A stretch of DNA of 40,863 nucleotides, taken from IMG/VR virus record IMGVR_UViG_3300021437_000041, positions 1 to 40,863 of that record, one strand, 5' to 3'. Both the position numbers and the translations under genes were made by a program. Source of the DNA: a virus. Positions 1-40,863 of this stretch are shown here, in pieces. Each line of letters begins with the position of its first letter. The stretch's first letter is position 1. The notes below the pieces were generated by a model, which saw nothing but the letters and a program-made list of their open reading frames with translations, ran no database searches and was not told the DNA's origin.

Positions 1-234
1 CCATGTCACGGTTGACAGGAAGCACTGGATTCCTTGTGCCTGCAGTTGTTCAAAACGCTTGGCGTCGGCGCAGTACACGGCAGGGATGATGTCCCACGCG
101 AGAGCGATTTCCAGCGCCAGCTTGTCGCCGCCTTTGGCGTCACCGACGATGAGGAGCTCGGCGCCAAGGAGCGCGCGCTCGATGAGCGCCCCATCGTCCA
201 TGTCTCGCGACGCCGTAATGACAACAACCTTCAC
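1..234 (-). CDS. SLOG-superfamily (YspA/DUF2493-like) protein, 3' end outside window
   Basis: The visible 78 residues begin with a beta-strand and a T-A-S-R-D motif, followed by a GDAKGGDKLA motif. This is the pattern of DUF2493/YspA-like SLOG proteins, a Rossmann-like nucleotide-binding family common in phages and plasmids and of uncertain role. The GTG start overlaps the stop of the upstream gene as GTGA, the usual junction in this window. The gene runs off the left edge, so the C-terminus is unseen. The family call rests on two motifs; the substrate is unknown. Confidence 0.65.
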   Translation of the reverse strand, partial: MKVVVITASRDMDDGALIERALLGAELLIVGDAKGGDKLALEIALAWDIIPAVYCADAKRFEQLQAQGIQCFLSTVTW

Positions 235-539
235 GCTCGTTGTGTCACTACCTTAGCAGGAGAGGACTCGTGTTGAACAGATCTGGCGCGAATCCCTTCT
301 TCCGCATCAACCTCTCGCTTGAGCTGCTCGATTCGAGCGTGCGCACTTTCGATCGAGCCGTATTGTCTGATGATGCGCTTGCGCGAGACGAGCTTTCTCC
401 AGCAATACATGGCAGCAATGGCGCACGGCAGACCCAGCCACGCGCGGTCGTCGCCAACGTCGTATAGATGAGCTGCCCACAATATCAGCGGGATCAATAT
501 CGCTAGGTAAATTCGTAGCAACCAAGAATCGTTCGTCAT
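231..539 (-). CDS. Small membrane protein with C-terminal coiled coil
   Basis: 102 residues. Residues about 7-26 and 34-47 are hydrophobic and likely form two membrane helices. The rest is charged with heptad-like spacing. The ATG follows a variant of the window's repeated leader (GGAAACACGCTAA), which fixes the start. It is translationally coupled to the SLOG gene. The family is not recognised; spanin-like or holin-like roles cannot be argued from sequence alone. Confidence 0.7.
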   Translation of the reverse strand: MTNDSWLLRIYLAILIPLILWAAHLYDVGDDRAWLGLPCAIAAMYCWRKLVSRKRIIRQYGSIESAHARIEQLKREVDAEEGIRARSVQHESSPAKVVTQRA

Positions 540-552
540 TTAGCGTGTTTCC
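540..552 (-). repeat. Leader repeat, variant GGAAACACGCTAA
   Basis: Copy of the conserved ribosome-binding leader directly before the ATG of the 231-539 gene. It differs by one base from GGAGACACGCTAA. Confidence 0.8.
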
Positions 553-567
553 TTTTCATACAACCAA

Positions 568-629
568 CCTCGGCCGCCACCCGTCGTTCTGTGAACAGGA
601 ACACGTTAGGAAGCGGACGGCGGCCGAGG
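568..629 (-). terminator. Intercistronic stem-loop with 11-bp perfect stem
   Basis: Arms 568-578 and 619-629 are perfect inverted repeats (CCTCGGCCGCC and its complement). The stem lies between the stop of the 664-807 gene and the leader of the 231-539 gene. There is no long T-run, so it may be a partial terminator or an RNA-processing or stability element. Confidence 0.55.
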
Positions 630-663
630 CTTTTCTCGCACGCACCATTGCGCACTTGAATCT

Positions 664-807
664 TTACGGATGCGCCACCATCGCGACGATCAGCAGCGCG
701 AACAGGATCAGCATGACGCCAATTACGTTCTTCACATGCTGCTCATGCGGAGAAATCGCTGGCGCCTCTTTCGGCTCGGGCGCCGGAGCGGATTGTGTGT
801 CTTTCAT
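664..807 (-). CDS. 47-residue single-pass membrane peptide
   Basis: The ATG is immediately preceded by the exact leader GGAGACACGCTAA. The N-terminal half is Pro/Ala/Glu-rich and the C-terminal half (about 28-45) is a strongly hydrophobic helix. The leader, the membrane segment and the fit between neighbours argue for a real gene. Function unknown. Confidence 0.6.
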   Translation of the reverse strand: MKDTQSAPAPEPKEAPAISPHEQHVKNVIGVMLILFALLIVAMVAHP

Positions 808-820
808 TTAGCGTGTCTCC
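808..820 (-). repeat. Leader repeat GGAGACACGCTAA
   Basis: Exact copy, abutting the ATG of the 664-807 gene. Confidence 0.85.
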
Positions 821-835
821 TCTTGAACTGCGTAG

Positions 836-1084
836 TCAGCGCTGCGCCAGCGCGGCGAACGCTCCAAGCGCAACCAGGATCGCGACGATGAGCCAGGTGC
901 CACCGAAGCTCGCTTTGCTTGTTGTCGCCGTTGGCGCTTTCGTGTCATTCGGCGAGCTTTTCATGTCATTCAACATGCCGGCTAAGCAGCGCTGAGTCTC
1001 TGCGCAGTGCTCGCATCCCGCGGCGATCCCCTTGGCCCGAGCCTCGTCCGCCAGTTCTCCCCAGCCCTTCTGCGTTTCGTTCAT
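836..1084 (-). CDS. Small tail-anchored membrane protein
   Basis: 82 residues. The soluble N-terminal part carries a Cys-x2-Cys and a third Cys (residues about 24-33). A hydrophobic helix at about 63-80 lies near the C-terminus, so it is likely tail-anchored. The start follows an exact leader repeat with two spacer bases. It is one of four consecutive small genes, three or four with membrane segments, at the distal end of the leftward arm. Family not recognised. Confidence 0.65.
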   Translation of the reverse strand: MNETQKGWGELADEARAKGIAAGCEHCAETQRCLAGMLNDMKSSPNDTKAPTATTSKASFGGTWLIVAILVALGAFAALAQR

Positions 1085-1086
1085 GG

Positions 1087-1099
1087 TTAGCGTGTCTCC
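1087..1099 (-). repeat. Leader repeat GGAGACACGCTAA
   Basis: Exact copy upstream of the 836-1084 gene. A GCAGC stem-loop (1105-1119) lies just 5' of it on the minus strand. Confidence 0.85.
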
Positions 1100-1104
1100 T
1101 TTAT

Positions 1105-1119
1105 GCAGCTGATGGCTGC
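1105..1119 (-). other. Small stem-loop upstream of leader repeat
   Basis: GCAGC-N5-GCTGC inverted repeat between the preceding stop and the leader repeat. The same arrangement recurs at 20420-20434 and 19191-19205. Confidence 0.5.
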
Positions 1120-1120
1120 G

Positions 1121-1354
1121 TTACTTGTCTGTCGGCATCCAGTTGGCCGGCGCGGGTTGCCTGGTTCCAGGGATAGCTCGCGGGTTGTCTGGTCCGCGGT
1201 ACTGCGTGCCATCTGGGTTGTATGCCGGATATTTGTCATAGAAGGCTTCAGGGTCGCTGTTGATCTTGGGACGAGGACGAAACCCTTTGAACACAGCGAC
1301 GGCGACTACCACCAGCAAGGCTAGTGCTAGCAGCGCGATGATGGGGTCATGCAT
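1121..1354 (-). CDS. N-terminally anchored membrane protein
   Basis: 77 residues. The N-terminus is a 19-residue hydrophobic helix. It is followed by a basic stretch and a Pro/Tyr/Asn-rich soluble tail. The start is set by an exact leader repeat two bases upstream. Function unknown. Confidence 0.65.
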   Translation of the reverse strand: MHDPIIALLALALLVVVAVAVFKGFRPRPKINSDPEAFYDKYPAYNPDGTQYRGPDNPRAIPGTRQPAPANWMPTDK

Positions 1355-1356
1355 GA

Positions 1357-1369
1357 TTAGCGTGTCTCC
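1357..1369 (-). repeat. Leader repeat GGAGACACGCTAA
   Basis: Exact copy upstream of the 1121-1354 gene. Confidence 0.85.
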
Positions 1370-1388
1370 TTGTTGTTTGACTGTTACG

Positions 1389-1961
1389 TCAGGTCGTGAT
1401 CTTGAAGTCCCGCACGGCGGCGATTCGCGCGGACAGCATGTTCCACGGAACCTCGCGCGTGTCTGGATGGCGCTCGATCAGGAACTGCAGGTCACGCCAG
1501 AAGCGCTCTAGCTCAACCTCGCGCTCGCGGAAGAGCTTCAGCTCGGCGGCGGTGGGGCCGTAGTCGCCCTCGCCGATCGACTTGCGGATCAACTCGTTCT
1601 CGGCGCGCAGCTCCCTGATCTCTGCGTTGGCGTTCTCGCACCCGCGACGCCGGTCGGCCTTCACGTGTTCCAGTTCGGCCCGCAGCCGCTCGATCTCGGC
1701 CTCGGACTTAGCAAGGCGAGTGCGTCCCGAGTACGGCATTGGTTTCCCCTCGTAGTCGAGCAGTGCTCGCTCGGCGCTAACCGCTCGCTCGCGCCAGGCT
1801 TTCTCGTTCGGCGTTTCTTCGAACTGCGGCGCAGGCTTCAGCGCGCGCACAGCTTCGAGGATCTGCTTGAGCACAGCGAGCGCTTCCGCCGACTCGGCGT
1901 TCGCGTTGTTCTCGTCTCGCCTCATCTGCGCTAGGTAATCGTCAAGCGAGGTCTTATTCAC
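1389..1961 (-). CDS. Coiled-coil protein, function unknown
   Basis: 190 residues, highly charged (Glu/Arg/Ala). Heptad spacing from about residue 60 to 165 predicts a long coiled coil. There are no Cys clusters or catalytic motifs. The ATG is preceded by a purine-rich GGAGTGGAG. Comparable coiled-coil proteins lie at 16682, 31242 and 35167, so this element encodes several; they need not be homologous. Confidence 0.65.
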   Translation of the reverse strand: MNKTSLDDYLAQMRRDENNANAESAEALAVLKQILEAVRALKPAPQFEETPNEKAWRERAVSAERALLDYEGKPMPYSGRTRLAKSEAEIERLRAELEHVKADRRRGCENANAEIRELRAENELIRKSIGEGDYGPTAAELKLFREREVELERFWRDLQFLIERHPDTREVPWNMLSARIAAVRDFKITT

Positions 1962-2010
1962 GGCTCCACTCCGGTGTTGTCATTCATGATTCGCGGACCT
2001 TTTGATGGCT

Positions 2011-2024
2011 ATTTGATGCGGTCG
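2011..2024. repeat. 14-bp direct repeat, copy 1 (candidate integrase arm site)
   Basis: ATTTGATGCGGTCG, found again at 2180-2193 inside the 3' end of the integrase gene. Direct repeats beside int are typical of attP arm sites, but no core site could be identified. Confidence 0.35.
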
Positions 2025-2104
2025 GAATGACCGGCTACAAGCACTTGGAAAGGCTTAGAAAAATCCTGTGTTTCCATACCGCGACGAAAACGGAAGTTGA
2101 ACGC

Positions 2105-3277
2105 TCAGCCAGGGATTACGCTGCCTTTCTCCAATGATTCCGTGTCCGTCCCACCGTCGCGACCTGAAGTATTTGGAGCATTTGATGCGGTCGTTGTTGC
2201 AGATGTGATGGAGCTGATGGAATTCGATCCGGACTGCATCAAACCGCCTTTTTGCTTGATGCGCTTGGTTGCGGCGAGCGCCTCCCGCATCGCTTCAGTC
2301 ATCGTGTGCGTCTGCGTATAGGTCTGCTCTTGCATGCGCGCGCTGTTGCCTTGGATCGCGCCGCGTAGCTCGGCGTCCACGCCGGCCGCGCGTAGGCGTC
2401 GGCTGGCTGTGCCGCGGATGTCGTTGGGGTGCCGGCGCGGGATGCCCGCGCGCTTGCAAGTCGAGACGACGATGGCGTAGATGCGCCGCCCGGTGACGTT
2501 GGGAAAGCCCTTCCACTCGCCGCGTGCGCGAACGACCTGCATCTCCTCGAACAGCTCGTCCGGAATCGGGATCTCGCGCTTCGAATTTTCGGTCTTGGTG
2601 CCAAGGATCCACATCGTCTGCTTCTCCCAGCTGATCTCGCCGATCTTGCCAACTTCGCTGCGACGCGGACCGAGCGTGAGCAGGAGCAGGATCGTCAGCT
2701 TGTGCTTGGGCGTCGCGGCGAGCAGGAACTTCCGTTGCTCCTCTTCGGACAGTGGCTCCTGCGGTTTTGACTTGCCCTTGAGTTTCGGCGGGTCCGGCCG
2801 TGCCAGGCCAAGCTTTCGCATCGCTTGGCCAAGCACGCCAAACTCCTGTTTCACGGTCACGACGCATCGTTTCTTGAGCGCCTCGGCTGCATAGTCTACG
2901 AGCTGGCGCGGCTCGGTGAGCGTGGTCAGGTCGAAGTCTGGGCCGAAGAACTGCGTAAGGTTTCGGCCCATGAAAAACGTCTTGCTCAGCGCGTCGAGCC
3001 CGCAGCCTTCGACTTCCTGCGCGGCCATCACCGCTTCGAGGCCCTTTCGGAGCGTCTTTTCAGGCTTTCCTTTTCGAACATCGCGGCCAGCCGTAGCGCG
3101 GCTTTGCTCTTGCCAGTAGGCGGCGACGGCTGCGCGCTCGCTGGCTGGAGTGCCGTCTGCTCGGATGTGGAGGGCGCGCTGTTTTCGTTCGCCGTCTCCG
3201 GTTTTGACGTAGCAGATGTAGCGTCCGGCTCGGATGTGGATGGGCAATCCGTTGAGCCCACTGCTGCGCTTTGGCAT
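2105..3277 (-). CDS. int: Tyrosine recombinase / phage integrase
   Basis: 390 residues from the ATG at 3277, which follows GGAG at good spacing; an upstream in-frame extension exists but lacks support. The N-terminal region (about 13-60) resembles an arm-binding domain. A core-binding helical domain spans about 75-160 and the catalytic domain about 175-340. Visible catalytic residues are Arg206 (G-P-R-R-S-E), Lys228 (T-K-T-E), Arg288 (N-D-I-R) and Tyr320 (Q-T-Y-T-Q). The two usual histidines appear as Asn285 and Asn311. The last roughly 45 residues are Ser/Thr/Gly-rich. The family call is firm; site choice is unknown. Confidence 0.9.
   Translation of the reverse strand: MPKRSSGLNGLPIHIRAGRYICYVKTGDGERKQRALHIRADGTPASERAAVAAYWQEQSRATAGRDVRKGKPEKTLRKGLEAVMAAQEVEGCGLDALSKTFFMGRNLTQFFGPDFDLTTLTEPRQLVDYAAEALKKRCVVTVKQEFGVLGQAMRKLGLARPDPPKLKGKSKPQEPLSEEEQRKFLLAATPKHKLTILLLLTLGPRRSEVGKIGEISWEKQTMWILGTKTENSKREIPIPDELFEEMQVVRARGEWKGFPNVTGRRIYAIVVSTCKRAGIPRRHPNDIRGTASRRLRAAGVDAELRGAIQGNSARMQEQTYTQTHTMTEAMREALAATKRIKQKGGLMQSGSNSISSITSATTTASNAPNTSGRDGGTDTESLEKGSVIPG
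2180..2193. repeat. 14-bp direct repeat, copy 2
   Basis: Identical to 2011-2024, 169 bp away, within the last codons of the integrase. Chance or an arm-type binding site. Confidence 0.35.
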
Positions 3278-3486
3278 CGTTGGTTCTCCATTTCGTGTTG
3301 CTTCCGAAGAAAGTCGATCAGTGCTTTCTCGGACACGCGCCAGCCTAGCCCCGGCTTCTTCTCGCCGCCCAGCTGTCGCATGATGAAAATGGCTGCAGGG
3401 CGCGCGCATCCCAGCGCCTCGCCGACCACGCGCGGGCCGACGAGACGCAAACGGGATACCGCTCGAATGGAAGCGACTTCACTCAC
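3028..3486 (-). CDS. Small helix-turn-helix protein, possible excisionase or directionality factor
   Basis: 152 residues from a GTG that overlaps the preceding stop (GTGA). The first 70 residues resemble a winged-HTH: a G-x-R-V-V-G-E-A-L helix, then G-W-R-V-S-E-K-A-L-I-D-F-L, a pattern common in excisionase-like proteins. The remainder is Ser/Thr/Pro/Ala-rich and overlaps the integrase start out of frame by about 250 bp. Position directly before int supports an excisionase-like role, as inference only. Confidence 0.55.
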   Translation of the reverse strand: MSEVASIRAVSRLRLVGPRVVGEALGCARPAAIFIMRQLGGEKKPGLGWRVSEKALIDFLRKQHEMENQRCQSAAVGSTDCPSTSEPDATSATSKPETANENSAPSTSEQTALQPASAQPSPPTGKSKAALRLAAMFEKESLKRRSERASKR

Positions 3487-3677
3487 GGCATCGGCTCCAC
3501 GCGCGGCGTAAGGAGCGCGTCGATGTGCTCTTTGAGCAAACGGATCTGGTTGCTCGACAGGTCAGCCGAAGCGATACCTCTCTGCCCGTGCTGGATGGTG
3601 ATGCGCATCTCCTGCGAGTGCCGGTCGGAGATGATGTCCAGGTAGTAGCCTAGCCCATGGAGGTCGAGCTTCATCAT
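3483..3677 (-). CDS. Small protein, function unknown
   Basis: 64 residues. The ATG overlaps the preceding stop (ATGA). The sequence alternates basic and hydrophobic residues and ends in a helical stretch (about 45-58). It is translationally coupled within the leftward operon. No family recognised. Confidence 0.65.
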   Translation of the reverse strand: MMKLDLHGLGYYLDIISDRHSQEMRITIQHGQRGIASADLSSNQIRLLKEHIDALLTPRVEPMP

Positions 3678-3928
3678 GACTTGAACTCCGCGAGCTTGCG
3701 GCACGCCGTCTCCAGCTCATCCTGGGCGTTCGTCCACTCCGGATAGCTCGAGTTGGTCTTGTTTATCGCGGCGAGCGTTTGTGTTAGCCGGATGACTTCC
3801 TCCACGAGCGGCTCGCGCGCTTCTAGCTCCTCCACGCGATTCTGCGCGCAGGGGTCGCAATAGCCGGTGGGCTCACCACCTTCGCGCACGTCGTAGATGG
3901 CGTTGCAGATTTTGCAATCGTCGGTCAT
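3674..3928 (-). CDS. Small zinc-ribbon-like protein with helical tail
   Basis: 84 residues. Two Cys pairs (C-K-I-C near residue 5 and C-D-P-C near residue 24) suggest one zinc-binding knuckle. A Glu-rich helix follows. The ATG at 3928 overlaps the stop of the 3925-4020 gene (ATGA), which favours it over the upstream in-frame ATG at 3940. Confidence 0.65.
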   Translation of the reverse strand: MTDDCKICNAIYDVREGGEPTGYCDPCAQNRVEELEAREPLVEEVIRLTQTLAAINKTNSSYPEWTNAQDELETACRKLAEFKS

Positions 3929-4020
3929 GGCCGACTCCAAGCCATCAGAAAGCCAGCCAGCGAAAACAGCCCGACCACGACGATCTCCAAGTGATCTCGG
4001 ATGAAGGCGTCCATGCTCAT
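3925..4020 (-). CDS. 31-residue membrane peptide
   Basis: A short charged N-terminus is followed by a hydrophobic helix (about 12-28) and S-R-P at the end. It is coupled by ATGA overlaps at both ends (4017-4020 and 3925-3928), which is the main argument that it is translated. Function unknown. Confidence 0.5.
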   Translation of the reverse strand: MSMDAFIRDHLEIVVVGLFSLAGFLMAWSRP

Positions 4021-4184
4021 CGTCCTGGACTCCCGCCGTAGCCGGTCATGCCCTTGAGCGCATCGAGTTGGCGACGTAGGTGCTCGACAATCACAACCAA
4101 CCTGTTGACCAGGTCGGTCAGCTGAACAACGCCTGTCTCCAGCGTTTGTAAGCGCTCCTCGGTGGTCTTGCCGGCGCCGCTCAT
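4017..4184 (-). CDS. Small coiled-coil protein
   Basis: 55 residues. An amphipathic heptad region covers about 8-45, ending in a Gly-rich tail. Its ATG overlaps the stop of the 4181-4480 gene and its stop overlaps the next ATG. Unrecognised. Confidence 0.6.
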   Translation of the reverse strand: MSGAGKTTEERLQTLETGVVQLTDLVNRLVVIVEHLRRQLDALKGMTGYGGSPGR

Positions 4185-4480
4185 CGCAGCATCTCCAGCT
4201 CACGATGGAGCTCGTCCATCAGCTCTTCGCCGCGCTTGTCGCCCACGCGCAGGCAGTCCACCGACTTTTGCCGCACGTGATCGAGCATGCGGCTGATAGC
4301 GGCGTCCGTCTTGTCCTCCTCGTAATCGTCGTCCTGGGCGTCGAGGTAGTCGGACACCGCGTGCGCGAGCGTAACCTTGGGCGGCTCGGGTTCCTTGTAC
4401 GCGATCTTAAGCGGAGGCTTCGGCGCTGGCGCTTCGTCACGCCCACGACGCGCGCTCGGGCGCTTCTTTGGTGCGGTCAT
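4181..4480 (-). CDS. Hypothetical protein, basic N-terminus and acidic helical C-terminus
   Basis: 99 residues. The first 35 are Lys/Arg/Pro-rich and probably disordered. Residues 40-99 are helical with an Asp/Glu-rich patch (D-D-D-Y-E-E-D). It is coupled by ATGA overlaps on both sides. No family recognised. Confidence 0.65.
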   Translation of the reverse strand: MTAPKKRPSARRGRDEAPAPKPPLKIAYKEPEPPKVTLAHAVSDYLDAQDDDYEEDKTDAAISRMLDHVRQKSVDCLRVGDKRGEELMDELHRELEMLR

Positions 4481-4812
4481 TTGAGGTGGTCGCCTTTCTC
4501 GATGGCGTCGGCTTCGTCGTGCAGCACGCCGTATCCATGCTTATCGCTGTCGAATAGCTCAGCTTGCTTCCGTAAGTGCTTCACGACCGCGGCGCGCTCG
4601 GTGTCGCGCTCCTCCGACTTTGGGTAAGCAAGGTTGGCGATCTCGCGTGCGTACTTGACGAGCTCTGCCTGCTTGGGCGGATCGCGGTGCTGAATCGGCG
4701 CGGTCGCGTAGACGATCTGTTTCAGCATTTCGAGGAACACCTCGTGATGTCGTTGCGCGCGCAGAACTTCGGAGTCTTCGGAGCCGCAGCTCTCGCAGTA
4801 GGTTAGACTCAC
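4477..4812 (-). CDS. Hypothetical protein with N-terminal CxxC
   Basis: 111 residues, with C-E-S-C at residues 7-10 and the rest helical and charged. It overlaps the Gp157-like gene's stop by ATGA. The lone CxxC is not enough to call a zinc site. Likely an accessory protein of the recombination arm, by position only. Confidence 0.65.
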   Translation of the reverse strand: MSLTYCESCGSEDSEVLRAQRHHEVFLEMLKQIVYATAPIQHRDPPKQAELVKYAREIANLAYPKSEERDTERAAVVKHLRKQAELFDSDKHGYGVLHDEADAIEKGDHLK

Positions 4813-5420
4813 AGCACCAAGCTCCGGCTGATGACGACATCGGCGCCCTTGGGCATCTCGGCGAGGGCGAGCTCGTGAGCTTTCCTCTTGGCGGCAGCGA
4901 CTGCAGCCGCGTCCTTCTTGTTCACGTTCGGGTCGAGATGCTTCTTGACCGCATCACGGTAGAACGCGATGAGAGCGGCCTTCTTGGCACTCTTTTCCGT
5001 TTTGACGTACTCCGCGGGCGCGCTCTCAACCCACCTGTCCTCTTCGGTGATTTTGACTGTGGGGCTCTCAAGGAAGTAGACCTTTCCGATGCGCGTCTTG
5101 ATCTCCGACAAGCCGGCGCGGTCCATCCCTTCAGCCAGCCACTGCGTGAGCTTCTCGGCGTGCGTCTCTTCGCGCTTGCACCAGCGCGCGTACTTCTGCG
5201 ATTCGGAGCGGTAGAACTCCGCGCGCGATTCGAGCATTGCCTTGATGCGTTTGTACGCTTCAGCCTTTTCCTCGATGCTGAGGAGCGCGAGCTCTACCTC
5301 CTCGGTGAACTCCCCGTCTGCTTCAACGATGAGCTCGAGGAACTCGTCCACGCGCTCGTTGAGCGTCTTCGGCTTCTCGGGCGGCGGCGCAACGTCGTTC
5401 TGTGCCATGGCGGTTTGCAT
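4809..5420 (-). CDS. Siphovirus Gp157-like protein
   Basis: 203 residues with the layout of the Gp157 family: L-N-E-R-V-D-E-F-L-E-L-I near residue 20, an E-E-K-A-E-A-Y-K helix, a long helical bundle, then a beta-rich segment (G-K-V-Y-F-L-E-S-P-T-V-K) and P-A-E-Y-V-K. The family is common beside phage single-strand annealing and recombination genes; its biochemical role is not settled. The leader repeat abuts the ATG. The C-terminus departs from the usual family ending. It sits next to the phage RecA-like ATPase, as in many phage recombination modules. Confidence 0.8.
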   Translation of the reverse strand: MQTAMAQNDVAPPPEKPKTLNERVDEFLELIVEADGEFTEEVELALLSIEEKAEAYKRIKAMLESRAEFYRSESQKYARWCKREETHAEKLTQWLAEGMDRAGLSEIKTRIGKVYFLESPTVKITEEDRWVESAPAEYVKTEKSAKKAALIAFYRDAVKKHLDPNVNKKDAAAVAAAKRKAHELALAEMPKGADVVISRSLVL

Positions 5421-5433
5421 TTAGCGTGTCTCC
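5421..5433 (-). repeat. Leader repeat GGAGACACGCTAA, also encoding the end of the ATPase
   Basis: Exact copy. In the frame of the upstream ATPase gene it reads GAG-ACA-CGC-TAA and supplies that protein's last three residues and stop. Confidence 0.85.
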
Positions 5434-7010
5434 TGTTGAACGGTCTTTCCGGTCGCAGCTGCGAGCTGCGTGTCGAGATCCTTGGTGGCGCGTTTTCCGA
5501 GGCGCGTGCGCGCGGTGCGCTTGGGCAGGTCTTGGCTGTCCATCCACGCTTTCAGGTCCTCTTCGGTCGCGTTGGGCGGAGCGGCGCTTGGTGCACGCGC
5601 CTCGGACTCCGGTGCGGCCCCGGAAGCTGGCGGCGGGAGCGGTGGCTCGGAGAGAGCCTTCTCCGCTTCCTCGGCTTCTGCCTCGGCCTCTGCGGCCAGA
5701 AGCTTCCCGAGCGCGCGTCTCGCGGCGAGCATGTAGAAGTGCGCCCGCTCTGCCTGCTCCCGCCCGCGCAGCGCTTCCTTTTCTAGGTTCGCGATGTGCA
5801 CAGCAAGCTTGGTCGCGTCGAGCGCGCGGATGTCGCGGGGCTCGGAGTCCGGGTTCTCGTGGAAGTAGTCGCGGTAATACTTCTCAGCGATGGGGGATGC
5901 TTCGCCGTCGTTCGGGAGCGCACCCGTATGGTCCGGGTTCTTCTTCTGGACCCAGTAGGTAGCCTTCTCGATGTATTCGAGAATCGCAAGCGCACTCTTC
6001 GATCCAGGCTGCACCTCCGAGAGGAGCTCACGCATTGATTGCTTGCAGAGCAGCACGACGCTGAACGGCGCTTCGCTCATGAGCGTGCCCGCCCACTGCC
6101 CATTGTCATACGGCCATCGAGGGTGGAAACGGTCCCTTGCGTGAGGGTCTTCCGGGGCCTTCTCTTGCGCCGGTGCGGCATTCGTATTCGTCGGCTCGGG
6201 TTTTGGCTGCGCCGTGCCGTTGTTCGCGCGGTGGTCGTTCTGCCAGTCGTGTTGCGGGGCTGGGACTGGTGCACCGGTTGGCGCTGGCTGCTGTGGCTCG
6301 CCATCGCTGAGCCACGCTGCGATCTGTTGGCCGAGCTTCACGCCGGGCTTGTTCACGACCAGGCCATCGAGCGCCGTGCAGCGCGTCTTGGTGACCATCA
6401 GATCATGGTCGAGCGTGATGTCCGCAACGATGTCGAACTCGTACTCCATGCCGTCGCGCTGGACGGGCGCGAGACCCACGCGCCTAGGCTGCTTCGTGGT
6501 CTTCCCGCCACGCGTGACCTCTTCCAGCACGTACTCGGTCTTCGTGCGTAGAGTCGCGATGAGGTGGCACTTGCAGCGCACCAACGCGTCCACAAGCTCG
6601 TTGTGCTGCGGCGTCACGTCTCGCCACGCCATGTAGGAATTGCCGCTCTGCGAGCGCTTGGCGGCGTTGTCGACCTGCTCGAGCGCGCCGCCTTTCCCCG
6701 ACCACGCGTGAGTAAGCGAGTCGACGATCAGCACGTCGTAGCCGGCATCCTCCGCGGCGTGGATGGCCGCGACGTAGGTCATCGGGGAGAATGACTCGAG
6801 CTCGAGTACGTCGAAATCCACGCCGTCGTCACCCGCGTACTTCGAGGCGCTGCCATGCTCCGTATCGATCACGGCAATCTTTTTGCCTAGGCCCAGTGCC
6901 ATGAGCTGTGCGCTCTTGGACTTCCCGCTGCCGCTCGGCCCCATGAGCGCGATGCGGGCCTTGGCGGTCTTCTTGCTCGCCTTCTTGAAGGCGAATGCCG
7001 GCGCGTTCAT
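5421..7010 (-). CDS. Phage RecA-fold ATPase (AAA_24 / Sak4-like) with long C-terminal extension
   Basis: 529 residues. Walker A is G-P-S-G-S-G-K-S at 24-31. A Walker B strand (D-V-L-I-V-D-S-L) lies near residue 96. A G-N-S-Y-M-A-W segment and a following sensor-like strand match phage ATP-binding proteins of the Sak4/AAA_24 group, which assist single-strand annealing and recombination. The ATPase core ends near 245. The rest is Pro/Ala/Glu-rich linkers around a helical region and is longer than usual. It lies upstream of the Gp157-like gene and overlaps the 7007-7351 gene by ATGA. The exact recombination role is inferred. Confidence 0.8.
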   Translation of the reverse strand: MNAPAFAFKKASKKTAKARIALMGPSGSGKSKSAQLMALGLGKKIAVIDTEHGSASKYAGDDGVDFDVLELESFSPMTYVAAIHAAEDAGYDVLIVDSLTHAWSGKGGALEQVDNAAKRSQSGNSYMAWRDVTPQHNELVDALVRCKCHLIATLRTKTEYVLEEVTRGGKTTKQPRRVGLAPVQRDGMEYEFDIVADITLDHDLMVTKTRCTALDGLVVNKPGVKLGQQIAAWLSDGEPQQPAPTGAPVPAPQHDWQNDHRANNGTAQPKPEPTNTNAAPAQEKAPEDPHARDRFHPRWPYDNGQWAGTLMSEAPFSVVLLCKQSMRELLSEVQPGSKSALAILEYIEKATYWVQKKNPDHTGALPNDGEASPIAEKYYRDYFHENPDSEPRDIRALDATKLAVHIANLEKEALRGREQAERAHFYMLAARRALGKLLAAEAEAEAEEAEKALSEPPLPPPASGAAPESEARAPSAAPPNATEEDLKAWMDSQDLPKRTARTRLGKRATKDLDTQLAAATGKTVQQETR

Positions 7011-7351
7011 GAGGCCCTCCGGGTATACGTCCCGCGTGGGCGGCCAATGTCAGAGCGTTCTTTGCGGTTGCGGCGCTGGCGACGCTTCGCCGCCTCCGCC
7101 GAGATGCGAGCTTTCTCAGCGTCGCGTGAGGCGTGCTGGAGTATCTCAGCGTCCATACGCGAGATGACATCCTCGAGCGCATGCACCTCGGCCTTCTTGA
7201 TGTAGAGCTCGACTGCGTACTCGAGAGCTGGCAGGGAGAAAGCCTCGATGGTCTCCCTCTCGTTGCGCTCGTGGATTTCTTCGCTGGTCCCGTCCGAGTC
7301 TCCGGGGATGTAGGGCTCTTCAGGGGGGTTGATGCTGTTATGGCCTGTCAT
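7007..7351 (-). CDS. First gene of the leftward arm, hypothetical basic protein
   Basis: 114 residues. The N-terminus is acidic and polar, the middle helical, and the C-terminus strongly basic (R-R-Q-R-R-N-R-K-E-R), suggesting nucleic-acid binding. GGAG lies upstream of the ATG. It is the promoter-proximal gene of the operon running left from the regulatory region. No family recognised. Confidence 0.65.
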   Translation of the reverse strand: MTGHNSINPPEEPYIPGDSDGTSEEIHERNERETIEAFSLPALEYAVELYIKKAEVHALEDVISRMDAEILQHASRDAEKARISAEAAKRRQRRNRKERSDIGRPRGTYTRRAS

Positions 7352-7400
7352 TGACTTTGGGCTCCTTCGGTGGCCGCCGCGACGGCAACCTCATGCCCTA

Positions 7401-7410
7401 ATCAACTAAT
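7401..7410 (-). promoter_or_regulatory. Candidate operator, left copy (ATCAACTAAT)
   Basis: Inverse complement of 8088-8097. It lies upstream of the leftward operon, 50 bases before the 7007-7351 start. Two copies flanking a regulator gene suggest paired operators. Confidence 0.5.
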
Positions 7411-7450
7411 GCTTTGATTGCGAACGTGCAACCAAAAAAATGCTTTCAGT

Positions 7451-7494
7451 AAAAAATAAATAGGCCCTCCCTGTTTATTGGGGAAGGCCTATTT
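7451..7494 (-). terminator. Intrinsic terminator of the XRE regulator gene
   Basis: AATAGGCC (7459-7466) pairs with GGCCTATT (7486-7493), with further inner pairs of CCC to GGG. Read on the minus strand it ends in a long A/T run rich in T. It stops transcription from the 7551-8030 gene before the leftward operon. Confidence 0.8.
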
Positions 7495-7550
7495 GGTTTC
7501 GAACACCTGATCGCGAGCAAAAGCGCCGCGCTTGTAGCTAGTCGCTAGGG

Positions 7551-8030
7551 CTATCTGCTGTTGCGAGACGGCTTTTCCCGTGCGCGTGGCACTTCTCGCA
7601 CCTTCTGCGGAGTAGAGCGCATGTCGCGCAATTCTTGCTCCAGCTTAGCCATTCGCTCCTCGCTACGCCTCTCGGATTGCGACATGACCAGCTGTATTTC
7701 CTGGAGCTTTTGCTCTAACCGCTCGTTTTCGATCCGCCTCTTCTCGGCATCGAACAAATACAAACGGTAGGGACGCTCCCCCTTGTACCTATCTAACCAG
7801 TACCCACCATCCATGCCCAACGTGTCGCACAATTTTTGCGCGACATCGAGGGAAACCCCCGAAACTCCAGTGTCTTCTATGCGGGCGTACGCGTTGATGT
7901 ACGTCTGGCCCAGACCCGCCCTCCTCCCGATTTCCGCCTCCGATAAACCTTCACGCTTGAGCTGCCAAATCAACCAGTGGAGTCGCCACCCATGTATCGT
8001 TGGTGACGGCTTATGTTTTCTGCCGGCCAT
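7551..8030 (-). CDS. XRE-family transcription regulator with coiled-coil tail (repressor-like)
   Basis: 159 residues from the ATG at 8030. The HTH is at about 27-52 (S-E-A-E-I-G-R-R-A-G-L-G-Q-T-Y-I). A sensor-like middle follows, then a charged coiled coil at about 95-140. No peptidase domain of the LexA/CI type is visible. A perfect TATAAT (minus strand, 8088-8083) puts transcription start near 8076. In-frame starts at GTG 8072 and ATG 8084 exist, so the N-terminus is uncertain. Position opposite a second HTH gene and between two arms suggests the lysogeny-type repressor. Confidence 0.75.
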   Translation of the reverse strand: MAGRKHKPSPTIHGWRLHWLIWQLKREGLSEAEIGRRAGLGQTYINAYARIEDTGVSGVSLDVAQKLCDTLGMDGGYWLDRYKGERPYRLYLFDAEKRRIENERLEQKLQEIQLVMSQSERRSEERMAKLEQELRDMRSTPQKVREVPRAREKPSRNSR

Positions 8031-8082
8031 GCTCGCACTATCGCGCTTTTTTGGACCATTTTTTTGTTGCACCTCCGCGACC

Positions 8083-8088
8083 ATTATA
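8083..8088 (-). promoter_or_regulatory. -10 element TATAAT of the XRE regulator
   Basis: Perfect consensus hexamer on the minus strand, overlapping the right ATTAGTTGAT operator copy by one base. No convincing -35 is seen at 16-18 bp. Confidence 0.45.
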
Positions 8089-8097
8089 TTAGTTGAT
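8088..8097 (+). promoter_or_regulatory. Candidate operator, right copy (ATTAGTTGAT)
   Basis: Perfect inverse of 7401-7410. It lies between the divergent regulator genes and abuts the TATAAT of the leftward one, so a bound protein could block that promoter. Confidence 0.5.
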
Positions 8098-8104
8098 CGT
8101 GGAG

Positions 8105-8434
8105 ATGATGACGCAACAGGAGAGTGTCCGTGGTCGCGCGAGGTCTTGGCCTCGTGATCTTGATTATCAGGTGAGGCGGATTCTCGCCGCGGTAAAGCGC
8201 GGCAAGGATCTGCGTGAGGTAGCAGCGTCTCCGAAATACCAGCCGCGAGCGATTGCTGCTGCATACCTGGAGATCCATGACCTTTCGCAATCTGATCTGG
8301 CTCGCGAGCTGGATTGTTCGCAAGGTCACGTGTGGGGAGTGCTTCATGGTCGGTATGCGCCGACCGCTCATCGGTTACTTCGTGCATGGCGTGATGTAGT
8401 GGGTATCCCTACGACACGGTGGCTTGCGTGCTGA
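8105..8434 (+). CDS. Small HTH protein, Cro-like position
   Basis: 109 residues. A helix-turn-helix lies at about 62-85 (L-S-Q-S-D-L-A-R-E-L-D-C-S-Q-G-H-V-W-G-V-L-H-G). The N-terminal half is basic. In-frame starts at TTG 8093, GTG 8099, ATG 8105 and ATG 8108 are all close to the candidate promoter, and none has a separated Shine-Dalgarno. It diverges from the XRE gene and heads the rightward arm, the place of Cro in lambdoid phages; that role is inference. Confidence 0.65.
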   Translation: MMTQQESVRGRARSWPRDLDYQVRRILAAVKRGKDLREVAASPKYQPRAIAAAYLEIHDLSQSDLARELDCSQGHVWGVLHGRYAPTAHRLLRAWRDVVGIPTTRWLAC

Positions 8435-8450
8435 CCACACGCAAAGCAGT

Positions 8451-8468
8451 TCACCAAGAAATTGATTG
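8451..8468 (+). promoter_or_regulatory. 18-bp motif copy (TCACCA-AGAAAT-TGATTG)
   Basis: Matches the YYACYA-N6-TGRTAS-like family and shares AAATTGATTG with 33239-33256. It would serve the rightward replication operon. Confidence 0.5.
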
Positions 8469-8547
8469 CCGCTGCGCAGATTGGCGCGAGGGAAGGGTGC
8501 CGTTTAGTAAGCAGCGCCACGCCGGCCCTCGCGCGAGTCTGTGGAGT

Positions 8548-8682
8548 ATGAAATCGGCCGAGAAGCTGAACTCTGAAGTGCGGCGCTGCGAAGACTCCGC
8601 ACTCAGAGCTGAGTGTCTCGACCTATGGCCCGCAAGGCATTGCTGGCCTGAACGAGTTCTCAGCGCGCCGTTGCCATCATGA
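8548..8682 (+). CDS. Possible 44-residue peptide
   Basis: ATG at 8548 with GGAG one base upstream, too close for normal use. Composition is mixed with four Cys/Trp-rich positions and no recognisable fold. Listed because the interval otherwise has no gene; it may be untranslated. Confidence 0.2.
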   Translation: MKSAEKLNSEVRRCEDSALRAECLDLWPARHCWPERVLSAPLPS

Positions 8683-8762
8683 CGCGGTTGCTCAATTCCC
8701 CCTGAGCAGCCTGCAGCTGATGGCGGCGGCGTCTTTTTCTCTCGAACCAAAGAGGAGACGGT

Positions 8763-9764
8763 ATGCCACCAGAAAATGAAACGCCCGCCTCGGGAACCAA
8801 CCGAGACGGGCAGAACCAGAAAACGAAACTGAGAGGAATATACAGCGGGATTAGTAGAGGCGCCACCCCCGAGACTGCGGAAAAAGAAGCTTCCCGGCAA
8901 CTTTCCGTAGGCTCTAGCGAAGGTGGAGCCCGCGTGCAGAGATCGCACGCACTCAAGCCACTCGTCAAATGGGTAGGCGGCAAGACGCAGCTGCTCGACG
9001 AGATCCTGCGCGAGTTCCCCGAGGACTCGGATCAGCTTCGCTACGTTGAACCATTCTGCGGCGGGGCAGCTGTGTACTGGCGTGTCGCAAATGAGCGTTG
9101 CCTCCTTGCTGACACGTGTTTGCCGCTCATCAACTTCTACCGTGCAGTGCAGAGTTGTCCGATCGCGGTGAGCGCAGAGCTCGAGCACCTGCCCGGCGAC
9201 CGCGCTTTCTACGAAGCGCTTCGTGATGAATTCAATGCGTCGATCGAAAACATGGACGAGCGCTCATCCGCGCTCTTTGTGTGGCTGAACAAGAATTGCT
9301 TCAACGGACTCTGGCGCACCAATCGGGCCGGCAAGTTCAACGTTCCGGCGGGGAAGGGCAACGTATCACTTCCCACGTTGGGCGAGTTTTTTGCCGCTGC
9401 CGACCGCATGCGCGGCACGGACTTCGTGTGCATGCCGTTTCAGTGGGTGCTGTCGGACTGCGGCAAGGGCGACCTCGTCTACGTCGACCCTGTCTATCTT
9501 CCGGTGAAGCACGACTCCTTCGCGCAGTACGCAGGGCCGGGCAGCTTCACGATTGACGACCATTTCGAGCTGCGCGTTCTTTGCGAGCGCGCGGTCGAGC
9601 GCGGCGCGCACGTGATCGTTTCGAACAGCGACACACTCGCAACGCGCGATATCTGGCGCAAGCACCGCATCCGCAAGGTAGACGCGCGCCGTAGCGTGAA
9701 CAGCAAGGGTACGGGCCGCGGCGCGGTGGGTGAGCTGATCATCCGCGTGGAGGCTCGCCCATGA
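8763..9764 (+). CDS. dam: Dam-like DNA adenine-N6 methyltransferase, variant DPVY motif
   Basis: The family signature L-V-K-W-V-G-G-K opens the domain at about residue 66. Motif I is E-P-F-C-G-G-A-A-V-Y-W near 99. W-L-N-K-N-C-F-N-G-L-W-R-T-N-R lies in the target-recognition part. The catalytic motif reads D-P-V-Y (242-245) instead of DPPY. Two starts are plausible: ATG 8763 with strong AGAGGAG, giving a Ser/Gly/Thr-rich 57-residue extension, or GTG 8934 with GGTGGAG, giving 276 residues close to usual family length. It is coupled to the initiator gene by ATGA. The expected target is GATC, which clusters in the next gene. Confidence 0.85.
   Translation: MPPENETPASGTNRDGQNQKTKLRGIYSGISRGATPETAEKEASRQLSVGSSEGGARVQRSHALKPLVKWVGGKTQLLDEILREFPEDSDQLRYVEPFCGGAAVYWRVANERCLLADTCLPLINFYRAVQSCPIAVSAELEHLPGDRAFYEALRDEFNASIENMDERSSALFVWLNKNCFNGLWRTNRAGKFNVPAGKGNVSLPTLGEFFAAADRMRGTDFVCMPFQWVLSDCGKGDLVYVDPVYLPVKHDSFAQYAGPGSFTIDDHFELRVLCERAVERGAHVIVSNSDTLATRDIWRKHRIRKVDARRSVNSKGTGRGAVGELIIRVEARP
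8783..8811. other. Strong hairpin in the 5' part of dam
   Basis: GCCCG-C-CTCGG pairs with CCGAG-A-CGGGC around a 7-base loop. It lies in the N-terminal extension, so it could fold in a 5' untranslated leader if GTG 8934 is the real start. Confidence 0.5.
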
Positions 9765-10822
9765 GCCGCAAGAGCACGTTCCCGTTTACCAGGTGCCACA
9801 AAGGCGGCTCCATCAAGTGGCTCGACCTCACCATCGCGCAACGCGGTCTACTCGGACTTCTGTGGTCGCTCGGCGAGCCGGACTCGGACGGCACTGAGTC
9901 GATTATCGAGACAGCGGGAACAGACGCCGCCTCGCACCTGACCATGCGGCTGAACATTCGCCGCGACCGCGATCGCAAGTCCACCACGCGAAGTGTGCGC
10001 GAGTTGATCGATCTGGGTTTTATTGCCACGTCAGCCGGACAGGTCCGTGTGCTTGCAGAAGCCCGGCTTGCCAACGCACAGCCGACATACAGCCAACGCA
10101 CAGCCGGCACACAGCCGACATACAGCCAGACACACAGCCAGCACACAGCCAGCACACAGCCAGACACACAGGCTAACGTAACTGTCGAGAATCGTTCAGA
10201 ACACGAGTGCAAAAACGATGCCCTAGATCAGAAAGATCAGATCAGATCAGAAGAGAGAGCGCCGCGCACGCGCTCGCGCGAAGAGCAAGTGCCGAGCCAA
10301 GAACCGGCCCCAGGGCTGTTGCCTTGGGCGCCCAAAAATCCTGGGCACCCGATGCATGCCGAGCCACCGCAGGGTTTCACTGAGCCGCCCAGGCCACCGT
10401 CTCCTCGGAGCTTGGGGATCGAGTGGTACTGCCGGGTCACCGGGAGAATCACGGCCTCCTGCCGGTCGAGACCGGCCGACGAACGCGCGTTCGCTTTCAT
10501 CGGCTCTCAGCCTGAGGCAGACCGCGCCCAAGCCGAGCGCAACATACGCGCCCGTATCGAAGACGGGTCCGATCCGTGGCTTGCCGGCCGACTGTCTGAC
10601 CTCGCTGCCGATCATTTTCAGCACGGTTGGCTGAAGTATCTGAAGGGTCAGGTCCGTCCGACCGAGGGTCCGCGATTGCTTCCGCCGATCCGCGCTGACT
10701 ATCACGAGCGCAAGGTTCCGCACCCTCGCTACCCGGAGTTCATGCTCTGCAGCGCCGCCGAGGCTGAGGTGATTCGAGCCGAGATGGCAATGGAACAAGC
10801 GCAGGCGGTTGCCAATGCTTGA
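9761..10822 (+). CDS. Phage replication-initiator-like protein carrying a candidate origin
   Basis: 353 residues. The N-terminal 100 resemble a winged-helix DNA-binding domain (F-P-F-T-R-C, L-T-I-A-Q-R-G-L-L-G-L-L-W-S-L). A Gln/Thr/Ser-rich repetitive segment (about 105-140) is followed by a charged linker, a Pro-rich stretch and a helical C-terminal domain (about 220-353) that could contact the helicase. The ATG overlaps the dam stop and the 3' end overlaps dnaB. By position it is analogous to lambda O or a DnaA/DnaD-like initiator; family not firmly recognised. The repetitive part is encoded by the 11-bp DNA repeats. Confidence 0.6.
   Translation: MSRKSTFPFTRCHKGGSIKWLDLTIAQRGLLGLLWSLGEPDSDGTESIIETAGTDAASHLTMRLNIRRDRDRKSTTRSVRELIDLGFIATSAGQVRVLAEARLANAQPTYSQRTAGTQPTYSQTHSQHTASTQPDTQANVTVENRSEHECKNDALDQKDQIRSEERAPRTRSREEQVPSQEPAPGLLPWAPKNPGHPMHAEPPQGFTEPPRPPSPRSLGIEWYCRVTGRITASCRSRPADERAFAFIGSQPEADRAQAERNIRARIEDGSDPWLAGRLSDLAADHFQHGWLKYLKGQVRPTEGPRLLPPIRADYHERKVPHPRYPEFMLCSAAEAEVIRAEMAMEQAQAVANA
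10078..10161 (+). repeat. Iteron array: eight ACAGCC at 11-bp spacing
   Basis: ACAGCC begins at 10078, 10089, 10100, 10111, 10122, 10134, 10145 and 10156. Spacings are 11 bp except one of 12, about one helical turn. The period is not a multiple of three, so the repeat is kept at DNA level while the encoded peptide shifts register. Candidate initiator-binding iterons. Confidence 0.75.
10226..10248 (+). promoter_or_regulatory. GATC cluster next to the iterons
   Basis: Four GATC sites start at 10226, 10235, 10240 and 10245, in an AGATCAGA-type repeat. This fits methylation-sensitive origin control by the adjacent Dam-like enzyme. Confidence 0.6.
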
Positions 10823-12119
10823 TCTGACGCAGTGGACTACCCAGCACCAGTGGCCACACGACAGCGGCCTCGAGCGTCAGGTCCTTGCTTCCATGCTCGC
10901 GTTTTCCGCATCTGCCGGATACGCGAAATACACGCTTCGAGCGGACGACTTCTACGTTCCTAAGTACGGCGCGATCTTCGCGATCTTTCTGGATTGCATG
11001 GTGGATGGGGCGGTTGATCGCGTTCTTGTCTTGAACCACTGCCGCGGCGACCAAGCGCTCTCCGAACAACTGTCCGACTTGAGCTTTGGCGTGGGGATCG
11101 GGCTGCTTTATGAGGAGCGCATCGAGGCGGCGTGCCAAGCCATCCAGAACTACGCAGCGCTACGTCGCACCGTGGAAGCCTCGCTCAAGGTGGCTGCGAG
11201 ACTGCTGCGCAATGAAGTGGACTCCACCGACGCGGCGGAGCTGATCAACTGGGCGACTTCGGAGCTCACGGATGCGCTGTCGGCTCGTGAAGTTGTGCAC
11301 GGTGGCCGCAGCGTCGAACTGATCGTGGGTGACATCATCCGGGACACGCTCGACCCTCCATCCGAGCCAGGCTTTGTGAAGTCTCCGGTGCACGGGCTCA
11401 ACACTTACCTCGATGGTGGGTTTCACAACGGCCAGCAATACGTAATCGCTGGCCGCCCCGGGTCGGGGAAAACCAGTCTGGCGATGGAATGTGTCGTCCA
11501 CGCCGCCCTCAGCGGCAAGCGTGTTGTTGTTTACAGCTTCGAGATGAAGGACAGACGACTTGTCGAACGTATCCTTGCGTCGCGAGCACAGATAAATGGG
11601 CAGCTGATTCGTCGCCCCACCGTGCTTCGCGAGGAGCAGAAGGCTCAGATCATCAACGAAGGTATGAAGCTCGCGAAGCTGCCGATCAGGGTGGTGGAAG
11701 CGGCGGGCTGGACCATTGACCAAGTTGTGCGTGACGTAAAGCGCGACCACATGCGCAACGGGATCGGCTTGATCTGCCTGGACTACGCGCAGCGCGTAAA
11801 GGTGAAAGGCAAACGTTCGCGGGAGGAAGAGGTGGCTACCATCTCGGGAGAAACAGCCGAGCTTGCCGTCAAACACAACTTCCCCTCGTTACTGCTCGCG
11901 CAGCTCAATCGTGAAGTAGACAAGCGTGCCGAGCATAAGCCGGTGATGGGAGATCTGCGCGAGTCTGGCGCGCTGGAACAAGATGCCGACGCGATCATCT
12001 TCACGTATCGCGACGGAGACAAGTCCGAGTTGATCATCGGCAAGAATCGAGATGGCGAAACCGGTTCTGTTCCGGTGAAGTTCGAGAAGCAATACACGCG
12101 TTTTGTTGATGCCGCATAG
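10815..12119 (+). CDS. dnaB: DnaB-type replicative helicase
   Basis: 434 residues from the ATG at 10815, which overlaps the initiator's stop. The N-terminal domain begins with E-R-Q-V-L-A-S-M-L (DnaB-N type). Walker A is G-R-P-G-S-G-K-T-S near residue 215. F-E-M-K precedes the R-x-x residues of the family, I-C-L-D-Y is Walker B, and Q-L-N-R-E-V-D-K-R and D-L-R-E-S-G-A-L-E-Q-D-A-D match the DnaB C-terminal motifs. Length is near that of phage and bacterial DnaB. It unwinds DNA as a hexamer at the replication fork; the neighbouring initiator probably loads it. Confidence 0.93.
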   Translation: MLDLTQWTTQHQWPHDSGLERQVLASMLAFSASAGYAKYTLRADDFYVPKYGAIFAIFLDCMVDGAVDRVLVLNHCRGDQALSEQLSDLSFGVGIGLLYEERIEAACQAIQNYAALRRTVEASLKVAARLLRNEVDSTDAAELINWATSELTDALSAREVVHGGRSVELIVGDIIRDTLDPPSEPGFVKSPVHGLNTYLDGGFHNGQQYVIAGRPGSGKTSLAMECVVHAALSGKRVVVYSFEMKDRRLVERILASRAQINGQLIRRPTVLREEQKAQIINEGMKLAKLPIRVVEAAGWTIDQVVRDVKRDHMRNGIGLICLDYAQRVKVKGKRSREEEVATISGETAELAVKHNFPSLLLAQLNREVDKRAEHKPVMGDLRESGALEQDADAIIFTYRDGDKSELIIGKNRDGETGSVPVKFEKQYTRFVDAA

Positions 12120-12120
12120 A

Positions 12121-12133
12121 GGAGACACGCTAA
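12121..12133 (+). repeat. Leader repeat GGAGACACGCTAA (plus strand)
   Basis: Exact copy directly after the dnaB stop and abutting the ATG at 12134. Occurrence on both strands shows the element follows gene direction. Confidence 0.85.
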
Positions 12134-12331
12134 ATGGAAAAGACGATTTTGAAAGTTGGGGATTGGATCACGGCGCAAGATGAGGAGCGCTGGCAAGTGG
12201 CTGGCTTTGCGGGCGAAGAGGTCTGGGTTCGGCGCAAAGTGGATAGCTTTGGCGCAAATACGCTGCAGTTGTCCCGTTTCGTACTGCCGTTCAGCAAGGA
12301 AGAGCTAGCCGAGCAGTTGGTGTCCAAATGA
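12134..12331 (+). CDS. Small beta-rich protein, unknown
   Basis: 65 residues. K-V-G-D-W-I, W-Q-V-A-G-F and V-W-V-R-R-K suggest a small beta-barrel, followed by a short acidic helix. The start is fixed by the exact leader repeat and the end overlaps the next ATG. Unrecognised. Confidence 0.65.
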   Translation: MEKTILKVGDWITAQDEERWQVAGFAGEEVWVRRKVDSFGANTLQLSRFVLPFSKEELAEQLVSK

Positions 12332-12519
12332 TGACCAACGCACAAGTGATCCAGAGGGTTGCGGATGTCCTTGGCCCGCCAAAGGACGAGTACGAACTTC
12401 TTGCCAAGGTGCTGAAGCTCATAGCTGCATACGACGAGGAGCTGCGAGCGTCGGACAAGACCATCATGAGCCTTCGAGCGCAGCTGATAGCTGCTAAGAG
12501 GAAAGCCAATGGCGCGTAG
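12328..12519 (+). CDS. Small helical protein, unknown
   Basis: 63 residues, nearly all helical and charged. Its ATGATG start overlaps the preceding stop, and it overlaps the next gene by 11 bases. Unrecognised. Confidence 0.6.
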   Translation: MMTNAQVIQRVADVLGPPKDEYELLAKVLKLIAAYDEELRASDKTIMSLRAQLIAAKRKANGA

Positions 12520-13000
12520 ACCACCGACCGCAACCGAAGCCGGAAAGAAATACGGCGCGAAGTTGGAAAAAGAAGCGCGCGCGAAGGAGCGCGCAGCTCG
12601 CGGCATCGTTGTCAAAGAGCGCGAGAAAAAGCCTGCGGGCCAAGAGGAGCGCGAGTACCAGGCCGAGCTGGAGAAGCGTGGTCAGATGACGATCTTAGAT
12701 CGCGTGCGCGCGGTCGAACTGCATGAGGTGACACATGGCAAGGGGAGCGCTGAGCAGCTTCGAAAAGAAGCTTTGGGCGAAGTTTGCGCAGGAGCAGAAG
12801 TCGCCGGTGGAACAGGCGAAGGCGAAGCTTCAGGCGTCAGCGAAGCGTGCGATGAGCCGCAGGAATGTGCAGGCGAGGCGGCGCAGAGCGATCGATGCGA
12901 CGCAGCACGGACAAGCGTTTGCTGTGTCGCTTCACGTGGACAGCGACAGGCCGCCGCAAACGATGGTCTGCAGCTATCGGATGCGAGGGAACGAGCTTGA
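12509..13000 (+). CDS. Lys/Glu-rich protein with long out-of-frame overlap
   Basis: 163 residues. The first 75 are a charged helix (K-K-Y-G-A-K-L-E-K-E-A-R). The remainder, overlapping the 12735-13472 gene by 266 bases, is Gly/Ala/Glu/Cys-rich and looks like a by-product of the other frame. The N-terminal part is probably the functional unit. Unrecognised. Confidence 0.45.
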   Translation: MARRPPTATEAGKKYGAKLEKEARAKERAARGIVVKEREKKPAGQEEREYQAELEKRGQMTILDRVRAVELHEVTHGKGSAEQLRKEALGEVCAGAEVAGGTGEGEASGVSEACDEPQECAGEAAQSDRCDAARTSVCCVASRGQRQAAANDGLQLSDARERA

Positions 13001-13472
13001 AATCACCGCGCCGATCATGATCAAGCGCTGGTACGACTGGCCACCGAGAGGCAGGGACGGAAAGCTTACGCGCATGGTTCGGTACCATCGCCGCGGTACG
13101 CACGCGGCGTGCGTGGAAGCGCTCCGTCGCCTCGGATTCGAAAGCATCAACGGTGGAATGGTGGGCCTTTTGGAGCGCGTCGAGGCCGTTGGGTTTGTTC
13201 GAATTGCGCCAAAGGTGAAGAAAAAGTTTCTCGACACAGACAGCGCCATCCACACGCTGCATCACGTACGTGACGGCGTATTCGATTCGCTCGTTGGCAT
13301 GAAGCTCAACAAGAACGGTGAGCCGATCTGGCTCGGGCAAGACGCTGACGACGAAGAAGGCGAAGACTTGGTTTCCTGCCACTACAACCAGATCGAGATT
13401 GGCAAAGAGATTGGGATACGCGTTCTTTTCTATTTCAAGCCGGGCATGGCGCCCAAAGGAGACACGTTGTGA
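12735..13472 (+). CDS. Hypothetical 245-residue protein
   Basis: The basic N-terminus (K-R-A-M-S-R-R-N-V-Q-A-R-R-R-R) is followed by a mixed alpha/beta body with W-Y-D-W-P-P and R-R-L-G-F-E-S-I and an acidic patch near the end. The ATG at 12735 is preceded by GAGGTG; ATG 12852 would reduce the overlap with the upstream gene. Family not recognised. It lies in the replication operon and is coupled to the XRE gene by GTGA. Confidence 0.6.
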   Translation: MARGALSSFEKKLWAKFAQEQKSPVEQAKAKLQASAKRAMSRRNVQARRRRAIDATQHGQAFAVSLHVDSDRPPQTMVCSYRMRGNELEITAPIMIKRWYDWPPRGRDGKLTRMVRYHRRGTHAACVEALRRLGFESINGGMVGLLERVEAVGFVRIAPKVKKKFLDTDSAIHTLHHVRDGVFDSLVGMKLNKNGEPIWLGQDADDEEGEDLVSCHYNQIEIGKEIGIRVLFYFKPGMAPKGDTL

Positions 13473-13786
13473 CAAGAGAACTGGAGGAGCTCGAGGCGCT
13501 CGGAGTTGACCCGTTAGCGTTGCGCGCTCGCAGCGAGCGCACGAAGTACGGCGTCACACAGCGGGAGTTTGCACACGCATGCGGAATCGATCAGGCAACG
13601 CTGATCAACTTCGAGCTCGGCAAAATCAGAGGGCAAAAAAAGTTCCCGCGCGGCGCGGCGGACGCGACGCGCGCGAAGATCGCTGCGCTGCTGTCGGAGT
13701 GGGAGAACAATCCGCCCACGCCGCGGCCTGACATGCGCGGCCGGTGGAACTTCGCGCGTGAAGCGCTGAAGAGCAGCCGGCAATGA
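13469..13786 (+). CDS. XRE-type HTH DNA-binding protein
   Basis: 105 residues from a GTG preceded by GGAGACACGTT, a near copy of the leader repeat. The HTH is at about 26-50 (G-V-T-Q-R-E-F-A-H-A-C-G-I-D-Q-A-T-L-I). A basic stretch and a Trp-containing helix follow. It could act as a late or replication regulator; targets unknown. Confidence 0.75.
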   Translation: MTRELEELEALGVDPLALRARSERTKYGVTQREFAHACGIDQATLINFELGKIRGQKKFPRGAADATRAKIAALLSEWENNPPTPRPDMRGRWNFAREALKSSRQ

Positions 13787-13872
13787 CGCAGCACGTTGAC
13801 GTGTGGGCGCCTATCATACTTGTGGTGGTCCTCGGGTACCTCGCGACGTACGGACTGGGCTTCGGGCATTGA
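13783..13872 (+). CDS. 29-residue membrane peptide
   Basis: The ATG overlaps the XRE gene's stop (ATGA). Residues about 8-24 form a hydrophobic helix. One of several tiny membrane peptides in the element. Function unknown. Confidence 0.45.
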   Translation: MTQHVDVWAPIILVVVLGYLATYGLGFGH

Positions 13873-13883
13873 TGCGATCTGAT

Positions 13884-13901
13884 GTATCATTTTATTGGTG
13901 G
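13884..13901. promoter_or_regulatory. 18-bp motif copy (GTATCA-TTTTAT-TGGTGG)
   Basis: Imperfect palindrome of the motif family. On the plus strand TATCAT (13885-13890) would make a -10 whose start point coincides with GTG 13898. Confidence 0.5.
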
Positions 13902-14137
13902 ACCTCCCCGTCGCCATTGGAAGAGTGCTTGGGCTTGTAGGCGCGCTTGCCGACGTGGTCAGAGCCGCGTGGCGCGCGCTCTCGCCCAAGGACCTTGGCG
14001 CCCCGTTGCCGCTCGCTGAGCGCCATCGCTGGGCGCCGCCCGATGAGTTCCACCAGTTCATGCATTGCTTTCACTGCGGCCAAGACTGGAGCCGCGAGAG
14101 GGATTTGTCGCGATGTCCGAAGAAGTGCCGCAACTGA
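13898..14137 (+). CDS. Small zinc-ribbon-like protein, possibly leaderless
   Basis: 79 residues. Hydrophobic helical first half; the C-terminus has C-x2-C plus two further Cys (H-C-F-H-C-G near 60 and C-P-K-K-C near 74), likely a zinc knuckle. The GTG at 13898 has no Shine-Dalgarno and lies inside the promoter motif, so a leaderless transcript is possible. It overlaps the hydrolase start. Confidence 0.45.
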   Translation: MDLPVAIGRVLGLVGALADVVRAAWRALSPKDLGAPLPLAERHRWAPPDEFHQFMHCFHCGQDWSRERDLSRCPKKCRN

Positions 14138-14604
14138 ATACGCAGAGCACGCCGCCCTGGCTGCACATCGCCGAGGCGTACGAGAGCATGAAGATCGTGG
14201 AGATCCCGGGCGCGGCCGCGCACCCGATGATCCTGAAGTTCTTCACGCACACGTCAATGGCGGGCACCAAGGCCGCGTTAGACGACGCCACAGCCTGGTG
14301 CTCGGCCTTCGCTTGTACCTGCATGGAAGAAGCGGGATTCAAGTCGCCGCACTCCGCCGCGGCGCGCGACTGGCTCAAGTGGGGAACGCCTCTCGACAAG
14401 CCCAAGCGTGGATGCGTCGTGGTGTTCGATCGTCACGACGACAAGAATCCGAACGCGGCACACGTAGCGTTCTACATGGCCGATTACAGCGCGGACAAGC
14501 TGCTCGTGTTGGGCGGCAATCAGTTAAACAAAGTCTGCGCGCTCCCACACGAAAAAGAAAAGGTGCTCGGCTATCGCTGGCCTTCCGGCGTGCCGCAGCC
14601 ATGA
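14113..14604 (+). CDS. TIGR02594-family peptidoglycan hydrolase (endolysin-like)
   Basis: 163 residues from ATG 14113. It shows the TIGR02594 pattern: P-P-W-L-H-I-A, E-I-P-G-A, W-C-S-A-F (Cys63), A-A-R-D-W-L-K-W-G, A-H-V-A-F-Y (His117), L-G-G-N-Q and L-G-Y-R-W-P at the end. This NlpC/P60-like fold uses Cys and His to cut peptide links in peptidoglycan and is common in phage lysis cassettes. No signal peptide is seen, so export would need a holin or similar. The small membrane peptide at 13783 could serve, by position only. Confidence 0.85.
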   Translation: MSEEVPQLNTQSTPPWLHIAEAYESMKIVEIPGAAAHPMILKFFTHTSMAGTKAALDDATAWCSAFACTCMEEAGFKSPHSAAARDWLKWGTPLDKPKRGCVVVFDRHDDKNPNAAHVAFYMADYSADKLLVLGGNQLNKVCALPHEKEKVLGYRWPSGVPQP

Positions 14605-14614
14605 GGTCATTCGA

Positions 14615-15943
14615 ATGGTGAAAGTAATTGTTGTAGGCGCTGGCATGGCCGGCATCGCTGCGGCTAAGCGTCTGAAGGAAAACGGGTTTGATGTGGTGGT
14701 GCTCGAAGCGCGCGACCGAATCGGTGGGCGCATGAACACTTCGACCAATCCCAGCGGAACCACGATCGATCTGGGCGCCGCGTGGATTCATGGCGACTGG
14801 GCCGAGTTCGAGGCGCTTGTCGCCGGCATGAACTTGGCCACGGTGAATACCGACTTCACGCTGATGACGTATTTCCGCGCGGCGGGCGTGGCGCCAGCTG
14901 TGCTCACGCCACAGATCTTCAATGACCTGGCATCACGGTTGGAGAATGCCGTGGTCTGGAATGCTCTCTTCAGCCCCTACGCAACAATGAAGAGCGTCAT
15001 CGACGCGGCGTACTTCACAGGCGGGTTTTATCCTTACCCGCAGGATCTCGTGAACTCGTTTACGACCGCCGCGATCGATACCGAGTACGCAAACAGCGCG
15101 TCCAAGATCCCCGCTGTCTCGGCTTCGGAGTTTGTTCCAAACTTGTCTGACACAACCGGATGGGCGTCATTCCTCAATTCTTCCGAGGGCGACAACACGG
15201 CATTCCCCGGAGGCTACAGTCAGGTCGCAGCGAACCTAGCCGTGGGCCTCGACATTCACCTGAGCGAGCCAATCAGCACGATCAACTACTCGGGCAGTCA
15301 AGTGACTGTAACCACGAGCGCTGCGACGTACACGGCCGACCACGTGATTGTGACCGTGCCGATTGGCGTGCTCAAGGCGCACACCATCACGTTTGTCCCG
15401 GCTTTGCCTACGGCGAAAGCAAACGCCATCACCCGACTGGGCAGCGGGCTCTTGAACAAGGTGTTCTTGGAGTTCCCCACGGGCACGCAGTTCTGGCCCG
15501 CAGACCGAGCGGTAATCGAGACCAACAGTCCCACGCGCGGCGCGTTCAGCACGTTCATCAATCTCCAGCCCATCACAGCCAAGCCGATACTTCAGGGCTG
15601 GCTCGTGGGCGACGCGGCGATTGAGCGCGAGGGTTGGACCGACGCGCAGATCATCGCTGAAGCCATGACGCGCCTTCGTGCTTGCGTGAGCTCGAGCGCG
15701 CCCGACCCAATCAGCGTGAAGATCACGCGCTGGGGCCAAGACCCGTACGCGCGCGGCTCGTACTCGACGTTCAACATGAGCACGTTGCTTGGTGATCGCG
15801 CTCTCCTGCGCGAACCCGTTGCGAGCAACAAGATCTTGTTTGCCGGAGAGGCGACTATGGACACTGGCTTTGCGCAGGTGCCCGGTGCCTACGCATCGGG
15901 CAAGCGCGAGGCTGACCGGCTGATCGCGACATACGCGCCATGA
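14615..15943 (+). CDS. FAD-dependent amine oxidase (flavin monoamine / polyamine oxidase family)
   Basis: 442 residues. The N-terminal dinucleotide fold is G-A-G-M-A-G-I-A-A-A at 8-17 and E-A-R-D-R-I-G-G-R at about 31-39. A W-I-H-G segment sits at the usual place. The C-terminal FAD-binding end is F-A-G-E-A-T-M-D-T-G-F-A-Q-V-P-G-A-Y-A-S-G. Such enzymes oxidise primary or secondary amines, often polyamines or amino acids. The typical substrate-side residues cannot be assigned. There is no signal peptide. A metabolic gene of this size is unusual among phage-like neighbours and may be recently acquired cargo. Confidence 0.85.
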   Translation: MVKVIVVGAGMAGIAAAKRLKENGFDVVVLEARDRIGGRMNTSTNPSGTTIDLGAAWIHGDWAEFEALVAGMNLATVNTDFTLMTYFRAAGVAPAVLTPQIFNDLASRLENAVVWNALFSPYATMKSVIDAAYFTGGFYPYPQDLVNSFTTAAIDTEYANSASKIPAVSASEFVPNLSDTTGWASFLNSSEGDNTAFPGGYSQVAANLAVGLDIHLSEPISTINYSGSQVTVTTSAATYTADHVIVTVPIGVLKAHTITFVPALPTAKANAITRLGSGLLNKVFLEFPTGTQFWPADRAVIETNSPTRGAFSTFINLQPITAKPILQGWLVGDAAIEREGWTDAQIIAEAMTRLRACVSSSAPDPISVKITRWGQDPYARGSYSTFNMSTLLGDRALLREPVASNKILFAGEATMDTGFAQVPGAYASGKREADRLIATYAP

Positions 15944-15945
15944 GC

Positions 15946-16200
15946 CTACGACTTCGGCTTGAAAAAGATTTTCACGTCGAGATCGTCCGTCTTGCAGATC
16001 CTATCGATAATGTCTGCGCCGGCAGCCGGCTTCGAGCCGGACATCATAGCCCGAGTCCACTCGTAATCGAAGCCGTAACGCGCAGCCACTCGGCGCAGCG
16101 CCGACTCTGCGCTGCGGCCCTCGGCCATCGTGTCCTCGATCCTTTTGCGGAGGATCTCACGCACCTTGCGTGCGGCGAACGTCATCTCTTTCGTTTCCAT
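15946..16200 (-). CDS. Small HTH-like protein
   Basis: 84 residues. Helical N-terminus (R-K-V-R-E-I-L-R-K-R-I-E), then a probable HTH around 36-58 (A-L-R-R-V-A-A-R-Y-G-F-D-Y-E-W-T-R). AAGGTG precedes the ATG at good distance. It is divergent from the 16212 gene and convergent with the oxidase. Regulator role is inference. Confidence 0.6.
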   Translation of the reverse strand: METKEMTFAARKVREILRKRIEDTMAEGRSAESALRRVAARYGFDYEWTRAMMSGSKPAAGADIIDRICKTDDLDVKIFFKPKS

Positions 16201-16211
16201 GGGGTCACCTT

Positions 16212-16484
16212 ATGAGCTTCTTCGACATTATTCGAGGACTGTTCGGGCTCGTTCCCGATGCGGTGAAAGCGGGCGAGCAGATCGCGGAGACGGTGGCGCC
16301 GAAGCCCAAGATCGATCCTGCGGACGCGTCTTTGTGGCATTCGCTGCAGCACGACAAGACCATCAGCATCAAGGGCAATCTCGGCAACTACACGCTGACC
16401 TGGTGCAACGTGTGTCAGAGCTACGTGTTGAACGGCACGGACCTATGCCAAGAGGCTGTCAGGCGCCGCAACGAGGGTCTTTGA
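16212..16484 (+). CDS. Small protein with CxxC, unknown
   Basis: 90 residues. The hydrophobic N-terminus (F-F-D-I-I-R-G-L-F-G-L-V) is amphipathic rather than clearly transmembrane. C-N-V-C lies near residue 68 with another Cys at 81. Start chosen at ATG 16212. It diverges from the HTH-like gene across 11 bases. Confidence 0.6.
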   Translation: MSFFDIIRGLFGLVPDAVKAGEQIAETVAPKPKIDPADASLWHSLQHDKTISIKGNLGNYTLTWCNVCQSYVLNGTDLCQEAVRRRNEGL

Positions 16485-16681
16485 TGGTAGGCTTCGCTCG
16501 GCGTCAGGGCTTCCCGCGAGCTTCCGTGTAGCCGGCTGTGCGGCGGCGTACCGTGTTTGCAAGCATGGTGGAGCGGGGAACCCTGGTGCTACCAAGAAAC
16601 TCGCCCCGGCCGGACCATTCCGACGCGGGGCGCTTGCTTGTGCTCACGAACAGGAACGTGGATTGAAGCGGGGCGAGCCTA

Positions 16682-17440
16682 TCACGAGCCGGGGCGAGGG
16701 TGCTCCGGCATTGGGTCCGGGTAGATGGCCAGCGCGTCCAACGCGCGTCCGAGGCGCGGCTTGAAGTCCGAGTCGTTCTTGTCCGACTGCTCGTTCTGCC
16801 GCGCGGCCACAATCAACTCGTGAACAAGCGGCTCGAGCTTCTCGAACCACGCCAGCCGCGCCTTGAGCGCTTTGGCTTCGCGCTCAGCCCTGGTGGCTTC
16901 TTTCGCCGTTTCTTGCAGGCACGTCAGCGCGCTTTCGTGAGCAGCACGAAAGCGCTCGATCTCAAGCACCTTCGGTTGAATCTTGTACGGGCGCTTGAAT
17001 ATGTTGCCGTCGGGGTCAAGTGAAGCCATGACCCCGTGCAGGCTCAGACCAAGCTTGGCCTCCAGCTTCTGGTCGCCATGTTCGCCATCAGCGGCCAGCT
17101 TGTCCCAACACATATTTTCCACACGGTCAAAGCTCGAGCGCAGCTCCGCGTTCTCCGCTTCGAGCTCGGCCACATTCTCGCGCTGCTCAGCGTCGTGCGC
17201 AGCTTGCTTGCGATACTCCTCCAGCAATTTTCTGTGTGCGTCGCGGGCTCCCGCATCTGCTGCTCGAAACTTGTCGCGCTCCGCACGCAGGCGCTCCACC
17301 TCGGCTTCGGCTGCCAGGGCTCGGGCCAGCGCGCGCGTAAGTGCTGGCGTCGAGTCTTGCAGCTGCATCGCCGAACGTGCGTTGCATTCCTGGACTGTGG
17401 CGCACTGCTGCAGCCCGTGCGGGCAAGTGAACTGGTTCAC
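16682..17440 (-). CDS. Long coiled-coil protein
   Basis: 252 residues from a GTG overlapping the stop of the 17-residue peptide (GTGA). A short Cys-containing N-terminus (C-P-H-G-L-Q-Q-C) precedes coiled coil from about 35 to 205, broken near 130-150 by a G-D-Q-K-L-E-A-K-L-G-L-S segment. Unrecognised; it resembles phage accessory coiled-coil proteins rather than a structural gene. Confidence 0.65.
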   Translation of the reverse strand: MNQFTCPHGLQQCATVQECNARSAMQLQDSTPALTRALARALAAEAEVERLRAERDKFRAADAGARDAHRKLLEEYRKQAAHDAEQRENVAELEAENAELRSSFDRVENMCWDKLAADGEHGDQKLEAKLGLSLHGVMASLDPDGNIFKRPYKIQPKVLEIERFRAAHESALTCLQETAKEATRAEREAKALKARLAWFEKLEPLVHELIVAARQNEQSDKNDSDFKPRLGRALDALAIYPDPMPEHPRPGS

Positions 17441-17490
17441 GGGAACACCCATACGGAGAAGAGGATCAGAAAGACGGTGGGCAAGATCAT
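17437..17490 (-). CDS. 17-residue hydrophobic peptide
   Basis: The ATG is preceded by GGAGACACTCTC, close to the leader repeat, and the stop overlaps the next GTG. Almost every residue is hydrophobic. It could be a translated coupler for the coiled-coil gene or a real micro-membrane protein. Confidence 0.35.
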   Translation of the reverse strand: MILPTVFLILFSVWVFP

Positions 17491-17501
17491 GAGAGTGTCT
17501 C

Positions 17502-17867
17502 CTATTCTGCGGCTTCTTGGGTATCGCGTTTCGGGTAGAGGTTTTTGTACAGCCTACGGCACGCTTCACACTTTGCGTATGGGATGCCGGTCTTGGGGTT
17601 GATGCCTACGGGTGTCGCGCAGCGCATGCAAACGCTATCTGCCATGTTGCGCGCGCGTAGTCGACGCGAGCGCTCTACGCAGCGGTCCAGACAGCGCTGA
17701 CAGGTCATCTTGCCGGGCGCACGGTTGTTCCCGTCGTTCACGCACTTGCCTAGCTTGGCGAGCTCGCGGCGGCGTTTGAGGCCGTACGCGCGCCACTTCG
17801 CACGGCACCACTCGCAGCGCCTATCCGGCGTTGGGCGGTTGAAGCACTTCTTGAGCGTGCATTCCAT
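17502..17867 (-). CDS. Cys-rich zinc-binding protein
   Basis: 121 residues with repeated Cys pairs: C-T-L-K-K-C, C-E-W-C, C-Q-R-C-L-D-R-C, C-M-R-C and C-E-A-C, enough for two or three zinc sites. It is Arg-rich throughout, suggesting nucleic-acid binding. The ATG at 17867 lies two bases after the preceding stop. Fold not recognised. Confidence 0.65.
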   Translation of the reverse strand: MECTLKKCFNRPTPDRRCEWCRAKWRAYGLKRRRELAKLGKCVNDGNNRAPGKMTCQRCLDRCVERSRRLRARNMADSVCMRCATPVGINPKTGIPYAKCEACRRLYKNLYPKRDTQEAAE

Positions 17868-17869
17868 GG

Positions 17870-18214
17870 TCAGTATGCCAGCCGGCTGTTTTTGTTGCGC
17901 CATGCGGCGTCGTCTTGTTCTCGCAATTGCGCTTCGAGCACGTTGAGCGCGTTTCGCATGCGCTCTGTGATGGTCACGCGCGATCGGGCTTTAGCGTATG
18001 CCTCCACCAGCTCGCGAACGGTGTCGACGATATGTGTCTTGGTTCGTGGGCGGCCGCCTTTGCTGCTACCGCGTGGCTTCAGCGCGGCGGATACAGCTTG
18101 GCGACTCGGCTTCGCGTGGGCAGCTTCCGCGCACGCGGCGACCACCTCTCTGTACGAAGTGATGCCGCGCGCGCGCAAGCTGCGGATGAATGCTGCTCGG
18201 CTAGTGGTCGTCAC
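17870..18214 (-). CDS. Putative DNA-binding protein
   Basis: 114 residues from GTG (GTGA overlap). A probable HTH at about 18-45 (T-S-Y-R-E-V-V-A-A-C ... S-R-Q-A-V-S-A-A-L) is followed by a basic K-P-R-G-S-S-K-G-G-R-P-R hook and a helical C-terminus. Regulator or nucleoid-type role is inferred. Confidence 0.55.
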   Translation of the reverse strand: MTTTSRAAFIRSLRARGITSYREVVAACAEAAHAKPSRQAVSAALKPRGSSKGGRPRTKTHIVDTVRELVEAYAKARSRVTITERMRNALNVLEAQLREQDDAAWRNKNSRLAY

Positions 18215-18420
18215 AGCACGTGCTTTCCGGATTCGACGATCACGCGCAGCGCCGTGAGCGCCTCGCGCGCACCTGCTGCGACGCGCGATGCGTTGGTCCA
18301 GTCTGACAGTTCCTTGTCGATCGCCTTGAGGACGGCGGCGCGCTCTTCATCTCGGCCATCGGCGTAGTTGCACTTCGGGCAATCACACTCGGGCGCGTGA
18401 AAATGGTCTCTGGTGCTCAT
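18211..18420 (-). CDS. Small Cys/His protein with helical tail
   Basis: 69 residues. H-A-P-E-C-D-C-P-K-C near the N-terminus suggests one metal site. The remainder is two helices. ATG coupling to its neighbour (18417-18420). Unrecognised. Confidence 0.6.
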   Translation of the reverse strand: MSTRDHFHAPECDCPKCNYADGRDEERAAVLKAIDKELSDWTNASRVAAGAREALTALRVIVESGKHVL

Positions 18421-18905
18421 GGTTTGCTCACTCTTCCGAGGATGTAGTCAGGGCGGCGCTGGTCGGGCTGCACGCACACGGCGAGGATGCGCCAGCCATC
18501 GGCCAGAAGGTTGTTCAGGGTATCGGTGCAGCAGTCGGTCTCGAGCTGCACCTCGTCGATTTGCAGTAGGCCCAGGCCAGCCACTGCGACCTGTACCTTC
18601 GTGTTGAACTCTGGGCCGGTCTGACGCTGGCCCTGGTAGTTTGCGACGTCTCTCAAGCCAGCCTCAGCGCCAGGAATGCGCTTGGCGCTCATCACGGGCA
18701 GCGTACCGCGCCAGCGGTTCGCGTAGTCGCCGAGCTGTTCTGCGTTCATCAGGACTGACGGCGTTGACCATGCCAGAAAGCCCGACAATTCGCCGTCGCT
18801 CGTCTTTGCGTACGTGAGCGGCGGAAGATCGAAGTCGTCCGCGAGCTTGGCCGCGGTCTGTGGGTCCACGGACATCCCCGCGAGCTGGATCTCGAATAGG
18901 TACAT
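18417..18905 (-). CDS. Hypothetical 162-residue protein
   Basis: Mixed alpha/beta composition with no motifs I recognise. GGAGACGCATC before the ATG is a diverged leader repeat. It overlaps the next gene by ATGA. Confidence 0.6.
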   Translation of the reverse strand: MYLFEIQLAGMSVDPQTAAKLADDFDLPPLTYAKTSDGELSGFLAWSTPSVLMNAEQLGDYANRWRGTLPVMSAKRIPGAEAGLRDVANYQGQRQTGPEFNTKVQVAVAGLGLLQIDEVQLETDCCTDTLNNLLADGWRILAVCVQPDQRRPDYILGRVSKP

Positions 18906-18917
18906 GATGCGTCTCCT

Positions 18918-19151
18918 TCAGACTGCATCGAGCAGCGGTGCGTGTTTGGGGTCGGTGTAGCGCGTGCAATCGAGCTGCACTTTTTGCAGCGCCGTGGATG
19001 CTGCTTGGATGGCGTCTTGTATTGAGGGTTCAGCGCGCGATGTGAAGTTCAACTCTGTGCACGCGCGATGCAGCAGTGCGCGTGCGTTTGCGATCGTGAC
19101 GTAGACGGCTGTGTAGCGCTCTATGTCTGCCGGATTTGTCTTGCGTTTCAT
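18918..19151 (-). CDS. Small helical protein, unknown
   Basis: 77 residues from the ATG at 19151, placed directly after a variant leader (GGACCCACGCTAA). Helical, few charged clusters. Unrecognised. Confidence 0.6.
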   Translation of the reverse strand: MKRKTNPADIERYTAVYVTIANARALLHRACTELNFTSRAEPSIQDAIQAASTALQKVQLDCTRYTDPKHAPLLDAV

Positions 19152-19153
19152 GT

Positions 19154-19166
19154 TTAGCGTGGGTCC
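19154..19166 (-). repeat. Leader repeat, variant GGACCCACGCTAA
   Basis: Two bases differ from the consensus. Stem-loop 19191-19205 lies just upstream. Confidence 0.75.
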
Positions 19167-19190
19167 TTTCTGACTGCTTGCCCAAGCGCC

Positions 19191-19205
19191 GCAGCCATAG
19201 GCTGC
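19191..19205 (-). other. Small stem-loop upstream of leader repeat
   Basis: GCAGCC-ATA-GGCTGC inverted repeat between the 19223 gene's stop and the leader at 19154. Confidence 0.45.
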
Positions 19206-19222
19206 TGTGCTCGGGGCAGCAT

Positions 19223-19435
19223 TCAACGGCCCTCGATCTCCGCGAGAAGCAGTGATGGATGCGCGAGCTCATGTGTCAGCACATGGCGCCCGAGCGTTTT
19301 CTCAACAACCTCATGGAATTCGTTGAGCGGCATGCATAAGCGCGGCTCCTTGAGCTGAAACACCGCTCGCTCTCTGGGCGTCCACCGTTTCCAATCGCCG
19401 CCCCTCAGCAGCGCTATTGCTTCCTGTTCTTTCAT
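19223..19435 (-). CDS. Small protein, unknown
   Basis: 70 residues from ATG 19435; an earlier in-frame ATG at 19456 would overlap the preceding gene. The central H-V-L-T-H-E-L-A-H resembles a metal-binding HExxH-like run but lacks the exact motif. Unrecognised. Confidence 0.55.
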   Translation of the reverse strand: MKEQEAIALLRGGDWKRWTPRERAVFQLKEPRLCMPLNEFHEVVEKTLGRHVLTHELAHPSLLLAEIEGR

Positions 19436-19443
19436 GTCCACTC

Positions 19444-19773
19444 TCAATCGCCGCACTCGACGAGAGTGCAGGGCGGCGCGTTTGCCGACCAGTTGCAGTC
19501 AAAGGCCCAGACGTCAGCTTGCGAAGGCTCGACGCTGCGCCACGTGTGCGCGCCTGGAATGCGCAGCGTTCGGCGGACAGTCCACGTACGGGCGCCGTCC
19601 CCAAAGCACTCCCAGCGCGCGGAGGTTGCGTCTTCGGTGCAGTACGTGGCTCCAGACTCGGACATGAAGAACGAGCGAGCGCCCTCCTCGAGCGCTGCAT
19701 CGGGGCAGCCCTCTTGCGCGCTTGCCGGCAGTGTCATGCCCATGATTACTACGAATGACAGGGTCAGTTTCAT
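19444..19773 (-). CDS. Secreted Cys-containing protein
   Basis: 109 residues. The first 19 form a signal peptide ending in A-S-A (M-K-L-T-L-S-F-V-V-I-M-G-M-T-L-P). The mature part has six Cys, likely disulfide-bonded, and aromatic residues. The start abuts the exact leader repeat. A periplasmic or secreted product is unusual in this arm; function unknown. Confidence 0.7.
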   Translation of the reverse strand: MKLTLSFVVIMGMTLPASAQEGCPDAALEEGARSFFMSESGATYCTEDATSARWECFGDGARTWTVRRTLRIPGAHTWRSVEPSQADVWAFDCNWSANAPPCTLVECGD

Positions 19774-19786
19774 TTAGCGTGTCTCC
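19774..19786 (-). repeat. Leader repeat GGAGACACGCTAA
   Basis: Exact copy for the 19444-19773 gene, with a stem-loop at 19793-19809 upstream. Confidence 0.85.
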
Positions 19787-19792
19787 TTGTTT

Positions 19793-19809
19793 CGAGCGTT
19801 GAACGCTCG
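19793..19809 (-). other. Perfect palindrome CGAGCGTT-G-AACGCTCG
   Basis: Eight-base arms around one base, directly upstream of the leader repeat. A DNA-binding site or very tight hairpin. Confidence 0.45.
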
Positions 19810-19849
19810 CGCATGGCTGCCGCAGTGAGCCGCAGCACAGCGCCAGCGT

Positions 19850-20017
19850 TCAGAAGCCGGTCTTGATGCTCTCGTACAGGCTGCGTGCCCCGCGCTCGAC
19901 CTCCTGCAGATGCTCATTAGCCTCGTTCAGGCGATCTTCCGTGTGCTCCAATCTGCTTTCCAGCTCGTGGATCTTTCGGGCTTTACTGTCGCACTCGTTG
20001 CAATGTTCGTGGTTCAT
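19850..20017 (-). CDS. 55-residue coiled-coil protein with N-terminal Cys
   Basis: C-N-E-C near residue 6 is followed by a heptad-rich helix. AGGAGATACGG before the ATG is a diverged leader. It fits exactly between neighbours. Unrecognised. Confidence 0.6.
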   Translation of the reverse strand: MNHEHCNECDSKARKIHELESRLEHTEDRLNEANEHLQEVERGARSLYESIKTGF

Positions 20018-20032
20018 GGGCGCCGTATCTCC

Positions 20033-20188
20033 TTAGGGGTAGTCGTAATCAGCTTCGCGCTGTGCGGGGCATAGGTTGCACACGAGCAGATCGTGCGGAA
20101 ATGCTTTGCGGTACAACCATTCGTGCTCACACTGCTCGCTCTCGTCTGCTGTATCTTCGATCGGTACGGCTACGCTTGCATCGGGCAT
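20033..20188 (-). CDS. 51-residue zinc-knuckle-like protein
   Basis: C-E-H near residue 20 and C-N-L-C near 38 suggest one metal site. The ATG follows AGGAG. It overlaps the 3' end of the 20170-20397 gene by 19 bases. Confidence 0.55.
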   Translation of the reverse strand: MPDASVAVPIEDTADESEQCEHEWLYRKAFPHDLLVCNLCPAQREADYDYP

Positions 20189-20397
20189 TCTGCAGGCTCC
20201 TTTGCGCGCATTGAGCGTTTGAAGTAGGCGAAGCGAACCTCGTTCAGCACGAGGAAGCGATTGTTGGGTAGTAGCCGCGCGCCGCTGACAGCCTCAGAGA
20301 TGCGGCAAGCGCGCTTCACGTCGCGCCATTCGGCTGTGGTTTCGCAGATCAGCTCTGCGATGCGCGCGTCGGGTGTGCCCTTGGCTCGGGTTTGCAT
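20170..20397 (-). CDS. Small basic protein, unknown
   Basis: 75 residues, Arg-rich and helical. The start is set by the exact leader repeat three bases upstream. Unrecognised. Confidence 0.6.
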   Translation of the reverse strand: MQTRAKGTPDARIAELICETTAEWRDVKRACRISEAVSGARLLPNNRFLVLNEVRFAYFKRSMRAKEPAECPMQA

Positions 20398-20400
20398 GGT

Positions 20401-20413
20401 TTAGCGTGTCTCC
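20401..20413 (-). repeat. Leader repeat GGAGACACGCTAA
   Basis: Exact copy upstream of the 20170-20397 gene. A GCAGC stem-loop follows at 20420-20434. Confidence 0.85.
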
Positions 20414-20419
20414 TTCAAC

Positions 20420-20434
20420 GCAGCCGATGGCTGC
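20420..20434 (-). other. Small stem-loop upstream of leader repeat
   Basis: GCAGC-N5-GCTGC, matching 1105-1119 in position and sequence. Confidence 0.5.
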
Positions 20435-20700
20435 TAGATGGTGTTGCAGCAGCCCGTGCCGCCGCTGCGCAGGTTGTCGAGCGCAGCGCGTACGGCTCCG
20501 CTGCGCGTATCGGATAGGCCGATTCCAACGATCTGCACGGTATGCTCCACGCTGTAGCGTTTGATGATGCAGCAGCGTGCGCCGGTGTCGTATTCGTGAG
20601 TGTAGAGCTTCACAGAGTACGTTGCGATGCGACTGGGCATATCGCACAAGTCGCACGTCCCCTCATCACAAAATCCGTCGCATTGGTTGTAGCTAGACAT
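20434..20700 (-). CDS. Cys-rich small protein
   Basis: 88 residues from ATG 20700 with GGAGGT nine bases upstream. The N-terminus has C-D-G-F-C-D-E-G-T-C-D-L-C, a compact metal-binding cluster. More Cys lie at the middle and end. Unrecognised. Confidence 0.6.
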   Translation of the reverse strand: MSSYNQCDGFCDEGTCDLCDMPSRIATYSVKLYTHEYDTGARCCIIKRYSVEHTVQIVGIGLSDTRSGAVRAALDNLRSGGTGCCNTI

Positions 20701-20983
20701 TGGCATTTACCTCCACTGCGATTTCTTCGCCGCAATCCATGCAGCTGATGGCTTCGAGCCAGCCGTCGCTGCCCACTTCCCACACCTGCGTCTCGTCGGC
20801 TTCGATGTCGATCGTTGGGCTGTGCGTGGGAATGCAGTGCCCGCACACGAAGTGCGTCAGTTTGATGCCTGGACCGCCGTCCTTTGCCACGGCCACGAAG
20901 ATGTCCGCGTACCTCGCGCGCTCCTGGCATAGGTTGCAGGGCTTGCAGCAGCATTCGGCGCAGCTTGGCTTGCATTTGGTCAT
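20693..20983 (-). CDS. Cys-rich protein with two metal-binding clusters
   Basis: 96 residues from ATG 20983. C-K-P-S-C-A-E-C-C-C-K-P-C-N-L-C at the N-terminus, C-G-H-C in the middle and C-M-D-C near the C-terminus. The middle has an acidic beta-rich stretch. Zinc-binding is likely; function unknown. Confidence 0.6.
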   Translation of the reverse strand: MTKCKPSCAECCCKPCNLCQERARYADIFVAVAKDGGPGIKLTHFVCGHCIPTHSPTIDIEADETQVWEVGSDGWLEAISCMDCGEEIAVEVNANV

Positions 20984-20984
20984 G

Positions 20985-21203
20985 TCAGCGCCCTGCGTCG
21001 CGTAGCGCTTGCGCGCGTTCGTGTTGATAGTGCGCTTCGTATTCGGTCGGGTCTTCGCCAGCGGCCCAACCTTTACGCAGTGCTGCGCGGTCGGCTTCAT
21101 GGTGACTCGGGATAGCGGCGAGCCATTGGCCGAACGTCAGACCCTCACGGTTTTCGCGGAGTGAGTTTTCGCGTGCTTGCTGCAGTCGTTTGCGGTTGTC
21201 CAT
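20985..21203 (-). CDS. Small helical protein, unknown
   Basis: 72 residues, charged and helical (Glu/Arg/Ala/His). The start follows the exact leader repeat. Unrecognised. Confidence 0.6.
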   Translation of the reverse strand: MDNRKRLQQARENSLRENREGLTFGQWLAAIPSHHEADRAALRKGWAAGEDPTEYEAHYQHERAQALRDAGR

Positions 21204-21206
21204 TGG

Positions 21207-21219
21207 TTAGCGTGTCTCC
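21207..21219 (-). repeat. Leader repeat GGAGACACGCTAA
   Basis: Exact copy upstream of the 20985-21203 gene. Confidence 0.85.
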
Positions 21220-21238
21220 TTGTTTGGCGTTCGGGTCT

Positions 21239-21266
21239 GGACATCGGTTGTGCTCGCCCGATGTCC
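21239..21266 (-). terminator. Stem-loop with 9-bp perfect stem
   Basis: GGACATCGG (21239-21247) pairs with CCGATGTCC (21258-21266). It lies in a 250-base gap between genes just upstream of the leader at 21207. Terminator, attenuator or processing site. Confidence 0.5.
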
Positions 21267-21425
21267 ATTCCCCAACGTGCGGGCTTTACCCCGCGGTGCA
21301 TATCGTCCTGCCTTTTGTGGGAAGGTTGCGTGTCATTCGGTTTGCGCTGCCTTGCAGGCTATCTATTCGGAGCTGCGTCGCTCGCTACAGCATCGGCTAC
21401 CCCTTGTGCTTTGGAGCCTGAGCGC

Positions 21426-21465
21426 TCCTGCGTTGCCCGCAGCTGTCGGCTGCTACAACGCAGGA
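21426..21465 (-). terminator. Stem-loop after the 21470-21748 gene
   Basis: A 10-bp perfect outer stem (TCCTGCGTTG at 21426-21435 with its complement at 21456-21465) encloses GCAGC-N5-GCTGC. It sits five bases after the stop on the minus strand. Confidence 0.6.
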
Positions 21466-21469
21466 AGGT

Positions 21470-21748
21470 TCAATCTGCTTCGTGTTCGCGCGCCATGCGC
21501 TCCAGCTCGCTCCAACGAAACGCTAAAACGTAGGCATGGCCATTGAATGCCATGTGAGTGATGCCAGTTTTATTGGCTGAGATAGCTGTCTGTGACGGCA
21601 ACGAAGCGAGGCACGGAACTACATCAACGGGCCTCCACGTTGCGGCAGGCTCGAACCCGCCTCCACGAATCCAGTCGCGGAGCGCTTCGACGTGTTCGAG
21701 CATCATGTGTCCGCGGAGGATGCTTTCTAGTGCGGCGTTAGGATCCAT
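21470..21748 (-). CDS. Small protein, first gene of a leftward unit
   Basis: 92 residues from ATG 21748, whose A is the last base of the leader repeat. Helical N-terminus and a Trp-containing middle. Promoter-like TTGACA and the 18-bp motif (21790-21807) lie upstream. Unrecognised. Confidence 0.6.
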   Translation of the reverse strand: MDPNAALESILRGHMMLEHVEALRDWIRGGGFEPAATWRPVDVVPCLASLPSQTAISANKTGITHMAFNGHAYVLAFRWSELERMAREHEAD

Positions 21749-21760
21749 TAGCGTGTCTCC
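21748..21760 (-). repeat. Leader repeat GGAGACACGCTAA
   Basis: Exact copy, sharing its final A with the start codon. Confidence 0.85.
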
Positions 21761-21789
21761 TTGCGAGTGCGTATGCGTTGCGTGTGCAG

Positions 21790-21807
21790 TTACTATTGTT
21801 TTGGTAG
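21790..21807 (-). promoter_or_regulatory. 18-bp motif copy with TTGACA upstream
   Basis: Minus strand CTACCA-AAACAA-TAGTAA. A consensus TTGACA lies seven bases 5' and AATAGT falls 17 bp beyond it, so the motif overlaps a plausible sigma70-type promoter. Confidence 0.55.
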
Positions 21808-21850
21808 GCGAGGATGTCAACAGGGTTTTTGAAGAAAGTGTGTTGACGCC

Positions 21851-22129
21851 TCAGGGCGCCGGAAAGAACTGCGTAAATGACGGATCGGTGCTGTACATGG
21901 AGGCGATGTCGTTGATCGCGTCAGCCTGTTCTTGAGCATTGCTTAGCTTGCGCCACTGTTCGAGGTACGCGCCGCTCTTGAGCAACTTGGGCGTCATGCG
22001 TACGTAGATCGTGGTCTTGCCTGACTTGGTTTGCGTCAAGTAATAGTGCTGGCCACTGGGTGAATAGCGAAAGCGCTGAAGCTTCGCGCCTCGGAAGGTG
22101 CGACCACAGATGGGCGTTGACGTTGGCAT
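21851..22129 (-). CDS. Small basic protein, unknown
   Basis: 92 residues from ATG 22129. Beta-rich basic N-terminal half (R-Y-S-P-S-G-Q-H-Y-Y-L-T-Q-T-K-S-G-K-T-T-I-Y-V-R), then helices. The start abuts a variant leader. Unrecognised. Confidence 0.6.
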   Translation of the reverse strand: MPTSTPICGRTFRGAKLQRFRYSPSGQHYYLTQTKSGKTTIYVRMTPKLLKSGAYLEQWRKLSNAQEQADAINDIASMYSTDPSFTQFFPAP

Positions 22130-22141
22130 TAGCGTGATTCC
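22129..22141 (-). repeat. Leader repeat, variant GGAATCACGCTAA
   Basis: Two differences from consensus; abuts the ATG at 22129. The long hairpin 22153-22215 is just upstream. Confidence 0.75.
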
Positions 22142-22152
22142 TTTGCTGAGCA

Positions 22153-22215
22153 TGAGCGCTTAAGACTGCCGCCGATCGAGTATTCCCGGTCCCTAGCGGC
22201 AGACTTCAGCGCTCA
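22153..22215 (-). other. Long intercistronic hairpin, 20-bp stem with two mismatches
   Basis: Arms 22153-22172 and 22196-22215 (TGAGCGCT and CTGCCGC blocks with their complements) enclose a 23-base loop. The right arm includes the stop codon of the 22213-22389 gene. No T-run follows, so processing or translational control is as likely as termination. Confidence 0.65.
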
Positions 22216-22389
22216 GCCAGAGATCTCATCTCCGCACAGCTCACAGCAGCCGGATTCGTCACGAAACCTGTGGTCGCATTCGCCGCGGAGGAATCTGGCA
22301 AGCGCGAGTCCAGCGGTCACTTCGTTATCACGTCGACGCCAGGCGAAGTCCTCGAGCATGTCGAGTGGGTCAGCGTTGTTTGTGGTCAT
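22213..22389 (-). CDS. 58-residue protein with Cys cluster
   Basis: Helical N-terminus; C-terminal C-D-H, C-C-E-L-C suggest one metal site. The ATG follows GAGACGAAACGCT, a diverged leader. Stop lies inside the long hairpin. Confidence 0.55.
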   Translation of the reverse strand: MTTNNADPLDMLEDFAWRRRDNEVTAGLALARFLRGECDHRFRDESGCCELCGDEISG

Positions 22390-22400
22390 AGCGTTTCGTC

Positions 22401-22613
22401 TCAGGCAGTGGGGCCATGTCCAGGTTTGCAGCGGTTAAGGTGTTCGCATGAGACAACCTCGCAACGCAGCTCGTGCCCATATCGATTGCGTTTGCACGGA
22501 AGCATGAATACGTTCCATGTCTTGAAAACGGTGTTCAGCTCTAAGCCGTGGTCGTAACCCGTTTCGTTGGCCTTGGCTTGTGCGGATGCGCGCGCTTGCT
22601 TGTAGTCTTTCAT
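22401..22613 (-). CDS. Small basic protein, unknown
   Basis: 70 residues. A-R-A-S-A-Q-A-K-A-N-E-T-G helix, then a beta-rich middle and two Cys/His near the end. Start set by the leader repeat. Unrecognised. Confidence 0.6.
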   Translation of the reverse strand: MKDYKQARASAQAKANETGYDHGLELNTVFKTWNVFMLPCKRNRYGHELRCEVVSCEHLNRCKPGHGPTA

Positions 22614-22624
22614 AGCGTGTCTCC
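22612..22624 (-). repeat. Leader repeat, variant GGAGACACGCTAT
   Basis: One difference from consensus, overlapping the ATG of the 22401-22613 gene. Confidence 0.8.
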
Positions 22625-22649
22625 CTTGTTGCTGTCTGACAGCTTGCCG

Positions 22650-22674
22650 CTGCGCGCACTGTCACTGCGCGCAG
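22650..22674 (-). other. Stem-loop upstream of leader repeat
   Basis: CTGCGCGCA pairs perfectly with TGCGCGCAG around seven bases. It lies between the 22685 stop and the leader at 22612. Confidence 0.55.
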
Positions 22675-22684
22675 TCGCTAGCGT

Positions 22685-23029
22685 TCAGGCATTCAGAGAT
22701 AGCCACGTACGCGCGGCTTTGTGCTCTGCGGAAATGGGCGTGCGAGCGTAGAAGCGGCGATCCGCGTCAGCTTGTAGCTCTACTAGCGTGTGATGCCTGG
22801 CAGCCGAGTAGGTTGCTCGTGCGTCTGCCCATTCGCGGTACAGAACGTGTGAGTTAGAGAACGCGTGAATCGTGTTGGCGCGTACGCGCTCTGCATGCGT
22901 GTTGTAGCCGCTCGTAGGGTAGAGCAACGCGTTTGCAGCTTCGCGGCTTGCCAAGTACAACTCTGTGGCGTGCTCGCGAGCATCGGGCAACGCCTCGAGC
23001 TCTTGTGCGGTGTAGAAGCGGTAGGTCAT
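22685..23029 (-). CDS. Hypothetical helical protein
   Basis: 114 residues, Ala/Arg/His-rich, helical. Coupled to the 23026-23247 gene by ATGA. Unrecognised. Confidence 0.6.
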   Translation of the reverse strand: MTYRFYTAQELEALPDAREHATELYLASREAANALLYPTSGYNTHAERVRANTIHAFSNSHVLYREWADARATYSAARHHTLVELQADADRRFYARTPISAEHKAARTWLSLNA

Positions 23030-23247
23030 GACGCGTTTTCCCAGACTGTGATGCAGTTGGATGTGAGCTTGTGGGTGTGAGGCTCGCGCATGTAGAGAAA
23101 GCCCTCTGTGTAGAGCTGAGCTAGCTCGCTATCCGTGAGGCCGAAGCGCGAGGCGGCGGCTCCGCATGCGACCACGCGCGAGGCGAAGCCCTCTGCATGC
23201 GTGGTGGGAGGTTTGCCGAGGTACGAGACGCTGTAGCCGTAGGCCAT
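23026..23247 (-). CDS. Small protein, unknown
   Basis: 73 residues. Beta-strand start (Y-G-Y-S-V-S-Y-L), then a helix, and T-S-N-C-I-T-V-W-E near the end. Coupled by ATGA to the next gene. Unrecognised. Confidence 0.6.
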   Translation of the reverse strand: MAYGYSVSYLGKPPTTHAEGFASRVVACGAAASRFGLTDSELAQLYTEGFLYMREPHTHKLTSNCITVWENAS

Positions 23248-23250
23248 GTC

Positions 23251-23499
23251 TCAGCCTTCTCCCGTTCGAGCGGCGATCTGCATGTCTTCTCCGCGCTCGA
23301 TTTCAGCCCACAGCTTGCGCTCAGCCGCGCACTGCTCGCGAGTCGCTGGGATGCTCTTGTCGGTGCACACGTGACATTTGCACGCAACGAAGGCGTTTTG
23401 TGCTGCTGTGATCGCGGCGGAGTTGTGATTGTTGACGCGAGCGGCGTAGCGCTGCGCGGTAGCAATCGTGTCGATGTTCCGCTGGTTGATGCGTGCCAT
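23251..23499 (-). CDS. Small helical protein with CxC
   Basis: 82 residues. A-A-Q-N-A-F-V-A-C-K-C-H-V-C carries three Cys in the middle. Otherwise helical and charged. Unrecognised. Confidence 0.6.
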   Translation of the reverse strand: MARINQRNIDTIATAQRYAARVNNHNSAAITAAQNAFVACKCHVCTDKSIPATREQCAAERKLWAEIERGEDMQIAARTGEG

Positions 23500-23502
23500 G
23501 GC

Positions 23503-23691
23503 TCAACCCTCCTGCCCGCCAGCGAGCTGTGCATCTATACGCGCTTGCAGTTTGCGCACGGCTGCGGAAATGCGGGCGCGCTTGTCCTCCCACATCCGAA
23601 CGTGTTCGGGGTTAGGGTGATAGATCGTGGCCTGGAACTGCGCTTCAAACAGCTTGTTCTTCAGGTGAGCGAGTGTCGCTGAAGTGTTCAT
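23503..23691 (-). CDS. Small coiled-coil protein
   Basis: 62 residues. Two helices around a N-P-E-H-V-R-M-W turn, an antiparallel-hairpin look. Start abuts a variant leader repeat. Unrecognised. Confidence 0.6.
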   Translation of the reverse strand: MNTSATLAHLKNKLFEAQFQATIYHPNPEHVRMWEDKRARISAAVRKLQARIDAQLAGGQEG

Positions 23692-23704
23692 ATAGCGTGT
23701 GTCC
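23692..23704 (-). repeat. Leader repeat, variant GGACACACGCTAT
   Basis: Two differences from consensus; directly before the ATG at 23691. Confidence 0.75.
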
Positions 23705-23724
23705 TTTGTGGTGATGGGTGAGGG

Positions 23725-23937
23725 TCAGCGACCGGTGAGCGTGTGGCAGCGCTCGCTAGCGATGCGTAGGTTCACGATGTCTGTGCTGGGCAGATACAGG
23801 ACGTAGGTGCGGCAGCCAACACAGCTGCAGCTGCTGGCGTACGAGCGCACAGTGGCAGTGCGCAGCATGTGTTGTGCTTGTCCTCGCGACAGCTTGCGCG
23901 GCGCGTCCAAGTGCGAGGTGTAGAGCAGATAGGCCAT
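23725..23937 (-). CDS. Promoter-proximal small protein of leftward unit
   Basis: 70 residues. C-S-C-V-G-C in the middle and a basic helical start. First gene after the 23961-23978 motif. Start chosen at ATG 23937 after the leader. Unrecognised. Confidence 0.6.
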   Translation of the reverse strand: MAYLLYTSHLDAPRKLSRGQAQHMLRTATVRSYASSCSCVGCRTYVLYLPSTDIVNLRIASERCHTLTGR

Positions 23938-23940
23938 GAG

Positions 23941-23953
23941 CTAGCGTGTCTCC
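23941..23953 (-). repeat. Leader repeat, near-exact GGAGACACGCTAG
   Basis: One difference; precedes the ATG at 23937 by three bases. Confidence 0.8.
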
Positions 23954-23960
23954 TTGTGGG

Positions 23961-23978
23961 CGATCATTTTTATGGTAG
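23961..23978 (-). promoter_or_regulatory. 18-bp motif copy (minus CTACCA-TAAAAA-TGATCG)
   Basis: Upstream of the leftward gene cluster. CTGACA lies nine bases 5' on the minus strand. A second candidate promoter, TTGACA with TATATC 19 bp away, lies further upstream around 24016-24046. Confidence 0.55.
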
Positions 23979-24157
23979 GTGGCTACCTGTCAGCGCCGCC
24001 CTCCAACTGACAATCGATATATGCGCCCGAGCGCCCAATCTGTCAACACGGTTTTGCAAAAACCTTATTGACTGTGGATGTGCAGGGCAGGGCACGTGCA
24101 GCAACGGGCTGAGAAGCGTTATACTGAGGGTAGAGCCGGGATAGAGAGTGAGGCGAT

Positions 24158-24568
24158 GTGCAGAAGAGTGGTGATGAGCTGGTAGGCGCAGACCCCGCGG
24201 CTAAGTGTGAAGGTGGTGCAACACTGAACGAAGCGCTGCTCAGCGGTGAGGACCTGGTTAGCCCGAAAGTGAAGGCAGAACGCGCTATTGCGGCTCAGCT
24301 CGACGTCGCGGCTAAGACTATGGCGACGCTGTTAGCGATGGATCCGGTTGATAAGTTCAGCGCGGCTGATGGTGGCGAACCGAACATCATCGAGCGGCCG
24401 AATGCAGCGATGGCTCAGCTGCAATGGAAGATCGCGCAATACATTCTTGACGCAGCGATGGAACGACTGCCGAGCGCGAACAACGTGGCGAAGTCGATCG
24501 TGGTCAAGGCTATCGATGCCAAGTCGCTGCAAGCCGAGCTAGCCAAGCGCCTCAAGAAAGCGGCGTGA
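24158..24568 (+). CDS. Hypothetical 136-residue protein near parS
   Basis: GTG start at 24158; GTGAGG upstream. Ala/Leu-rich helical protein with a central D-P-V-D-K-F-S-A-A-D-G-G-E loop and a basic C-terminus (K-R-L-K-K-A-A). TATACT (24119-24124) could be its -10. It is neither ParA- nor ParB-like. Unrecognised. Confidence 0.6.
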   Translation: MQKSGDELVGADPAAKCEGGATLNEALLSGEDLVSPKVKAERAIAAQLDVAAKTMATLLAMDPVDKFSAADGGEPNIIERPNAAMAQLQWKIAQYILDAAMERLPSANNVAKSIVVKAIDAKSLQAELAKRLKKAA

Positions 24569-24663
24569 TGCGACGATCGTCTGCATTGTTTCCAATGTTT
24601 CCAACGCACGTGCGACACGTAGAACGTTGAGCGCAAACGCACGTGAGACACTAGGGCACACGC

Positions 24664-24681
24664 CTACCAAAGGTATGCTGG
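24664..24681 (+). promoter_or_regulatory. 18-bp motif copy overlapping a palindrome
   Basis: CTACCA-AAGGTA-TGCTGG. It overlaps the perfect palindrome GGTATGC-TG-GCATACC (24672-24687). Confidence 0.5.
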
Positions 24682-24694
24682 CATACCAATGTAG

Positions 24695-24710
24695 TGTTTC
24701 ACGTGAAACG
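24695..24710. promoter_or_regulatory. parS: parS-like centromere site
   Basis: TGTTTCACGTGAAACG matches the bacterial consensus parS (TGTTTCACGTGAAACA) at 15 of 16 positions and contains its perfect 14-bp palindrome. parS is bound by ParB-CTP clamps for segregation. No parA or parB gene is in this window, so the site may recruit a ParB encoded elsewhere on the element or by the host. Confidence 0.8.
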
Positions 24711-24730
24711 CTCGCGACCGAACAGCACAA

Positions 24731-24765
24731 CGCCCAGGCCTACACCATGTAGACCTGGGCGTTTC
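24731..24765 (+). terminator. Intrinsic terminator hairpin
   Basis: CGCCCAGG-C-CTAC pairs with GTAG-A-CCTGGGCG around ACCAT, followed by TTTC. It lies just right of parS and is nearly symmetric, so may act both ways. Confidence 0.65.
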
Positions 24766-25015
24766 ATCACATGAACATCAAAGCGCGACCGAGGCGTAGC
24801 ACGCCTGCCTACCAAAGCAACAGTTACCCCGCCGCCCACCACCGGCCCCACCCCCGTTGGTTTCCCGAGGCCTTTTTGCAGAGTGATAGGCCCACCCTGT
24901 ATCTCAGATTTCTACCATTCTGTTTCTGGCTCACCCTGTACGTCTGCCTAACAGTTAGACCCCCCGATGGGTTTTGACCCCCCACCGTCTGAAAACGTCG
25001 GGTCCCATCCACCTC

Positions 25016-25033
25016 CTACTAAAGTTATGCTAG
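25016..25033 (+). promoter_or_regulatory. 18-bp motif copy (CTACTA-AAGTTA-TGCTAG)
   Basis: TATGCT (25026-25031) would act as -10, placing the transcript start about six bases before the ATG at 25043. Confidence 0.55.
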
Positions 25034-25042
25034 GACCCGCAC

Positions 25043-25171
25043 ATGACCACCGAGGACGAAAAACGCCGGCAGGAGCTCTGGACGGAGTTCAGCAAGACAC
25101 GCGGCGGTGGCAAACCCTCGCCTCGGCCGGCGCCAGCAACCGAGGCACCGAAGAAGCCACAGCAGCGCTGA
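25043..25171 (+). CDS. 42-residue charged peptide, near-leaderless
   Basis: Begins M-T-T-E-D-E-K-R-R-Q-E-L-W and ends in a Pro/Ala/Lys/Gln-rich tail. No Shine-Dalgarno; the ATG is only about ten bases after the 18-bp motif. Supported by position and codon pattern only. Confidence 0.4.
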   Translation: MTTEDEKRRQELWTEFSKTRGGGKPSPRPAPATEAPKKPQQR

Positions 25172-25185
25172 GACCCTCTCGCTCT

Positions 25186-25201
25186 TGTTTCACGTGGCGG
25201 A
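25186..25201 (+). promoter_or_regulatory. Degenerate parS-like half site
   Basis: TGTTTCACGTG matches the left 11 bases of parS; the right end is lost. Possibly a weak second ParB site or a relic. Confidence 0.3.
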
Positions 25202-25256
25202 GGAGCGTCTAGCGCAGGCGCAGCGAAGCAAGCCGAGCGGAGACGCGACGACCATT

Positions 25257-25569
25257 CCTGAAGCGTCTTCCTAACGCTGGCAGGTTCGTCGCTGGGTGAG
25301 CTGCTCTCGCAGCATCCATCACGCTCTACGCCTTCCGGTACCACTCGCCTGGGTTCGCAGCCCTGACCCTCATACCTTCCTGGCTCTCTCGCCAGTACCT
25401 GTCGGGGTTTCCATCTGCGCCGGGTATTCACCGCACTATCTGTAGTGCGTGGTGGTCGCCGTCTTCCACCTAGAGCTTGGCTGCCTCTCCTACGGTCTCT
25501 CGTAGCCAGAATGGGCGAACTGGCAGCAGCCTTGACAGCCACAGGGACCTGAAATGCTCCCTGGGTCCC
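25257..25569 (-). ncRNA. Structured non-coding RNA candidate (about 313 nt)
   Basis: On the minus strand at least eight helices form in order: GGGACC/GGTCCC (25544-25569); a three-way junction closed by GGCTGC/GCAGCC (25479-25484 with 25526-25531) enclosing hairpins 25505-25524 and 25490-25505; GGTGG/CCACC (25451-25470); GCACTA-CAGA-TAGTGC (25433-25448); CTGGC-GAGAGA-GCCAG (25380-25395); GCTGC-GAGA-GCAGC (25300-25313), with a GNRA loop; and AGCGT/ACGCT inside CCTG/CAGG (25257-25284). Purine-rich GAGA-type loops appear only on this strand, which fixes orientation. The region lacks a credible ORF. I cannot assign a known class; a group II intron or HEARO-like RNA was considered without proof. 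Confidence 0.6.
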
Positions 25570-25578
25570 CGTATCCTA

Positions 25579-25596
25579 CCACCATTTTTATGCTTG
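25579..25596 (+). promoter_or_regulatory. 18-bp motif copy (CCACCA-TTTTTA-TGCTTG)
   Basis: First of two tandem copies upstream of the long rightward operon. On the minus strand its A/T core could also act as the -10 of the structured RNA. Confidence 0.5.
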
Positions 25597-25600
25597 TGTT

Positions 25601-25618
25601 CTACTAAAAGTTTGATAC
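25601..25618 (+). promoter_or_regulatory. 18-bp motif copy (CTACTA-AAAGTT-TGATAC)
   Basis: Ten bases before the ATG at 25629. A -10 at TTTGAT or TTGATA would give a leader of about five bases. Confidence 0.6.
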
Positions 25619-25628
25619 ACCATTCCCC

Positions 25629-25883
25629 ATGAAGCCCGAGGTCTGGACCAAACACACAGAGCGCTTCACTCGCGACAGAGACGAGGAGACGCCTCGCGCG
25701 AAGCTCATTCCCGAGCCCGAAAAACCTGCACGCCGACTCGGTCCACCGAAGAAGCGTACGCGCCCACGCAACGCCCCTGTCGCCTACCACCTTCCTCGCT
25801 GTGCTGAGTGCAAAGGGCAATCCAAGCACAAGCCAGGCTGCAGCCTCACTGAGCTCATGAAGCTCGGAAAGCAACGCGCATGA
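25629..25883 (+). CDS. First gene of the long rightward operon, basic zinc-knuckle-like protein
   Basis: 84 residues, Arg/Lys/Pro-rich. C-A-E-C near residue 58 and a third Cys at 70 form a likely metal site. It has no clear Shine-Dalgarno and sits directly behind two motif copies. Coupled to the next gene by ATGA. Unrecognised. Confidence 0.6.
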   Translation: MKPEVWTKHTERFTRDRDEETPRAKLIPEPEKPARRLGPPKKRTRPRNAPVAYHLPRCAECKGQSKHKPGCSLTELMKLGKQRA

Positions 25884-26140
25884 CCACCACGTATTTCTGG
25901 AAGCTCGAGGTTTCGAGCGACGATTTCCTGATCACGGTCCGCGAGTGCACGCCCAATGGTGAGCACTGCTGGCGCTACGCCATTCCCGCAGTGGGCACCG
26001 ATCTTCCTGCGTTCATCGACAAGGTTGTGCAGCGACATCCTGCCGTCACTGACGCGCTGCAGGCCGCGCTCAAGGACTTCGTGTCCACCAATGAGATCCG
26101 CCACATCTCCGGCGACTTCTTCGTCAAGGACGAGCCGTGA
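25880..26140 (+). CDS. Hypothetical protein, mixed alpha/beta
   Basis: 86 residues. Beta-strands at the start (Y-F-W-K-L-E-V-S) and a helical second half. ATGA coupling at the start, GTGA at the end. Unrecognised. Confidence 0.6.
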   Translation: MTTTYFWKLEVSSDDFLITVRECTPNGEHCWRYAIPAVGTDLPAFIDKVVQRHPAVTDALQAALKDFVSTNEIRHISGDFFVKDEP

Positions 26141-26322
26141 GCGAGCCGCAACACCCAGATCTTTGGGAGGCGTGGAAGCGCGCGAGCGACGCGTTCGAAG
26201 CGTGCGAGTGTCTCAACTGCACGAGCGGTGGGAGTAGTAGCGATGCGCTGGAGTGCGAGGCGTGGCTCGCTCTGGGGAAAGCCAAGCGCGCTTACATCAA
26301 CGCGAAGGAAGAACACCTGTGA
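26137..26322 (+). CDS. Small helical protein with Cys pairs
   Basis: 61 residues from GTG. C-E-C-L-N-C in the middle is a possible metal site; the rest is helical. GTGA couplings both sides. Unrecognised. Confidence 0.55.
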   Translation: MSEPQHPDLWEAWKRASDAFEACECLNCTSGGSSSDALECEAWLALGKAKRAYINAKEEHL

Positions 26323-26882
26323 CGCCAGACGAGCTTGCAAAGTTACGTGCTGAGCTGGACGAAGCGCGTGGAGAACTCGCTCGGTTTCGCCAGCGCGAGG
26401 TATTGGTCCAAGACCTCCTTCGTCTTGCCAAGGACATGAAGCAAGAGACCTTCGCGCGGCACGTGCCCGAAGTCGCTGTCAACGAGCTCAGGCAAACAGT
26501 GCGCGACATCGCGAACTTCGATCTTGGAAAGACGAAAAGCTTTACGCCGTCAGAGCGCGCAGCCGAGATCGCTCGGCTAGAGCAGATTTTGCTCGATGAC
26601 ATGGATCAAGGGCTCTTCCTCGGGCGCGAGAATCCGCTGGAGCCGCGAATCGCTCAGCTGCGGCGCGCCCAAGCTCTTCAAAAGCAGATGAGCTCGGCAA
26701 CAGCGGCCCGCCGTTGGGGCGACCCTCCATCGCCGGAGCTGGGTTCCTCTGCGCTCTGTTGCGTTGGCTGCGGGCTCACCTCCTTCGAGGAGCCCAGCGT
26801 CAAACACCGCGTTGGGATCGATGGCGCCGCTCCATTCATCGCGTACTGCAACGATTGCTGGAAGAAAGTGCCCGCGCCATGA
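26319..26882 (+). CDS. Coiled-coil protein with C-terminal zinc site
   Basis: 187 residues from GTG. It begins T-P-D-E-L-A-K-L-R-A-E-L, a motif shared with 30772 and 31242 in form (T-P-D-E). Long helical body; the C-terminus has C-C-V-G-C-G and C-N-D-C, likely one zinc ribbon. Coupled by GTGA and ATGA. Unrecognised. Confidence 0.6.
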   Translation: MTPDELAKLRAELDEARGELARFRQREVLVQDLLRLAKDMKQETFARHVPEVAVNELRQTVRDIANFDLGKTKSFTPSERAAEIARLEQILLDDMDQGLFLGRENPLEPRIAQLRRAQALQKQMSSATAARRWGDPPSPELGSSALCCVGCGLTSFEEPSVKHRVGIDGAAPFIAYCNDCWKKVPAP

Positions 26883-27109
26883 CCGACCAGGCATTTACGC
26901 TTCCGGAGTACGAAGCGCTGAAGCAGCAGATGAATCGCACGCCTCATGAACACGATTTTGGCGTGATGAGTCACGCTGAGGCGAGCGGGGAATACTGGCA
27001 ACACTGCTGCTTATGCGATCACGAAGAGCCCATCTCTGAAGATGAGTGGGATCGGCGACGGGAAGCCAGCCGGCAGCACTGGCTGCGCGAGAAGGTCGGC
27101 ACACCATGA
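26879..27109 (+). CDS. Small protein with Cys/His cluster
   Basis: 76 residues. H-C-C-L-C-D-H-E-E with a distal His suggests a zinc finger; an acidic helix follows. ATGA couplings. Unrecognised. Confidence 0.6.
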   Translation: MTDQAFTLPEYEALKQQMNRTPHEHDFGVMSHAEASGEYWQHCCLCDHEEPISEDEWDRRREASRQHWLREKVGTP

Positions 27110-27309
27110 CCACGGAGATCACGCCAACCAAGTGCGGAGAGTGTCCGCTGTTCATCTGCGACGATCGCGGCGACTACTGCGCGCATCCGGATGTTGAATT
27201 CAAAACGGTGAATGGCCCGAGGGTCCCGCAGCCAACCCTCGATGGCGACACGCTCCCCGAGCGCTGCCCGCTCAAGAAGGGCCCTCTCACCATCAGGCTT
27301 CCAACATGA
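27106..27309 (+). CDS. Small Cys4 protein, paralogue of 30097-30297
   Basis: 67 residues. Pattern C-x2-C-P ... C-x-H-P ... C-P-L-K-x-G-P-L-x-I-R. The same layout recurs at 30097. It probably binds one zinc ion. ATGA couplings on both sides. Confidence 0.65.
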   Translation: MTTEITPTKCGECPLFICDDRGDYCAHPDVEFKTVNGPRVPQPTLDGDTLPERCPLKKGPLTIRLPT

Positions 27310-27539
27310 CCATGGTGATGAGCGGCAAGCGCCAGCGTCCAGCACGACGCAACAAGACGCTCTTGCCGGAGATGATCGCTGCTGTGCGACAGGCAGGCGA
27401 AGAGCAGGGCGTTAGCCCAGTGCAGCGCGCCATCGGTGTTCTCGGCTCCGGCTACTACGCCGCCATCAACGGCAGCCCCGTCAGCGAGACGACCTACCGC
27501 AAGTTCGAGACCTGGTACCGCGAGCAAAAGACCAAATGA
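27306..27539 (+). CDS. HTH-like DNA-binding protein
   Basis: 77 residues. Basic N-terminus (K-R-Q-R-P-A-R-R-N-K). Helices with S-P-V-Q-R-A-I-G-V-L-G-S-G-Y-Y-A-A-I-N-G-S resemble a small homeodomain-like or XRE-like HTH. Possible operon regulator. Coupled to the DHH gene by ATGA. Confidence 0.55.
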   Translation: MTMVMSGKRQRPARRNKTLLPEMIAAVRQAGEEQGVSPVQRAIGVLGSGYYAAINGSPVSETTYRKFETWYREQKTK

Positions 27540-28396
27540 CGCCACTCATCATCTACCACGGGCATTGCCCAGACGGTTTCACTTCAGCCTGGGCCGCACA
27601 CCGCGCGCTCAAGAAGTCCGACTTGGAGCCCGAGCTCTACGTTGGCGAGTACGGCGCCGAGCCGCCCTACGATCTCGCGCGCAACCGCGACGTGTACATC
27701 GTAGACTTCAGCTACAAGCGCCCGCAGCTGGAGCGGCTGAAGGCTGCAGCGCGCAAGCTCCTGGTTTTAGACCACCACAAGACCGCTCAGGCTGAGCTCG
27801 AAGGTCTCGACTACTGCGTCTTTGACATGAACCGCAGTGGCGCGGGCATCACGTGGGACTACTTCAACGGTGACTTCCATCCTCGTCCGCTGATCGTTGA
27901 CTACGTCGAAGATCGCGACCTTTGGCGCTTCAAGCTGCCGCACTCGGAAGAGATCTCACTCCGCATCCGGCTCACGCCGCATACCATCGAGGCGTTCGAT
28001 GCGCTCGCGCTGCGCAGCGTTGACGAGCTCTTGCCAGAAGCCGCTGGCGCGAAGCTCTATCTCGACCACTACGTCCGTGACGCCGTGCGCAACGCGTACG
28101 TACTCGAAGACTTGTTCGGTGGCGAGGCCGTGCGGTGCGTCAACGTTAGCTACACGGGCATCTCCGATGTGCTCCACGGCGCGCTCGAGCTCGGCGGAGT
28201 GAAGATGGCTCTCGGCTGGCTCGTTGCCGCAGACGGGCAGGTGCAGTGCTCGCTGCGCTCCGTGCCCGGCTACGATTGCTCGCGCTTCGCAACCAGCATG
28301 GGCGGCGGCGGTCACGCGCAGGCGTCTGGGTTCCGCATGCCGGTCTGGAACCTGCTTGCGAAGCGGCTGTTCACACAAACAGGGAAACGCGCGTGA
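27536..28396 (+). CDS. DHH-family phosphoesterase
   Basis: 286 residues. Motifs: Y-H-G-H-C-P-D-G (7-13), V-D-F-S (56-59), L-D-H-H-K (78-82) and G-G-G-G-H with A-S-G-F near the C-terminus, the DHH plus DHHA1 layout. Family members hydrolyse phosphodiesters such as short RNA oligomers (nanoRNase) or cyclic dinucleotides using two Mn ions. Length fits the small stand-alone forms. In a phage-like element it could recycle nucleotides or blunt cyclic-nucleotide defence signals; the substrate is not evident. Confidence 0.85.
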   Translation: MTPLIIYHGHCPDGFTSAWAAHRALKKSDLEPELYVGEYGAEPPYDLARNRDVYIVDFSYKRPQLERLKAAARKLLVLDHHKTAQAELEGLDYCVFDMNRSGAGITWDYFNGDFHPRPLIVDYVEDRDLWRFKLPHSEEISLRIRLTPHTIEAFDALALRSVDELLPEAAGAKLYLDHYVRDAVRNAYVLEDLFGGEAVRCVNVSYTGISDVLHGALELGGVKMALGWLVAADGQVQCSLRSVPGYDCSRFATSMGGGGHAQASGFRMPVWNLLAKRLFTQTGKRA

Positions 28397-28707
28397 GAGG
28401 ATATTCCAAGAAGCTCGTGCTCAAGTTTCGACGCTGGCAGAACGAGGCAGACCTCGATGGCGAATCGCCGAAAGCGGCTGCGAAGGCCGTGCGCATCCGC
28501 GCCTGGCACGCGACGTACAACGCTGTGATCACGAGCACACTGCACAACTCAGACGTTGGCTCGATAAACTACCGCGACTCAACCAAGGCGGCAGCGCGCA
28601 TCGCCGACAAGACGCATGGACCGATCCTGAAGTACGAGATCAAGGTTTACGACGACGGCACGCACGAGCTCGCCGCGCTCAACACTCCGGGCTGGAACGC
28701 ACCATGA
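28393..28707 (+). CDS. Hypothetical basic protein
   Basis: 104 residues from GTG. Basic first half (K-K-L-V-L-K-F-R-R-W), mixed second half ending in beta-strands. Coupled by GTGA and ATGA. Unrecognised. Confidence 0.6.
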   Translation: MRGYSKKLVLKFRRWQNEADLDGESPKAAAKAVRIRAWHATYNAVITSTLHNSDVGSINYRDSTKAAARIADKTHGPILKYEIKVYDDGTHELAALNTPGWNAP

Positions 28708-29084
28708 CCGACAAACCGATGACAGACGACGAACCCACTCTCGACGATGCGAAAGAAGTCATCGAGCGCACCAAGGCTGCGCGACCCATGTGCAGCCAGT
28801 GCTCGGTGTTCGACATCCGAGCTTACTGGCATGTCTCGTCCGGCAAACATCCACCGCTCGACGAGGACGCGGTGCAGACGGCGCTGGAGGCTGAGGTGAC
28901 TCGCCAGCTGGGTGCGAGCTGGCAGCCCCGTTACGGCGCGAGCTTCGTCAAACGCTGCGAGAAGTGTGCGGCGACGCCCGAGTTCCCGTGGGCTGAGCGC
29001 CTCGACGCCGAAAAGGTGCTGGCGTTCATGAAGGCGCATCCTCGGCGCGCCTTCTGGCTCGGCGAGCTGGAGAAGGCGCTGTGA
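28704..29084 (+). CDS. Hypothetical protein with two Cys pairs
   Basis: 126 residues. C-S-Q-C near residue 30 and C-E-K-C near 91 likely form one zinc site. Ends W-L-G-E-L-E-K-A-L. ATGA couplings. Unrecognised. Confidence 0.6.
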   Translation: MTDKPMTDDEPTLDDAKEVIERTKAARPMCSQCSVFDIRAYWHVSSGKHPPLDEDAVQTALEAEVTRQLGASWQPRYGASFVKRCEKCAATPEFPWAERLDAEKVLAFMKAHPRRAFWLGELEKAL

Positions 29085-29482
29085 TTCAGCAGTTCGTAGA
29101 CCGCTTCATGGAAGCGAAGCCGAAGCTCCGCGAAAAACTCCTCAAGGAGATCGATGACTACAGCTGCTCGTACGGATCGATTGTCAAGGCTGTGGTCGAA
29201 GCCATCGGCAAACCACTCGATCCAGAACGTATCCAATGTATCGACTGGGGCGACTACCAGGGCACGCTTTGCTTTGTGGTTGGGGAAACCGGCTATCAAC
29301 CCCTCCGGCATTGGGGCGCATGCGTTGGATACGGCTCGTGCTCGGGATGCGACACGCTGGAAGCGATCAAAGACGATGGCGAACCAGAAGATGTGAAGGC
29401 TGAAAAGCTCCTTACGATCGCTCTGCACTTCGTACAGGGCCTGAAGCCCATTCACTCGGAAATGTACGGGGAAAGCTCGTGA
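29081..29482 (+). CDS. Hypothetical protein with GSCSGCD motif
   Basis: 133 residues from GTG. Helical first half and a conserved-looking Y-G-S-C-S-G-C-D-T-L-E near residue 86. Similar short phage proteins exist, without known function. GTGA couplings. Confidence 0.6.
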   Translation: MIQQFVDRFMEAKPKLREKLLKEIDDYSCSYGSIVKAVVEAIGKPLDPERIQCIDWGDYQGTLCFVVGETGYQPLRHWGACVGYGSCSGCDTLEAIKDDGEPEDVKAEKLLTIALHFVQGLKPIHSEMYGESS

Positions 29483-29751
29483 GCGGCGGAAGCTTCAACT
29501 ACCTCGAGCACCGTCTCGGGGATGCCTGGGAATACAGACGGGCGCTGAAGGAGCTTACAGATCGCGTCGACATCGGCGGCACCGTTGTATGCGGCGATCT
29601 GACTGCGCTCGTTCTCGCCATCGAAAGCGTGGAGAAGCTACGCGAGAGGCTCGCTCCGATCATCCATGCCGTGGAGTGGACTGTATCGGGCGACTGGGGC
29701 CGCGCGCATCTCGAAGCTGAGGTGGCCAAATACGAGAGGGACCACAAATGA
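29479..29751 (+). CDS. Hypothetical helical protein
   Basis: 90 residues from GTG. Starts S-G-G-S-F-N-Y-L, then mixed helices with a W-T-V-S-G-D-W segment. The S-G-G-S-F-[ND]-Y start recurs in uncharacterised phage proteins. Coupled both sides. Confidence 0.6.
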   Translation: MSGGSFNYLEHRLGDAWEYRRALKELTDRVDIGGTVVCGDLTALVLAIESVEKLRERLAPIIHAVEWTVSGDWGRAHLEAEVAKYERDHK

Positions 29752-29951
29752 TCGACGAGTCGGATGGAGACTTCGCGCTGTTGGCCAGCATGTCGACGCC
29801 TGGGGGATGCGGCGTCTTGCTCTTGTTGCTTGCGATCGTTCTCTATTACGTCGCCTGCCAAAACAGCGACGAGTGCTCCAAGAAGCACTGCGACGTTGGC
29901 AAGCCCGCGCTCGTCCACCACGAGTGCATCTGCGAGACACCGGCCAAATGA
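29748..29951 (+). CDS. Membrane peptide A, duplicated with next gene
   Basis: 67 residues. M-I-D-E-S start, hydrophobic helix (about 20-37), Cys-rich tail ending H-H-E-C-I-C-E-T-P-A. The next gene has the same start, helix and ending. ATGA couplings. Likely a tail facing the periplasm or cytosol with a metal or disulfide site. Confidence 0.65.
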   Translation: MIDESDGDFALLASMSTPGGCGVLLLLLAIVLYYVACQNSDECSKKHCDVGKPALVHHECICETPAK

Positions 29952-30100
29952 TCGACGAATCAAACGGCACTACCACCATAACCATTGGGCCCGTCGGCTT
30001 CATAATCGTGATTGTCGTGCTCGCGATAGCCTTCTACTACGCGGCCCACAGACCCGCCCCTGTCCAACACGACTGCACTTGCGAAACACCGGCAGCATGA
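29948..30100 (+). CDS. Membrane peptide B, paralogue of 29748-29951
   Basis: 50 residues. M-I-D-E-S-N-G-T-T, hydrophobic helix (about 16-33), ending Q-H-D-C-T-C-E-T-P-A-A. Shared ends with the upstream gene show tandem duplication with divergence. Confidence 0.6.
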   Translation: MIDESNGTTTITIGPVGFIIVIVVLAIAFYYAAHRPAPVQHDCTCETPAA

Positions 30101-30297
30101 CCGACGAGTTCCACAAGGACTTCACCGTCGAGAGTTGCGCGCGCTGCCCGATGAACTACGACGGCGTGTGCGACCACCCATCGCTTAGTGAGGAGCTGAA
30201 CATCTATCGGCGCGACGACGGACTAACATCCCTCGACAGCCCACACCCTCTTTGTCCTCTGCGCGAGATGCCACTCCTGCTTCGGGTGAAGCCGTGA
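30097..30297 (+). CDS. Small Cys4 protein, paralogue of 27106-27309
   Basis: 66 residues. C-A-R-C-P near residue 14, C-D-H-P near 25 and L-C-P-L-R-E-M-P-L-L-L-R at the end follow the 27106 protein's layout. Duplicate metal-binding proteins 3 kb apart. Confidence 0.65.
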   Translation: MTDEFHKDFTVESCARCPMNYDGVCDHPSLSEELNIYRRDDGLTSLDSPHPLCPLREMPLLLRVKP

Positions 30298-30584
30298 AGC
30301 CATCCTCCGTCATCGACACAACTCCGGGACCGGATCAGCCGTCGCGCGAGGACTCGCTTCTCGCACAGCTCAAGAAGGCACAGCGAGCACTCGCCGAAAC
30401 TCAGAACGCTATGGCCCGCGTGAACACGAAGATGACCCGCATCCAGCTCGCCATTCTGGACACCGAGTGCGAGTGCGAGTGCTCTCACGTCAACGGTCAT
30501 CAGGACATTGGCTACGACGACGAGTGCGGCCCGATGGTCTGCCTTCGTTGCCGCATCCAAGAGATCCTGCGGGTGCAGCCATGA
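30294..30584 (+). CDS. Coiled-coil protein with C-terminal Cys cluster
   Basis: 96 residues from GTG. Helix from about 20 to 60, then C-E-C-E-C-S-H and C-L-R-C. Probably one or two metal sites. GTGA and ATGA couplings. Unrecognised. Confidence 0.6.
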   Translation: MKPSSVIDTTPGPDQPSREDSLLAQLKKAQRALAETQNAMARVNTKMTRIQLAILDTECECECSHVNGHQDIGYDDECGPMVCLRCRIQEILRVQP

Positions 30585-30775
30585 GAGACAGACGAGATTT
30601 TGTCCTCGACACCTGCATCTTCATGGGCATCGTGGCTGTCATCGCTTTCGGCATTCACCTTGGCGCAAAATCGGTGCAGCGCGAGGAAGCAGCCTGCTTG
30701 GCGCGCGGTGGTCACGTCGTCAAGAAGACCACGTTCAGACTCTGCATCGGCCAGCGCGGGGAGATCTTGGAATGA
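30581..30775 (+). CDS. Small membrane protein
   Basis: 64 residues. Hydrophobic helix at about 11-29 after a basic start; two Cys in the tail. Coupled to the next gene. Function unknown. Confidence 0.6.
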   Translation: MRDRRDFVLDTCIFMGIVAVIAFGIHLGAKSVQREEAACLARGGHVVKKTTFRLCIGQRGEILE

Positions 30776-31245
30776 CGCCAGATGAGCTCGAAGCCATCGA
30801 AGCGCGCGCCAGCGCGGCAACTCCTGGGCCGTGGAAGATCGACGAGATGGAGATGTACATCCACGGCGGCGATGGGTTCATGGTCATGTCCAGGTGCCCG
30901 TTGAACGACCAGTGGCAAGTCCGCGGCCACGGCGCGGAAGTCAGCGGTAAGCGACCGCGAGGTTCGCAAGACGCAAACGCCGAGTTCATCGTGCACGCTC
31001 GCGCCGACGTGCCCGCTCTCGTTGCCGAAGTGAAGCGCCTGCGCGTCCAAAACAGCAAGCTCGTCAAAGCGGCGGCAAGCGCAGTGCTTCTGCTGCACAA
31101 GCTCGATCACATCGGTGACGCGCTCGAAGAAGATGGCCTCTCCGAGCTCGACGCATTCGACAACGTGGCGGGTATCCTGTCACAAAGCGACGCGCGCGAG
31201 CTGCTTCGCGAAGCGCTCGGCCCGTTGGGAGCGGACCCCACATGA
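30772..31245 (+). CDS. Ead/Ea22-like phage protein
   Basis: 157 residues. R-A-S-A-A-T-P-G-P-W near the start and D-A-N-A-E-F-I-V-H-A-R-A-D-V-P-A-L-V-A-E-V-K-R-L-R in the middle are hallmarks of Ead/Ea22-like proteins found in many phages and prophages. Function is not known. C-terminal helix is longer than in short forms. ATGA couplings. Confidence 0.75.
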   Translation: MTPDELEAIEARASAATPGPWKIDEMEMYIHGGDGFMVMSRCPLNDQWQVRGHGAEVSGKRPRGSQDANAEFIVHARADVPALVAEVKRLRVQNSKLVKAAASAVLLLHKLDHIGDALEEDGLSELDAFDNVAGILSQSDARELLREALGPLGADPT

Positions 31246-31754
31246 CGCCCGACGAGGCGCTGCAGTATGAATACTTCGGCTGCGCCGAGCCCGCTCTCGA
31301 TGCTCTCAAGGCCGAGGTGAAGCGTCTGCGTGAGGAGCTCGCCACGTGTGACCCGAAAGCCGTGCGGGTCGAAGCCGGAATCTGGGAGACCGACGCGCAG
31401 CGCTGGAAGGCTCGTGCGCTCAGCGCTGAAGCGGATGCGAAGCGCTTGGGGGCCATCGAACTTCGGCTCGTGACCGAGAACGCAAGGCTACGCGAGTCCG
31501 ATCAGGGGTGGACCATTGCGAACAAGCTGGTAGCTGAGAACGTGGAGCGTCTGCGTGCCGAGCTCGACCGCATGCGCGCTGCGCTCGACTTCCTCGACGA
31601 CGAGGTGAAGCGCCGCGAGGAAGTGCTCTCCAATCCGCCGAAAGGCATGGGCGCGAGCCAGGCCATGCTGATGGGAGACTTTCGCAGCGCGCCACCCAGC
31701 GTCATCTCGCGCCTGCGCTGGCACATCCGGAATATCCGAAGAGACAAGTCGTGA
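31242..31754 (+). CDS. Coiled-coil protein
   Basis: 170 residues. Starts T-P-D-E like 26319 and 30772. Long Ala/Glu/Arg coiled coil at about 18-125, then a basic tail. Family unknown. Confidence 0.6.
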   Translation: MTPDEALQYEYFGCAEPALDALKAEVKRLREELATCDPKAVRVEAGIWETDAQRWKARALSAEADAKRLGAIELRLVTENARLRESDQGWTIANKLVAENVERLRAELDRMRAALDFLDDEVKRREEVLSNPPKGMGASQAMLMGDFRSAPPSVISRLRWHIRNIRRDKS

Positions 31755-32023
31755 GGACCTGCAGAGATTGGATGCTCGCGCGGCAGGCGTTCGAGGCTTA
31801 CTACGCGCTCCCGAGCCGCGTTCTCAAGTGGGAAGACCTTTCCTCGCATGAGCGCGCCAAATGGCTGTGCTGCGCGCTGACAGTCGCAGCAACGCTCGGC
31901 GTGGAGAGCCTCGTCGAAATGACGCCGCCGTGCCGTGTCGACACGAGACTCCGCCCTGAGGCGCCGTTCCCGCGCAACTTCATCGACAGCGCGGCCAAGC
32001 GCATCGCGGAGTGGCTGTCGTGA
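31751..32023 (+). CDS. Hypothetical protein
   Basis: 90 residues from GTG. Helical with W-E-D-L-S-S-H-E-R-A-K-W-L and C-C-A-L-T-V-A-A. Coupled both sides. Unrecognised. Confidence 0.6.
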   Translation: MRTCRDWMLARQAFEAYYALPSRVLKWEDLSSHERAKWLCCALTVAATLGVESLVEMTPPCRVDTRLRPEAPFPRNFIDSAAKRIAEWLS

Positions 32024-32325
32024 CCGACAAGCCCCAGCGCTATCACATCGTGAAGCACACGTTTTCGGTGATCCATCAGATCGACGCCGATTATCCGTGC
32101 CCCGAGTTTCACTTCGCGGAAAACCGCTGCAGTCAGAACGTGGTGGATGCACTGCACGCCGCCGTCGAAGTCGAGTCTGAGTTCCACATCTGCAGCACGT
32201 GCTGCTCGCATCGCGCTGAGTACGTCGGCGCATACGACACGCTCGAAGAAGCCGAAGACGCAGGCGGCTACGACACAGACCCCAAGCGTATCCGCGCGAA
32301 GCTGGAGAAGGACAACGGGCAGTGA
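32020..32325 (+). CDS. Hypothetical Cys/His-containing protein
   Basis: 101 residues from GTG. C-P-E-F-H, C-S and C-S-T-C-C-S-H suggest metal binding. Mixed fold with an acidic helix. Unrecognised. Confidence 0.6.
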   Translation: MTDKPQRYHIVKHTFSVIHQIDADYPCPEFHFAENRCSQNVVDALHAAVEVESEFHICSTCCSHRAEYVGAYDTLEEAEDAGGYDTDPKRIRAKLEKDNGQ

Positions 32326-32516
32326 TCGAGAACACGAACAAAGACGTTCCGAGGCCATGGCGATGGTGGTTTGAGCGAAACGGCGCGGTTGTTAGCGGCT
32401 TCGCATCCACCAAGCGCGGCGCCAGACAAGCCATGTACGCAGTCATGGGCGTGATGCCCAAGGACTCGGAAGCGCACAGGGCCTATCGAGCGTCGCTAGG
32501 GCTAGACGAGTCATGA
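32322..32516 (+). CDS. Small protein, unknown
   Basis: 64 residues from GTG. W-R-W-W-F-E-R-N-G-A at the start and a helical end. Coupled. Unrecognised. Confidence 0.6.
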   Translation: MIENTNKDVPRPWRWWFERNGAVVSGFASTKRGARQAMYAVMGVMPKDSEAHRAYRASLGLDES

Positions 32517-32743
32517 AGCGCGAGCCGCCGTTCGCCGTGAACGTAGCCGAGCCCATCAAGTGGACAGTCGCGTCCACCCCGGAGGAGCTGCGCGCGCAGA
32601 TGCGTCGCGGGTGGGAAATCTTGAAGCGCGAGATGGAAGAGGAGCGTCGCAACCCGCGTCCGCGCATTTGGTATGTGCATCCGCGCGACTTCGAGGAGTA
32701 CGTCGCGCTCGGCATCTGCGACAGGCAAGGGCGGTGGAAGTGA
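32513..32743 (+). CDS. Small charged protein, unknown
   Basis: 76 residues. Charged helix (E-L-R-A-Q-M-R-R-G-W-E-I-L-K-R-E-M-E-E-E-R), then aromatic R-I-W-Y-V-H-P. Coupled. Unrecognised. Confidence 0.6.
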   Translation: MKREPPFAVNVAEPIKWTVASTPEELRAQMRRGWEILKREMEEERRNPRPRIWYVHPRDFEEYVALGICDRQGRWK

Positions 32744-32976
32744 GCGGCGCATACGCCGAAGCGATGGACGACAAGATCCACGAGATGCTCGATTGGCAGG
32801 AGCAGAAGCTCAACATGGTTGGGCTGACGTGCGCTCCGCGCGTGCTCGGCCCGCACTGCCAGCTTCCGTGGCACTGCGGCTGGCCGATGGAGCATTACCC
32901 GTGCGCAACGCCCGTGGACCTTGGCGGGTTCGTGTGGACTTGTCGCAAGTGCGGAAGCTCGGAGGTGCAGACGTGA
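32740..32976 (+). CDS. Small zinc-ribbon-like protein
   Basis: 78 residues from GTG. C-G-W-P-M, H-C and the pair C-R-K-C near the end look like a treble-clef-type site. Unrecognised. Confidence 0.55.
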   Translation: MSGAYAEAMDDKIHEMLDWQEQKLNMVGLTCAPRVLGPHCQLPWHCGWPMEHYPCATPVDLGGFVWTCRKCGSSEVQT

Positions 32977-33233
32977 CGGCGACCGCGCTCGACAGGCTGA
33001 CGCGAGCTTGGTGGCGCTACGCCATCGTGGTGCGCCTCGACGCTGCCAAGCAGATCTGGACCGCCTACGTAGTCGATGTCTACGAGGTGGACAACGCAGC
33101 TCACAAGGACACGTTTCAACATCGCACAGGCGCTGTCGCATCCTATTCCGGCGCGAAGCGTGAGGACGCCATCAACTTCTGCTGTCGGGAGATCTCGCGT
33201 CTGGCCGAGGACATCGACGACCCGGACGAATAG
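32973..33233 (+). CDS. Last gene of the long operon, unknown
   Basis: 86 residues from GTG. Strand-rich W-W-R-Y-A-I-V-V-R-L and W-T-A-Y-V-V-D-V-Y, then a helix. A gap and a motif copy follow, so transcription probably ends near here. Confidence 0.6.
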   Translation: MTATALDRLTRAWWRYAIVVRLDAAKQIWTAYVVDVYEVDNAAHKDTFQHRTGAVASYSGAKREDAINFCCREISRLAEDIDDPDE

Positions 33234-33238
33234 GCTTG

Positions 33239-33256
33239 CTACTAATAAATTGATTG
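33239..33256 (+). promoter_or_regulatory. 18-bp motif copy (CTACTA-ATAAAT-TGATTG)
   Basis: At the start of the TerD/TerC unit. A -10 at TTGATT would place transcription start at about 33262, which is itself a GTG. Confidence 0.55.
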
Positions 33257-33261
33257 CTACA

Positions 33262-33351
33262 GTGTCGGCTGCTGCTGGCCCGGTGTCGGGCTTTGTCGTT
33301 GCGAAAGGCTTGGTGCGGGAATGGTCTCGTGCACGAGCCAAGCGTTGGTAA
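33262..33351 (+). CDS. Possible leaderless 29-residue peptide
   Basis: GTG directly behind the motif. Ala/Val-rich start, basic end (R-A-R-A-K-R-W). Its TAA overlaps the ATG of a 19-codon frame (33351-33410) just before terD. Weak support. Confidence 0.3.
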   Translation: MSAAAGPVSGFVVAKGLVREWSRARAKRW

Positions 33352-33410
33352 TGAGCGTGAACCGCTACTTCGGGCCAGCAGCGCTGTGCCAACAGATACC
33401 AAAGGAATGA
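33351..33410 (+). CDS. Possible 19-residue peptide before terD
   Basis: ATG overlaps the preceding TAA; the stop is three bases before the TerD start. It may only couple translation. Low support. Confidence 0.2.
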   Translation: MSVNRYFGPAALCQQIPKE

Positions 33411-33413
33411 TAC

Positions 33414-33980
33414 ATGGATTTTCAGATCGTAGAAAAGGGCGCGACACTCGAGATCAAGGATAAGGCTGGCAAGGCGCTGACCAACGTCTATCTCGGCGCT
33501 GGTTGGGACTTCACGGGCAAGCCGGTGGACCTGGATCTGGTTGCCGCGTGCCTCGACGGCAACGGCAAGCTCACCGCGCAGACGCGTCTGGTGTACTTCG
33601 GCGACAAGACCGAGCCGGGCGTGCAGCTGAGCGAGGACAACCGCACTGGCGAAGGGGATGGAGACGACGAGAGCATCGTGTTCACGCTCTCCGAGGTCGA
33701 AGCCGATGTGAAGAAGATCGCGTTTGGCATCGCTGCTTACGCGGGTGCAGACCTGAAGAGCGCGACGAACGTGCATTTCCGCGTTTGCGACGGCAAAGAC
33801 GGTAGCGGCCCGCAGGTGTTGGAGGTTCGTGTTGCTGACGCAGAGTCGGGGCAGACTGTTTTGCACGCTGGAAACCTCGTTCGCGGCGAAGACGGCTGGA
33901 AGATCGAGAACGTCAGTGCCTTTTACTCGAAGGGCAACGGCGCCGACGCCATCCGCGGCTTTGCCGGGCTTTTCAGCTGA
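33414..33980 (+). CDS. terD: TerD-domain protein
   Basis: 188 residues covering one complete TerD domain. Y-L-G-A-G-W-D, D-L-D-L-V-A-A-C-L-D, V-Y-F-G-D-K-T and Q-L-S-E-D-N-R-T-G-E-G-D-G-D-D-E-S-I are the Ca-binding signature. TerD proteins act in tellurite and phage-stress pathways, often with TerC. AAAGGAA precedes the ATG. It is followed at once by a small gene and a TerC-like gene, a minimal ter-like module. Confidence 0.9.
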   Translation: MDFQIVEKGATLEIKDKAGKALTNVYLGAGWDFTGKPVDLDLVAACLDGNGKLTAQTRLVYFGDKTEPGVQLSEDNRTGEGDGDDESIVFTLSEVEADVKKIAFGIAAYAGADLKSATNVHFRVCDGKDGSGPQVLEVRVADAESGQTVLHAGNLVRGEDGWKIENVSAFYSKGNGADAIRGFAGLFS

Positions 33981-33981
33981 C

Positions 33982-34227
33982 ATGGCCAAGTACCAAAAAA
34001 AGCTGCTCACCGAAGCGCATCAGCTCTCGGATGAAGACTATCCAACCTGGCTTACGCTGTTGTTTGCGGACGGCCGAGTGAAGCTCGAAAACGGACAGTA
34101 CGTCGTTGGGACGCGTGAGGGCCTCAAGACCACGAGCCTCGAAGACTGGATCGCCATTGACAGCAACGGCGACCCCTATCCGATCGCCGCGGATGTGTTT
34201 GCGGCGACGTACAAACCCGCAGAGTAA
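33982..34227 (+). CDS. Small protein in the ter-like module
   Basis: 81 residues. W-L-T-L-L-F-A-D-G-R-V-K-L-E-N-G-Q-Y-V-V resembles a beta-hairpin; acidic helix before. Starts immediately after terD stop. Unrecognised; linked to TerD/TerC by position. Confidence 0.6.
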   Translation: MAKYQKKLLTEAHQLSDEDYPTWLTLLFADGRVKLENGQYVVGTREGLKTTSLEDWIAIDSNGDPYPIAADVFAATYKPAE

Positions 34228-34230
34228 ATC

Positions 34231-34782
34231 ATGAACGAGCTATTCGCCCTGATCGCTGTCATTTTGGTCGACGTTGCCCTCAGTTTGGACAACGCCGTAA
34301 TGATCTCTGTCGTTGCGGAGAGTGTTCCCGAGGAACAGCGGTCACGGGCGAAGCTTTACGGCATCGGCGGCGCCGTCGTGGCGCGCCTGCTGTTTGCGCT
34401 CGTAGCTTCGTGGCTTCTGAAGTTCACGCTCTTCACGCTCGCGGGCGGTGCTTACCTCGTGAAGGTCGCGTGGGACATGCGTCACCGCAATGAGCCCAAG
34501 TCCGATGGGGCTCCATCCAGCCTGTTCGGTCCCGTAGTTCGTATTATGTTGGCAGATGTAGTGATGTCCCTCGATAACGTGCTCGCCGTGGCGCACAACG
34601 CGCGCGAGCACACCGCGATCATGCTGTTCGGACTTGTTTTGTCGATCACGCTGATGTTCTTCGCGACGAAGCTCATCTCGCTCATGATCGAGCGCGAGCC
34701 ACGTCTCTATTATTTGGCCGTGGGCATCGTCGCGCTAACGGGCGTGCACATGGTTTGGCACGGAGCCTTTACCCTTGTTTAG
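34231..34782 (+). CDS. TerC/YjbE-family integral membrane protein
   Basis: 183 residues with about six or seven membrane helices. V-D-V-A-L-S-L-D-N-A-V near residue 15 and A-D-V-V-M-S-L-D-N-V-L-A-V-A near 110 are the paired D-N motifs of the TerC/YjbE family, linked to metal (Mn) export and tellurite stress. Shorter than TerC, matching YjbE-type length. Works at the cytoplasmic membrane, probably with the neighbouring TerD protein. Confidence 0.85.
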   Translation: MNELFALIAVILVDVALSLDNAVMISVVAESVPEEQRSRAKLYGIGGAVVARLLFALVASWLLKFTLFTLAGGAYLVKVAWDMRHRNEPKSDGAPSSLFGPVVRIMLADVVMSLDNVLAVAHNAREHTAIMLFGLVLSITLMFFATKLISLMIEREPRLYYLAVGIVALTGVHMVWHGAFTLV

Positions 34783-35074
34783 CGACCAGCCGGTCAGGCG
34801 CATATGCTCCGCGTGCGGCTTCAAAGACCGCAGCATCATTCCTCCCGTTGCGTGCCCGCGCTGTCACTTCCAGCCCGACAACCCGGTGACCGAAGGGCTG
34901 AAGAGCGTTCGTCCGATGAACCGGAGAGAACGGCGCCAGGAGGCGGCAAAGAACCGTCAGCTTATGCGCCAGACGCAGCGGAAGCTTCTGCGTGTTGAGA
35001 CACTTGGTCGGGCAGCTAGTACCGCGCTGCAGCCGGAGCCTGGCCCGGTTTCTGAGCACGCCGAGACGGAGTAG
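34775..35074 (+). CDS. Small zinc-ribbon protein with basic tail
   Basis: 99 residues from a TTG overlapping the previous stop, with GGAG eight bases upstream. C-S-A-C and C-P-R-C form one zinc ribbon; the rest is basic and helical (R-R-E-R-R-Q-E-A-A-K-N-R). TTG start is unusual, chosen since no in-frame ATG fits. Unrecognised. Confidence 0.55.
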   Translation: MFSDQPVRRICSACGFKDRSIIPPVACPRCHFQPDNPVTEGLKSVRPMNRRERRQEAAKNRQLMRQTQRKLLRVETLGRAASTALQPEPGPVSEHAETE

Positions 35075-35098
35075 TCACGTCAGCAGCCACGGGAGTGA

Positions 35099-35114
35099 GA
35101 CGCAAAAAAGCGTC
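35099..35114 (+). terminator. Short terminator-like hairpin GACGC-A6-GCGTC
   Basis: Five-base arms around AAAAAA between the end of the ter-like unit and the opposing 35167 gene. Weak, no T-run. Confidence 0.3.
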
Positions 35115-35166
35115 CACAGCGTGGCAATCAGAACGCGTCGGGGAGGGTGCGATCGCCGTCTGCGTG

Positions 35167-35853
35167 TCATGCGATTTTGAGCCTCCACGCGCCGATGGCT
35201 TCGATCAGTTCCCTGTTGGCCGCGGTGACGCGCACCAGTTCCGCGCGCTCGAGCTCGCGGTGTCGGATGTCGTTCTCTAGATCGGAGACCGCTTTCCGAA
35301 GCACGGCGTTCGCGCCTCGCACCCCTTCGAGATCCGCCGTCAACGCGGAAAGCCTTTTGGCGCTGGTGCTCTCGTCAAGCTGGCGAGCGACGACTTGTTC
35401 GTGGAGCTCCTTTTCCAGCGCTTCGACGCGCGCTGCGAGCATGCCGTTTTCGCCGCGCTTCTTCTCCAGCTCGGCCATGGCGTCGCCGGTTTCCGTAAAC
35501 GCAGAGCCGCGGGCGACCTTGAACTGCTGCGCACGCTCGACGCGCTCGCGTAGGACAGCTTTGCCCTGCGCGGATGGAGCATCGGGGAAGCGCAGATGCT
35601 CTAGCATCGCGGTGAGCAGCGGCTGGATGTGCACCGACTCGCGGTTCTGAAAGAGCTCGAGGTCTTTGCGCGCTACGTGTAGTTCGTTGTAGACGCTGGC
35701 CATCTCGCCGAGCGCGTCTTTGTGCAGCGCTTCGAGCTTCGCGAGGCGCTCGCGCTCCATCTCGAAGGTCTGAAACAGCTCCTCCAACCCCTTGGGGTCG
35801 ACAGCGTTTTGGCGACCTGCGAGCCGCCAGCATTCATTCGTAAACGCGCTCAT
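35167..35853 (-). CDS. Long coiled-coil protein
   Basis: 228 residues. Helical throughout with heptads at about 20-75 and 115-215. No catalytic motifs. The 35866-35883 motif lies just upstream and is shared divergently with the rtcB side. Unrecognised; SMC-like in look only. Confidence 0.65.
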   Translation of the reverse strand: MSAFTNECWRLAGRQNAVDPKGLEELFQTFEMERERLAKLEALHKDALGEMASVYNELHVARKDLELFQNRESVHIQPLLTAMLEHLRFPDAPSAQGKAVLRERVERAQQFKVARGSAFTETGDAMAELEKKRGENGMLAARVEALEKELHEQVVARQLDESTSAKRLSALTADLEGVRGANAVLRKAVSDLENDIRHRELERAELVRVTAANRELIEAIGAWRLKIA

Positions 35854-35865
35854 GCCGGATGCATG

Positions 35866-35883
35866 CTACCATTACTTTGGTGG
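35866..35883. promoter_or_regulatory. 18-bp motif copy, near-perfect palindrome (CTACCA-TTACTT-TGGTGG)
   Basis: Best-preserved palindrome of the family, between the divergent coiled-coil and rtcB-side genes, so it could control both. Confidence 0.6.
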
Positions 35884-35892
35884 GCGAGCGCC

Positions 35893-35970
35893 ATGGTACG
35901 CGAGGAGATCTCGCGGCGGGTTTTCGGTGTGAACTATGTCCTCATGAAACAGCGCTCGGCCCCACCCTGA
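35893..35970 (+). CDS. 25-residue peptide before rtcB
   Basis: ATG ten bases after the motif; basic-hydrophobic (V-R-E-E-I-S-R-R-V-F-G-V-N-Y-V). Stop is 17 bases before the rtcB GTG. May be a leader peptide. Confidence 0.35.
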   Translation: MVREEISRRVFGVNYVLMKQRSAPP

Positions 35971-35987
35971 CGTGGTAAGGCTTTCCC

Positions 35988-37154
35988 GTGTCCATTTCGC
36001 AGATCCAAGGTAAGCAGGCGCCCATTCACCTCTGGGCAAACGTTCATGAGGTGGAGAGCCAAGCGCTCGATCAGCTGAAGAACATCGCGGCGCTGCCGTG
36101 GGTGTTCAAGCACGTGGCCGCGATGCCTGACGTGCACTACGGCATCGGCGCGACCGTGGGCTCGGTGATTGCGCTGAAGGGCGCTGTCGCCCCAGCCGCA
36201 GTTGGGGTCGATTTGGGCTGCGGCATGGCTGCGGTGAAGACGACGCTGCGCGCGAACGACTTGCCCGACTCGCTGGGAGCATTGCGCAGCCGGATTGAGG
36301 CTGCCGTTCCCGTGGGCTTTGCGGCCCACGGCGAGGTTTCCCAGCGCGTCGACCGGCATCCCCTGTGGAAGACCTTCGCCGAGCTGCACGATGGCGTGCA
36401 AGACAACGTCGCCCGCGCGCGCCAGCAGATGGGCACGCTTGGTGGCGGCAATCACTTCATCGAGGTCTGCCTGGACGGCGAGCAGAACATCTGGGTGATG
36501 CTGCACTCCGGCTCGCGCAACATCGGCAAGGTGCTGGCCGATATCCACATCAGCGCTGCCAAGAAGCTCGCGCACAACCAGGCTTTGCCCGACAAAGACC
36601 TCGCGGTATTCTTGGCCGGTACGCCCGAGATGCAGGCGTACCGACGAGATCTCTCGTGGGCGCAGGACTACGCGCGTGCGAACCGCGAGACGATGCTCGT
36701 GCTCGTCTCGGACGTGCTCGTGAGCATGTTCCCCCACGTCGAGTTCGGGCCGCCCGTGGTTTGCCACCACAACTACCTCTCTGAGGAGAACCACTTCGGC
36801 GAGGACGTGTTCGTGACACGCAAGGGCGCGATCAGCGCGCGCCTCGGACAGCTCGGCATCATCCCGGGGAGCATGGGTACGCGTTCCTACATCGTACGGG
36901 GCAAGGGCAACCCGGAGTCGTTCGAGTCGGCATCGCACGGCGCAGGCCGGCGCATGTCGCGCGGTCAGGCAAAGCGCACGTTCACGCTCGAGGACTTGGC
37001 CGCGCAGACCGCTGGCGTCGAGTGCCGCAAGGATGCGGGCGTGCTCGATGAGATCCCCGGCGCGTACAAAGAAATTGAGACCGTGATGCGGCAGCAGGCA
37101 GATCTTGTGGAGATCGTCGCCGAGCTGCAGCAGATCTTATGCGTGAAAGGCTAG
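35988..37154 (+). CDS. rtcB: RtcB-family RNA ligase
   Basis: 388 residues. Motifs in order: M-P-D-V-H (46-50), V-G-V-D-L-G-C-G-M (about 72-80, with the metal-binding Cys), L-G-G-G-N-H-F-I-E, L-H-S-G-S-R-N-I-G, C-H-H-N-Y and A-S-H-G-A-G-R-R-M-S-R, whose His is the guanylated residue. RtcB joins 2',3'-cyclic-phosphate or 3'-phosphate ends to 5'-OH RNA ends using GTP and Mn, repairing cleaved tRNA or rRNA. Length is close to RtcB2-type proteins. Start is GTG. In a phage-like element it may counter host tRNA-cutting defences (inference). Confidence 0.93.
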   Translation: MSISQIQGKQAPIHLWANVHEVESQALDQLKNIAALPWVFKHVAAMPDVHYGIGATVGSVIALKGAVAPAAVGVDLGCGMAAVKTTLRANDLPDSLGALRSRIEAAVPVGFAAHGEVSQRVDRHPLWKTFAELHDGVQDNVARARQQMGTLGGGNHFIEVCLDGEQNIWVMLHSGSRNIGKVLADIHISAAKKLAHNQALPDKDLAVFLAGTPEMQAYRRDLSWAQDYARANRETMLVLVSDVLVSMFPHVEFGPPVVCHHNYLSEENHFGEDVFVTRKGAISARLGQLGIIPGSMGTRSYIVRGKGNPESFESASHGAGRRMSRGQAKRTFTLEDLAAQTAGVECRKDAGVLDEIPGAYKEIETVMRQQADLVEIVAELQQILCVKG

Positions 37155-37162
37155 GCGTGGCC

Positions 37163-37200
37163 CGTGGCAGGCCCCGAGGCATTCCCCGCCTCCCGCCACG
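37163..37200 (+). terminator. Hairpin after rtcB
   Basis: CGTGGC (37163-37168) pairs with GCCACG (37195-37200) around GAGGC/GCCTC (37176-37180 with 37188-37192). No T-run. Either the end of the rtcB transcript or the first domain of the RNA that follows. Confidence 0.5.
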
Positions 37201-37211
37201 ACCCGCAGGGA

Positions 37212-37297
37212 AGGCTAACACCGCCGCAGGCACCGGGTCAGCTACCGGCTCCTGGCGTTTGGTGCCAGGCCAAGCCAGTCGGCGGTGACGAAAGCCT
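37212..37297 (+). ncRNA. Branched structured RNA candidate downstream of rtcB
   Basis: AGGCT/AGCCT (37212-37216 with 37293-37297) and the 8-bp perfect CACCGCCG/CGGCGGTG (37219-37226 with 37280-37287) close a junction. Inside are CCGG-g-T/A-CCGG (37233-37248) and CCTGGC-GTTTGGT-GCCAGG (37251-37269), a 6-bp stem with a 7-base loop. The outline is like a tRNA lacking the T arm, but no T-loop and no normal CCA end exist. On the minus strand the same helices form. Candidate only; near-by rtcB makes an RNA substrate attractive but unproven. Confidence 0.45.
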
Positions 37298-37303
37298 ACG
37301 CGC

Positions 37304-37519
37304 TTAGACGTGGATGTACCAGCTACCCCGGTCCTCGTCCTCGAACCAGCCCAGGTTCTCCATCTTGTCGTGATCCTCGTCGGACATCTCTATGCCGATA
37401 CACTCGCCGGCATAGATCTTCTCGCCATCGCAGTTGATGTAGCTCTCCCAGGCTGGCGTCTTGTCCTTGTACTTCAGGATGATGCTGAGCCCCGCGTGGA
37501 CCGATTCGAGCTTGGACAC
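37304..37519 (-). CDS. Small acidic protein
   Basis: 71 residues from a GTG one base after the preceding stop. Strand-rich start, acidic D-E-D-H-D-K-M-E-N and aromatic end. Part of a three-gene leftward cassette (38059 to 37304). Unrecognised. Confidence 0.6.
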   Translation of the reverse strand: MSKLESVHAGLSIILKYKDKTPAWESYINCDGEKIYAGECIGIEMSDEDHDKMENLGWFEDEDRGSWYIHV

Positions 37520-37520
37520 G

Positions 37521-37703
37521 CTACCGCACGCACTGCCAGCTGCAGTTGTTGCGGAACATGTCGTAGCAGATGCACATCGGGTGCAGTCCGGGCGGGCAGA
37601 TGGGAGCGATGGACATGCAGCCCATCGCATCGGCGGGTTCGGGCGCTGTGATTACGGCTGCGGGCGACAGGAACAAGAGCGTGAACAAGATCACTTTTTT
37701 CAT
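37521..37703 (-). CDS. Secreted Cys-rich peptide
   Basis: 60 residues. M-K-K-V-I-L-F-T-L-L-F-L start and A-D-A near residue 26 make a signal peptide. The mature peptide of about 34 residues has six Cys, likely three disulfides. ATGA overlap with the upstream gene. Could be a toxin-like or envelope peptide; no function visible. Confidence 0.65.
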   Translation of the reverse strand: MKKVILFTLLFLSPAAVITAPEPADAMGCMSIAPICPPGLHPMCICYDMFRNNCSWQCVR

Positions 37704-38059
37704 GGCGTGGCCTCCGGCAAGGAAGCCTCCTTGTACTCGCCGTGCTTCTCTGCCCATAGGGCGTCCACGAACTTTTTCCAGCCCGAGTAGTGCTTCTCGT
37801 AGTTGAAGCTCCGGAGGGCTTCCACGGTTGTGGGCTCGGCCATCCATTGGCCTTCGTATCCATGGCAGCTGCAATGCGAGCCGCAGACCAGGTACAGTTG
37901 CCCGTCTTTCCTGAAGACGATGGCTGCCCGGGAGCTGAAGTTGTGGGACTCGTCGCAGGCGTATAGGAGCTCGGCGCCGTCGAGCGCTGCCGCGGGCTCG
38001 CGGAACGCGCGCAGTACGTCCGCTTGGTCGCCGAAGCCGTAGAGGTGAGGCAAGTCCAT
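37700..38059 (-). CDS. Hypothetical protein, first of leftward cassette
   Basis: 119 residues. C-G-S-H-C-S-C-H-G in the middle is a likely metal site. F-R-K-D-G-Q-L-Y-L-V and W-K-K-F-V-D-A-L-W surround it. The 18-bp motif lies 13 bases upstream of the ATG. Unrecognised. Confidence 0.6.
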   Translation of the reverse strand: MDLPHLYGFGDQADVLRAFREPAAALDGAELLYACDESHNFSSRAAIVFRKDGQLYLVCGSHCSCHGYEGQWMAEPTTVEALRSFNYEKHYSGWKKFVDALWAEKHGEYKEASLPEATP

Positions 38060-38072
38060 ACGTCTACCTTAC

Positions 38073-38090
38073 CTATCTTTTCTTTGGTAG
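38073..38090 (-). promoter_or_regulatory. 18-bp motif copy (minus CTACCA-AAGAAA-AGATAG)
   Basis: Directly upstream of the leftward cassette starting at 38059. Less palindromic than other copies. Confidence 0.45.
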
Positions 38091-38161
38091 GGTAGGCCGG
38101 TCTTGGGCGTTCTGGGGTTGGACCCCCCTTCACTCCAGAGCGTCCAGGGCAGACCAAAGCC

Positions 38162-39247
38162 ATGTCCAGCTCGATAGCCAGCGCATCTACACCGGACCAT
38201 CTTCGGGAATACCTTCGAACCGGCGAATGGCGTGAGCCCGGCTCGGTTGCCGTGCAGTCGCGCGAGGGTACGTACTGCGTGCTCAAGGTGAAGTGGGAGC
38301 GCGTCGGCAACGAGCTACGGAACGTCGAGCGCGTCGAGTTGCCGGCGATCACGAAGAGTATGACGCTGACCGGCGTTCACGTGCGCCGCGTGGACGGCAC
38401 CGACTTCAAAATGATGCTGGCCAATCCGATCTGCGCTGAGCCCGGCGCGATCATCGGCTTCAACGCGCAAGCGCTCCGCATCGAGCTGTCCGATCATCTC
38501 TATGCCTTCCCGGGCACCGAGCTCGAAGAGGAAGACGAAGGTGATTGGGACGACGATGGTGACGACGATGACGATGAGTCGCACGTGTGTCCGATTGAGA
38601 CTTCGCGCGCGGATGTTGTCGATCGGCTGATGGGCCTGAGCATCAACGTGCAGGTGAAGCAGGATTTGAAACGGGGTGAGTGGCACGTTGATCCGCATAC
38701 GTGGGGCAGGATGTATGAGTCCTGGTCGAAGCGAAATGCCTTACACCGCGAGAGGCACAAACGTTTGCTCGCCGAATGGGGCGTGGAGGAGCCGTCGTGC
38801 GCGGACGACCCCGAGAAGAAGCCGGACTACCGATTCCCGGTCGTAGCCGGCATCGAGCACGGCCATATCGGAGATGCCCGGGAAGCATTTTCGCTCGGCC
38901 GCGACGAGGCGCCTCCAGTGCTTTGGAATGGCTCCTGCGCGTCGAAGCTCGCTCCGCTCGCAGAGAAGCACGCGCGCAACATGCGCTTGCTCGAAGAACT
39001 GAAGAAAGCTGGGCATCTTTCGCCTGAGAAGATCCGCGAGATCTTGGCGCCGGCAGGTGAAGCGCCGAATCCCATGGCAGCATCGGATTTGAGCGCGGGT
39101 CTTCTCGCGATGCAGAAGTTCGGCGAGGAGCGCTTTGCGGAGATCGCTGGCTCGAACTCGGCGACACGCGGAGACTCTACCGGCCTGACACTCGCCGAGT
39201 TGCATCAGCTCGATGTGGAGCGCGCGCTTAGTGCTATGAAGTCGTAA
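38162..39247 (+). CDS. Large hypothetical protein with acidic tract
   Basis: 361 residues. N-terminal alpha/beta domain of about 125 residues, then an Asp/Glu run near 120-140 (E-E-D-E-G-D-W-D-D-D), then a helical C-terminal half with H-L-S-P-E-K-I-R-E-I-L. The acidic run may be a flexible linker or mimic nucleic acid. No family recognised. It has its own strong 3' hairpins, so is probably transcribed alone. Confidence 0.7.
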   Translation: MSSSIASASTPDHLREYLRTGEWREPGSVAVQSREGTYCVLKVKWERVGNELRNVERVELPAITKSMTLTGVHVRRVDGTDFKMMLANPICAEPGAIIGFNAQALRIELSDHLYAFPGTELEEEDEGDWDDDGDDDDDESHVCPIETSRADVVDRLMGLSINVQVKQDLKRGEWHVDPHTWGRMYESWSKRNALHRERHKRLLAEWGVEEPSCADDPEKKPDYRFPVVAGIEHGHIGDAREAFSLGRDEAPPVLWNGSCASKLAPLAEKHARNMRLLEELKKAGHLSPEKIREILAPAGEAPNPMAASDLSAGLLAMQKFGEERFAEIAGSNSATRGDSTGLTLAELHQLDVERALSAMKS

Positions 39248-39253
39248 CGAAGA

Positions 39254-39287
39254 GGGATGGGCGCTGCCTCTTCACAGCGCCCATCCC
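39254..39287 (+). terminator. Perfect 13-bp terminator stem
   Basis: GGGATGGGCGCTG pairs with CAGCGCCCATCCC around eight bases, seven bases after the 38162-39247 stop. No T-run after it, but strong and well placed. Confidence 0.7.
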
Positions 39288-39291
39288 TGAA

Positions 39292-39331
39292 AACGAGTCC
39301 GGCGCAAAAGTGGATGGAGCCGGTTCTCGTT
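39292..39331. terminator. Second hairpin between convergent genes
   Basis: AACGAG and CCGGC pair with GCCGG and CTCGTT, followed by TCTAATCTTT. It can serve either direction between the convergent 38162 and 39361 genes. Confidence 0.6.
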
Positions 39332-39360
39332 CTAATCTTTGCCCGTAACCTGTACGAGCA

Positions 39361-39771
39361 TTAGCGGCCGGTTGGTCGACCGCAGACGCAGATCTTTTGG
39401 TGCGAGTGGGCGCAGAGACCGCATTGCGTGTCGAGCTTGATCCAAGGCGCGTCGAACGAAGCCGGCCTCCCTATGAATGCCTCAAACTCGCTGAGCCGCG
39501 CTCTCTCAGCCGCTTGCACGGCGCGGTTCCGGATGACGGGCGGACTTGGCAGTTCGGCCTTCGGGCAGCTGCACACGTGATAGCCGCACGCCGAGCAGCA
39601 CGACACTTCGCCGGGTCCGATCCAAATGCTTCGGTGATAGGCCCCCGTGCGGTTTCCGCCGATCGATGAGTCCATCCGCTCGCCGACCGTGTTCGGATGC
39701 AACTTGCGCTCTTTCGGTATGGCTCTGCGCGATGCGATGCGGTCCATATGCCATGATTCTTTGCCAGCCAT
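39361..39771 (-). CDS. Cys-rich hypothetical protein
   Basis: 136 residues. C-C-S-A-C-G-Y-H-V-C-S-C near the middle and C-G-L-C-A-H, C-V-C-G near the end are two metal-binding clusters. The ATG follows GGAGGAC. The 39793-39810 motif is upstream. Unrecognised. Confidence 0.65.
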   Translation of the reverse strand: MAGKESWHMDRIASRRAIPKERKLHPNTVGERMDSSIGGNRTGAYHRSIWIGPGEVSCCSACGYHVCSCPKAELPSPPVIRNRAVQAAERARLSEFEAFIGRPASFDAPWIKLDTQCGLCAHSHQKICVCGRPTGR

Positions 39772-39792
39772 AATGTCCTCCGAGCGCGCATC

Positions 39793-39810
39793 CTACCAAT
39801 AGTTTGGTAA
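39793..39810. promoter_or_regulatory. 18-bp motif copy (CTACCA-ATAGTT-TGGTAA)
   Basis: Nearly perfect palindrome between two leftward genes, upstream of the 39361-39771 gene. Confidence 0.55.
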
Positions 39811-39818
39811 CGCCGCAA

Positions 39819-40103
39819 TCATCCCTCGTATTGCAACTCGATTGCACGTGAGAGCAGCTCTGCGGCGAGATGTGCGATGAAAAGCGGCTCATATTGCCGC
39901 CATCTGGCGGGCAGAACGCGGTGCGCTCTGTTCATTTTTTCCGGAGCACCGCGCGCGCTCCAATGCATCTCAAGTTCGACGCAGCCGTCCGGGCGATGCT
40001 CGATGAGCACGTCGTAGAAGCCGCAGCGAATGAAGGGACGCCCCGACGCGAGGCACCAATTCAGTTCAGCTTGCAGAGGGACCGTCTCTGGGGCAGTCTC
40101 CAC
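39819..40103 (-). CDS. Hypothetical protein
   Basis: 94 residues. Mixed fold with C-G-F-Y-D-V-L-I-E-H and a helical end. It diverges from the relaxase-like gene. Unrecognised. Confidence 0.6.
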   Translation of the reverse strand: METAPETVPLQAELNWCLASGRPFIRCGFYDVLIEHRPDGCVELEMHWSARGAPEKMNRAHRVLPARWRQYEPLFIAHLAAELLSRAIELQYEG

Positions 40104-40139
40104 AGCGGCAGCCTAGCAAAACATTGCTTGGCCGCCGCT
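40104..40139 (+). other. Stem-loop before the relaxase-like gene
   Basis: AGCGGC-a-GCC-t-AGCA pairs with TGCT-t-GGC-c-GCCGCT. It sits four bases before the leader repeat, the same order as in the leftward genes. Confidence 0.6.
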
Positions 40140-40142
40140 AAA

Positions 40143-40155
40143 GGAGACACGCTAA
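40143..40155 (+). repeat. Leader repeat GGAGACACGCTAA (plus strand)
   Basis: Exact copy two bases before the ATG at 40158. Confidence 0.85.
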
Positions 40156-40157
40156 AA

Positions 40158-40808
40158 ATGACCAAGGTCGAGTCATCGGCTTTGGCGACCCTTCGTTCCC
40201 GGCGCTTGCAGCGAACGCCCGTAGGCGAGGCGCTGTACAGGCTGGAGAGGGTCGTCAAGCCATGGGATTTGCGATTTGAGGACGAGGAGCCCTACAGGCC
40301 GCCCGGATCGGACCGCGTCGTGCGGATGCCGGACAGGCCGCCCGAGGGGGCGCCGTATGCCCAGATCGAGACGGTGTTCCTGTCTCGCCACCTTGCCTGG
40401 GCGCAGTCTCTGGCGGTCAAAAAGCACTTCCTCGAGCGCGAGCATGTTGTGCTCGAGCCCAGGTGGGAGATGTTTGGCCCAGACGAGCTCCGGCCGATCT
40501 CGGACGAGGAACCGCGCGTCTACCATGTCACCGCTAGCAAGCTGTTCATGCTCAAGTGCAGCGGCGGCCCCGAGCGCCTGCGTGACGTGACGTTCGACTG
40601 GATGCGCCGGGTAGGGGAGGACGCTGGCGGGACACTGCGCTGGGCGGCGTTCATCCATACCAAGCGCTTTCTGCACCTTCACGTGCTCATTCGCGGCTTG
40701 GACGCAGAAGGCAAGCTCCTCTACTTCCCGGACCCCTACATCGCCAACGGGCTGCGCTGGCAGCTGCAGCATGCGCTAGCACAGGCGCTGGGTATCCCAG
40801 GTGGATGA
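40158..40808 (+). CDS. Relaxase-like protein (VirD2/DUF3363-type HxH core)
   Basis: 216 residues. Near the C-terminus L-R-W-A-A-F-I-H-T-K-R-F-L-H-L-H-V-L-I-R-G has the three-His arrangement (His167, His173, His175) and R-G of MOB relaxases. D-P-Y-I-A-N-G-L-R follows, as in VirD2/DUF3363 proteins. Upstream, Y-H-V-T-A-S-K and L-R-D-V-T-F-D-W-M also fit. The usual N-terminal nicking Tyr is not evident and the protein is far shorter than full relaxases, so it may be trimmed or have another role. Start fixed by the leader repeat. Confidence 0.6.
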   Translation: MTKVESSALATLRSRRLQRTPVGEALYRLERVVKPWDLRFEDEEPYRPPGSDRVVRMPDRPPEGAPYAQIETVFLSRHLAWAQSLAVKKHFLEREHVVLEPRWEMFGPDELRPISDEEPRVYHVTASKLFMLKCSGGPERLRDVTFDWMRRVGEDAGGTLRWAAFIHTKRFLHLHVLIRGLDAEGKLLYFPDPYIANGLRWQLQHALAQALGIPGG

Positions 40809-40863
40809 CGCGACCAAGCGGCTTTGCGGAGCTGCTGTCCTCGTCCTCTATCTGTTCGTGGCA
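40801..40863 (+). CDS. Start of a membrane protein, cut by window edge
   Basis: GTG at 40801 gives D-D-A-T-K-R-L-C-G-A-A-V-L-V-L-Y-L-F-V-A, a membrane helix onset. An ATG at 40804 in another frame (ATGA overlap) is the alternative. A coupling-protein-like gene often follows relaxases, but 21 codons cannot show it. Confidence 0.35.
   Translation, partial: MDDATKRLCGAAVLVLYLFVA

Follow-up and report, generated by a model that had tools for sequence, protein, structure and literature searches.

A candidate 334-nt structured non-coding RNA in the regulatory hub of a linear phage

We propose that this phage encodes a stand-alone non-coding RNA of about 334 nt, which would run leftward on the minus strand from position 25571 to 25238, out of a divergent control region that also starts the operon at 25629. 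We put the probability of this reading at roughly 45%. It draws on a predicted fold closed end to end, on the strand composition of the element, and on a copy of a genome-wide motif that faces it at a distance of 8 nt (Table 1). Few parts of phage genomes are as poorly understood as structured RNAs whose function is not known. If it is transcribed, the element would be an orphan RNA connected to a phage-wide control network by the site upstream of it, and the time of its production could be predicted from that network. If it is not, the region illustrates how readily GC-rich spacers in phages can mimic ornate RNAs.

Genomic setting and coding potential

The window, that is, the whole stretch of DNA analyzed, is an IMG/VR record of a linear virus (40,863 bp, 61% GC). 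Its gene content includes an integrase, a Mu Gam-like protein, a methyltransferase, a DnaB-like helicase, an amine oxidase, a DHH phosphoesterase, TerC and TerD, and RtcB. The phrog_1366 ATPase shows 58% identity to Myxococcus phage Mx8. No close relative of the whole phage turned up in the collections searched, each gene matching different, distant phages. In two relatives of this ATPase (L075 and L076), each matched frame carries two TAG codons, which may indicate that those phages recode TAG. The amine oxidase, at 14615-15943, is a flavin amine oxidase family protein (Pfam Amino_oxidase, E 1e-72). The TerD and TerC proteins (33414-34782 and 35988-37154) are encoded near the RtcB RNA ligase, downstream of the DHH phosphoesterase, and another viral record (L149) also combines TerD (63%) with RtcB (54%).

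The hub that houses the element is flanked by two operons, one running leftward from a first gene that starts at 23937 and the other running rightward from 25629. We scored all six frames with a codon model that had been trained on genes of this phage. Throughout the gap 25172-25628, the scores are negative in nearly all windows of all frames, and a 170-amino-acid minus-strand frame lying over the element has no family match; a protein-coding reading was dropped on these two grounds. The preliminary description had seen no credible gene here, and the codon scores, non-coding in six frames across this 457-nt gap, bear it out. No protein frame thus crosses the element, as expected of a stand-alone phage RNA.

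Table 1. Coordinates of the predicted RNA element, its helices, and the copies of the 18-bp motif
Feature	Position	Strand	Remarks
Non-coding gap housing the element	25172-25628	.	457 nt; codon-model gene calls
Predicted structured non-coding RNA element	25238..25571	-	334 nt, bounded by closing helix; MFE -139.2 kcal/mol, z -2.79; non-coding in all frames
P1 closing helix, 5' strand	25565..25571	-	pairs with 25238-25244; MFE and centroid of 25571-25238
P1 closing helix, 3' strand	25238..25244	-	MFE and centroid of 25571-25238
P2 hairpin CAGGGA/UCCCUG	25542..25563	-	predicted fold
P3 domain, internal pairing ambiguous	25478..25541	-	predicted fold
P4 domain, closed by GCUCUA/UAGAGC	25323..25476	-	154 nt; predicted fold
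P5 hairpin with GAGA tetraloop (GNRA)	25296..25322	-	predicted fold
P6 hairpin GCGACGA/UCGUCGC, CCUG/CAGG, AGCGUU/GACGCU	25245..25292	-	loop with AGGA; predicted fold
Control-site copy CAAGCATAAAAATGGTGG facing the RNA	25579..25596	-	8 nt between site end and P1
Control-site copy CTACTAAAAGTTTGATAC facing the rightward operon	25601..25618	+	10 nt before ATG at 25629
18-bp motif site starts	7403, 7429, 8078, 13811, 13884, 21790, 23961, 24664, 25016
18-bp motif site starts, continued	25579, 25601, 33239, 33396, 35866, 38073, 39793, 40113

Predicted fold and its statistical standing

A structured RNA had been placed at 25257-25569 (313 nt). The helices described there are confirmed, and so is the non-coding character of the region, but those boundaries were slightly off. 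Folding longer stretches exposed two helices that reach beyond them, each of 7 bp: 25292-25286/25251-25245, the outer helix of P6, which completes the last hairpin and which the earlier boundary had missed, and 25571-25565/25244-25238 (P1), which closes the whole element. Redrawn as 25571-25238 on the minus strand, the element spans 334 nt, and its unconstrained minimum-energy fold includes both added helices. In this predicted fold, six helices, one of which joins the two ends of the element and closes it, come together in a compact six-way junction that leaves five bases unpaired, the helices abutting one another. The 5' strand of P1 competes with a 5' hairpin (GGGGACC/GGUCCCU). P3 holds a stable hairpin, CUACG-AGAGAC-CGUAG, at 25505-25490, and the interior of P4 is predicted to contain a three-way junction together with hairpins 25449-25432 and 25395-25380. 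Both motifs singled out at the outset are thus found again: the three-way junction in the predicted fold, and the GNRA (GAGA) tetraloop in GCUGC[GAGA]GCAGC at 25313-25300.

The earlier reading of at least eight perfect or near-perfect helices agrees with our count of eight perfect hairpins (stems of at least 5 bp, loops of 3 to 12 nt) in 25257-25569, against a mean of 2.45 (sd 1.5) in dinucleotide shuffles, of which 1 in 500 reached eight. Eight hairpins per 313 nt are nonetheless not rare in this genome (mean 4.1), and several clusters as dense occur elsewhere. Within the earlier bounds, the fold has no significant advantage in stability over shuffles (z -1.47 on the minus strand, -1.58 on the plus strand). 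With the closing helix, the 334-nt element reaches -139.2 kcal/mol and z -2.79, a stability matched by 0 of 100 shuffles; an independent run of the full-length element gave a z of about -2.6, with 6 of 600 shuffles equally stable. An equally compact junction with a closing stem of at least 5 bp appears in 8 of 600 shuffles (about 1.3%) and 7 of 406 genome windows (1.7%). P4 alone has a z of -3.10 on the minus strand (1 of 200 shuffles; -2.72 in an independent run). Taken together, the predicted structure stands above chance at about the 1% level, which is suggestive and short of proof because 16 of 227 background windows of 334 nt (7%) also have z <= -2.79, because a 400-nt window over the element has a z of only -0.65, and because the 334-nt boundaries were picked after the closing helix P1 had been seen.

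The same figures feed the reading that the hub contains no functional RNA at all, only a GC-rich regulatory spacer between divergent units whose helices reflect the ordinary foldability of a 61% GC genome. The background windows, the equally dense hairpin clusters elsewhere, the weak 400-nt window and the failure to find conservation of any kind are all what such a spacer would give. Against it, 457 nt is long for a spacer in a gene-dense phage, the compact junction and the hairpin count are each met in about 1% of shuffles or fewer, and the region that a control site faces is devoid of protein genes. We consider this explanation unlikely, though it carries real weight.

The most strongly folded stretches of the genome lie elsewhere, at 7385-8700, where z falls to -9 on the minus strand. 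This is a gene-poor region with three copies of the 18-bp motif, and it may harbor other non-coding RNAs or terminators.

Strand, control sites, and a possible mechanism

Folding energy picks no strand, the plus and minus strands of the element scoring almost alike. Composition is more informative. The minus strand of the element has 24% A and 35% G versus 14% T, the AT skew of the plus strand over 25250-25474 runs from -0.28 to -0.39, and gene sense strands in this phage are A-rich; composition thus favors the minus strand as the RNA strand. Purine-rich loops had been reported on the minus strand only, and they are indeed found there, although A-rich loops are no more frequent than the composition of that strand would give. 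The minus orientation proposed earlier accordingly stands on composition and on the control site facing the element at 25596-25579, and draws nothing from folding energy.

The near equality of the strands also leaves room for a plus-strand structure, an intercistronic leader (attenuator or ligand-sensing) between the small gene 25043-25171 and the operon at 25629. On that strand, the P4 region has a z of -3.57 (-3.63 in an independent run) and the 334 nt a z of -2.73, so the fold is equally stable, and a plus transcript crossing the region could begin from the control site at 25016. However, the site at 25601 sits 10 nt before the operon ATG, so a long leader is not needed; the loops are pyrimidine-rich on the plus strand; no compact closed junction was found on that strand; and the whole plus gap has a z of -1.93. 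A leader of this kind strikes us as distinctly improbable.

The two copies of an 18-bp motif that had been noticed at 25579-25618 are real members of a genome-wide set (25579-25596 and 25601-25618). A position weight matrix (PWM) built from the best copies of this quasi-palindromic motif, about CTACCAAAAGWATGATAG, finds 20 sites at a score of >=11.5 versus 0.7 per shuffled genome. The sites are mostly intergenic, and many lie 0 to 23 nt before a same-strand start codon: on the plus strand, 25016 precedes the gene at 25043, 25601 that at 25629, and 33396 that at 33414, while the minus-strand sites 35866, 38073, 40113, and 23961 precede genes of their own. One copy, at 39794-39809, forms a perfect palindrome (TACCAA-N4-TTGGTA), pointing to a dimeric regulator. 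From its distribution, the motif looks like a phage-wide operator or promoter network.

Scored with a PWM from which it had been excluded, the site 25596-25579 reaches 15.8 on the minus strand (rank 20 among all positions), higher than anything in the reversed-sequence control, which peaks at 14.5. In the plus orientation, the site scores 12.6. Since the motif is nearly palindromic, this orientation is weak evidence for the RNA strand. No protein gene follows the site for 1641 nt, and a site facing the RNA 8 nt before P1, with no protein gene behind it over that distance, is what a separately started leftward RNA would need. The suggestion that the element shares a divergent promoter with the rightward operon fits the arrangement, the two copies pointing apart with one at each start. 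No sigma-70 promoter was found for the element, and no terminator was found downstream of it on the RNA strand; the lack of a terminator is the main structural weakness of the non-coding RNA reading. Downstream of another plus-strand copy of the motif, at 24664, the next 361 nt contain no protein gene but include a very stable hairpin at 24729-24763, and 24684-24770 folds with a z of -5.39. The stretch 24664-24770 may be a second, short non-coding RNA, or else a terminator working in both directions.

Inverted repeats could also act at the DNA level, as protein-binding sites or as replication or partition sites near a parS-like palindrome. Such repeats are strand-symmetric, in keeping with the folding of both strands, and an exact TTTCACGTGAAA, the inner part of parS, occurs at 24697-24708 in the same hub. 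Yet there is no iterated site inside 25238-25571, the hairpins are unlike each other in sequence, and no GC-skew minimum marks the hub, all of which makes a DNA element very unlikely. The parS-like site itself, AGTGTTTCACGTGAAACGCT at 24693-24712, contains the exact TTTCACGTGAAA core and is one mismatch away from the common parS sequence, TGTTTCACGTGAAACA. It is a hint of a plasmid-like or chromosome-partition-linked phage.

Returning to the stand-alone RNA, we envisage that it would be transcribed leftward from the divergent control region, from which the rightward operon at 25629 also starts. The control site 25596-25579 would set the RNA start, and the same site would place the RNA under a regulator common to other transcription units of the phage. 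The transcript would fold into a closed six-helix particle. More speculatively, this particle might act in trans as a folded body and not by pairing with a single mRNA. Its purine loops recur (GGAAG at four places, GAGAG-type loops at several) and might be displayed to a protein of the phage or of the host; it is these GGAAG and GAGAG loops that suggest protein binding.

Homology searches and comparison with known systems

That the element could not be placed in a known RNA class was borne out. The covariance models of Rfam 15, among them ROOL, GOLLD, OLE, HEARO, RNase P, tmRNA, 6S, and CsrB, gave no match at the gathering score over the whole window, and a permissive Rfam search of 24550-26000 gave none inside the element. 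ARAGORN found no tRNA or tmRNA in the window. A group I or II intron, RNase P, tmRNA, a Y RNA, and an IscB/TnpB guide RNA were dropped for want of an Rfam match, and a retron was dropped since reverse transcriptase is absent among the family matches. The blastn search of phages and plasmids returned a single 29-nt chance match, inside a capsid gene. Pattern scans of viral DNA yielded nothing with a 19-mer and chance matches only with a 16-mer and a 15-mer (each checked singly) and with a 14-mer (judged by identity, nhmmer, and a covariance model). For the DHH phosphoesterase, ATPase, RtcB, and TerD, relatives were collected and most of the whole records carrying them were searched; these gave only short chance matches to the element, the best being 31 nt at 84%, within a coding frame. 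Genome collection scans with two proteins of the window gave no match, and a covariance model of the 154-nt P4 run over 78 viral records found only P4 itself. The element has no recognizable relative in the Rfam, phage, plasmid, or viral records searched. More tentatively than for the stand-alone RNA as such, we suggest a new class of phage structured RNA of about 334 nt, a six-way junction whose two ends pair to close it. It would be transcribed separately, under a phage regulator that acts across the genome, and would work as a folded particle on a protein of the phage or of its host.

Lambda OOP, P1 c4, and the P4 CI RNA are short antisense RNAs of phage immunity regions, under about 100 nt, that work by base-pairing. 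The predicted transcript resembles them as a non-coding RNA that lies within a regulatory hub and runs against the neighboring operon, but it is larger and, in prediction, folded; the only antisense overlap would be with gene 25043-25171 further downstream, should transcription continue that far. CsrB and RsmZ are protein-sponge RNAs with several hairpins bearing GGA-containing loops. The element likewise has hairpins with such loops (AGGA in that of P6), although its GGA count (9) is near the composition expectation, its architecture is unlike theirs, and it has no Rfam match.

The c1 operators of P1 form a distributed operator system. So do the stoperators of mycobacteriophages (PMC9283540). 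As in those systems, the sites described here are repeated, mostly intergenic, and linked to gene starts, and they include one upstream of the RNA; the 18-bp motif differs in sequence and is nearly palindromic, and its operator role here is putative. GOLLD and ROOL are large, ornate phage RNAs (PMC12286853). They often, though not universally, lie near phage tRNA islands, whereas the window has no tRNA; and many GOLLD RNAs exceed 800 nt, whereas the element is 334 nt long and has no Rfam match. What the element, so far predicted only, would share with them is the character of a stand-alone, multi-helix, phage-encoded RNA with no obvious protein partner.
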